This document shows positions 1 to 41,526 of a DNA stretch of 41,526 nucleotides, piece by piece; the stretch's first letter is position 1, and each line of letters begins with the position of its first letter. Made by a program: the position numbers and the translations under genes. The notes under the pieces were generated by a model, which made no database searches, was not told where the DNA came from, and was given only the letters and a program-made list of their open reading frames with translations. This DNA is from Geoglobus sp. (lineage in GTDB: Archaea; Halobacteriota; Archaeoglobi; Archaeoglobales; Archaeoglobaceae): positions 1 to 41,526 of the forward strand of contig WAMS01000098.1 of NCBI GenBank assembly GCA_015522195.1, read 5' to 3'.

Positions 1-476
1 AATTTAACTCACTATTTAATGGCAGTGATGGCTAGTCGGTGTATATAATCTGATTGAAATGAAAATACAAGTTATTCTACATGGAAATTTCTCAAGATGC
101 TCTAAAAAAGTCCGGGTTTCTGATGAAATTTCAGACAACCCAAACGACACAACCACACTTTGGGTTTCAAATACGGTTGTCCAGATTAACATCTCTCACA
201 ACTATCCACTAACTATTCCTAACTGAATTGTTTTTCAGAACGTATCTGATTCTCTCCTCAAGGCAGAACGCGAGGAGATAGGTCACGGGCTGTAAGACGA
301 GCCTCTTTGCCTCATCTGGCATTTCTGCCCTCACCTCCCTTCACTGTTTCCACAATGAAGACTATAGCGAGAATTTCTGCCGGTTCTTTTTTCCCTCGGA
401 GTTTCCGGAAAAGAATTCATCCAGTTTCCGAGTTTTTCTTGGAAGTCATGGATGGAGATAAAACCAAAGCAAGAAA
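1..476. other. gene-poor stretch with two hairpins
   Basis: No convincing protein gene is present; the listed ORFs here are short and of atypical composition. Two inverted repeats are visible. GGGTTTCTGA...TCAGACAACCC at 114-141 forms a 10-bp stem with one bulged C. TCTCCTC...GAGGAGA at 253-278 forms a 7-bp stem with a 12-nt loop, followed closely by GGCT...AGCC. These could belong to a small RNA or to the 3' region of a gene outside the window, but no known RNA family was recognised. Confidence 0.4.
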
Positions 477-551
477 CGCCCGGGCCGGGATTTGAACCCG
501 AGGCGCGGGCTCGACAGGCCCGCATGTTAGGCCTGGCTACACCACCCGGGC
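477..551 (-). tRNA. tRNA-Asp (anticodon GTC)
   Basis: Read on the minus strand, the acceptor arms GCCCGGG and CCCGGGC pair over seven bases and are followed by discriminator G, as expected for tRNA-Asp. The anticodon arm is CGGGC-CTGTCGA-GCCCG, placing GTC at positions 34-36. The T arm contains TTCGAAT between paired TCGGG and CCCGG. The 3' CCA is not encoded and no intron is present. A TATA-like GCTTAAAAAC lies about 30 bases upstream, and a T-rich tract follows the 3' end. Confidence 0.95.
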
Positions 552-580
552 ATCAGAGCAGAAACTCCGAGACTTTCAGG

Positions 581-590
581 GTTTTTAAGC
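581..590 (-). promoter_or_regulatory. TATA element of tRNA-Asp
   Basis: GCTTAAAAAC on the minus strand sits 30-39 bases upstream of the first tRNA base, the expected position for an archaeal box A allowing a very short leader. Confidence 0.5.
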
Positions 591-614
591 ATTTTGGTAA
601 GTTTTTGGAAAGCA

Positions 615-621
615 TTATAAA
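615..621 (+). promoter_or_regulatory. TATA element of the HTH_10 regulator
   Basis: TTATAAA lies 22-28 bases before GTG 643. This spacing favours a leaderless mRNA starting at that GTG rather than at TTG 622, which lies immediately beside the TATA box. Confidence 0.5.
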
Positions 622-642
622 TTGCGTTGCAGAGCTAAGAAT

Positions 643-1248
643 GTGATAGAGCTCCAGATAAAGACAAAGCTTCCTGAAAACTGTGCTATAGGCCTTTTGC
701 TGGAAATGCAGGACATAATGGCAAGAGTAGAGGGGATCACAGATGTCGGTGAAACCATAAAGGGTCTTTTTCAGGTTAAGGGAAAGGATGTGGACTCACT
801 CGTGGACAAACTGCCTGAAAAATGTGATGCTGTTCTTGTTTCAAGAGATGAGGCAAAGGTGCTTGTCAGAGAGCACACGTGTCTGGTTGCTCTGCCCATA
901 GTTCAGTCCGGCTGCATTCTGAAAAGAATAGACTTTGATGAGGGTGAGATAGTCTGGGACATTATATGCGATGATGAGTCCTTCAAAACACTCATGGGTA
1001 AGCTTGAGGAATACGGAGTTGAATTTGATCTGCTTTACAAGGGAAAGCCATCAAAAACCGGAATGACATACAGGGAGGAGGAGATACTTAAATATGCCCT
1101 TGAAAAGGGATATTTTGACTACCCGAAAAGAATCAAGCTTGAAGAAATGGCAGATCATTTTGGAATTGCCTCATCAACCCTTTCCGAAATTCTCAGAAGA
1201 GGCCAGAAAAAGATACTGGAAAAATACTTCAGAGAAGTTCAAGAATGA
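643..1248 (+). CDS. HTH_10 (bacterio-opsin activator type) transcription regulator
   Basis: Protein of 201 residues. The C-terminal ~55 residues (YREEEILKYALEKGYFDYP...GIASSTLSEILRRGQKKIL) match the HTH_10 domain of archaeal Bat-like regulators; the first ~140 residues are the variable sensory part, with no recognisable ligand motif. The ORF track starts at TTG 622, but a TATA box ends at 621, so GTG 643 is the more likely leaderless start. The 3' end overlaps cofD by 20 bases on the opposite strand. Target genes cannot be told from the sequence. Confidence 0.8.
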   Translation: MIELQIKTKLPENCAIGLLLEMQDIMARVEGITDVGETIKGLFQVKGKDVDSLVDKLPEKCDAVLVSRDEAKVLVREHTCLVALPIVQSGCILKRIDFDEGEIVWDIICDDESFKTLMGKLEEYGVEFDLLYKGKPSKTGMTYREEEILKYALEKGYFDYPKRIKLEEMADHFGIASSTLSEILRRGQKKILEKYFREVQE

Positions 1249-2122
1249 ACCGCGAAAGCCTTTCGGCATCTTTTCTGCTTTTGATTATTATATCTGTCTC
1301 AACAATTTCGCATCTGTCGCTTTCAAAAGAATCCCCGCTATGGACGATCAGCACGTCTATTATCTTTCCGTAGTACTCCAAGAGACCTCTGGGTGATGGA
1401 GATAATCCAAGAGCAAACATGAACTTTCCTGCCGGACCGCTAAAGGGTTTGTTTCCAATGAAAGGAGAGACAACAACAACCTTCTTTTTTTCCAGTTCAT
1501 TTCGTATCCCTTCAAGACCTATTATCGGACCGATGCTTGTTACAGGGTTGCTTGGACCGATGATGACAGATCTGCTTTTCCTGATTGCATTAACAGCCTT
1601 TTTTGATGGTCTTGCTCTTTCAATGTTTTCTATTCTGATTCCTGTTACCTCTGGCTCTCCTTTTTTTTCAACCCAGAATTCCTGGAAATGCATTTCACCA
1701 CAGGGAGTCAGGATTTTTGTTGCAACTTCATCATCTGTCATCGGAATGACGCTTTGAGAAATACCCAAGGACTGGCAGATTCTTTCTGTCACATCTGTCA
1801 GACTCAAACCCTTTCTCAGCATTTCACTTCTGAAGATGTGAGTTGCTCTGTCAAGATCGCCAACCATCATTTTTTCATCCATTCCAAGAGATTTAAGCCT
1901 GAAATGTGTTTTGAACGTATCCCCCCTGATACCCCACCATCTTTTCTCATCAATCAGTCCTGCAAGGGTGTAAATGACAGAATCAATATCAGGACATATT
2001 CTGTTCCCTGACACCCAGACATCCTCTGCAGTATTCACGATAACCGAGAAGTTCTCATAAACCTCCTTGAACCCTGCAATAAGCTTTGGTGTTCCGGTAC
2101 CACCTGACAGGAAGGTCACCAT
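1229..2122 (-). CDS. cofD: 2-phospho-L-lactate transferase (coenzyme F420 biosynthesis)
   Basis: Protein of 297 residues beginning MVTFLSGGTGTPKL, the nucleotide-binding start typical of CofD, with the downstream SGNRICPDIDSV and FIGNKPFSGPA motifs of the family. CofD moves the activated lactyl (or related three-carbon) phosphate group onto the riboflavin-derived Fo to make F420-0. F420 is the main deazaflavin redox cofactor of Archaeoglobales and methanogens. ATG 2122 is chosen over the track start at 2179 because the extra 19 residues precede the conserved N terminus. It is divergent from the FAH-family gene and convergent with the HTH_10 gene. Confidence 0.92.
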   Translation of the reverse strand: MVTFLSGGTGTPKLIAGFKEVYENFSVIVNTAEDVWVSGNRICPDIDSVIYTLAGLIDEKRWWGIRGDTFKTHFRLKSLGMDEKMMVGDLDRATHIFRSEMLRKGLSLTDVTERICQSLGISQSVIPMTDDEVATKILTPCGEMHFQEFWVEKKGEPEVTGIRIENIERARPSKKAVNAIRKSRSVIIGPSNPVTSIGPIIGLEGIRNELEKKKVVVVSPFIGNKPFSGPAGKFMFALGLSPSPRGLLEYYGKIIDVLIVHSGDSFESDRCEIVETDIIIKSRKDAERLSRFILELL

Positions 2123-2217
2123 TGTGAGCTGAAATCTGAAATGGAATAAAAAGTTTGAGCCATGATTCGGATTGCTCAAGAGAAACCAATATATTTTGAG
2201 AGATTTTCACTTAGCCC

Positions 2218-2946
2218 ATGATCGGATATGGTAGATTTGTTGTGAGAGGCGAGATTTTTGAGGATTATTTTGAAATCAGGGACAGTCACCTCATTATCGA
2301 TGGTGATCGCATGAACATTTCAGATGTGAGATTTTTACCTCCCACCATTCCGGAAAAGATAATTGGAGTTGGGCTGAATTACAGGGATCATGCAATGGAA
2401 CTCAACATGGATGTCCCTGAGAAACCTGTTCTTTTCATGAAATCTCCATCTTCAGTGATAGGAGATGGAGACTGTATAGTTCTGCCGGAAATCAGCAAAA
2501 GGGTTGATTACGAGGGAGAGCTTGCGGTCGTGATTGGTGAGAGATGCAGAGATGTAGAAGAAACGGAAGCAAAAGAACACATTCTCGGTTTCACCTGCTT
2601 CAATGATGTTACTGCCAGAGATCTCCAGCAATCTGGATGGGACTGGAGCATTTCAAAATCATTTGACACGTTCTCCCCCATCGGACCCTACATTTCAATC
2701 TCTGCAGATCCAGCAAATCTTGAGATCAGAACATATCTGAATGGCAGGGTTGTCCAGAGATCAAATACCTCAAATCTCATATTCAACGTCTACAGACTCG
2801 TTTCATACATTTCGTCAATCATGACCTTGAAGGAGGGTGATGTTATCACAACAGGCACACCTTCGGGTGTTGGAAGGCTGAAAAGTGGTGACACCGTCAC
2901 TGTGGAGATTGAGAGCATTGGAAGACTTACAAACCACGTGAGGTGA
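2218..2946 (+). CDS. fumarylacetoacetate hydrolase family protein
   Basis: Protein of 242 residues with FAH-family features: [13 protein letters not shown] near residue 50, [11 protein letters not shown], an acidic [10 protein letters not shown] metal-binding stretch, [10 protein letters not shown], and [13 protein letters not shown] near the C terminus. Family members cleave or decarboxylate C-C bonds of 2-oxo or acylpyruvate-type acids using Mg2+; the substrate here is unknown. AATATATTTT at 2188-2197 lies about 25 bases upstream, so the mRNA is probably leaderless. The end of the gene carries the ribosome site of valS, so the two are co-transcribed. Confidence 0.88.
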
Positions 2947-2951
2947 TCATT

Positions 2952-5555
2952 ATGGAGATAAATAAGGAATACAATGCTCACAAAGTTGAGGAGAAGTGGG
3001 CTGAGAGGTGGAGTGATCATCTTTACCACTTTGACTGGAATTCTGAAAAGCCACATTTTATAATAGATACCCCACCCCCGTATCCAACAGGAACATTTCA
3101 CATCGGAAATGCTCTTAACTGGTGTTACATTGATTTCATAGCGAGATACAAGAGAATGAAGGGTTATGAAGTTATGTTTCCTCAGGGATGGGACTGTCAC
3201 GGGCTTCCAACAGAGGTGAAGGTTGAGGAGCTTTACGGCATAAAGAAAAGTGATGTTTCAAGGGAAAAGTTCAGAGAACTTTGTATCAGATTTACAGAGG
3301 AAAACATAGAAAAAATGAAAAAAACTATGAGGAGACTCGGATTCAGCATTGACTGGAGCAAAGAGTACATAACCATGTATCCTGAATATTTCAGAAAAAC
3401 CCAGGTGAGCTTTGTAAGAATGTACAGCAAGGGTTTGATCTACAGAGGGGAACACCCTGTAATTTTCTGTCCAAGATGCGAAACAACAATTGCCTTGGCA
3501 GAAATTGAGTACAAATCCAGCAAAACAACCCTGAATTATGTTGAATTTGACAGGAATGTTGTGATAGCAACCACAAGACCTGAGCTCATTCCTGCATGCG
3601 TTGCCATTGCGGTGCATCCTGAGGATGAGAGATACAGAGATATGGTTGGGAAAGAGGTGAAAGTTCCCGGCACAGGTCACGTGGTCAGGATAATTGAGGA
3701 TGATGAGGTAGATCCCGAGTACGGCACAGGAATGGTGATGATCTGCACTTTTGGTGACCGGCAGGATGTCAGATGGTGGAAGAAACACAACCTTCAGCTG
3801 AGAGACATTCTTTCAAGAAACGGAAGGCTTAGTGAGAAGGCAGGAAGGTACGCAGGTCTCACTGTAAGTGAGGCAAGGGAAAGAATACTTGATGATCTGA
3901 AAAAGATGGGGAAGCTGCTCAAACAGGAAGAGGTAGATCACAATGTCGGAGTCTGCTGGAGATGCAAGACTCCTGTTGAAATCGTTGCTGAAAAGCAGTG
4001 GTTTGTGAAAATCGAGAAGGAGAAGATTCTGGAAAATGCCAGAAAAATAAGATGGATTCCGGATCACATGTTTCACAGACTTGAAAGCTGGATAGACAGC
4101 ATGGACTGGGACTGGGTTATAAGCAGACAGAGAGTTTTTGCAACACCCATTCCGGTATGGTACTGCAGGAATTGCGGTTATGTTTTTGTTGCAAGAGAGG
4201 AGTGGCTTCCTGTTGATCCATCAAAGGACAGTCCAGCAGAGCCATGCCCCAGATGTGGAGGAAAAGATTTTGAGGGAGAGGATGATGTGCTTGACACCTG
4301 GATGGACTCCAGCATAACGCCGCTGGCCATAACAGGCTGGCCAGATGATCTGAAGGAGTATCCAACTCATCTCAGACCTCAGGGACACGACATAATTCGA
4401 ACATGGGCATTTTATACTATTCTTAGAAGTTTGGCTCTTGTCAGTCAGATCCCATGGTATGAAATTGTTGTAAACGGAATGGTTCTCGGAGAGGATGGTA
4501 GAAAAATGAGCAAGAGCCTTGGAAACATCATAACTCCTGAAGAGGTCATAGAAAAATACGGGGCAGATGCGATGAGGCAGTGGGCTGCAATTGGTGGTGT
4601 TATGGGTACAGATGTGATTTTCAGCTGGAAAGAGGTGGTATCGGCATCAAGATTTCAGCAGAAGTTCTGGAGCATTCTCAGGTTTGCAATGACTCATTTG
4701 AACGATTACCAGCCTGATGAAAAACACGAGAAAAAATTGAGAGACACTGACAGATGGATTCTTTCAAGGCTCAACAGACTCGTGAGAGAGGTTGATGAGG
4801 CGATGTCAGAATACGACTTTGCAAGAGCCATCAAGGCAGTCAGAGGCTTCACATGGTACGAGCTTGCAGATGACTATATCGAGCTTGTGAAGAACAGACT
4901 TTATTCAGGAAACGATGAGGAAAAAATTCCAGCAAAGTACACGCTTTACAGGGTACTTTCTGCACTGATAAGGATGATAGCACCAATAACTCCGTTTCTT
5001 GCTGAGGAGTGCTGGCAGATCTTCTCAGGAAATGGAAGCGTCCATAAACAGCCCTATCCTGAAGTCGAGGAGAGATTCATTGATGAAGAGGCTGAGAGAA
5101 AGGGTGACCTGATAAGAAAAGTTGTGGAAGAGGTCAGGAGATATAAACATGACAGAAGAATGGCTTTGAACGCTCCAATGGGAAGAATATCTATTGTAAC
5201 AACAGAAACAATTGATGTGAGAGATGTTGCGGGAGCGTTGAATGCAGAGGTAGAGCTTGTGGACAGCAGCCCTGAAATAACAGTAAGAATTGCTGAACTC
5301 AGGCCAAAATACAGCGTAATAGGCCCGATGTTCAGGGAAAAAACTTCAACCATTCTGGCTTTGGTCAAAAAGATGACGGAAGATGAAATGTTAAAGCTTA
5401 TAAATGATGGGAAAGTTAGTATAGATGTAAATGGTAGCAAAATTGAGCTCAAAAGGGAATGGTTTGAAGTTAGAATGGAAAAGGTTGTGGGAGGAAAGGA
5501 TGTGGACGTGCTTGAAGCTGGAAACATACTGATAATAATCGACAAAGGTGGTTAG
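2952..5555 (+). CDS. valS: valyl-tRNA synthetase
   Basis: Protein of 867 residues, the usual archaeal ValRS length. It has the class I signatures [11 protein letters not shown] (HIGH motif, near residue 48) and KMSKS. The editing-domain motif TTRPE and the metal-knuckle clusters CWRCKTP, CRNCGY and CPRCGG lie between them, followed by an anticodon-binding helical domain and a C-terminal tail. It charges tRNA-Val and removes mischarged Thr. ATG 2952 is preferred to GTG 2943 because the strong site GAGGTGAT ends four bases before it. Confidence 0.97.
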
Positions 5556-5557
5556 AT

Positions 5558-5947
5558 ATGGACGAACAGAAATTGAGGGAGCTGTTCTCTGAAGAAGCAA
5601 CCTTTCATCACATTCTGAGATGTGTTTTAAATCTCACTCCATCTGAAATTGAGGTTTACCTTGCCCTCCATCAGCATCCAAATGTTGGCGTTGATGAACT
5701 TGCCGAGGTGATTGGAAAGGATAGAAGCGGGATTTACAGGAGTCTTCAGTCTCTCATGGAGAAGGGTCTCGTTGAGAGGGAATACAGAATTCTGAAGCAT
5801 GGAGGCTACAAGTATCTCTATGTCCCGATTCCAATAGAAAATCTGAAGGAAAAGCTCAGAATCGAACTTGAAAGCTGGTTCCAGAAATTGAATGAGGTGG
5901 TTGAAGAATTTGAATTTGGATCACAGCAGAAAACATCAGAGTTCTGA
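5558..5947 (+). CDS. TrmB-like winged-helix regulator
   Basis: Protein of 129 residues. Residues ~25-95 form a winged helix resembling TrmB/ArsR-type domains (LTPSEIEVYLALHQHPNVGVDELAEVIGKDRSGIYRSLQSLMEKGLVERE). A C-terminal helix probably mediates dimerisation, and the sugar-binding domain of full TrmB proteins is absent. The start follows valS by two bases with AAGGTGGT as ribosome site inside valS, so it belongs to the valS transcript. The last 12 bases overlap the endonuclease IV-like gene tail to tail. Its ligand and targets are unknown. Confidence 0.8.
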   Translation: MDEQKLRELFSEEATFHHILRCVLNLTPSEIEVYLALHQHPNVGVDELAEVIGKDRSGIYRSLQSLMEKGLVEREYRILKHGGYKYLYVPIPIENLKEKLRIELESWFQKLNEVVEEFEFGSQQKTSEF

Positions 5948-6748
5948 GAAAAGGGTTTTGAGCATAAGGGCATCCTCTTCAAGATTCGGACTTTCACAAA
6001 TAACCGTTCCATCTGCAGAGAATTCTTTAAGAGCTTTAAGGAAACCCATATAATTGAAATCAGATTCTCTGAGGTTCAGATGGCTTTTCTCTCCTTTAAG
6101 TCCGTAATCAATTCCGCTTATATGGATGTGCATGTTTCTGATTGCTTCGTCCCCAAGATGTGTCTCCATCTTCTCCATGGCAGCGAGAAACTCTTCCACC
6201 GTGTTGAATTTTCCTGTTCTTGCATGGATGTGGCTCACATCAAGACATGGCAGAACAGAGTCAATTCCACTGCACAGCTGGAGTATCTCATCAAGTTCTC
6301 CAAACTGTTCTCTCCTTCCTGAGGTTTCAGGTCTTAAAACAACTCCAAAATCTCTCAGATTCTCTGAAAGCTCCTCAACGGCTTCCCTTATCCTTCTGAA
6401 GGCAACATCTCTCGTTCTTTTCATGTAGTATCCGGGATGAAAGACTATGCTCTCGGCACCCATAATGCTGCCTATCCTTGCACTTTCAGTGATTCTCTGC
6501 ATGCTTTGCCTGACCTTTATTTCACTGTCGGCATTCAGATTTATATAGTAAGGAGCGTGGACACTCAGCTTCACACCCAGGTCCTCTGAAATCTTCCTTA
6601 TGTTCCTTGCAGTCAGATTTCCCATTTTGACCCCTCTGACGAACTGCACCTCCATGCAGTCAAGTGAGAGCTCCCTTATCCTCTTTATTCCATCTGCTGT
6701 TCCGGTTCCGTTTGTGGAATTTGGAACTCCGGCTGTTCCAAAGAACAT
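5936..6748 (-). CDS. endonuclease IV-like TIM-barrel protein
   Basis: Protein of 270 residues of the AP endonuclease family 2 / xylose isomerase-like barrel. Visible metal-ligand motifs are SVHAPYY, FHPGYY, RPETSGR, CLDVSHIHA, MHIHISG and CESPN, consistent with an abasic-site endonuclease of the Nfo type. The Asp-x-His pair of E. coli Nfo reads KSH here, so one ligand may differ. It is the last gene on the minus strand after the DUF35 gene (14-base gap) and may belong to the mevalonate-gene transcript. Confidence 0.82.
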   Translation of the reverse strand: MFFGTAGVPNSTNGTGTADGIKRIRELSLDCMEVQFVRGVKMGNLTARNIRKISEDLGVKLSVHAPYYINLNADSEIKVRQSMQRITESARIGSIMGAESIVFHPGYYMKRTRDVAFRRIREAVEELSENLRDFGVVLRPETSGRREQFGELDEILQLCSGIDSVLPCLDVSHIHARTGKFNTVEEFLAAMEKMETHLGDEAIRNMHIHISGIDYGLKGEKSHLNLRESDFNYMGFLKALKEFSADGTVICESPNLEEDALMLKTLFSEL

Positions 6749-6762
6749 TGAAGCCAGCTCCC

Positions 6763-7152
6763 TCAGATTACTGGCTCAAATTTTGTTCCGTAATATATTA
6801 TCCCCTCCTCTCCATCCTCTCCGTATTTTCTGAAGATGGCCCTGACTCTGGTTCCGATTTCTATGTCATCCGGATTGCAGACTATCTGTGAAATCACAGA
6901 AGGTCCGGAATCGAGCTTTATCAAAGCCACAACATAGGGCTTCTGAAGCTTGTAAGACTCGGATGAGTCATGGATAACAGTAAATGATACCACAGTACCT
7001 GTTTCTCCCAGCTCAACCTCAGCGATTCTGCTCTTCCTTCTGCACTCAGGACAGAGGTTTCTTGGAGGATAGAATTTTTTTCCGCAGTTTGTGCATTCAG
7101 TGCCGATCAGATTGTACCTGTATCTGATCTTCCTCCAGAATCTTGGAAGCAT
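6763..7152 (-). CDS. DUF35 Zn-ribbon/OB-fold partner of thiolase and HMG-CoA synthase
   Basis: Protein of 129 residues. An N-terminal rubredoxin-like Zn ribbon (CTNCGKKFYPPRNLCPEC) is followed by an OB fold (GTVVSFTVIHDS...PYVVALIKLDSG). In archaea this protein bridges acetoacetyl-CoA thiolase and HMG-CoA synthase in one complex that channels acetoacetyl-CoA. ATG 7152 is chosen because GGAGGTGAT ends three bases before it, giving an 8-base gap from GGAGG; the track start at 7191 lies inside the thiolase gene. Direct adjacency to both enzymes supports the role. Confidence 0.9.
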   Translation of the reverse strand: MLPRFWRKIRYRYNLIGTECTNCGKKFYPPRNLCPECRRKSRIAEVELGETGTVVSFTVIHDSSESYKLQKPYVVALIKLDSGPSVISQIVCNPDDIEIGTRVRAIFRKYGEDGEEGIIYYGTKFEPVI

Positions 7153-7156
7153 GTTA

Positions 7157-8311
7157 TCACCTCCTGAAAATTGAAACAACAGCAGTTGCACCTGTTCCTC
7201 CGATATTCACCGCCATTCCCCTTTCAGCCTGAACCTGTCTTCCAGAAGCATCACCTCTCAGCTGGAGAACTATTTCTCCAGCCTGTCTTATGCCTGTGGC
7301 TCCAACAGCATGACCACACGCCTTAAGACCTCCTGATGGATTTGCAGGGTACCTTCCATCAATTTCGGTTTCACCCTCTCTCACAAGCATGTGCCCTTCT
7401 CCATGTCTGCATAACCCGATATTCTCATAAAGCAAGAGTTCTGTTATCGTGAACGAGTCATGAAGCTCAAATACATCCACATCATTGAGCTCACATCTTG
7501 ACATTCTCAGAGCCTTTCTTACCGCTGTTTTGACTGCCTTCATCTCAAGTATGTTTTCTCTGCTCTGCAGTGCAATAAAATCGCTTGACTGGATTATTGC
7601 GTCTATGAAAACAGGAGTATCTGTGTACTTTCCTGCAACATCCTCACCTGCCAGAATGAGTACCGATGCCCCGTCACTTATGGGTGCGGTATCGAGCATT
7701 TTGAGAGGTTCTGCTGTGTACGGAGATGAAAGAACATCCTGAACTTTAATTTCCCTTCTGAACTGGGCTTTTGGATTTTTAACAGCATTTTTGTGATTTT
7801 TAACACTTATCCCTGCCAGATCCTCTTCAGTACTTCCGTATTCATGCATGTGCAGTCTTGCCATCATTGCATAAAGCCCGGCGAGACTCGCTCCCGGAAA
7901 TGCCTCCCACTCCTGATCTATTGTGGAATCCATTATTTCACTTGCAGAACCCACGTCTGTTACCTTTTCTGCTCCAGCAGCGATGACTATATCATGAATT
8001 CCGGATGCAACTGAGATATATGCTTCCTTCAAAGCAACACCGCCACTTGCATCTCCAGCCTCAACCCTTACTGATGGTACGTTTATCGATGCAAGTCCTG
8101 AGTAATCTGCAATGAGTGCAGAAATATGCTCCTGAGAGATGAACCTCCCACCACTCATGTTTCCAACATACATTGCCTCTATCTCCCTGCCTTCAAGATT
8201 TGCGTCCTCAATAGCCTCCGTTCCTGCCGAAATGACTATGTCCCTGAAGCTCATGTCCCAGAGCTCGCCGAATCTTGATATTCCAACTCCTATAACCGCA
8301 ACCCTTCGCAT
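7157..8311 (-). CDS. acetyl-CoA acetyltransferase (archaeal thiolase), nucleophile position altered
   Basis: Protein of 384 residues of the SCP-x/archaeal thiolase family. It would condense two acetyl-CoA to acetoacetyl-CoA, the first step of the mevalonate route to isoprenoid lipids. Visible are HDSF, GGLKACGHAVGATG with the catalytic His, and NIGGTGATAV. The expected nucleophilic Cys in the N-terminal half (CASG in well-known thiolases) reads Asp: VEAGDASGG, encoded by GAT, two base changes from a Cys codon. A Cys directly precedes the conserved GH. Operon: HMG-CoA synthase ends 4 bases upstream. Confidence 0.9.
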   Translation of the reverse strand: MRRVAVIGVGISRFGELWDMSFRDIVISAGTEAIEDANLEGREIEAMYVGNMSGGRFISQEHISALIADYSGLASINVPSVRVEAGDASGGVALKEAYISVASGIHDIVIAAGAEKVTDVGSASEIMDSTIDQEWEAFPGASLAGLYAMMARLHMHEYGSTEEDLAGISVKNHKNAVKNPKAQFRREIKVQDVLSSPYTAEPLKMLDTAPISDGASVLILAGEDVAGKYTDTPVFIDAIIQSSDFIALQSRENILEMKAVKTAVRKALRMSRCELNDVDVFELHDSFTITELLLYENIGLCRHGEGHMLVREGETEIDGRYPANPSGGLKACGHAVGATGIRQAGEIVLQLRGDASGRQVQAERGMAVNIGGTGATAVVSIFRR

Positions 8312-8315
8312 TCTG

Positions 8316-9353
8316 TCACCCCATTCTTATCTTTCTTCTCAGCTTCGCGTAAAATCCGTAATCAATGTAAACTCCATTTTTTATCTTTTCCCAAACTGTG
8401 GGATTCCTTTCAATCGAATTTATTGCCTCCCTGACCTCAATTATGAATGCATCACTTCCCGCACCACTTCCAAACGATGTGAGAAGAATTCTGTCCTCTG
8501 GCTTTGCAATATCAAGCACCGCACAGAATCCAAGAAGAGACGAACCTGAGTATGTGTTTCCTATGTATCTCACAACAAGACCCTGCTCTATCTGTTTCTT
8601 ATCAAATCCAAGCATTCTTGCCACCCTGACAGGAAACTTTCCGTTGGGCATGTGAAAGACGGCATGGCTGAAATCCTCAGGTTTAAGATTATTTCTTTCC
8701 ATGATCTCCCTTGCAGCCGTGGATACATGTCTGAAATAAGCTGGCTCTCCTGTAAATCTGCCCCCGTGGCTGGGATATGGCTGACCCTCTCTCCTCCAGA
8801 AATCGGGGGTATCTGTTGTGTAGCTCAGCGTATCTCTGATCTCAGCTATAACACCGTTATTTCCAATTAAAAATGCAGCACCACCTGCAGATGCAGAATA
8901 TTCCAGGGGATCTCCCGGAGCGCCCTGGCTTGTGTCTGCACCTATTGCAAGCCCGTACTCTATCATGCCAGACTCTACCATTGCCATGCAGTTCTGAATT
9001 CCGGCTGTCCCGGCCTTGCATGCAAATTCAAGATCTGCAGAATGAAAGAAGCTATTGATTCCGAGAGCCTCACCAACAATGGTTGCAGTTGGTTTTACGG
9101 CATAAGGATGACTTTCAGAGCCTACAAAGATTGCGCCGATGGAATTTCTTGAAACTTCTGCCCTTTTCACAGCCTCCCTTGCACACATCACCGATATTGT
9201 AGCGGTATCTTCATCTATGTCTGGAACGCTCTTCTCATAAACGCCAAGACCATTTTTTATAGCCTCTGCATTTTCACCCCATATTCTCGCAATCTCATCA
9301 GCCCTGATCCTGTATTTTGGGATGTAGGTACCGTATGAGGTTATTCCAACCAC
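8316..9353 (-). CDS. hydroxymethylglutaryl-CoA synthase
   Basis: Protein of 345 residues, typical of archaeal HMGS. It condenses acetyl-CoA with acetoacetyl-CoA to HMG-CoA. The catalytic triad positions are visible: Glu in [10 protein letters not shown], Cys in LEFACKAGT and His in FHMPNGKFP. The start is GTG at 9353 with GGAGGTG eight bases before it, lying across the end of the HTH gene. With thiolase and DUF35 it forms the conserved archaeal mevalonate-entry operon. Confidence 0.95.
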
Positions 9354-9356
9354 TTC

Positions 9357-10055
9357 TCACACCTCCATGCTTCTGAGTCTTGAAATCAGCTCATTCTCAT
9401 CTACCTCGGTAACAACCAGATCGATCCCTTCTATCTCGGCGATCTTTATTGCAAGCCTGTCAAGATTTCCTCCATTAACCGGGTTCAGAACGATGACAGA
9501 TGGCTTCAGGTTGGCAACCCTGACCGCAACAAGAGGAGACCTTCCGGTTGTGACCTTTGTAAAGATCAGTGCCCTTTCACTTGTCAGACCAAACAGCCTG
9601 TAAAAATCATAGCTGCTCATCTCAAGAATTGCCCTCAGACTGTCGACAACTGTGTGTCCCATAGCATTTCTTCCAAAATCAGTTACAAGGGTTCCATCAA
9701 GACAGTCCGCGAGTCTGGTGGATGAAACCGGATTGGAATACTCGTTCAGATCTATTATTACATCAAACTCAACTCCAATGAGCTCCTTGTATCTTGACAG
9801 TGTTCTCCATCCTCTCTCCCTGTCAATTTCGACAAGAGTTTCAACAACCTTTTTGATGAATGCCATTCCCGGGGATTTTCTTCTGTTTGACTCGTAATCG
9901 CTTATTACTGATGGAGTGATGTTGAGTCTTTCTGCAAGCTCCTTCTGGGATACATCAAATATCCCCCTCCATTTTTTCATTGAACTGCCGTAGTTGTCCG
10001 AGAAAACTATGTTACCTGCGATGAGCTCTGCAAATCTTCTGGCAAGAAAATCCAT
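9357..10055 (-). CDS. XRE-type HTH regulator of the mevalonate-entry operon
   Basis: Protein of 232 residues. Residues ~30-85 form a Cro/CI helix-turn-helix (VSQKELAERLNITPSVISDYESNRRKSPGMAFIKKVVETL). The C-terminal ~140 residues are a conserved archaeal domain of unknown function. It is first in the operon ahead of HMGS, suggesting control of isoprenoid synthesis. TTTTTTATAC lies about 22-30 bases upstream of ATG 10055, so the mRNA likely has almost no leader. The ligand is unknown. Confidence 0.88.
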   Translation of the reverse strand: MDFLARRFAELIAGNIVFSDNYGSSMKKWRGIFDVSQKELAERLNITPSVISDYESNRRKSPGMAFIKKVVETLVEIDRERGWRTLSRYKELIGVEFDVIIDLNEYSNPVSSTRLADCLDGTLVTDFGRNAMGHTVVDSLRAILEMSSYDFYRLFGLTSERALIFTKVTTGRSPLVAVRVANLKPSVIVLNPVNGGNLDRLAIKIAEIEGIDLVVTEVDENELISRLRSMEV

Positions 10056-10100
10056 GGCAACAGATTGATTTGCTTGTATAAAAAACTTGCGATTATCGAA

Positions 10101-10310
10101 TCATTCTTCGACCAAAATCGATTTATATCTCTGGTAGATTATCTCACCTGCTTCGCTTAGAATCTCCCGTGCCTGATAAATGTTTCCATTTTCTATGGAT
10201 GCAATGGCATGTCCCATTATTCCGAGCAGAGCATTGAAAAATCCAATTTCTATCACAATTCTGTCACCTTTCTGAAAGGATCCGTTCACCGAGTTCTTCA
10301 ATTCCTCCAT
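10101..10310 (-). CDS. small conserved-looking protein of unknown function
   Basis: Predicted 69-residue helical protein (MEELKNSVNGSFQKGDRIVIEIGFFNALLGIMGHAIASIENGNIYQAREILSEAGEIIYQRYKS), not recognised. The track starts at GTG 10325, but the TATA-like TTTAAAAAATTTT lies only about 10 bases before that codon. ATG 10310, about 25 bases from the TATA, fits a leaderless start better. It is divergent from inositol-phosphate synthase. Confidence 0.6.
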   Translation of the reverse strand: MEELKNSVNGSFQKGDRIVIEIGFFNALLGIMGHAIASIENGNIYQAREILSEAGEIIYQRYKSILVEE

Positions 10311-10387
10311 TTCCTGGAAGTTCACAAAATTTTTTAAATCGCATGTTTAAAAATTTTCAGAAATTTCAATTCTCGGGGGTGATCACA

Positions 10388-11566
10388 ATGAAAATATGGT
10401 ACGTTGGTGCTTACGGTATAGTCTCAACAACTGCAATGGTTGGAGGGGTCCTGATAGAAAGGAACGAACTCACAAGAACAGGACTTGTGAGCGAGCTTCC
10501 ACACTTTGAAGGTATCGGCAGATATGCCCCTCTGAAATTTGAATTTGGCGGTCATGAAATAAGAAAGGCTGAAAATGCCTATGATGCAACCTTCCAGCAC
10601 TGGGAGGCAAACAGACATTTTGAAGGGCATTTGCTTGAAAAAGTCAGAGATGAGCTTGAAAAGATAAGGGCACAGACAGGGACGGCAATAAATTGCGGTA
10701 GCGGTGTTCAAGCTCTTGGAGAACTTGAAACCCTTGAAAGTGAGAACCTGACACTTTCACAAATTGTTGAAAGGCTTGATCAGGATCTAAGAAAGTTCTC
10801 AGATGGGGATACAGTCATGATCAACTCTGCCTCCACCGAACCACTGCTAAATTACAGCCAGCAGTATCATGGTAGCCTGGATGGATTCGAGAAGATGATA
10901 GAGGATGATGTCAGAGAACATGCATCTGCAAGTATACTCTATGCCTACGTGGCATTGAAGAATGGAATTCCCTATGGCAACTTCACACCAAGTGCTGGAT
11001 CGTCAATACCGGCACTGAAAGAGCTTGCAATCGAAAAGAAGGTGCCCCATGCAGGAAATGACGGGAAAACTGGAGAGACTCTTGTAAAAACAACTCTGGC
11101 ACCCATGTTTGCATACAGAAATCTGAGGGTTCTGGGATGGATGAGCTACAACATCCTTGGCGATCTTGATGGACTTGTTCTCAGCCACAGTGAAAACAGG
11201 GAAAGCAAGGTGATAAGCAAGGACAGGGTTCTTGAGAAGGTATACGGCTACTCACCCTTCAGCATAACACAGATTGAATACTTCCCATCTCTTGTTGACA
11301 ACAAAACAGCTTTTGATTTCATACACTTTGAGGGATTTCTTGGCACAAAAATGAAGTTTTACTTTATCTGGGACGCAATAGATGCAATAGTTGCAGCACC
11401 TCTGACCATAGACATAGCACGATTTCTGCTTTTTGCAAAGAAAAAGGGAGAACATGGCGTCATAAAGGAGCTTGGATTTTTCTTTAAAAGCCCTATGGAT
11501 ACCGACAATGTGAACACACACTCCCAGTTTGAAGAGCTTGTGAGGTGGTTTGAAGAGACCATGTGA
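10388..11566 (+). CDS. inositol-1-phosphate synthase
   Basis: Protein of 392 residues, matching the size of the studied Archaeoglobus enzyme. It converts glucose 6-phosphate to inositol phosphate using bound NAD. An N-terminal Rossmann start (MKIWYVGAYGIVSTTAMVGG), the NSASTEP and GNDGKTGETLVKT motifs, and KFYFIWDAIDAIVAAPLTID are family signatures. The product feeds inositol phospholipids and, in hyperthermophiles, the heat-stress solute di-myo-inositol phosphate. ATG 10388 is preceded by GGGGGTGATC, so the 15 extra track residues are excluded. Confidence 0.93.
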   Translation: MKIWYVGAYGIVSTTAMVGGVLIERNELTRTGLVSELPHFEGIGRYAPLKFEFGGHEIRKAENAYDATFQHWEANRHFEGHLLEKVRDELEKIRAQTGTAINCGSGVQALGELETLESENLTLSQIVERLDQDLRKFSDGDTVMINSASTEPLLNYSQQYHGSLDGFEKMIEDDVREHASASILYAYVALKNGIPYGNFTPSAGSSIPALKELAIEKKVPHAGNDGKTGETLVKTTLAPMFAYRNLRVLGWMSYNILGDLDGLVLSHSENRESKVISKDRVLEKVYGYSPFSITQIEYFPSLVDNKTAFDFIHFEGFLGTKMKFYFIWDAIDAIVAAPLTIDIARFLLFAKKKGEHGVIKELGFFFKSPMDTDNVNTHSQFEELVRWFEETM

Positions 11567-11594
11567 CCCTCAAGCATCAAAAAGGTTCGAAAAT

Positions 11595-11612
11595 CATTGC
11601 TTTTTTGTTTTT
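11595..11612 (+). terminator. T-rich terminator after inositol-phosphate synthase
   Basis: CATTGCTTTTTTGTTTTTAT, about 30 bases after the stop codon, is the kind of oligo-T tract that ends archaeal transcription. It also separates this gene from TBP. Confidence 0.45.
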
Positions 11613-11630
11613 ATACCTTTCAGATGCAAA

Positions 11631-11653
11631 CATATATATACGGTTTATAAACC
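11631..11653 (+). promoter_or_regulatory. TBP promoter: TATA box plus 12-bp palindrome
   Basis: CATATATATA (11631-11640) is a near-ideal TATA element 23-32 bases before the ATG of TBP. GGTTTATAAACC (11642-11653), a perfect 12-bp palindrome, lies between it and the start codon, where a bound repressor would block initiation. The palindrome also contains TTATAA, so it could be a second TBP-binding site. Confidence 0.5.
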
Positions 11654-11662
11654 TCTTTAAAT

Positions 11663-12217
11663 ATGGAGCCAGATTACAAAATCAAAATTGAAAATGTTGT
11701 TGCATCAACCCAGATAGGGGAGAACATAGATCTGAACAAAATCGCAAGAGAAGTGAAGGATGCTGAATATAAGCCAAAGCAATTTCCGGGTCTTGTTTTG
11801 AGAATTAAAGAACCAAAGGCTGCAGCACTTGTTTTCAGAAGTGGAAAGGTCGTATGCACTGGCAGCAAGAGTGTTGAGGACGCAAGAAAGGCTGTGGGAC
11901 AGGTTGTGAAGATCATCGGAAGTTTTGGGATTCCGGTTTTTGAAAACCCTGAGGTGAAGGTGCAGAATATTGTTGCCTCAGCAGATCTCGGTGTTGACCT
12001 GAACCTGAATGCAATTGCAATTGGACTTGGTCTGGAAAATATTGAATACGAGCCTGAGCAGTTTCCTGGGCTTGTATACAGATTGAGGGATCCAAGAGTT
12101 GTTGTTCTGATCTTTGGTTCAGGGAAAATGGTAGTAACAGGTGGAAAAAATCCTGCGGATGCAAGAAAAGCTGTTGAAAAAATAGCCGAGGAGTTAACCG
12201 CCCTTGGGCTTATGTAA
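11663..12217 (+). CDS. tbp: TATA-box-binding protein
   Basis: Protein of 184 residues made of two imperfect ~90-residue repeats. Each repeat runs IENVVAS or VQNIVAS, then [12 protein letters not shown] or [12 protein letters not shown], then SGKVVCTG or SGKMVVTGG, and ends with DARKAV. It is the general archaeal initiation factor that bends promoter DNA with TFB. It is monocistronic, probably leaderless, and overlaps the downstream membrane-protein gene by 24 bases on the opposite strand. Confidence 0.97.
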
Positions 12218-13564
12218 CCAGTAAAGATCGTGCCCCGGTCTGATGGTGTATTTTCCATCCAGAATGTATCCCTTTTCTTTTATGAACTCAACCTGGCTGG
12301 AGGATGTAACAACCACATCATATCTTTCAAGATACCTTGAGGAGAATCCGACTTTCTCATGTCTGAGATACCATGGCAGTGGCCAGTAGTCATTTCCAGG
12401 AACAAAAACAAGAACCCTTCCATCGTAGTTCCTGATTCTTTCTGCAAGTGTTTCAACATCTGGCTGAGCCTGAATGTAAATCAGATCATGCTCCGTGTTT
12501 GTGCTGTCAACGTATGCCAAGTAGAACGATACTCCTGCGGTAACAACCATCAGAGCCGTAAAAACCCCCAAGACCTCCTTTTTTCCGAGATATGTGGCGT
12601 ATATGCTTCCGAAAAACGCCATGGGTGCTACAAGATGTGTCACAAGCCATGGAGTTTTGTAATTCATTATATTGTACACTAAGAATGAAGTCAGAAGCCA
12701 GTAGAATGCAAAGAGCTCAAATTCCGAAATTTTTCTGTTTTTTAAACGCCGGTAGAACTCAGGCAGTCCGGCCAGAACCATTCCGAGTGAGAGGAACTCG
12801 TATTTCAGTATGATCCTCAGGTAATAATCCACAGGCTTCCAGTGATCTCTCTGTTCATTTCTGGAAAACCAGTGAACAAAGGAATCAATTGTTGCCCTCT
12901 TTATTCCATCCTTATCTGAAAACCCTGCTGAATAGAGGGTTGTGAAAATCAGAGCCCCGATTAACACTGCAGCGATTATGTGCTTTAATGAATCCTTTTC
13001 AATGGAGAAATCTCTCTCATAGAGCCTTCTGAAAAAAATAAACGAGAGAATTGTACCAATATATAGATAACCGTTCTCCTTTGAGGTCAGAATTATGGTA
13101 GAGAGTATTATGGCAGTATAAATGTAAACTGGCTTTTTTTCAAACCTGTATGAGAAGTATGAGTAGATCACCCCTATGAAGGAGGCAATCACTATCATGT
13201 CGTTTCTGAGATACCTTGAGTAGTAGAGTATTGAGGGTGAAAAAACCAGAACAAGCCCAAATAAGGGTGCATAGCTGTAGAATTTTTTCATTCTGAGTGC
13301 AAAGAAAATTCCAGTAAGAGAAAAAATCACAGGAATCAGGCGGGCTGTAAATTTTGAATCCCCCAGAAGTCCAAATATTGCCGCTGTTGAGAAGTATATG
13401 AAGGGGCCGTGATATGCAGGATCATATCGGTACTCACCCTCAGTAAGGAGTCTGTAGCTAAGATATCCATGAATGCTCTCATCGTGGTCCATGGGTCTTG
13501 CATCAAGAGCGTACAGTCTGGTTATCAGAACCAGAAACAGCAATGCAAGGACTATTTTTTTCAT
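12194..13564 (-). CDS. Agl23-like multi-pass membrane protein (TIGR03663 type)
   Basis: Protein of 456 residues with a signal-anchor start ([20 protein letters not shown]) and roughly ten hydrophobic segments. The N-terminal loop [35 protein letters not shown] carries the acidic and histidine-rich motif of the TIGR03663 / Agl23 family. These are GT-C-fold-like proteins linked to lipid-linked glycan flipping and protein N-glycosylation in archaea. Activity is inferred from the family only. It lies downstream of bud32 on the same strand (52-base gap). Confidence 0.82.
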
Positions 13565-13616
13565 TGAATTTCAAGTTTCTGAGTTGCTGAAAAACTTTAC
13601 CATGTTTCTGGAAGCT

Positions 13617-15341
<1,725 letters not shown>

Positions 15342-15342
<1 letters not shown>

Positions 15343-15641
15343 CATTCTCCCTCCTTCCTCTCACCAAAATTTCTCTCGAGCACATAATCCTCCTCAACTG
15401 CCCTCATATCCTCTTCTGTATCGTACACAAGTGCGTACCCCTCTGCCTCCATTCTTCCGAACTCAGGTTTAATCCATCTCACAACAAGCCTCTCAAGTTC
15501 TGCATTTAGCAATCCTGAAAGCTTTTCCCTAACATCTTTTCTTGATGGAGTCACCTTTGTGTCCTCGTACCTGATTCTGAAATAAATCTCCTTTCGTTTC
15601 AGCAGAGGGTTGTCCTTCTGCCTTTCAACAAGTATTTCCAC
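15342..15641 (-). CDS. rps24e: 30S ribosomal protein S24e
   Basis: Protein of about 99 residues with the family core [31 protein letters not shown] and a late [15 protein letters not shown] stretch. The track uses GTG 15650, but GGAGG directly abuts that codon; GTG 15641 lies eight bases after GGAGG and is preferred. The start overlaps the end of the dephospho-CoA kinase gene by about 17 bases. Confidence 0.93.
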
Positions 15642-16203
15642 GTCTATCACCTCCGGTCAGCATCTTTTTAACCCTATCATCCCCAATCTCCTCCATCTCT
15701 TCAACTATTCTGGATATTAGAACTTTATCCTCCTGATTGACGGAATATGCGATTATCCCTCTCCCCGGCATCCCAAACAGCATGAGGCTTTTTTCAGGCA
15801 GAATGAGAGCGAGGGGCAGGGCAGCCATATCTTCTTCCCCATCCACAATTATGCATGTTTTTTCACTTTCAACCGCATGAATCAGTGCCTCAACAAGTTC
15901 CTCGGTAAGATGTCCCTGTGGATTTTCTACTCTGATCTTTATGTAATTCCCTGTAAACTCCTCCAGGAGATCTTTTTCAGAATTTCCCAAACTGGATCTC
16001 TCTGTTTTAAAATCAATTATTGCAATATCAGGCTCAAGGCCTGCCTGAAATGTGTAAAGTGTTACCAGGTCCCCTACTGTGACAAAAATCGCTGCGTTCT
16101 CAATTTCCTGAATTTTTTTTATCACTTCCGGACCTTTTCCCTCATAAAGCTTCCCAACAGGTTTTGAAAGCCTGCCTCTCTGATCTACTCTGACTTTCAG
16201 CAT
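15625..16203 (-). CDS. GTP-dependent dephospho-CoA kinase (DUF359)
   Basis: Protein of 192 residues matching the archaeal DUF359 family, shown to be the GTP-dependent dephospho-CoA kinase that completes CoA synthesis. Recognisable are GDLVTLY near residue 45, the IDFKTERS stretch, NPQGHLTEELVEAL and IIVDGEEDMAALPLALILPE, with GMPGRGI afterwards. Its location in a ribosomal/RNA-polymerase operon between Spt4 and S24e is the usual archaeal arrangement. Confidence 0.9.
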   Translation of the reverse strand: MLKVRVDQRGRLSKPVGKLYEGKGPEVIKKIQEIENAAIFVTVGDLVTLYTFQAGLEPDIAIIDFKTERSSLGNSEKDLLEEFTGNYIKIRVENPQGHLTEELVEALIHAVESEKTCIIVDGEEDMAALPLALILPEKSLMLFGMPGRGIIAYSVNQEDKVLISRIVEEMEEIGDDRVKKMLTGGDRRGNTC

Positions 16204-16204
16204 C

Positions 16205-16393
16205 TCAGCTCACTATCAGTGCATATTTTCCCGCATACCTTATACCAAGCTTCTTTGCAATTTCACTTCTTTCAGGATCAATGACCACAACATACCCATG
16301 CCATTCCTTTGTAAAATCCCTGCTGCCACACACCCTGCATACTGTTGGCTCCTCTGTTATGAATCTGCACTTTTTGCATGCGTACTCTACCAT
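16205..16393 (-). CDS. spt4: transcription elongation factor Spt4 (RpoE'')
   Basis: Protein of 62 residues with the four zinc-binding Cys in CKKCRF and CRVCGS, then WHGYVVVIDPERSEIAKKLGI, the Spt4 signature. It pairs with Spt5 to make RNA polymerase processive. The true start is ATG 16393, which overlaps the stop codon of rpo7 (ATGA); the 14 extra residues in the track come from reading into rpo7. Confidence 0.95.
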   Translation of the reverse strand: MVEYACKKCRFITEEPTVCRVCGSRDFTKEWHGYVVVIDPERSEIAKKLGIRYAGKYALIVS

Positions 16394-16956
16394 CAGCCAC
16401 CACTCTCCAGCTTCTCCTTCTCGTCCTGAATCCATTTAATTGCCCCGAGCCACGGCTGCCTCATGGTAAGGCCAATTTTGCTTTTTTCAGGCTCCTTTTC
16501 TTTGAGTGAGAGGGCCACAATTCTCGCTCTTACGATATCGCCTTCTTCAACTGTTTTCTTGCTCTCCTTGGCCACCAGTCTTTTGCTCTTCTCGTCGTAA
16601 TTCAGATAATCGTCTGTGATCTGGCTCATGTGAAGGAGTCCGTCAAGAGGGCCAAGTGATACAAACGCTCCGAACTCCACAATCTCATTAACAATTCCCT
16701 CCACAACCTCCTGCATAACCGGTTTGAATGTAATTGCGTTGAAGACAACATCAAAATAGATTCCGCCGTCCCCCTCTATTATTCTGCCTTCACCGATTTC
16801 CTCTATGCTTTCAATGCAGACTATCATTCCGTACTCCTTGTCAAGTTTTCCCTGAAAGTTTTCCCAGAGGAGTTCTTCGATTATCTCATCCAGATCCTCT
16901 CCAAGCCTGTCGGGAGGTACCCTGACAGTATCTCTGATCTTTATTCTACCGTACAT
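16393..16956 (-). CDS. rpo7: RNA polymerase subunit Rpo7 (RpoE')
   Basis: Protein of 187 residues. The N-terminal RNP-like domain (RIKDTVRVPP-type start, here RIKIRDTVRVPPDRLGEDL) is followed by an S1 RNA-binding domain (VEGIVNEIVEFGAFVSLGPLDGLLHMSQI). It forms the stalk of archaeal RNA polymerase with Rpo4. ATG 16956 follows GGTGAT with suitable spacing and is preferred to ATG 16962 and to the track start at 17016. It heads the transcript running into spt4, DUF359, S24e, S27ae, kae1 and bud32. Confidence 0.95.
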   Translation of the reverse strand: MYGRIKIRDTVRVPPDRLGEDLDEIIEELLWENFQGKLDKEYGMIVCIESIEEIGEGRIIEGDGGIYFDVVFNAITFKPVMQEVVEGIVNEIVEFGAFVSLGPLDGLLHMSQITDDYLNYDEKSKRLVAKESKKTVEEGDIVRARIVALSLKEKEPEKSKIGLTMRQPWLGAIKWIQDEKEKLESGG

Positions 16957-17005
16957 GAGCATCACCGAGAATACGGATAACCAGAGTTGGTTATGGATTA
17001 TAAAT

Positions 17006-18388
17006 TTATTCCTCACTCCTGAGCGTTCTCAATTTTCTGCCAATAAATTGTCTGAACAGACCTGAAGCGAGATACACATCCCCTGCGAGAATTCTTTTTA
17101 AAATGTACCCCGGTCTGAGATAGAATCTTCTGTAAGCATATTTCAGCATTTCGTAAATCCTTTCAGGTGACAGGTGAAAATTTTTGAGAACAGGTTTTCC
17201 AGCAGTGTATTCATCAAAATCCTCTGTCAGAAGCCATTGGTTCTTTTTGGCTGTCTCGTAAAGTTCGGTTCCCGGATATGGGGTGAGTACTGAGAACTGG
17301 GCGTAATCAGGATTCAGTCTTACCGCTGTTTCAATTGTTTCCATCATCTCTGACTCCGTTTCCATTGGAGCTCCAAGAATAAACGAGCATGCTGCAAGCA
17401 TTCCTTTCTTTTTTACAGTACTTACGGCGTCCTTTGCTTTTTTAATGTCAATTTTTTTCCTGTAAAACTTGAGAACATTTTCACTTGCCGATTCAACCCC
17501 GAAGTAGATGAGAGTGCATCCGGCTCCAGCCATCGTGGATGAAAGCTCACCGCTTACGGTATCCACTCTTGATGAACAGCTCCATCTTATGTCCAGTCCT
17601 CTTTCCTTCATCTCCCTGCATATCTCCTCAACCCTTTTTCTGTCTAAGGTAAACGTGTCATCGCTGAATGCAATCTGTTTAGCCCCGAACTCATCCATGA
17701 GCCACTGCAGCTCTTCTCCCACCCTTACAGCACTTTTTGCCCTGAATTTCTTCCCCATAAATCTGGAAGTCACACAGTATATGCATCCAAAGGGACACCC
17801 TCTTGAGCTGATAACAGGAAAGTATTCAAGCCTCCTTCCAACAACACTGTATTTCTCCATGGGAAGCAGATCATATGCAGGCAGTGGAAGGGCATCAAGA
17901 TTTTCCTCAAATCTTCTTGGCGGATTGAATTTAATTCTCTCTCCCTCTCTGTAGCATATCCCCCTGAGATCAGTCATACCCCCTCCTCTTTCAACCCTTT
18001 CTGCAAGTTCCACAATTGTTCGCTCCCCTTCTCCTATACATACAGCATCTGCACCCTTTTTCAGTGCCTCATCAGGCATAAATGACACATGAACACCTCC
18101 GGCTATCACAAAAACATTCGGAAGTTCTGATTTTATCGCTTCAATGTATCTAACTGCCGTGCTGAATGTGGGTGTGGTTGATGTAACCCCAACAATATCA
18201 GAATCCCTTACCCTGCTGATGATCTCCTCAAGGCTCAGGTTTTCAACAGCATTGTCAATAAGCTGAACTCTGTGCCCGTCATCTCTCAGAGCTCCGGCTA
18301 AGTATGCTATGCTCAGTGGAGGTGTGAAGAATTCAATCTTTTCAGATGTTTCAACCCTTGAAGATGGGTTGATCAGCGATATGTTCAT
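17006..18388 (-). CDS. B12-binding-type radical SAM protein
   Basis: Protein of 460 residues. Residues 1-~140 resemble the cobalamin-binding fold (AYLAGALRDDGHRVQLIDN...DIVGVTSTTPTF...VIAGGVHVSFMPDEAL). A radical SAM domain follows, with CPFGCIYC (three cluster Cys) near residue 197 and a Elp3-like barrel. The DxHxxG cobalamin ligand motif is not evident, so B12 may bind base-off or not at all. Relatives modify lipids, bacteriochlorin or other scaffolds; the substrate is unknown. It lies upstream of rpo7 with a 49-base gap. Confidence 0.85.
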   Translation of the reverse strand: MNISLINPSSRVETSEKIEFFTPPLSIAYLAGALRDDGHRVQLIDNAVENLSLEEIISRVRDSDIVGVTSTTPTFSTAVRYIEAIKSELPNVFVIAGGVHVSFMPDEALKKGADAVCIGEGERTIVELAERVERGGGMTDLRGICYREGERIKFNPPRRFEENLDALPLPAYDLLPMEKYSVVGRRLEYFPVISSRGCPFGCIYCVTSRFMGKKFRAKSAVRVGEELQWLMDEFGAKQIAFSDDTFTLDRKRVEEICREMKERGLDIRWSCSSRVDTVSGELSSTMAGAGCTLIYFGVESASENVLKFYRKKIDIKKAKDAVSTVKKKGMLAACSFILGAPMETESEMMETIETAVRLNPDYAQFSVLTPYPGTELYETAKKNQWLLTEDFDEYTAGKPVLKNFHLSPERIYEMLKYAYRRFYLRPGYILKRILAGDVYLASGLFRQFIGRKLRTLRSEE

Positions 18389-18398
18389 GCTATCCCGG

Positions 18399-18442
18399 TA
18401 AACTGTTTTACACAGTTAATCGTTTTAAAACTACTTAAAACT
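18399..18442. promoter_or_regulatory. repeat cluster upstream of the radical SAM gene
   Basis: AACTG (18401-18405) and CAGTT (18413-18417) form an inverted repeat around a 7-base spacer, 13 bases upstream of the start codon. Two direct copies of TTAAAACT (18425-18432 and 18435-18442) follow, one helical turn apart. All contain the AAACT core, so this could be an operator for one regulator. Confidence 0.35.
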
Positions 18443-18495
18443 GGCGATTTAGAAGTTTATTTTTAGAGCGATTATATATTTAAATTCTTTAAAAA

Positions 18496-18651
18496 TTATT
18501 TCTGAAGTCTGTTTAAGTCTGCAGGAATGCAGAACCCACCGTTAATTACATAGAATCTGCAAAGCTCCCGAGTGCACATGTATCCCGGAATGACAAATTT
18601 CCATTTCCAGCACCAGAACCTCTCCACATTCTCACTTAGCCCCAGGGGCAA
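18496..18651 (-). CDS. possible small Cys-rich protein
   Basis: A 51-residue frame missing from the track: TTG 18651 (or GTG 18627) to TAA 18496. The central part RFWCWKWKFVIPGYMCTRELCRFYVINGGFCIP has four Cys and an aromatic, basic composition that looks like a folded metal-binding peptide rather than random sequence. GAGGGG precedes the TTG, and TTTATAAT at 18697-18704 on this strand is a plausible promoter shared with divergent lysC. It also fills most of an otherwise empty 340-base gap. It matches no family I recognise. Confidence 0.45.
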   Translation of the reverse strand: MPLGLSENVERFWCWKWKFVIPGYMCTRELCRFYVINGGFCIPADLNRLQK

Positions 18652-18694
18652 TATATCTTTTCCCCTCTGTTTTCCTGATTAAGGGAAATATAAA

Positions 18695-18704
18695 AAATTA
18701 TAAA
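18695..18704 (+). promoter_or_regulatory. TATA element of aspartate kinase
   Basis: AATTATAAAC lies 25-34 bases before ATG 18729, implying a leaderless mRNA. The same A/T block reads TTTATAAT on the other strand and may serve the small Cys-rich ORF. Confidence 0.5.
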
Positions 18705-18728
18705 CTCATACAAATTTCTGTCACTTGG

Positions 18729-20117
18729 ATGAGAGTTGTGATGAAATTCGGGGGCGCAAGTGTAAAGGATGGCAGAAGCATACTTCACTGTACAAATCTC
18801 GTGAAAAAATTCTCAAGCAAAAATGAGATTGTTGTTGTTACTTCAGCCATGTATGGTGTGACCGATTCGCTTGTTCATGCCGCAAGAAAGTGCTGTAATG
18901 AACCATCGGCAGGATTTATCAAGCTTTTTATTGCAGAGATGATGAAGAAACACTACGATGCCGTTAATGAGGCAGTGAAAAATGACGAGATAAAATCAAA
19001 GGTCCTCTCAAAAATAGACAAGCTCCTGGATGAGCTTGAGAAAGTTCTTCTTGGAATCAACTATCTCGGAGAGCTTACACCCAGAAGTCTTGATTATATT
19101 CTTTCTTTTGGTGAAAGACTGTCAGCCCCAGTTTTGTCTGCCTCACTCCTTTCATCTGGTGTTGACAGCCTCGCTCTGGAAGGTGGAGATGCAGGAATAA
19201 TAACCGATGAAACATTTGGCAGGGCAAAACCACTCCCTGAAGTTTATGGAACCATCAAGAGCAGACTGGAGCCATTGATATCTCTCAAAAAAACAGTACC
19301 TGTGGTTTCAGGATTCACAGGCGTCACAAAGAATGGAACGATTACAACCCTCGGCAGAGGTGGGAGTGACCTTACAGCCACGCTCATAGCTTCCGCACTG
19401 AATGCTGATGAGGTCTGGCTCTGGAAAGAGGTAGATGGAGTGATGACAACAGATCCAAAAATAGTTCCCGAGGCAAAACTGATCAGTGAGATAAGTTATC
19501 AGGAGGCAATGGAGCTATCTCATTTTGGGGCAAAAATTCTACATCCAAAAGCACTTGAGCCTGTAATGAAAAAGAGAATCCCGGTCAGAATAAAAAACAC
19601 CTTCAATCCCGATGCTGACGGGACGGTAATACGGGAAAGCATCAGATCAACAAAAGACATAGTTAAGGCTATAAGTCTGATTGAGAAGGTTTCAATAATC
19701 AACATAAGTGGCGCTGGCTTTGATTTTGCAGAAGTTATGGCAGATGTGTTTAAGAAACTGGCCGAAAATAAAGTTCATGTTATAATGGTTTCCCAGAGCT
19801 CTTCAGAGCTGAATCTGTCCATAGTTGTTGATGAGTCAGACACCGGCAGGGCGGTGAAGGCCCTTGAAAAAACACTTAACGGTGCAGGAAGGGTGAGCAA
19901 GATAGAGGATATTGCTGTCATTAGTGCCGTCGGAGCCGGAATGGCTGGAACTCCTGGAGTCGCTGGGAGGATATTCTCAGCTCTTGGAAAAAACAGAATC
20001 AATGTGGTCATGATAAGTCAGAGCTGCAGCGAATACAACGTCAGTCTTGTTGTCAGAAGAGATGAGGGCAGAAAGGCTGTGAGGGTTTTGCATGATGAAT
20101 TCGGACTTTCTTCCTGA
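18729..20117 (+). CDS. aspartate kinase
   Basis: Protein of 462 residues. The amino-acid kinase domain starts MRVVMKFGGASVKDG and contains SFGERLSAPVL, TLGRGGSDLTAT and VDGVMTTDP. Two ACT domains fill residues ~310-460 (INISGAGF... and ISAVGAGMAGTPGVAGRIFSALG). It phosphorylates aspartate, the first step to Lys, Thr and Met; the paired ACT domains indicate feedback control by an end-product amino acid. It stands alone, with no other aspartate-family gene nearby. Confidence 0.95.
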   Translation: MRVVMKFGGASVKDGRSILHCTNLVKKFSSKNEIVVVTSAMYGVTDSLVHAARKCCNEPSAGFIKLFIAEMMKKHYDAVNEAVKNDEIKSKVLSKIDKLLDELEKVLLGINYLGELTPRSLDYILSFGERLSAPVLSASLLSSGVDSLALEGGDAGIITDETFGRAKPLPEVYGTIKSRLEPLISLKKTVPVVSGFTGVTKNGTITTLGRGGSDLTATLIASALNADEVWLWKEVDGVMTTDPKIVPEAKLISEISYQEAMELSHFGAKILHPKALEPVMKKRIPVRIKNTFNPDADGTVIRESIRSTKDIVKAISLIEKVSIINISGAGFDFAEVMADVFKKLAENKVHVIMVSQSSSELNLSIVVDESDTGRAVKALEKTLNGAGRVSKIEDIAVISAVGAGMAGTPGVAGRIFSALGKNRINVVMISQSCSEYNVSLVVRRDEGRKAVRVLHDEFGLSS

Positions 20118-20186
20118 GGTTTTGCTTGGATTTTTTACTTTCATCCCGCACAGAACTGTTTTTAGCTGGACACCAGTAGACCTGAT

Positions 20187-20690
20187 GTGAGATACAAGGC
20201 CTCATGGGTTTTCAGATGTCCCTGCTGGGTGTATCTGAAAATGAAATATCCGGAATATGACAGATTTTCTCCTGACTCTGCCAGAAAAGGCAGAATAGCT
20301 GAAGAAGAATTTAAAAAATACCTGAGAAAACGAAAGGAGACGTTCAGACACCAGGTTGCTCTTGAATATGCTGCCACAGATTACACAATTGCAGGAAGAG
20401 CTGACTTCATCACCCCATCAAGGATTTACGAGGTGAAGCACGTAAACAAATTCAGAAAGCCCCTAAAAAGCTGGGTTGGGCAGCTGAATCTCTACCTCGG
20501 AATGGCAGGAAAGGAAAATGGATCTGTTATTGAATTCAATGGAAAGAAGTTCAGGGAATACAGATTTGATTTCAGCAGCAGGCTGTTTAAGGAAAGCATA
20601 TCTTTTTTCGACAGGATACATTCTGGGAATTACAGGAAAGATCTGAGGCAGTGCAGATTCTGCAATTACTCCTTTATTTGTTTGAAGTGA
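20187..20690 (+). CDS. solitary Cas4-like PD-(D/E)xK nuclease
   Basis: Protein of 167 residues. The nuclease core shows GRADFI (metal Asp) and YEVKHV (ExK), followed by WVGQLNLYLGM (the QxxxY helix). Cys in the N-terminal FRCPCW and the C-terminal CRFCNYSFIC would hold a 4Fe-4S cluster, as in Cas4/Dna2/AddB-type nucleases. No CRISPR repeats or other cas genes are in the window. The start is GTG 20187; an upstream in-frame stop rules out a longer N terminus. It overlaps the ferredoxin-thioredoxin-reductase-like gene tail to tail by 17 bases. Confidence 0.83.
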   Translation: MRYKASWVFRCPCWVYLKMKYPEYDRFSPDSARKGRIAEEEFKKYLRKRKETFRHQVALEYAATDYTIAGRADFITPSRIYEVKHVNKFRKPLKSWVGQLNLYLGMAGKENGSVIEFNGKKFREYRFDFSSRLFKESISFFDRIHSGNYRKDLRQCRFCNYSFICLK

Positions 20691-21015
20691 ATAACATCTC
20701 CGCATGCCTGTCAGGTATTGCCACAGGCGTTTCTCTCTTCCCCTCATAAACATCCATGCTAACGTAAAGCCCGCAGAAACATCTTCCGTGTTCATCAATG
20801 TCATCCTGAGCGTAAACACAGGGGCAGATTATCTTTTTGTCTATATCGTAGTTTCCTGTTACAATTCTACAGGGACAGTACGTTCTGCCATATCTTTTTC
20901 TGTTTTCCAGCAGACCCTTTGAAAGTTCCAGAAGTATCTCTCTGTCTGGATTCGGTCTCCAGCCTTTTGATAACGCTATTTTTTCAATGACATTCAGATA
21001 TTCCTCAGGACTCAT
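20674..21015 (-). CDS. ferredoxin-thioredoxin reductase catalytic-chain-like protein
   Basis: Protein of 113 residues with the Cys pattern YCPCR ... ICPCV ... RCFCG, the arrangement that holds a 4Fe-4S cluster and adjacent redox disulfide in FTR catalytic chains. In methanogens such proteins reduce disulfide partners with ferredoxin without the plant-type variable chain. ATG 21015 gives the family-like start MSPEEYLNVIEKIAL; the track start runs back into the glutaredoxin gene. It overlaps that gene by 11 bases, indicating a functional pair. Confidence 0.9.
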   Translation of the reverse strand: MSPEEYLNVIEKIALSKGWRPNPDREILLELSKGLLENRKRYGRTYCPCRIVTGNYDIDKKIICPCVYAQDDIDEHGRCFCGLYVSMDVYEGKRETPVAIPDRHAEMLFTSNK

Positions 21016-21262
21016 TTTTGATCTCCTCCACAAGCCTTTCCAGCTTTTCCCTGTCAAATCCAACTACCACGGTGTCATTATGGACAACAACAGGGACAGC
21101 ATACATTCCTGCGTAGCTGTAAGCTTCTCTCATTGCCATCTCCTTTTTTTCAGGTTCAAGCTGATCAATGAAGATCACGTCTGCCTTTATCCCATTTTCT
21201 TCCAGAAATCTGAGGGTTTTCTTACAGTAAGGGCAGGTTGTTAATGCATAAACTCTGACCAT
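21005..21262 (-). CDS. glutaredoxin-like protein
   Basis: Protein of 85 residues with thioredoxin fold: VYALTTCPYCKKTLRFLEENG carries the CPYC redox site at residues ~10-13, and YAVPVVV the cis-Pro. It is probably the disulfide protein reduced by the overlapping FTR-like gene, making a ferredoxin-driven thiol system resembling the NrdH-type glutaredoxin pairing described in methanogens. Its final acceptor is unknown. Confidence 0.9.
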   Translation of the reverse strand: MVRVYALTTCPYCKKTLRFLEENGIKADVIFIDQLEPEKKEMAMREAYSYAGMYAVPVVVHNDTVVVGFDREKLERLVEEIKNES

Positions 21263-21424
21263 GAATCTTGTGCCGGCTTTATCAGTTATATATTTTTATG
21301 CAGGCCTTGCTGGATTAACTGATGAATATCAAAAGTTTGCTGAAATCCTATCAACCCATTCTTTTTTGAAGAAAATAAAAACCCTTAAATAACGATAACA
21401 TGGCATTATTAATAGTGATAGATT

Positions 21425-23329
21425 ATGAGCGGGATATACCCACCGGAAGAGTTTGTCAGACAGGCAAACATCAGGGATCCGTCCATTTATTCCCGAGCTC
21501 ACGAAAACTGGGTAGAGTTCTGGGAGGGGTTTGCAGGAGAACTTGAGTGGTTCGAGCCATGGGAAAAATTCTTTGACGACTCTAAAGCACCTTTTTTCAG
21601 ATTTTTTGTTGGGGGGAAGCTCAATGCCAGTCACAACTGTACTGACAGACATGCCCACAGGAAGAACAAGATCGCCATTCTCTGGGAAGGTGAAAACGGT
21701 GAAAAAAGAACATACACATACTATCAGCTGTACAGAGAGGTAAACGCACTTGCAAATGGGTTGAAATCTATTGGAGTTGAAAGAGGTTCAAGGGTTGCCA
21801 TATACATGCCAAACATCCCTGAAGGAGTAGTATCCATGCTGGCATGTGCCAGAATCGGAGCAACACACATTTACATCTTTGAAGGATTCAGTGCCAGATC
21901 TGCAGGATTCAGAATCAAGGACAGCAGGGCAGATTTTCTCATAACCGCAGACGGGTACTACAGAAGAGGTAATCTGATTAACCTGAAAGAAAAGGCTGAC
22001 AAGGCCGTTGAACTCTCCGGAACTGTTAAAAAGGTTGTCGTTGTTAAAAGGGCTGGAAACAAGATAGATTTTTCAGACGAAAGGGATGTATGGTATCATG
22101 ATATTCTTCAGAAAAGCAGGTTCAGACCAGAAATACTCGACTCAAATCATCCACTGTTCATAATGTACACAAGCGGATCAACAGCTGAACCAAAGGGAGT
22201 TGTGCATTCTACAGGTGGGTATCTTGTTCATACCTACGCCACATCCAAAACGGTTCTGGATCTCAAGGAAGATGACATAATATGGACAACAGCAAGTCTT
22301 GGATGGATAACAGGACACAGCTATGCTGTTTACGGTCCCCTTTCCATTGGCTCAACAGTTCTGATTTACGAGGGTGCCCCGGATTATCCTGACAAATGCA
22401 GAACCTTTGAAATAATTGAGGAGTACGGTGTCACCATCTTCTACACCGTTCCAACTCTCGTCAGAATGATACAGACGTGCAACCCGTCAGATTATGATCT
22501 ATCCACCGTCAGGCTCATGGGGACTGTTGGTGAACCGATAGAGCCGGAAACCTGGATATGGCTTTACAGGGAAGTGGGAAAGGAGAAGATTCCTGTTGTT
22601 AACACATGGTGGCAAACAGAGACAGGAGGGCATGTCATATCCCAGATTCCAGCGCTAACACCAATGAAACCGGCCTCGGTTGGAAAACCTTTACCGGGAT
22701 TTGAGGTTGCAATCCTTGACGATGGTGGAAAACACGTCAAGCCCTTTGAAATTGGAAATCTTGCAATAATGAAGCCGTTTCCTGGAATTATGCTTGAGCT
22801 GAATGGAGATACAAGAAGCTACGTCAGATTTTACTGGAGCAGATACGGAAAAAGAATTTACTACACCGGAGATTACGCATATGCAGATGAAGATGGGCAT
22901 ATATGGATAGTCGGCAGGTCAGACGATGTTCTGAATATAAGCGGTCACAGAATATCCCTTACTGAAATAGAACAGGTTGTGATAGAAATTCCTGAGATCA
23001 GGGAGGTTTCTGCGATAGGTTTGCCAGACAGGGTTAAGGGAAATGTCATCGGAGTATTTGCCGTGGCTGAAAGTCCGGGAAAGAGAACAGGAGAAAAGAT
23101 AATTGAGAAGGTTGAAAACGATATTGGAAAAATAGCAAGACCGGGATTGATAGTATTTGTGCCAGACCTTCCAAAGACAAGTGGAAAAATTGCGAAAAGA
23201 GCAATCTATGATGCCGTTGTGGGAAAAAGGAGATCCGGTTACATTGTCAATCCGGAAACCATTGAACCGCTCATGAAGCTGAAACCCAGTGAGAGGGGAA
23301 TCGTTGTGGTAGAAACATCAGGAAAATAA
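21425..23329 (+). CDS. acetyl-CoA synthetase, AMP-forming (or closely related acyl-CoA synthetase)
   Basis: Protein of 634 residues with ANL-superfamily motifs: YTSGSTAEPKGVVH near residue 247, GWITGHSYAVYGPL, NTWWQTETGG, TGDYAYADEDGHIWIVGRSDDVLNISGHRIS, and a C-terminal Lys in SGKIAKR. The Trp in WWQTE is the acetyl-pocket residue of true acetyl-CoA synthetases, favouring a small acid. It activates acetate with ATP to acetyl-CoA, AMP and PPi. The last helix reads TSGKIAKR rather than the bacterial TRSGKIMRR. Confidence 0.92.
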   Translation: MSGIYPPEEFVRQANIRDPSIYSRAHENWVEFWEGFAGELEWFEPWEKFFDDSKAPFFRFFVGGKLNASHNCTDRHAHRKNKIAILWEGENGEKRTYTYYQLYREVNALANGLKSIGVERGSRVAIYMPNIPEGVVSMLACARIGATHIYIFEGFSARSAGFRIKDSRADFLITADGYYRRGNLINLKEKADKAVELSGTVKKVVVVKRAGNKIDFSDERDVWYHDILQKSRFRPEILDSNHPLFIMYTSGSTAEPKGVVHSTGGYLVHTYATSKTVLDLKEDDIIWTTASLGWITGHSYAVYGPLSIGSTVLIYEGAPDYPDKCRTFEIIEEYGVTIFYTVPTLVRMIQTCNPSDYDLSTVRLMGTVGEPIEPETWIWLYREVGKEKIPVVNTWWQTETGGHVISQIPALTPMKPASVGKPLPGFEVAILDDGGKHVKPFEIGNLAIMKPFPGIMLELNGDTRSYVRFYWSRYGKRIYYTGDYAYADEDGHIWIVGRSDDVLNISGHRISLTEIEQVVIEIPEIREVSAIGLPDRVKGNVIGVFAVAESPGKRTGEKIIEKVENDIGKIARPGLIVFVPDLPKTSGKIAKRAIYDAVVGKRRSGYIVNPETIEPLMKLKPSERGIVVVETSGK

Positions 23330-23365
23330 AAAATTTTTAAATATTCACCCCTTTACCTGAATTCC

Positions 23366-24625
23366 ATGGGTAAAACCATAGCTGAAAAAATACTCTCAGA
23401 GAAAAGTGGACAGGATGCTTTTGCCGGAGATATTGTTATTGCTCAAATAGATCAGATTGCACTGCAGGATGGTACAGCACCTCTCACAATCAGACAAATT
23501 CAGACTCTGGGGTTTTCCCCAGATAAGATAAGAGGGGCCGGAATTACCCATTTTTTTGTGGATCACGCTGCTCCATCCCCGAGAAAAGAACTGAGCAATG
23601 ATCAAAAGCTTATAAGAGAATTTGCAGAAAAAATTGGAGCCGATTTCAACTCACCCGGTGAGGGGATAATTCACCAGCTCATGACTGAAAGGTATGTCAA
23701 TCCCGGAGATCTCGTTGTGGGTGCTGACAGTCATACATGCACCTATGGAGCCATGGGAGCATTTTCAACAGGTATGGGCTCAACTGACATTGCCATAGCC
23801 ATCGCTCTGAAGAAGAACTGGTTCAGGGTTCCCGAAACGTTCAGAATAGAGGTTGATGGTAAGTTCAGCAGGGGGGTTTTTCCAAAAGACCTGATGCTTG
23901 CGGTGATCGGAAAGCTTGGTGTGGATGGTGCTACATACAGGGCTCTTGAATTTCACGGTGAGGCGGTTGACTCAATGCATATTGACGGAAGGCTGACAGT
24001 GGCAAACATGGCAATAGAATGCGGTGCAAAGGCAGGACTTTTTAAAAGTGATGACGAAACCAGAAGATTCTTGGTAGAAAGAGGAAGAGAGGATAGATTC
24101 AGACTAATTGAGCCAGATGAAGATGCTGAATACGAGAAAGAACTGTTTTTTGATGCAGGAGATATCGAGCCTCTTGTTGCAAGGCCCCATAACGTTGACA
24201 ACGTTTCTCCCGTAAGCGATGTGGAGGGTATACCTGTCGACCAGGTGTTTGTTGGAACATGCACAAATGGCAGACTGAGTGACATTGAAATCGTTGCAAA
24301 AATGCTTGAAGGCAGAGAAATCGCCGAAAATGTCAGATTCATAGTTGGCCCTGCCAGCAGAGAAATTTATCTGAAAGCAGATGAGCTTGGATACATAAGA
24401 ACGATAATCTCTGCAGGTGGTGTTATCATACCACCCGGCTGCGGTCCGTGCGTTGGCATACATATGGGGGTGCTTGCCGATGGAGAGGTGTGTGTATCAA
24501 CCCAGAACAGGAACTTCAGAGGGAGAATGGGAAATCCTGAGGCTGAAATTTACCTTGCGTCCCCAGCAACTGCAGCGGCAACTGCAATTGAAGGGAAGAT
24601 ATCAGACCCGAGGAAGTATCTGTGA
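23366..24625 (+). CDS. 3-isopropylmalate / homoaconitate-type dehydratase large subunit
   Basis: Protein of 419 residues of the aconitase superfamily, large-subunit type (LeuC/HacA). The substrate-binding start TIAEKIL...DQIALQDGTAP and DSHTCTYGAMGAFSTGMGSTD are visible. Fe-S Cys occur in VGTCTNGR (~297) and PPGCGPCVG (~358). It needs a separate small subunit, which is not in the window. Whether it acts on isopropylmalate or homocitrate-series acids cannot be told by eye. AAATTTTTAAATATT upstream serves as TATA. Confidence 0.88.
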   Translation: MGKTIAEKILSEKSGQDAFAGDIVIAQIDQIALQDGTAPLTIRQIQTLGFSPDKIRGAGITHFFVDHAAPSPRKELSNDQKLIREFAEKIGADFNSPGEGIIHQLMTERYVNPGDLVVGADSHTCTYGAMGAFSTGMGSTDIAIAIALKKNWFRVPETFRIEVDGKFSRGVFPKDLMLAVIGKLGVDGATYRALEFHGEAVDSMHIDGRLTVANMAIECGAKAGLFKSDDETRRFLVERGREDRFRLIEPDEDAEYEKELFFDAGDIEPLVARPHNVDNVSPVSDVEGIPVDQVFVGTCTNGRLSDIEIVAKMLEGREIAENVRFIVGPASREIYLKADELGYIRTIISAGGVIIPPGCGPCVGIHMGVLADGEVCVSTQNRNFRGRMGNPEAEIYLASPATAAATAIEGKISDPRKYL

Positions 24626-24632
24626 GCGCAAA

Positions 24633-24656
24633 TTGCTTAAGTTTTTTATTAAGCAA
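24633..24656. promoter_or_regulatory. 8-bp inverted repeat enclosing the DRG promoter TATA
   Basis: TTGCTTAA (24633-24640) and TTAAGCAA (24649-24656) are perfect inverted repeats separated by GTTTTTTA. The A/T loop lies about 25 bases before the ATG of the DRG gene and would be its TATA region. The same hairpin plus T tract just after the dehydratase stop could instead act as a terminator. Confidence 0.5.
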
Positions 24657-24672
24657 GGAAGTCTGAAATCCA

Positions 24673-25737
24673 ATGGATGTACAGGCTGAAATAAAAAGGC
24701 TTGAGGAGGAAATAAGAAACACTCCCTACAACAAGGCAACAGAGCACCACATAGGCAGACTCAAGGCAAAACTTGCAAGACTTAAGGAAGAGGCTGAGAA
24801 GCAGAGAAAGAAGACAGGCGGTGATCAATTTGCAATAAAGAAAGAGGGAGATGCAACTGCAGTCCTTGTTGGATATCCATCTGTCGGGAAATCAACAATT
24901 CTCAACGCCCTGACAGGTGCAAAAAGTCAGGTGGGAGAGTATGATTTCACCACTCTCAAGCCCGTTCCGGGAATGCTTGAATACAACGGTGCAAAAATCC
25001 AGATTGTCGATGTTCCGGGCATAATTGAGGGAGCTTCAAGGGGAAGGGGGAGAGGGAGAGAAATTCTTGCAGCAATCAGAAATGCAGACCTGATAATCAT
25101 TGTTGTTGATGTTTTCTCCATTGAACAGATTGACATTATCAAAAAAGAGCTTTATGATGGGGGCATAAGGCTTGATGAAAAGCCTCCGGATGTGGTTATT
25201 AAAAAGAAGGCAACAGGTGGATTAAACGTTAAATCAACGGTTAAACTTTCAATTGACGAGGAAACAATAAAGGAGATTCTCAGAGAGTACAAAATTCACA
25301 ACGGAGAAATTCTCATAAGGGAAGACATTACGATTGACAGGCTTATAGATGCAATTCAGGGGAACAGGATTTACATTCCTTCAATAACCGTGGTTAACAA
25401 GATTGATCTTTTTCCTGATATCAGAATTCCTGAAAGCTCTATCCCGATTTCAGCAGAGAAGGGAACGAATCTTGAGAGATTTGTCAGTCAAATATACAGG
25501 AAACTTGACTTTGTAAGGATTTTTCTCAAACCACCAGGTGGGAGAGTTGAGGAGGAGCCGATGATCCTCAGAAAAGGAGCTACAGTGGAGGACGTCTGCA
25601 GGAAGATCCACAGAGAAATGGCTGAGAACTTCAGGTATGCAAGAATCTGGGGGAGGAGTGTTAAATTTGACGGCCAGAGAGTTGGACTGGATCACAGAAT
25701 TGAAGATGGAGACGTGATAACAGTTTACTCAAAATAA
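24673..25737 (+). CDS. DRG-family translation-associated GTPase
   Basis: Protein of 354 residues. An N-terminal charged helical region (residues 1-50) precedes the Obg/DRG G domain: GYPSVGKST (G1), FTTLKPVPG (G2), DVPGIIEGAS (G3), VNKID (G4) and ISAEK (G5). A C-terminal TGS domain follows (MILRKGATVEDVCRKIH...DHRIEDGDVITVYSK). DRG proteins bind ribosomes and are universal in archaea and eukaryotes. Start spacing to the A/T loop suggests a leaderless mRNA. Confidence 0.95.
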   Translation: MDVQAEIKRLEEEIRNTPYNKATEHHIGRLKAKLARLKEEAEKQRKKTGGDQFAIKKEGDATAVLVGYPSVGKSTILNALTGAKSQVGEYDFTTLKPVPGMLEYNGAKIQIVDVPGIIEGASRGRGRGREILAAIRNADLIIIVVDVFSIEQIDIIKKELYDGGIRLDEKPPDVVIKKKATGGLNVKSTVKLSIDEETIKEILREYKIHNGEILIREDITIDRLIDAIQGNRIYIPSITVVNKIDLFPDIRIPESSIPISAEKGTNLERFVSQIYRKLDFVRIFLKPPGGRVEEEPMILRKGATVEDVCRKIHREMAENFRYARIWGRSVKFDGQRVGLDHRIEDGDVITVYSK

Positions 25738-25761
25738 ACTGAAAAATATAGTTTGAGAAAT

Positions 25762-26184
25762 TCAATCAATTTTGATGACTTTTTTGGCTTTCTGCTCCTT
25801 TGATATTTCTACTTCAAGAACTCCGTTGTTGTATCTCGCTTTTATCCTCTCCTCGTCAATGTCTGAAGGCAGGGGAATTCTTCGATAAACCTGTCCGTAA
25901 CTCCTCTCCTTCCTTATGTAGCTTCTCCCTTTTTCTTCCTTTTCCTCTTTTCTCTCGGCTTTAACAACCAGATCCCTGTCTTCGACGTACACCGAAATAT
26001 CATCCTTCTCAAAGCCTGGCAGATCCACAACAATTCTGAGCCTGTCCCCTTCATCGATAACATCAACCGGAGCTGTCAGCCCTCTTTCAGCACCTGAAGC
26101 TGTAAATCTATCAAACTCATCCATAAGTCTTGAGATTCTTTCCTGCATCCTTCTCAGCTCTTCAAACGGGTCGAACACTCTCAT
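25762..26184 (-). CDS. hsp20: small heat-shock protein Hsp20
   Basis: Protein of 140 residues. Residues ~35-130 are the alpha-crystallin domain: DVIDEGDRLRIVVDLPGFEKDDISVYVEDRDLVVKAER and the NNGVLEVEISK strand. A C-terminal IKID tail corresponds to the I-x-I oligomerisation motif. It is an ATP-independent chaperone holding denatured proteins. ATG 26184 follows GGAGG by eight bases and is preferred to GTG 26193 or ATG 26190. An HSR1-like box upstream predicts heat induction. Confidence 0.94.
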   Translation of the reverse strand: MRVFDPFEELRRMQERISRLMDEFDRFTASGAERGLTAPVDVIDEGDRLRIVVDLPGFEKDDISVYVEDRDLVVKAERKEEKEEKGRSYIRKERSYGQVYRRIPLPSDIDEERIKARYNNGVLEVEISKEQKAKKVIKID

Positions 26185-26211
26185 TCCCATCACCTCCTTA
26201 ACTTCATTTCC

Positions 26212-26243
26212 CTAACCTTATGTTAATGTATATGATATATAAA
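26212..26243 (-). promoter_or_regulatory. hsp20 promoter: HSR1-like heat-shock operator and TATA
   Basis: CTAAC-CTTAT-GTTAA at 26212-26226 matches, in nine of ten defined bases, the CTAAC-N5-GTTAG site reported for the Archaeoglobus heat-shock regulator HSR1. It overlaps the expected transcription start, just downstream of the TATA-like TTTATATATCATATA on the minus strand. A repressor bound there would block initiation. Confidence 0.72.
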
Positions 26244-26293
26244 TCTTTCTGTTTGAAGAACCTTCTCGCAATTGAGTTTGAGATAGCGAGAAA

Positions 26294-26303
26294 GGTTTAA
26301 ACC
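26294..26303 (+). promoter_or_regulatory. palindromic promoter element GGTTTAAACC
   Basis: A perfect 10-bp palindrome containing a TATA-like TTTAAA, 22-31 bases before the nitroreductase start. It can act as box A, and its symmetry may also suit a dimeric regulator. Confidence 0.4.
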
Positions 26304-26324
26304 ACCACTTTCTGACAGATTTCG

Positions 26325-26924
26325 ATGACTGGCTCTGGTTCAGTTATTGAAAAAGTTGCCTTTAAGAGGAGAAGTGTTAGAAAATTCAGGTCTACCAGAT
26401 TTGATGTTGGCATACTGATGGAATGCATCGACATAGCCAAGGAAGCCCCTTCCGGCAGCAATAAACAGCCATGGCATTTCGTGATTGTTACAGATGAGTC
26501 ACTGAAAAAAGCTCTCAGAGAGACATGTGAAAAAGGCGAGAAAAGATTTTACTCACATGTCAGAGGTGAACTGGCAGAATGGCTGAAAAGCAGGAATCTT
26601 GACTGGAAGAAGGATTTTCTGACCCGGGCTCCATACATAATAGCTGTTTTTGGAGAGAAAAAAGCCCCTTATTCGAGAGAGTCGGTATGGATTGCTGTCG
26701 GATATTTGCTTCTTGCACTTGAAGAGAGAGGAATAGCCAGCCTCACATACACCCCTCCAAACAGAGATGAAGTGGCAGGATTATTCAATGCTGTGGATGA
26801 CTTCAGGCTTGAAGTCCTGATTCCTGTTGGATATGAGGAAGGCTACAAGATAAAGGAGCCAAGAAAGAAACTGGATGAGATACTCAGCTTCAATCATTTC
26901 TTCACGAGAGAGGGGAAGAATTAA
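26325..26924 (+). CDS. nitroreductase-family flavoprotein
   Basis: Protein of 199 residues. The FMN-binding start AFKRRSVRKFRS and EAPSGSNKQPWHFVIV are typical, followed by APYIIAVFG, WIAVGYLLLALEERGIASL and PVGYEEGY. Family enzymes use NAD(P)H or a deazaflavin to reduce nitro groups, quinones or other acceptors; the native substrate is unknown. The DsrE-like gene starts 24 bases downstream, so they may share an mRNA. Confidence 0.88.
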   Translation: MTGSGSVIEKVAFKRRSVRKFRSTRFDVGILMECIDIAKEAPSGSNKQPWHFVIVTDESLKKALRETCEKGEKRFYSHVRGELAEWLKSRNLDWKKDFLTRAPYIIAVFGEKKAPYSRESVWIAVGYLLLALEERGIASLTYTPPNRDEVAGLFNAVDDFRLEVLIPVGYEEGYKIKEPRKKLDEILSFNHFFTREGKN

Positions 26925-26948
26925 ATAACATCTATACTGCCGTATTTT

Positions 26949-27266
26949 ATGAGAATAGGTATTGTAGTATCGTCCAGCGATCCAGAAACTGTGTGGAACG
27001 TATTCAGGTTCGCCAATTTCTCCCTTGATAAGGGAGAGGATGTCAGTGTTTTTCTTCTTGGAAAAGGGGTTGAGGCTGAGAAAATCACCCACGAAAAATT
27101 CAACGTCAGGGAGCAGATGGAAAAATTTGCTGAAAATGGAGGCAGAATTCTTGCATGTGGGACTTGTCTGAGAATCAGAAATGTCGAAGCTGAGATATGT
27201 CCGATTTCAACAATGAATGATCTTTACGAAATTGTAAAAGATAGCGACAAACTGCTAACATTCTGA
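26949..27266 (+). CDS. DsrE-like family protein
   Basis: Protein of 105 residues with the DsrE/F-like fold: IGIVVSSSDPETVWNVFRFANFSLDKGEDVSVFLLGKGVEA, then GGRILACGTCLRIR with two closely spaced Cys at the position of the sulfur-carrying Cys, and STMNDLYEIV. Such proteins bind and relay persulfide sulfur or act as small thiol carriers. No dsr or other sulfur gene is adjacent, so the role is inferred from the family only. Confidence 0.83.
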   Translation: MRIGIVVSSSDPETVWNVFRFANFSLDKGEDVSVFLLGKGVEAEKITHEKFNVREQMEKFAENGGRILACGTCLRIRNVEAEICPISTMNDLYEIVKDSDKLLTF

Positions 27267-27358
27267 GACGGCAATGTTCAACATAGGGAGAAGTTTGAAG
27301 AAAAATTTTTAACCTTTTTTATTGTTTTAGATCTGTTTAATTTACCGAGGGTGGGTGT

Positions 27359-27724
27359 ATGAAGGCAAAGGTTCTGATAGTTGAGGATGACGAGGCTGTT
27401 CTCGAGACCCTTCAGCTAATGCTTGAAGGTGAATTCAATGTAATTGTTGCCAGAAATGGAGCTGAGGCTGTCAACATCTTTGAATTTGTAAAACCTGATG
27501 TGGTTTTGATGGATATTTTTCTTCCCGAAATGGATGGGGTTCAGGCTACAAAGGAGATTCTGAAAAAAGATCCCAATGCGATTGTAATCGGAATCACCGC
27601 CTATGCAAGAAGAAGAGGGAGGGATCTGATTGAGGCAGGAGCAAGAGAATTGCTTGAAAAGCCTTTCGGAAGAAAGCTTGTTATTGATACAATTCAGAAA
27701 TATCTGAAAGATCAGAACCGTTGA
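27359..27724 (+). CDS. stand-alone response-regulator receiver protein
   Basis: Protein of 121 residues consisting of one receiver domain: acidic VEDDE near residue 9, phosphoacceptor Asp in VVLMDIFLP (~52), Thr in GITAYA and Lys in LEKPF. There is no DNA-binding or enzymatic output domain, so it signals by protein contact. No histidine kinase is in the window. The start is supported by GAGGGTGGG just upstream; a T-rich terminator region and TATA occupy 27300-27350. Confidence 0.92.
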   Translation: MKAKVLIVEDDEAVLETLQLMLEGEFNVIVARNGAEAVNIFEFVKPDVVLMDIFLPEMDGVQATKEILKKDPNAIVIGITAYARRRGRDLIEAGARELLEKPFGRKLVIDTIQKYLKDQNR

Positions 27725-27764
27725 AGTGCAATAATGTTATATCCAACATCATTCCAGCCGGGAT

Positions 27765-30700
27765 ATGATTCCTGTTTCATACGAAAACCTCTGCCCCTCA
27801 TGCGGTTCATCTCTGCTGGAAAATGAACTTCAGAGTGGGATCTGTGATAAAACCGGAAGGGGGCTGTGTTCTCATGAGATCGACGATGTATTTAGTGAAT
27901 TTTCTGAGTTCTTCAGAATGAGTGTTGGAGAGCTGAGAGCATTGCAGAAATTCTGGGGAAGAAGAATACTGGAAGGTGAAAGCTTTACAGCAGTTGCTCC
28001 TACAGGAATTGGAAAAACAACGTTTGGCATTGCAATGGCACTTTTTCTGGCAAAAAAGAAAAAGAGATCATACCTGATATTTCCAACAACCGTTTTGATC
28101 AAACAAACTGTTGAAAGGCTTTCCGAGTTTTCCAAAAGATCCGGAATAAGGGTCAGCTTTAACAGAAACGATGGAGACGTTGTCGTGGCTTACTACTTCA
28201 GTGGGATGAAAAAAAAAGGAAGTTGATGAATTTTACAGTATTCTGTCTTCTGAAAGGTATCACATTCTGGTTACAACCTCAGCATTTCTCTCAAAAAATT
28301 TTGACAGAATAGGCGGCAGGTTCAGCTTTGTATTTGTCGATGATGTGGATGCGGTGTTGAAAGCATCCAGAAATGTTGACAGAATTCTTCAGCTTATCGG
28401 TTTCAAAAAGATAAATGGAAAATGGACAGGAAAGGCAGATGGCGTTCTGATGGTTTCAACAGCAACAGGAAAACCGGGCATAAAGGCAAAGCTCTTCAGA
28501 AAGCTTCTTGGATTTGATGTTGGAGCCAGAACAGTTTTTGTGAGGAATATTTATGACATATATGTCAGGGACTCGGGAATTGGGTCTCTGAAACAGATTC
28601 TAAGTGAAATGGGACCGGGAGGCTTGGTATATGCCGGATCATCTGAAAGAGCTTCTGAAATTTTTCATGCTCTTGAAGGTGAGTTTAAAATCGGACATGT
28701 TTCGGGTAAATCAAAAAAAGATGTTGAGAGGTTTGAAAGTGGTGAAATCGACTATCTGGTAGGTACGTCACACTACTACAGCTCCATAGTGAGGGGGCTT
28801 GATCTTCCTGAAAGAATAAGGTACGTGGTTTTTCTTAAAGCACCGGTTTTCAGGGTGAAATTTGATGAAGTGAAAAAACTGAAATCCGGTTATCTTAAAA
28901 TGCTTGCCATAGTATTCAGAGATGATGAAAAAGTTAAAAAATACCTCCCCCATCTCGACAGCCTTTCCAGCAGAGAATTTGAGAAATTAAAAGCCATCTT
29001 AATAAATAAAATCGAGCATGGAGATTTTGAAGGTAGAAGAAGAGATGTGGTGGTGAGAAAAGGAGAGATTGTGTTTCCCGACATGAGAACATACATTCAG
29101 GGTTCTGGAAGAGCATCGAGGCTTTTTGCTGGCGGAATAACCAAAGGAGCATCTTTTCTGCTTGAAGATGATCCTGAAATACTTGATGCATTTATCGAAA
29201 GATCCAGAATATTTGACATAGAATTCAGAGATATCAACCAGGTGGATACTGTTTCTCTGATCAAAGAAATTGATAAGAGCAGAATTGAGCTGAAAAAGAA
29301 AGATTTTGTGGAAGATGTCGTAAAACCAACACTCTTTATTGTGGAAAGCCCCACAAAGGCAAGACAGATTGCCAGATTTTTTGGGAGAGCAAGCGTTAAG
29401 GTTCTGAAGGATGGCAGCAATGTTTTTCTCGCCTATGAGGTTCCAGCAGAAAACAGAGTGCTGATTATAACCGCAAGTTTCGGACATCTGACTGATCTGA
29501 TAACAGGAAAAGGCTTCCATGGAATCCAGACTGGTGATGCAATACGGCCCATCTATTCCTCCATAAAAAAATGCAGAAAATGCGGCTATCAGTTTACGGA
29601 AGAAAGGACGAGATGTATCAGGTGTGGAGGGGAGGATATAGATGATTCCAAGAGCAGAATAAAGATCATCAGAAAACTGGCGAGAGAAACGGGGAATGTG
29701 ATCATAGGAACGGATCCCGATGCCGAGGGTGAAAAGATTGCATGGGACATAGCAAACCTTCTGAAAGGATGTGGAGATATAAAGAGGGCGGAGTTTCACG
29801 AGATCACACAGAAGGCCGTGATAAATGCTCTTAACAGTCTGAGAGATATTGATGAGAATCTTGTGAAGGCCCAGATGATAAGAAGGATTGAAGACAGGTG
29901 GATAGGTTTCGTTCTCAGTCAGAAACTCTGGGAGATTTTTGGCAGCAAAAATCTGTCTGCAGGAAGAGCTCAAACACCTGTGCTGGGATGGGTGATAGAG
30001 AGTGCCGAAAAAAACAGAAAAAAGAGAAAAATAGCTTACATTCCGGAATTAGATCTCTACATTGAGGACGTGGAAAACGGGGAAATCGAAATTGAGGTTG
30101 AGCTCGTGAACAGCAGAAAGGATACCAGAGCTCCGTTGCCACCCCACACAACAGATACGATGCTCAGGGATGCCGGTACAATTCTGAAATTACCAGTCAG
30201 AGAAACAATGGATCTTGCTCAGGACCTCTTTGAGAGCGGTCTGATTACCTATCACAGAACCGATTCCACAACCGTCAGTGAAGCAGGGATGAAAATAGCA
30301 AGAGAATATCTCCAGGAGGATTTCTATGGGCGAAAATGGCAAGGTGAAGGAGCTCACGAATGCATCAGACCAACAAGATCTTTTGACAGGTATGATGTCC
30401 AGAGAATGATCCATGAAGGCCTGATTCATGCTGAAAACATAACCTGGAAACATCTTTCTCTGTATGACCTTATCTTCAGGAGGTTCATGGCGAGTCAGGC
30501 ACATAATCTCGTCGTTGACGTGAGAGAATACCGCATAAAGGTTAAAGACAAACTGATTAGGGAGGAAAGGGTGGTGAAGGCAACAGGCAGGGCCTATGAT
30601 CTTTATAAATCAGTCCATGTTAAATGTGAAATTCCAGAAGGAAGGCACAGATTTAAGGCAAAAATACTCAGAATCCCTGAGGCTCCGCTGCTTACCCAGT

Positions 30701-30990
30701 CGGATCTTGTGTCAATGATGAGGGAAAGAGGCATAGGAAGGCCTTCCACATACTCAACCATTGTTGAAAAGCTCTTTGAAAGGAAATATATCATCCAGAA
30801 GTCAGGAAAGCTGATTCCAACTGGAACAGGAAAGAGAATTTACAGCTATCTCGTTTCCAGCTACGGTGAATTTGTATCGGAGGAGAGAACCAGAATCATT
30901 GAGCAAATAATGAATCAGATTGAAAGGGGAGAAGCGGATTATTCGGAAACTCTGAAGGATCTTTACAGTGAGATAAGGAAAATTCTGTGA
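27765..30990 (+). CDS. rgy: reverse gyrase, interrupted by a frameshift at an A9 tract
   Basis: Two adjacent frames together encode about 1074 residues, the normal reverse gyrase size. Part one (27765-28226) has an N-terminal Zn finger (CPSC...C...C) and Walker A APTGIGKTT. Part two continues from about 28210 in another frame (KEVDEFYSILSSERYHILVTTSAFL) through DDVD, GSGRASRLFAGG, the TOPRIM motifs VESPTKA and DPDAEGE, a second Zn finger (CRKCG...CIRCG) and the topoisomerase Tyr in ITYHRTDST. Removing one A restores a single frame. It may be a sequencing error, transcript slippage or a recent mutation. Function: ATP-driven positive supercoiling, a hyperthermophile hallmark. Confidence 0.9.
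28209..28217 (+). other. A9 homopolymer at the reverse gyrase frameshift
   Basis: Reading ATG-AAA-AAA-AAA-GGA-AGT-TGA ends the first frame. With eight A the reading is ATG-AAA-AAA-AAG-GAA-GTT-GAT-GAA and joins the second frame without a stop. The coding style is unchanged on both sides. Confidence 0.9.
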
Positions 30991-31044
30991 ATGCTCCACC
31001 AACTTCCAATAACTATTTAAGTTTAAACGTTCAACGTGCTGACA

Positions 31045-31314
31045 ATGGAAGAATTTGAAGAAATACTTGAAGTCGAGCTTGACGAGGAAGAATTTGAAGG
31101 TGAGGATGACATCAGGCTGACCGAAATTTACAAGCTTGCTGTTAAACTCATAGAGCATCTTGACAGGCTCAGGAGTCAGGAACTAAAGGAGGCGACATCT
31201 CTGATGATTATAAGGGAAATTCTGGCAGATGACAGAATTCTGATTGGACTGGCAGGAAAAATGATTCAGGATCTCAGTCTTGGTTTTGATGACGATCCTA
31301 CATATTCCTCCTGA
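31045..31314 (+). CDS. small acidic helical protein, unknown function
   Basis: Protein of 89 residues, very acidic at the N terminus (MEEFEEILEVELDEEEFEGEDD), followed by amphipathic helices (TEIYKLAVKLIEHLDRLRSQELKEATSLMIIREILADDRI). Not recognised. TATTTAAG near 31012-31020 is about 27 bases before ATG 31045, favouring that leaderless start over GTG 31036. GTTTAAAC at 31021-31028 is a small palindrome in the promoter. Confidence 0.7.
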   Translation: MEEFEEILEVELDEEEFEGEDDIRLTEIYKLAVKLIEHLDRLRSQELKEATSLMIIREILADDRILIGLAGKMIQDLSLGFDDDPTYSS

Positions 31315-31334
31315 TTTTTTTGTGGTGCCGGGTA

Positions 31335-31360
31335 AAATATATTAATAGGTATGTATTAAT
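31335..31360 (+). promoter_or_regulatory. TATA and TATTAAT repeats before the PhoU-like gene
   Basis: AAAATATA (31335-31342) is about 25 bases before GTG 31367. TATTAAT occurs twice, at 31340-31346 and 31354-31360, a 14-base period. The second copy falls at the transcription start region, as an operator would. Confidence 0.4.
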
Positions 31361-31366
31361 TATTAC

Positions 31367-32338
31367 GTGGAAACGAGAAAGCTCCAGCTCATTGGCGGCT
31401 CCAGCTTCATGGTAAGCCTCCCAAAAAACTGGATCAAGGAGAACGACCTGGATCAGGGAGATGAGCTCATCTTAGACATCGACAGGGACATTATTAAGCT
31501 GATGCCCAAAAAATACAGTGAACTTCACAAGGTTGTAAAGGCTGAGATAAGCAGAATCCCCAAGTACGATGAGAACTTTCTCAGAAGACTTATAATAGCC
31601 CTCTACATTCAGGGTCTGGATGAGATAGAGATAAAGGACGCCATGATATCCCCCAAGGTCGTTGGCAGAATAAGCAGAATAGCCCATGACATGATAGGAA
31701 TGGAAATCATAGATGCTGATGAGGATAAAATCGTTCTGAGAAGTCTTACAACAACTGAGTTCAACATAGAAGATGTTCTGAAAAGAATGTCCCAAATAGT
31801 ATCCGGCATAATCGAGAGCATAATTGACAGCATAAGAATAGACGACAGAGAAGGACTTAAGGAGATAGCCAAGCTTGAGGAGGATACAGACAGGCTCTAC
31901 CTTTTAGCTGTAAGACTTGAGAATCGAATTTTAAAGGAGCTAATGGCTCCATCAAAGTGGAGCGAGATGAGAAACATTCTTGGAATGCGAATCATAGCAA
32001 AGATCTTAGAGGAGATCTCGGACTCGCTGTATGATTTCTCGGAGAACCTCTACTCTGCTGAAGATTATGACAGGATTGCGGTTAGCTATCTGGAAATGCT
32101 GAGTACAGTTGAGGATTTATTTGTGAAGGTGATGGAATCCTACATGAATTCAGACATAGAGAAGGCAAATGACATACTTGCATTCTCAAACGACATTGAG
32201 GAGGAGCTTCTGTCAAAAATAAGAGAGGGTAAGGACAATCCACTCCTCATATATCCTCTGATTGACATATGCAGAAAAATAAAGAGTATTGGAGAAATAT
32301 CAATAAACAGAGGAGTCAGAGAAATGATTTCATGCTGA
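31367..32338 (+). CDS. AbrB-PhoU phosphate-uptake-regulator-like protein
   Basis: Protein of 323 residues. Residues 1-50 form a SpoVT/AbrB DNA-binding swapped hairpin (RKLQLIGGSSFMVSLPKNWIKENDLDQGDELIL). The rest is a PhoU-type helical domain with DTDRLYLLAVRLENRIL and a later repeat. Archaeal fusions of this type are linked to phosphate transport control. No pst transporter gene is nearby. Start GTG 31367 is supported by the TATA spacing. Convergent 9-base overlap with the LOR/SDH-type gene. Confidence 0.87.
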   Translation: METRKLQLIGGSSFMVSLPKNWIKENDLDQGDELILDIDRDIIKLMPKKYSELHKVVKAEISRIPKYDENFLRRLIIALYIQGLDEIEIKDAMISPKVVGRISRIAHDMIGMEIIDADEDKIVLRSLTTTEFNIEDVLKRMSQIVSGIIESIIDSIRIDDREGLKEIAKLEEDTDRLYLLAVRLENRILKELMAPSKWSEMRNILGMRIIAKILEEISDSLYDFSENLYSAEDYDRIAVSYLEMLSTVEDLFVKVMESYMNSDIEKANDILAFSNDIEEELLSKIREGKDNPLLIYPLIDICRKIKSIGEISINRGVREMISC

Positions 32339-33562
32339 ATTGCTTTCAATATCCTTTATACTCTCATACAGTTCAGGCAGAAACAGACCGACATCTGTGA
32401 CAATGCCAATTGCCTGATGGCTGCCTCTGTCAACCAGCTTTGTGACGGTGGCAGGATTGGTGTCAACACATATTGTCTTTACAGTCGATGGCAGAAGATT
32501 TCCGACAGCGATGCTGTGAAGCATCGATGCAAGCATTATCACCATGTTTATACCCTTCAAGGCCTGTTTCATTACCCTCTTCGCCTCCATAACATCTGTT
32601 ATCACCTCAGGAAGAGGCCCGTCATCTCTTATCGATCCGGCAAGAACAAATGGCACATTTTTAACTATGCACTCGTACATTATTCCCTCACTGAGCAATC
32701 CGGATTCAACAGCCTTTTTTATGCCACCGGCAGCTATAACTTTGCTGATTGTGTGAATGTGATGCCTGTTGCCACCAGGTACCGGTCTTCCCGTTCGCAC
32801 ATCCATCCCGAGAGATGTGCCAAAAAGTGCAAGCTCGATGTCGTGAACAGCCAGTGCGTTTCCGGAAAGCAGAGCATCAACATAGCCATCTCTTATCATT
32901 CCGGCCAGAGCATCTCTTGCACCTGTATGATTGACCGCAGGTCCTGCAACAACTGCTATCTTCCCACCATTTTTCTTTAACTCCACGATCTCTTTTGCTA
33001 TTGCTCTCACAACGTTTGATGTCGGCCTCTCAGACGAGACATGGCCTCCCATGAACTCAAAAGTGGATGACTTTCTCGGTCTTTCAGGCAGAATGACCTT
33101 CACACCTCTCTCGCCAACGACTATCAGGTCACCCTTTCTGACTTCATTCAAAAACCTGCAGTATGCTCTTTTGTTTTCGGGGTCAACAACAATAACCCTG
33201 TCCATACTTATATCCTCAACCTCTATCCATTCCCCGCCAACCCTGACAAGCGTTGGGTTGTTTGTTGTCACGTAAAATCCATCGGGCAGAACCATGTCAT
33301 CAGGTGCACTTTCAATCTCAGCATCTTCTGCGTCAGGAATCCTCGCACCGAGTTTGTGCAGCTCCTTAAGGATTTCACTGAGATGGTTCTCATCCCTGCC
33401 AAAAACAATCATTTTAGCGTAACTTTTGTCATGCTTTCTCTTTCCAATTCTGAATTCAGTTATTTCAAACTCTCCATCAAGATCAAGAATGAGATCCAGC
33501 ACTTTTGGCAGAATGTTTGAGTCTATCAGATGACCCTCAAACTCAACTTCTCCAGCGATCAT
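32330..33562 (-). CDS. LOR/SDH-type protein (TIGR00300; possible ornithine cyclodeaminase)
   Basis: Protein of 410 residues. The N-terminal ~100 residues form the LOR/SDH conserved domain (EVEFEGHLIDSNILPKVLD). The C-terminal half is a nucleotide-binding domain: VAGPAVNHTGARDALAGMI, LLSGNALAVHDIE, GGNRHHIHTI and CVDTNPATVTKLVDRG. A Methanococcus member of this family was reported to be an NAD-dependent ornithine cyclodeaminase (ornithine to proline). I infer the same class here, with moderate certainty. Confidence 0.82.
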   Translation of the reverse strand: MIAGEVEFEGHLIDSNILPKVLDLILDLDGEFEITEFRIGKRKHDKSYAKMIVFGRDENHLSEILKELHKLGARIPDAEDAEIESAPDDMVLPDGFYVTTNNPTLVRVGGEWIEVEDISMDRVIVVDPENKRAYCRFLNEVRKGDLIVVGERGVKVILPERPRKSSTFEFMGGHVSSERPTSNVVRAIAKEIVELKKNGGKIAVVAGPAVNHTGARDALAGMIRDGYVDALLSGNALAVHDIELALFGTSLGMDVRTGRPVPGGNRHHIHTISKVIAAGGIKKAVESGLLSEGIMYECIVKNVPFVLAGSIRDDGPLPEVITDVMEAKRVMKQALKGINMVIMLASMLHSIAVGNLLPSTVKTICVDTNPATVTKLVDRGSHQAIGIVTDVGLFLPELYESIKDIESNSA

Positions 33563-33616
33563 TGAAAGAACAGATTCTGAAAAGTTGAAAAGGTTTTTGT
33601 TGGATATCCAGAAAAA

Positions 33617-34024
33617 CTAAAGATTTCTTTCAACCCATCTTTTCAGTTCAGCTTTTGGCAATGCGCCGACCACATTGGAGGCTGGCTTACCATTTTTGAA
33701 GAATATGAGAGTTGGTATACCTGTGATGCCATACCTGCCAGCAATGGCTGGATTCTCATCAGTGTTGAGTTTTGCAAAAACAACCTTTCCAGCAAATTCC
33801 CTTGCAAGTTCTTCGATTATGGGGGAGATCATTCTACACGGCATGCACCATTCAGCCCAGAAATCCACAACAACATTTCTGTGCTTCCTGAGTGTTTCAT
33901 CAAAATTGCTGGCATCAACTTTTACCGGATGGTCTATGACCTCTCTGGTCTGCTTTTCCGACCCTTCAAGCCTCTCCATGAGCTCTCTTAGCTTTTTCTG
34001 TCTTATCTTCTCAATTTCCTCCAT
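33617..34024 (-). CDS. thioredoxin with N-terminal extension
   Basis: Protein of 135 residues. The thioredoxin fold occupies residues ~35-135 with VVVDFWAEWCMPCRMISPIIEEL (redox WCMPC, where most thioredoxins have WCGPC) and the cis-Pro in GIPTLIFFKNG. A charged helical extension (MEEIEKIRQKKLRELMERLEG) precedes it. It lies 6 bases downstream of the Trm10 gene and is co-transcribed. Confidence 0.94.
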   Translation of the reverse strand: MEEIEKIRQKKLRELMERLEGSEKQTREVIDHPVKVDASNFDETLRKHRNVVVDFWAEWCMPCRMISPIIEELAREFAGKVVFAKLNTDENPAIAGRYGITGIPTLIFFKNGKPASNVVGALPKAELKRWVERNL

Positions 34025-34030
34025 AATGCT

Positions 34031-35014
34031 CTATAGAGAACCATCTATTTTAAGAGCTTTCGGAGAGATGAGGGTATCATCCAAAACCATCACGCCCATA
34101 TCAACTGCGCATCTGTAGAAGTCATCCTCGGTAATCCTGAGCCACTTTCTGACATTGTTGAAGAACGATCTTTCGATTACCCTGAACTTTCGTCCGGAAA
34201 TCTCAATCCTTTTTGAATTTCTTGCTATCTCCTTTCTCAATCTCCATCTGGCAATTTTTCTGTTCTGTACCTCGTACACTGCCTTTTCAACATCCACCCC
34301 ATCAATAACGCATTTCAGAATTATCTCAGCTATGTGATTAATTCTGTCGGGCACTCCAACAACATCACCTCTAAGGAGGATTTTCATTCTCTCAACCTGA
34401 AATCCGTTTCTGACAAGCTTTCGGTATATCAGTTCTGTTGTGCCTCTCTTGTTCCCTGATCTGTCAACGATCCCGCCTATGATGTAGCAGTCAGCCCTTT
34501 CGCCCTGAAAAAAATCCTCGCCACCCGGATCGAGAAGAATTATTCTCTTGAAGTTTTCTTCAGACAGAAAGTCTTCAGTTCTGGCATACCTTCTGCATGA
34601 AATTCCAGCATCAAATCCAGCTACAACAAGCCTGTCGTCCCACATGTACCTCCTCACCACAGACAGGGTTTTTTGAATCTGCTTTTTCAGGCTTGAAAGC
34701 TCCTTACTGCTGTGCATGTCCTTCAATGAGCAATCAATGACAATGAATGGGAATTTGTTGAGAATGTCTGAGATTTCATTGCATGATATTCCATCTGCAA
34801 ATCTACCTGCAATGTATGAGCAGGAATCAGCAAAATTTCCATCAAGATCAAAACAGTACCTGCCCCTGCCTTCAGTTATCCTGAATTCTCCGGAAGCAAA
34901 CTTTCTTGCCATAAACTGAATTGGATCCTCATCGAGAACCTTGAAGGAGCTTGTTGAAATGCAATTGATTCCCTTCTTCTTCAGGAAATCAACAAAAACA
35001 TCTCTTAATCTCAC
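34031..35014 (-). CDS. archaeal Trm10-type tRNA m1 methyltransferase (position 9)
   Basis: Protein of about 327 residues. The SPOUT core shows IVIDCSLKDMHS, RIILLDPGGEDFF and DCYIIGGIVDRSGNKRGTTE, the signature of Trm10 enzymes that methylate N1 of purine 9 in tRNA using SAM. An N-terminal ~70-residue RNA-binding part and a C-terminal basic helix (RWRLRKEIARNSKRIEISGRKF) flank it. The track starts at TTG 35053, but TTTTTTAAGC at 35036-35045 is a likely TATA, placing the leaderless start at GTG 35014. Confidence 0.83.
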   Translation of the reverse strand: MRLRDVFVDFLKKKGINCISTSSFKVLDEDPIQFMARKFASGEFRITEGRGRYCFDLDGNFADSCSYIAGRFADGISCNEISDILNKFPFIVIDCSLKDMHSSKELSSLKKQIQKTLSVVRRYMWDDRLVVAGFDAGISCRRYARTEDFLSEENFKRIILLDPGGEDFFQGERADCYIIGGIVDRSGNKRGTTELIYRKLVRNGFQVERMKILLRGDVVGVPDRINHIAEIILKCVIDGVDVEKAVYEVQNRKIARWRLRKEIARNSKRIEISGRKFRVIERSFFNNVRKWLRITEDDFYRCAVDMGVMVLDDTLISPKALKIDGSL

Positions 35015-35055
35015 AGAACTGGTGTAACATATTTTGCTTAAAAAATGTTTCAAAA

Positions 35056-35325
35056 TCAGGCAAATCTTTCAACAGTATCGTCATCACCAAGATTCAGAGC
35101 ATTTTTCAGTGATTCAAGCCTCTCGTCACAGTAATTCAAGAACCTAAGAAGCTCTTCCGACCCAATTCTACCGCTTTTCAGAAGAAGCTCCGCATAGTTT
35201 TCTGCAATCTCAATATCATCCTTGAACATGAAGTAGGCCGAAACATCCTTCAACTCCAGATATCTGCTGTACCATCTATCAATTGAAGCGTAAAGATAGT
35301 CAAGCTCAGAATTCAATGCTTCCAC
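35056..35325 (-). CDS. small helical protein, unknown function
   Basis: About 89 residues of alpha-helical character (LNSELDYLYASIDRWYSRYLELKDVSAYFMFKDDIEIAENYAELLL...). Not recognised. GTG 35325 is chosen because GAGGGGG precedes it at a good distance; the track start TTG 35343 lacks one. The first 20 bases overlap the small Cys-rich gene upstream, so the two are coupled. Confidence 0.68.
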   Translation of the reverse strand: MEALNSELDYLYASIDRWYSRYLELKDVSAYFMFKDDIEIAENYAELLLKSGRIGSEELLRFLNYCDERLESLKNALNLGDDDTVERFA

Positions 35326-35434
35326 ACCCCTTCGCCCCCTCAATCAAGGCGAGATAAAAGGGACATTTTCTGCAATTTTCAAAGCTCTGCTCCTTTTCAG
35401 GACATTCAGTGCTTGTGTCATATATGCATTTCAT
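35306..35434 (-). CDS. small Cys-rich protein (42 residues)
   Basis: Absent from the track because it is short: ATG 35434 to TGA 35306, beginning MKCIYDTSTECPEKEQ, then ENCRKCPFYLALIEGAKGC. Five Cys, including a CxxC, suggest metal binding. The A/T block TTTTTAAAATTTTT on the same strand ends about 12 bases upstream, consistent with a promoter. It overlaps the following gene by 20 bases, as expected for coupled translation. Function unknown. Confidence 0.66.
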   Translation of the reverse strand: MKCIYDTSTECPEKEQSFENCRKCPFYLALIEGAKGCGSIEF

Positions 35435-35474
35435 AAAGACAGACTGTCAAAAATTTTAAAAAATGGAGGGAGTT

Positions 35475-35741
35475 TTACTCCCTCTTCTCAAACCACCTGC
35501 AGTTCTTTATAACCGTGTACTTGCTTATGCACCAGTAGAAAGGCCAGTGGATTATCTTGCAGTATCCAACAAGATCTGCCGGTGGGAATTTTGTGTTTGG
35601 AATTATTGGTTTCAACCACCTGCACCCCTTGCAGATATGTGGGAACTGTTTGACAAATTCCTCCTGCTCCTCTGTCCAGACTGCCGGTTTAGGTCCTGCA
35701 TTTTCCGGAAAGCTGAATTCAAACTTTGCATGGGACGTCAT
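35475..35741 (-). CDS. small Cys-containing protein of the CoA-transferase operon
   Basis: About 88 residues with five Cys: HICKGCRWLKP, VGYCKII, FYWCISKYT and KNCRWFEKRE. The aromatic and Cys-rich spacing suggests a metal-binding or small structural subunit. Not recognised. GGAGGAG precedes the start region; ATG 35741 is preferred, ATG 35747 is possible and would overlap the previous stop. It is last in a four-gene operon, so it may be a subunit or assembly factor of the CoA-transferase. Confidence 0.78.
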   Translation of the reverse strand: MTSHAKFEFSFPENAGPKPAVWTEEQEEFVKQFPHICKGCRWLKPIIPNTKFPPADLVGYCKIIHWPFYWCISKYTVIKNCRWFEKRE

Positions 35742-35746
35742 GACCA

Positions 35747-36250
35747 TCACTCCTCCAGATGCTCCTCCTCAACCTCTTCTCCAACCTTGAACCTGCCATA
35801 CACCGGTTTCCCCGGATAGCTGTCCTTCTCCCAGACATCCTTGCTCTTCGTTCTGTCGATCCAGGCAAATCTCCTGCTCTCGATAACCCCGGCCTTCTTT
35901 GGCTGATTTGGAGTAGCTCGTATAAACTTCCCTCTGAAGTTTTCCGTCCTTATTCTTGCCTTTCCTGTATACGTCGCCGGATCCCTCATGAGACCGTAGA
36001 ATGGCCTTGTTTTACCCTCCGTTCCGACCTTTATTGCTTCGTATCCTCTGTCAGGATTGTCTGCGTAGAGTGGAAGAACATCAGCCTCCTCATCAACCTC
36101 TGTCGGGCCTTCAAGGAGCATACCGTTTAGAAACCTGAATCTTGCCACTTTATCGCAGCCTGCACACTTCACCTTCCCCTCGAAGTTCCAGAAGTAATAC
36201 GGATCAAGGTAGTTCACCCATCCACACTCATGCTCCCAGTAATAAACCAT
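35747..36250 (-). CDS. unknown Cys-containing protein of the CoA-transferase operon
   Basis: Protein of about 167 residues beginning MVYYWEHECGWVNYLDPYYFWNFEGKVKCAGCDKVARF. Cys 9 and the later CAGC form a plausible zinc site. The middle (YADNPDRGYEAIKVGTEGKTRPFYGLMRDP) and the acidic C terminus are not recognised. The start is ATG 36250 after GAGGGGG; the longer track frame runs into the CoA-transferase gene. The 13-base gap upstream and near-contact downstream place it in one operon. Confidence 0.84.
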   Translation of the reverse strand: MVYYWEHECGWVNYLDPYYFWNFEGKVKCAGCDKVARFRFLNGMLLEGPTEVDEEADVLPLYADNPDRGYEAIKVGTEGKTRPFYGLMRDPATYTGKARIRTENFRGKFIRATPNQPKKAGVIESRRFAWIDRTKSKDVWEKDSYPGKPVYGRFKVGEEVEEEHLEE

Positions 36251-36263
36251 CTGCATCACCCCC

Positions 36264-37694
36264 TCAGATGATTCCCTTCTCCCACAGTTCCTTGAGCTTT
36301 GGAAGCGGATATCCAAGCAGCTCGTGATAGATCCTGATGTTGTCGGCTCCAATCGGTCTCCATACCCACTTCACCCTCGGTGGTGTCTCGCTCATCTTCA
36401 CAGTAGCTCCATGTGTCAGCACATCTCCAAAGATCGGATCGTCAACCCATCTCAGAGTCCCTCTCTCCCAGAAGTGCTCGCATTCATAAACGTCTTTTGC
36501 CGAGAAAACGGGGACGGCTATGAGGCCGGCATTGTTGAGGGTCTCCACCACCTCATTCCTTGACTTGTCTGAGGCCCATTCCTCAAGAGCCCGGTATATC
36601 TCGATCTGAGCCTCAGGCTTCACCCTCTCCCTTGCACTTGAGTATTTCTCCCACAGATCAGGTCTGCCAATGACATAGCAGAGTTCTCTGAAATCCTCAT
36701 CCTGGAAGGCTGAGACCATCACATATCTGCTCTCGACACTTATCTGCGGGTTTGGATGCTCGGGTTCATCTGTCTTACCTGTCATTATAATGCCGTGCAC
36801 CGAAAGCAGCGTATCCCAGTTGCCCCACCTCTGCCTGACAACTCCGAATCTACCGTACAGGGGAAACGCATATCCTGTCGCTCTTGTGGAGCAGCTTATC
36901 TGGCTGAGGTCGATGAATGTTCCAAGGCCGGTCTTTCTCCTGTAGTGAGCTGCAGCAAGCACTCCAATAAGTCCTGTCAAACCGGAATACCAGTCAATGA
37001 GCCAGTTTGTCTGCTTTGTCGGATGTCCTCCAAAGTCCTCATGCCATCCTGTTATTGCCGCAAGCCCTCCGACAGCCTGTCCGAGAATATCGTAGCTACC
37101 ACCATATCTTCTCGGCCCGTAATTTCCGAATCCACCAAGATAGATGTATATGAGCCTTGGATTGACCTCCTTGAGCTGTGGGTAACCTATGCCCCACCTG
37201 TAGAATGTTCCGGGTCTGTAACATTCTGCCATGCTGTCTGAAATTCTTATGAGATCATAGTAAAGCTCCTTTGCTTCAGGGGCATGATAGTCCAGAGTTA
37301 TGAAGTACTTGTTGTCATTGGCATGGAGAAATCCCATTCCCGTTCCGACCATAGGTCGGTGGTCTGTCTCTGGCCAGAGGTAGGCTTCGTTGAATGGTGA
37401 GGTGTGTCTCATCGGGTCTCCAAGCTTCGGCATCTCTACCTTTATGACCTCCGCCCCGAACTCTCCGAGAGTGGCTCCAACATGGGGGCTGAGGATGTAC
37501 ATGGTTGACGAGATGTGTCTCCATCCCTTGAGCGCTTCAGGCTTCTCCCAGACTTTGTCAGGATCAAACATCCTTCTGCAGTACTCCTCAAAGGGAATTT
37601 TTTCCAAGTCATCTCCAGTAACCGGATCTGTATCCCTCGGAGGATCAAAACTCCAGCTTCCGGGTGGGTTAGGATCCCAAACCTTTTTCTCCAT
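36264..37694 (-). CDS. class III (CaiB/BaiF) CoA-transferase, catalytic-type subunit
   Basis: Protein of 476 residues. The fold signature is clear: [39 protein letters not shown], and [20 protein letters not shown], whose Asp near residue 200 matches the catalytic Asp of formyl-CoA transferase (YDxxxQAxxG). A ~30-residue N-terminal extension makes it longer than usual members (~400). It would transfer CoA between carboxylic acids through an aspartyl-CoA intermediate. GAGGTGAT precedes the start. Partner and substrate are discussed in the findings. Confidence 0.9.
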
Positions 37695-37703
37695 CATATC
37701 ACC

Positions 37704-39218
37704 TCACTCATGGTACCAGGTAGTAACACCCTCTCTTGCAAGCTTCTTTATCTCCTCAGGCCCAACGCCAAGATATCTCGCGAATATCTCTCCGTTATCG
37801 AGGCCAAGGGGTCTGCCAACCCACTTAATCCTTGCTGGAGTTCTGTGCTGATGTGCGAGGGGTGAGTTTGAGATCAGAACCCTCCCGTAGTGCTCGTCCA
37901 TGATTTCCATAACATGTCCTCTGTAGACGAAGTGCTCGTATTCTGCGATCTCATCTATCATGAGAACCGGAGCTGCTGCAACCTCTCTTGCGTTCATCTT
38001 GGCTTCAGCCTCAGCTCTGGTGTTGCTGACAAGCCAGTGAGCTGTGACTGTGTAGGTTTTTATGAGTCCCTCAAGTGCATTTCTTGCAGCCATTTCCTTC
38101 AGGAAAGGATCCTCAGCAATCAACCTGGCTCCTTCAGGATCCTCCTGAGCAATAACCTGCAGAATTCTGTACCACAGTCTGTCAGACTGTCCTCCTATCA
38201 TCATGTAACCATCCTTGCACGGATTCCATGCATACTGATTGAGGTTGGGATCCCACCCTCCAATTCTTGCCTTTATGCTTCCATCATACGCGTACCAGCT
38301 TATGTTGAAGTCCAGAATCTCCATGTAGCTTTCAGCTGATGTTGCCTCAATGAACTGTCCTCTTCCGCTCACATTCTCTCTGTAGTAGAGGGCTGCCAGA
38401 ATCGCAACAGTCCCCCACACTCCTGCTACAATATCGCCAACCCACTCTCCAGATCTCGTTGGGTTTCCTCCAAACTCCCTCGGCAGCAAGTCAGCAGGGA
38501 ATCCAGTTGAATGGACATACTCACTTGCAGACAGGCCAACAGGATCGAGCATCCACTGTCCGTACTTGGATACCCTGTCTTTCATAGAGCCCCACTGTCC
38601 GAGCTGACCGAACCATGCGTATATCAGCTTTGGATTGATTTTGCTGAGCTGTCTGTAGCCGATCCCCCATTCGTCAAATGTTCCCGGCGGGTAGTTTTCA
38701 AGGACTATGTCAGCATGAACTGCAAGCTTCTTGAACAGCTCCCTGCCCTTCTCGGTTTCAAGATTGAGTGTTATCGAGTACTCATTTCTGTGCTCGTGGA
38801 TGAACGTTGGGCTGACCTTCTCTCCGGTGTAGATGTCTTCAAATGCGTACTCCTCCCTGCCAAAGGGGTACCAGTATCTCTGCGGGTCACCCTCAATAGG
38901 CTCCACCTTTATCACGGTTGCCCCGAGCTCACCGAGATAGCTTGCCGCAATTGCCCCTGCCATTCCCATGACAGTACAGTCCAGAACGATGAGACCATCA
39001 AGGGCCCAAGGCTTTCCAACTGCCTTTCTGTAGTGGATGTTCTCCTCAACGAATTCACCGTAACTGCCATCCGGGTCTCTCGGGTCTTTGACCCACGGGG
39101 CATACAGCTCTTCCCTTTTTCTTGGCTCCGTTACAGGCCATGGTCTTGGCAGAAGTGTGTCCTTTACGTCGTTAATTTCCAGTTCCACATACTTTTCCTC
39201 ATACTTTTCGTCACTCAT
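37704..39218 (-). CDS. class III CoA-transferase-like subunit lacking the obvious catalytic Asp
   Basis: Protein of 504 residues with the same fold (LGELGATVIKVEPIEGDPQRYWYPFG, SITLNLETEKGRELFKKL, GTFDEWGIGYRQL). The segment aligned with [10 protein letters not shown] reads KYGQWMLDPVG, so the Asp position appears to be Gly. A ~45-residue N-terminal extension precedes the fold. Together with the next gene it probably forms an unequal heteromer, as in benzylsuccinate CoA-transferase BbsEF. The start ATG 39218 follows GGAGGTG. First gene of the operon. Confidence 0.88.
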   Translation of the reverse strand: MSDEKYEEKYVELEINDVKDTLLPRPWPVTEPRKREELYAPWVKDPRDPDGSYGEFVEENIHYRKAVGKPWALDGLIVLDCTVMGMAGAIAASYLGELGATVIKVEPIEGDPQRYWYPFGREEYAFEDIYTGEKVSPTFIHEHRNEYSITLNLETEKGRELFKKLAVHADIVLENYPPGTFDEWGIGYRQLSKINPKLIYAWFGQLGQWGSMKDRVSKYGQWMLDPVGLSASEYVHSTGFPADLLPREFGGNPTRSGEWVGDIVAGVWGTVAILAALYYRENVSGRGQFIEATSAESYMEILDFNISWYAYDGSIKARIGGWDPNLNQYAWNPCKDGYMMIGGQSDRLWYRILQVIAQEDPEGARLIAEDPFLKEMAARNALEGLIKTYTVTAHWLVSNTRAEAEAKMNAREVAAAPVLMIDEIAEYEHFVYRGHVMEIMDEHYGRVLISNSPLAHQHRTPARIKWVGRPLGLDNGEIFARYLGVGPEEIKKLAREGVTTWYHE

Positions 39219-39281
39219 TCAGGCACCTCCAGACTGAATTTCAAAATTCACTATTTTTGATGACAAATAACATATTAAAGC

Positions 39282-40364
39282 TTAACGATTTTGTCCAACC
39301 CTCTCATAAATCCTCCTGAATTCTTCTATTTCAAAAGCCTCGGCCACACGTCCACATTCATAAAGAGCTGAACCATATAAAGCTCTGTACTTTGGATTGC
39401 CATACATTGAAACCAGTTTTTTAAAGAAACCAGCAGCCTTCTCGAACTTTCCGGCATTCATGGCTGCCATCCCTGCTATATACAGTGCCTCTTCGCAGGA
39501 GTTTTCGATGTAATTCTGCAGCATTTCTTCAACAGCTTCAATTTCCCCCCTGTCAGCCTTTATGGATGCGAGTCCAAAGATTGCTTCCCTGTCATTTCTG
39601 TCCTCAAGTTCAAGATGGGCGGCAAGAGAGTATTCAGCTTCCACAAAAAGTCCTGCTCCAAGTGCAGCTTTTGCACATTCCTTCAAAGATCTGTCAGGTG
39701 ATAGTTCTCTGATCGCATTGAAATATGATTTCTCAAGTATGATACCTGTAACGTCACCGGATGCATAGTATCCATGTCCGGGGAAGATGTGGTTGATGTT
39801 AAGTTTTTTAAGATGTCTCAGCGTTATAATGAAGTTTTTAAGTGATCCTCCCAGGTTTTCATCGTAAACTGGATGGGTTATTACCGCATCTCCTGAAAAT
39901 AAGATTTCACTTTCACTGCCATACAGACAGATGTGGTCGAATGTGTGGCCGGGGGTATCAAGAACTCTATACCTCTCATCCCCCAGTTCTATCTCCTCAC
40001 CTCCCTTCAAACCGATCACTTTCACGTTCTTTCCAAAAATTCTGATCCTTCTTTCCAGGACATCTTTCATAGAGGCATGCACAAACACACTTACTCCATC
40101 AAAATCTTCATGACTTCTCAGGAGATCAAAGAGTCCCAGTGTGTGGTCATTATGAGAATGGGTGAGAAAAACTGAGGATATTTCTGAGATTTTACCCACC
40201 CTGCTGAACTCAAAAAACGCTGTGTAGTCATTTCCGGTGTCAATCAGCATACCGTCCTCTTTAAAGTAGTAGAGATTGGATGAATTTTCAAATCCTTCAA
40301 GGAAGTAGATACCCTCAACTCCTTCAATCTGGATCCAGCTGTAATCCTGTTCCTGGAGGTTCAT
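39282..40364 (-). CDS. metallo-beta-lactamase-fold hydrolase with TPR-like C terminus
   Basis: Protein of 360 residues. The first ~210 residues are an MBL fold: FLTHSHNDHTLG (HxHxDH), DTPGHTFDH, LFSGDAV and FPGHGYY metal ligands. The rest consists of helical pairs with TPR-like spacing (CEEALYIAGMAAMNAGKFEKAAGFFKKLV). It could be a thioesterase or hydrolase held on a partner by the repeats. It begins one base after the stop of the unknown AbrB-like gene and lies upstream of the CoA-transferase operon (63-base gap). Confidence 0.87.
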   Translation of the reverse strand: MNLQEQDYSWIQIEGVEGIYFLEGFENSSNLYYFKEDGMLIDTGNDYTAFFEFSRVGKISEISSVFLTHSHNDHTLGLFDLLRSHEDFDGVSVFVHASMKDVLERRIRIFGKNVKVIGLKGGEEIELGDERYRVLDTPGHTFDHICLYGSESEILFSGDAVITHPVYDENLGGSLKNFIITLRHLKKLNINHIFPGHGYYASGDVTGIILEKSYFNAIRELSPDRSLKECAKAALGAGLFVEAEYSLAAHLELEDRNDREAIFGLASIKADRGEIEAVEEMLQNYIENSCEEALYIAGMAAMNAGKFEKAAGFFKKLVSMYGNPKYRALYGSALYECGRVAEAFEIEEFRRIYERVGQNR

Positions 40365-40365
40365 G

Positions 40366-40800
40366 TTATTCAGCGTACGGCAGGGTATAGGAAAGCTTTA
40401 ATCTATCCTCTGCCCAGATTCTTCTCTCCTTTATCTCCCCTGAATAGACCTCAGTTTCCTTACCATCCTGCACAACACTCTCCACAACAAGTTCCAGAAA
40501 ATGCCATGCTGTGAGCTTGTACCTTGCTATGAAATCATGGTCAACAACAACAGCCATTCCGGTGAACCTTGATGTTTCCCATTCAAACTCCTCATTGGGC
40601 TCTGCAACAACATCCCCTGTTGATCCAGAATATACCTTTGTAACCTTGCCCTTTATCTTGTCACCGGGTTTAAGGTTGTACTCCTCATAAAGCTCCTTCG
40701 GAAGGTAGAACCACAAGGCCTCCTCGTTCTTTGCCCTCACATAACCTCTAACAAGCATTGGATCGTATCCACACAATATCACTCTCATCTTTTCAGGCAT
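40366..40800 (-). CDS. unknown protein, possible AbrB-like beta segment
   Basis: Protein of 144 residues. LWFYLPKELYEEYNLKPGDKIKGKVTKVYSG resembles the SpoVT/AbrB pattern of a Pro-Lys-Glu strand followed by LKPGDKI, but the surrounding sequence does not match a known regulator. ATG 40800 follows CAGGTGAT and is preferred to the TTG in the track. Probably co-transcribed with the MBL/TPR gene and divergent from the next gene. Confidence 0.75.
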   Translation of the reverse strand: MPEKMRVILCGYDPMLVRGYVRAKNEEALWFYLPKELYEEYNLKPGDKIKGKVTKVYSGSTGDVVAEPNEEFEWETSRFTGMAVVVDHDFIARYKLTAWHFLELVVESVVQDGKETEVYSGEIKERRIWAEDRLKLSYTLPYAE

Positions 40801-40895
40801 GCTATCACCTGACAAACTTCCTCATTATAAACTATTTAAGATTTTTTGTTTTAAATTATCCGAAACTGCTTTTAAATCGTAAAGAGTTTGCAGAC

Positions 40896-41246
40896 ATGCC
40901 CATGGAAGAGAGAGGATCCGAACTGAATTTTGAGTATGATGGAAAGATGATTAAATGTCAGTTTCTCGAAGTAGCGAAGGGCTACGAGACCGTTGTAATT
41001 TTTGTTGAAATTCCTGGAGGAGAACATGCTGGGTTTTCAGTAAAAAAAGGTGACAGAATTGTTGCGAAAGGGGAGATTGCAAAAGCCATACGGGAGGCAG
41101 GGATTCAGGGTATTGAAATGGCCGTCCCTCCTCCGGCAGATTCTAACGCCCTTATAATGGTGCGGGTAACCGTCCCTTTCGAGTCAGTTCGGAAAAGATT
41201 GATGGAGGTTCTCTTCAAAGAAATCAAATCAAGGGGTCTTGTGTAA
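40896..41246 (+). CDS. small protein of unknown function
   Basis: Protein of 116 residues (MPMEERGSELNFEYDGKMIKCQFLEVAKGYETVVIFVEIPGGEHAGFSVKKGD...) with alternating beta-rich and helical parts, not recognised. TTTTAAATC about 22-28 bases upstream supports ATG 40896; the 46 extra residues of the track cross the promoter and are rejected. ATG 40902 is a close alternative. Confidence 0.75.
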   Translation: MPMEERGSELNFEYDGKMIKCQFLEVAKGYETVVIFVEIPGGEHAGFSVKKGDRIVAKGEIAKAIREAGIQGIEMAVPPPADSNALIMVRVTVPFESVRKRLMEVLFKEIKSRGLV

Positions 41247-41322
41247 GTGAGACGGATTATGCCATCATCACCATTAATAATTTCAAGTAAATGATAAATA
41301 TTCTCTCCTTTTTCTTGTCCCA

Positions 41323-41526
41323 ATGGGAGATCAGACTGGGACAGGTCAGAGGACTTTTCCAGAATTTCATGCTGTAGAATACACTGACAGAAAGGGAGAC
41401 AGAGTTGTAATCAGAGAGTATAATCATCTCAAGGATAGAGAGAGACTCATAAAAATGTACGAGAGCTTCACCCCCGAGAACAGATGTCTGGGGCTACCGC
41501 CATCCACAAGAATCGGCATCGAAAAA
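41323..41526 (+). CDS. GNAT-type acetyltransferase, N-terminal part (cut by window end)
   Basis: The frame is open to the last base (68 codons). RVVIREYNHLKDRERLIKMYESFTPENRCLGLPP matches the N-terminal part of GNAT acetyltransferases that often follow acyl-CoA synthetase (ADP-forming) domains or act on proteins. GATAAATATT about 28 bases upstream is the likely TATA. The acetyl-CoA-binding motif lies beyond the window, so the call is tentative. Confidence 0.72.
   Translation, partial: MGDQTGTGQRTFPEFHAVEYTDRKGDRVVIREYNHLKDRERLIKMYESFTPENRCLGLPPSTRIGIEK

Follow-up and report, generated by a model that had tools for sequence, protein, structure and literature searches.

The window analysed here (the whole stretch of 41,526 nucleotides of contig WAMS01000098.1 from Geoglobus sp.) contains a core of four closely packed genes on the minus strand, with further open reading frames on either side:

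37704..39218, minus strand: CoA-transferase subunit A, 504 amino acids, Pfam CoA_transf_3
36264..37694, minus strand: CoA-transferase subunit B, 476 amino acids, Pfam CoA_transf_3
35747..36250, minus strand: zinc-ribbon-like small protein, 167 amino acids, with Cys motifs
35475..35747, minus strand: four-Cys small protein, 88-90 amino acids by choice of start codon, with Cys motifs
39282..40364, minus strand: protein with a metallo-beta-lactamase fold and TPR, 360 amino acids, directly upstream of the core; present in 46 of 50 bacterial loci
40366..40815, minus strand: AbrB-like protein, 144-149 amino acids; present in 50 of 50 bacterial loci
35056..35343, minus strand: protein of 95 amino acids, family not recognised, directly downstream of the core; present in 49 of 50 bacterial loci
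40758..41246, plus strand: open reading frame with its last ~114 amino acids conserved next to the block, in Archaeoglobaceae only

Nine nucleotides separate the genes for A and B and 13 nucleotides those for B and the zinc-ribbon-like protein, and the start codon of the four-Cys gene overlaps the preceding stop codon by one nucleotide. The four open reading frames were confirmed as a sequence-only reading of this DNA had described them, a tandem of two unequal class III CoA-transferases with two small Cys proteins. The gene order is kept in Archaeoglobaceae and in many bacterial phyla, and the tight spacing in all bacterial loci that are covered by sufficient sequence. Among these loci, both small genes lie behind the A/B pair in 63 out of 63, which rules out a chance grouping, and they are likewise placed in Archaeoglobaceae, bearing out the close coupling that had been proposed. 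The unit is larger than the four genes of that proposal, which are indeed coupled but belong to a conserved set of seven: A, B, the zinc-ribbon-like, four-Cys, metallo-beta-lactamase-TPR and AbrB-like proteins and the 95-residue protein. Bacterial carriers are found among Desulfobacterota, Firmicutes, Acidobacteria, Aquificota, Chloroflexota and Nitrospinae genomes. Carriers of the gene set are heat-loving archaea and many anaerobic bacteria. No literature on the gene cluster was found.

By eye, the AbrB-like protein contains two AbrB/MazE-like stretches, Pfam MazE matching at E=0.13 only, which is not significant. The 95-residue protein is probably helical, judging from its sequence. Membership of the plus-strand open reading frame in the set is uncertain, and it has no bacterial match. 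A role in anti-phage defence was considered and set aside, since it would depend on a weak RTasMBL match of the metallo-beta-lactamase domain alone, which we judge to be generic. The archaeal neighbours of the block (secretion genes, tRNA enzymes, a chloride channel) give no pointer to a substrate, and no enzyme able to regenerate a donor thioester downstream was found in the block.

By family membership and catalytic aspartate, A and B are class III CoA-transferases. Each matches CoA_transf_3 with 255 bits, where the Pfam cut-off is 23.3 bits. The domain begins at residue 72 and residue 55 in the two large proteins, so that the long N-terminal extensions noticed earlier are real; that of A contains a conserved DTLxPRPWPVTxP motif. 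When A and B are aligned with E. coli Frc, YfdE and CaiB, the column of Frc Asp169 (located in LGDSNTG in E. coli Frc) is occupied by D262 in A and by D234 in B. The motif YDxxxQA, on which the sequence-only reading had based its claim of a catalytic aspartate in just one of the two large subunits, lines up with YENVAQA, the part of E. coli Frc around Tyr139. The catalytic argument was therefore wrong and, with an Asp169 equivalent in both subunits, the division into one catalytic and one Asp-less chain fails on its own terms. A supposed replacement of the aspartate by Gln221 was dropped, as it rested on the same motif. In the Tyr139 column, B has Tyr201, while A has Leu224, which follows an inserted SKxGQW segment. 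Tyr201, Asp202 and Asp234 are invariant in all 80 B homologues, and Asp262 is present in 65 of 69 A homologues, the other four having serine. Loss of the aspartate in this column is limited to those four and to the A-type relatives in contig C48 of the same genome and in the genome that we take to be Archaeoglobus fulgidus. In the alignment, B shows no recognisable counterpart of the Frc glycine loop at the Frc position.

The window pair shares with Frc the fold family, the Asp169 equivalent in both subunits and the Tyr139 equivalent in B, and differs from it in having two unequal subunits, N-terminal extensions of about 55-70 residues and two small proteins of metal-binding type. BbsEF (PDB entries 9fn0, 9fol and 9fun) is likewise a heteromeric class III pair with unequal subunits encoded in tandem, but its gene surroundings are different. 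In the tree, BbsEF, represented by its chain B only, is a long-branched row that clusters together with Frc, YfdE and CaiB and not within the clade of the window pair (support 99/98), which argues against the specific kinship to BbsEF suggested before. To our knowledge, BbsEF has no small partner proteins, nor do we know of a described class III CoA-transferase that has small metal-binding subunits of its own.

In the zinc-ribbon-like protein, the ligand pattern consists of a His or Cys, Cys9, a spacer of 19 residues and Cys29-x2-Cys32, followed by a carboxy-terminal arm in which TRP and RGxPxR..QP motifs are conserved. Two clear ligand pairs of zinc-ribbon type, CxxC-x19-CxxC, are found in almost every type II relative (see below), and in archaeal type I members the first pair is HxC or CxC. 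Twelve of 55 family members match Zn_ribbon_5 weakly. The four-Cys protein has His35, Cys37, Cys40, Cys61 and Cys81 invariant and, to judge by these residues, is likely to bind a metal or a 4Fe-4S cluster. The two small proteins of the window match no Pfam or NCBIfam family, so that their description as Cys-containing proteins of no familiar family stands; profile searches of the PDB with both families gave no match, and a fold comparison of the zinc-ribbon-like protein with the PDB gave nothing below E=1. Only the cysteine spacing of the four-Cys protein is reminiscent of the small Fe-S subunits of glycyl-radical enzymes, BssB and BssC, the Pfam families of which were absent at E<=1 among 48 homologues. 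Since the AlphaFold2 models of the four-Cys protein (mean pLDDT 53) and of the carboxy-terminal half of the zinc-ribbon-like protein are of low confidence, metal binding and attachment to the transferase are proposed from motifs only.

A second lineage, type II, combines a CoA-transferase pair with a shorter zinc ribbon. Contig C48 contains an A/B-type pair for which the flanking DNA, as far as it was read, has no zinc-ribbon gene. The presumed A. fulgidus genome (L128) and one that we take to be Geoglobus acetivorans (L130) have operons in which A- and B-type transferase genes are followed by a ligase of the family described below. These operons differ from the window in that neither a zinc-ribbon nor a four-Cys gene is near, an acetyl-CoA-synthetase-like gene lies in between and Trp replaces the Asp169 equivalent in the A-type subunit. 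It could be argued from the A. fulgidus and C48 pairs that A and B alone constitute the enzyme, the small, AbrB-like, 95-residue and metallo-beta-lactamase-TPR proteins being maturation factors, regulators or a thioesterase and not subunits. The absence of the four-Cys protein from nearly all type II genomes and the resemblance of the AbrB-like protein to transcription factors fit this explanation. We think it unlikely, as the zinc-ribbon gene goes with the pairs of type I and of type II alike, its product has a long conserved arm of the kind typical of a wrapping subunit, and the order and spacing of the core are kept in all sufficiently covered bacterial loci. The four proteins may form a physical four-subunit enzyme.

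The A/B system co-occurs with one family of AMP-forming acyl-CoA ligases, usually encoded away from the block. This ligase is present in 28 of 30 carrier and none of 42 non-carrier Desulfobacterota genomes (p ~6e-18), and in 7 of 8 type II genomes against the same 0 of 42 (p ~8e-8), both p values ignoring shared ancestry. For Archaeoglobaceae, the counts are 13 of 14 carriers and 12 of 41 others; in two of these 12, the presumed A. fulgidus and G. acetivorans, the ligase gene shares its operon with a different class III pair. A Liv-type ABC transporter is encoded beside the ligase in bacteria and one archaeon, and a DUF4212 protein with a VC_2705-type sodium symporter in Geoglobus. As the importers vary by lineage, the substrate may vary too. 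The top NCBIfam model for the Geoglobus ligase is acetate--CoA ligase, below its cut-off, and ligase profiles score nearly alike with the models for benzoate, acetate and long-chain substrates; the nearest solved structures are anthranilate- and benzoate-CoA ligases.

Ligases of this type are paired with class III CoA-transferases in CaiC/CaiB (carnitine) and BaiB/BaiF (bile acid), where the transferase is homomeric, has no small proteins and acts on other substrates; the caiC-caiB gene pairing was seen in sequence data. A likely logic for the window system would be similar. The dedicated ligase, on which the A/B system would depend, would use ATP to form an initial acyl-CoA; for the next free acid, the transferase would take CoA from a thioester, either of a product or of a donor, via an aspartyl-CoA intermediate on Asp234 of B. 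Little ATP would be spent, because CoA would be passed on by the transferase. The zinc-ribbon-like and four-Cys proteins would be accessory subunits of the A/B heteromer. The sequences, their active-site residues, the conserved gene set and its coupling to the ligase are shown directly, whereas CoA transfer, complex formation, metal content and this prime-and-recycle logic are what we infer. Taken together, a heteromeric class III CoA-transferase with putative metal-binding accessory subunits and a dedicated ligase, acting on a small acid, is a reading to which we give an even chance. A bolder and rather unlikely version is that the seven-gene set and the ligase form an unrecognised machine for acid activation or acyl-CoA handling in anaerobes that oxidise their substrates completely, with a zinc-ribbon and an Fe-S subunit turning the class III core into a multi-subunit complex; acetate or another very small acid may be the substrate and chemistry beyond CoA transfer could occur.

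Class III enzymes need not transfer CoA between molecules: intramolecular CoA transferases and acyl-CoA isomerases or epimerases, such as mesaconyl-CoA transferase and alpha-methylacyl-CoA racemase, fall in the same Pfam family, and B lacks a recognisable glycine loop at the Frc position. Mct, for instance, transfers CoA within one molecule and has Asp165 as its catalytic residue (PMC9813914). Such an activity is improbable here, as an obligate ligase partner fits an acid in need of activation and the NCBIfam mesaconyl-CoA isomerase model matches with E=2.5e-5, far below its cut-off.

The aromatic or alkylsuccinate substrate first suggested would imply a BbsEF-, SptAB- or IaaL-like transferase activating an aromatic or alkyl-substituted dicarboxylic acid. 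The tandem of unequal class III subunits, the structures nearest to the ligase, the Liv-type importers adjoining it in several genomes and the presence of the block in a genome that we take to be Ferroglobus placidus, an aromatic degrader, all agree with this. The block is also carried by a presumed Geoglobus ahangari genome, and a genome that we take to be the acetate specialist Desulfobacca acetoxidans has the complete cluster. Geoglobus ahangari has no benzoate genes and does not use aromatics (PMC4600277). In favour of an aromatic substrate, tandem class III transferases together with an acyl-CoA synthetase are among the abundant proteins of cultures grown on benzene (PMC13101534, PMC13416013), and the 'Magic' cluster of anaerobic benzene degraders encodes two such transferases with an AMP-binding ligase (PMC13101534); compared by description only, it differs from the window in its partners, FAD oxidoreductases and MaoC. 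Because the presumed G. ahangari and D. acetoxidans carry the block, and with benzylsuccinate-type pathway genes not seen beside it and the tested BbsEF chain outside the clade, we regard an aromatic or alkylsuccinate substrate as improbable. A small carboxylic acid is the more probable substrate, the class being a guess.

If the proposed reading is true, this would be a class III CoA-transferase whose dedicated small subunits bind metal. Through its coupling to one ligase family, the substrate can be sought in a concrete way, and the carrier genome presumed to be that of the acetate-only Desulfobacca acetoxidans narrows the search. That the set is intact across Archaeoglobaceae and bacterial phyla, and yet includes four families new to Pfam and NCBIfam, points to an important step of anaerobic carbon metabolism that is not yet assigned.

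The four-gene block lies on contig C98, part of a 1.65 Mb genome, and spans positions 39218 to 35475 of the minus strand, with intergenic gaps of 9 and 13 nt and an overlap of 1 nt between the last two genes. Both large subunits, A and B, are class III CoA-transferases with an N-terminal extension, and in the window they share only 30% identity. In the named collection searched, the nearest loci are from Geoglobus sp., with 97% identity in subunit B. Together with three neighbours, the block forms a set of seven genes:

40815-40366, minus strand: AbrB-like protein, 144 aa
40364-39282, minus strand: MBL-TPR protein
First in block, minus strand: CoA-transferase A, 504 aa
Second in block, minus strand: CoA-transferase B, 476 aa
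Third in block, minus strand: 167-aa protein
Fourth in block, minus strand: 88-90-aa protein
35343-35056, minus strand: 95-aa protein

Elsewhere in the window (27765-30990), a reverse-gyrase-like gene is seemingly split into ORFs of 153 and 881 aa, possibly by a frameshift or assembly error.

Across 394 genomes of the phylum, the 167-aa protein has 14 strong homologues, the window's own copy among them, and all belong to the window's family. When 85,462 species genomes were scanned for subunit B, 80 loci emerged, from Archaeoglobales, many Desulfobacterota, Desulfovirgula, Aquificota, Acidobacteria, Chloroflexota and Nitrospinae; as hits had to show two peptide patterns of B, this gives a lower bound of the spread. 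Profile searches of these loci recovered the order A, B, small, small. The proposed coupling of the small genes to the transferases was borne out, as every one of the 63 bacterial loci with sufficient sequence has both, and in 14 of 14 archaeal loci the 167-aa gene is preceded by subunit B and followed by the four-Cys gene; subunit A is present in 13 of the 14 when longer flanks are read. The conserved unit exceeds four genes: with profiles made from the archaeal neighbour genes, the AbrB-like protein was found within 6 kb of subunit B in 50 of 50 bacterial loci, the 95-aa protein in 49 and the MBL-TPR protein in 46. Geoglobus-type loci have the MBL and AbrB-like genes ahead of A, bacterial loci have them after the small genes. 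One archaeal genus (loci L034 and L035) has its own version of the cluster, and that of L034 branches among those of bacteria, suggesting that the cluster crossed between the domains more than once.

The sequence-only reading had taken YDxxxQA as the catalytic Asp motif, kept by only one large subunit. In an alignment to Frc, YfdE and CaiB of E. coli, this motif instead corresponds to YENVAQA of Frc, which contains Tyr139, while Frc Asp169 (in LGDSNTG) aligns with WVGDIVAG of A and WLIDWYSG of B, so that the Asp is present in both window subunits, as D262 and D234 respectively. Gln221, considered as the replaced residue in A, was rejected for the same misplacement. The equivalent Asp165 of mesaconyl-CoA transferase is the established nucleophile of the family (PMC9813914). 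D234 is conserved in 80 of 80 B sequences and D262 in 65 of 69 A sequences (Ser in four), which makes B the constrained subunit. At the Tyr139 column, B has Tyr201 in all 80 sequences; A has Leu, plus an inserted SKxGQW segment. The Asp is also lost in A-type subunits elsewhere, being Trp in the presumed A. fulgidus genome and Ser in a second tandem class III pair of the window's genome (contig C48, L036:4885-7541). On contig C126 of this genome, an orthologue of the A. fulgidus B-type subunit is cut by the contig end and may belong to a third pair.

In the 167-aa family, C9, C29 and C32 are invariant, plus an upstream His or Cys; in the 88-aa family, H35, C37, C40, C61 and C81 are. We infer that both small proteins bind metal. 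The AlphaFold2 model of the 167-aa protein is confident over residues 1-80 only, and gave no match in a Foldseek search; that of the 88-aa protein is poor. By eye, positions 6763-9353 of the window contain probable genes for HMG-CoA synthase, thiolase and a DUF35-type small zinc protein; this trio is a precedent, known from archaea, of two CoA enzymes being joined by a small zinc protein.

In Desulfobacterota and one genome of Desulfovirgula's phylum, another A-B pair (type II; loci L136-L150) is directly followed by a more distant relative of the 167-aa protein, about 125-138 aa long, which shows a clean CxxC-x19-CxxC motif in almost every case. Among 395 sampled Desulfobacterota genomes, 30 have the full-length protein (type I) and eight more the short form only. 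The A subunits of type I are sister to those of type II, and likewise for B, each combined clade being fully supported; the last shared ancestor of the two types probably already had A, B and the zinc-ribbon protein of the 167-aa family. The four-Cys protein characterises type I, and its single type II match is weak (18 bits). One type II group adjoins, by eye, aldolase-like and zinc alcohol dehydrogenase-like genes.

In 18 of 70 bacterial loci (a few of them fragments at contig ends) and two archaeal ones, the block has an AMP-forming acyl-CoA ligase nearby; the copies compared are about 40-61% identical. At one threshold, across 80 genomes, the ligase occurs in 28 of 30 with type I, seven of eight with type II only and none of 42 others (Fisher p about 6e-18 and 8e-8 for type I and type-II-only, with independence overstated as the genomes are related); despite this kinship, the pattern is nearly perfect. 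In Archaeoglobaceae, 13 of 14 block carriers have the ligase, versus 12 of 41 others. In two of these 12, presumably A. fulgidus and G. acetivorans, its gene forms an operon together with another A/B-type pair; in the genome that we take to be A. fulgidus, the operon (L128:4388-10726) holds, besides a member of the ligase family, genes for two class III CoA-transferases and one that is acetyl-CoA-synthetase-like. The neighbours of the ligase vary: Desulfacinum-type genomes and one archaeon have Liv-type importers there, Geoglobus has DUF4212 and a VC_2705-type sodium symporter, and a further group has purA and genes for pyruvate synthase. In Desulfacinum-type genomes, a second MBL-fold protein (L153:8137-9030) lies between the ligase and Liv genes, and MBL-type genes adjoin the ligase elsewhere too (c27 in L073, L110, L114 and L117).

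A literature search found no paper on this cluster. Tandem class III CoA-transferases with an acyl-CoA synthetase are reported as abundant in anaerobic benzene degraders by two papers of 2026 (PMC13101534, PMC13416013), which describe partner proteins unlike those of the block. For the Geoglobus ligase, an acetate--CoA ligase model is the best of several matches, all sub-threshold. An aromatic substrate is disfavoured by two genomes. One, bacterial and presumably of Desulfobacca acetoxidans, whose only known organic substrate is acetate, has all seven genes in order plus the ligase. The other, which carries the block, we take to be Geoglobus ahangari. That species lacks genes for degrading benzoate and makes no use of aromatics (PMC4600277). 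Together with the Geoglobus symporter and the best-matching acetate--CoA ligase model, these genomes point to a small-acid substrate, a case that is only suggestive because the bacterial ligases, with a general acyl-CoA ligase model on top, score nearly equally with benzoate-CoA ligase. The pairing of ligase and class III transferase recalls CaiC/CaiB and BaiB/BaiF, in which the ligase primes and the transferase recycles CoA. By this analogy, the best reading is that the ligase would prime the acid as acyl-CoA and the class III transferase would then recycle the CoA.
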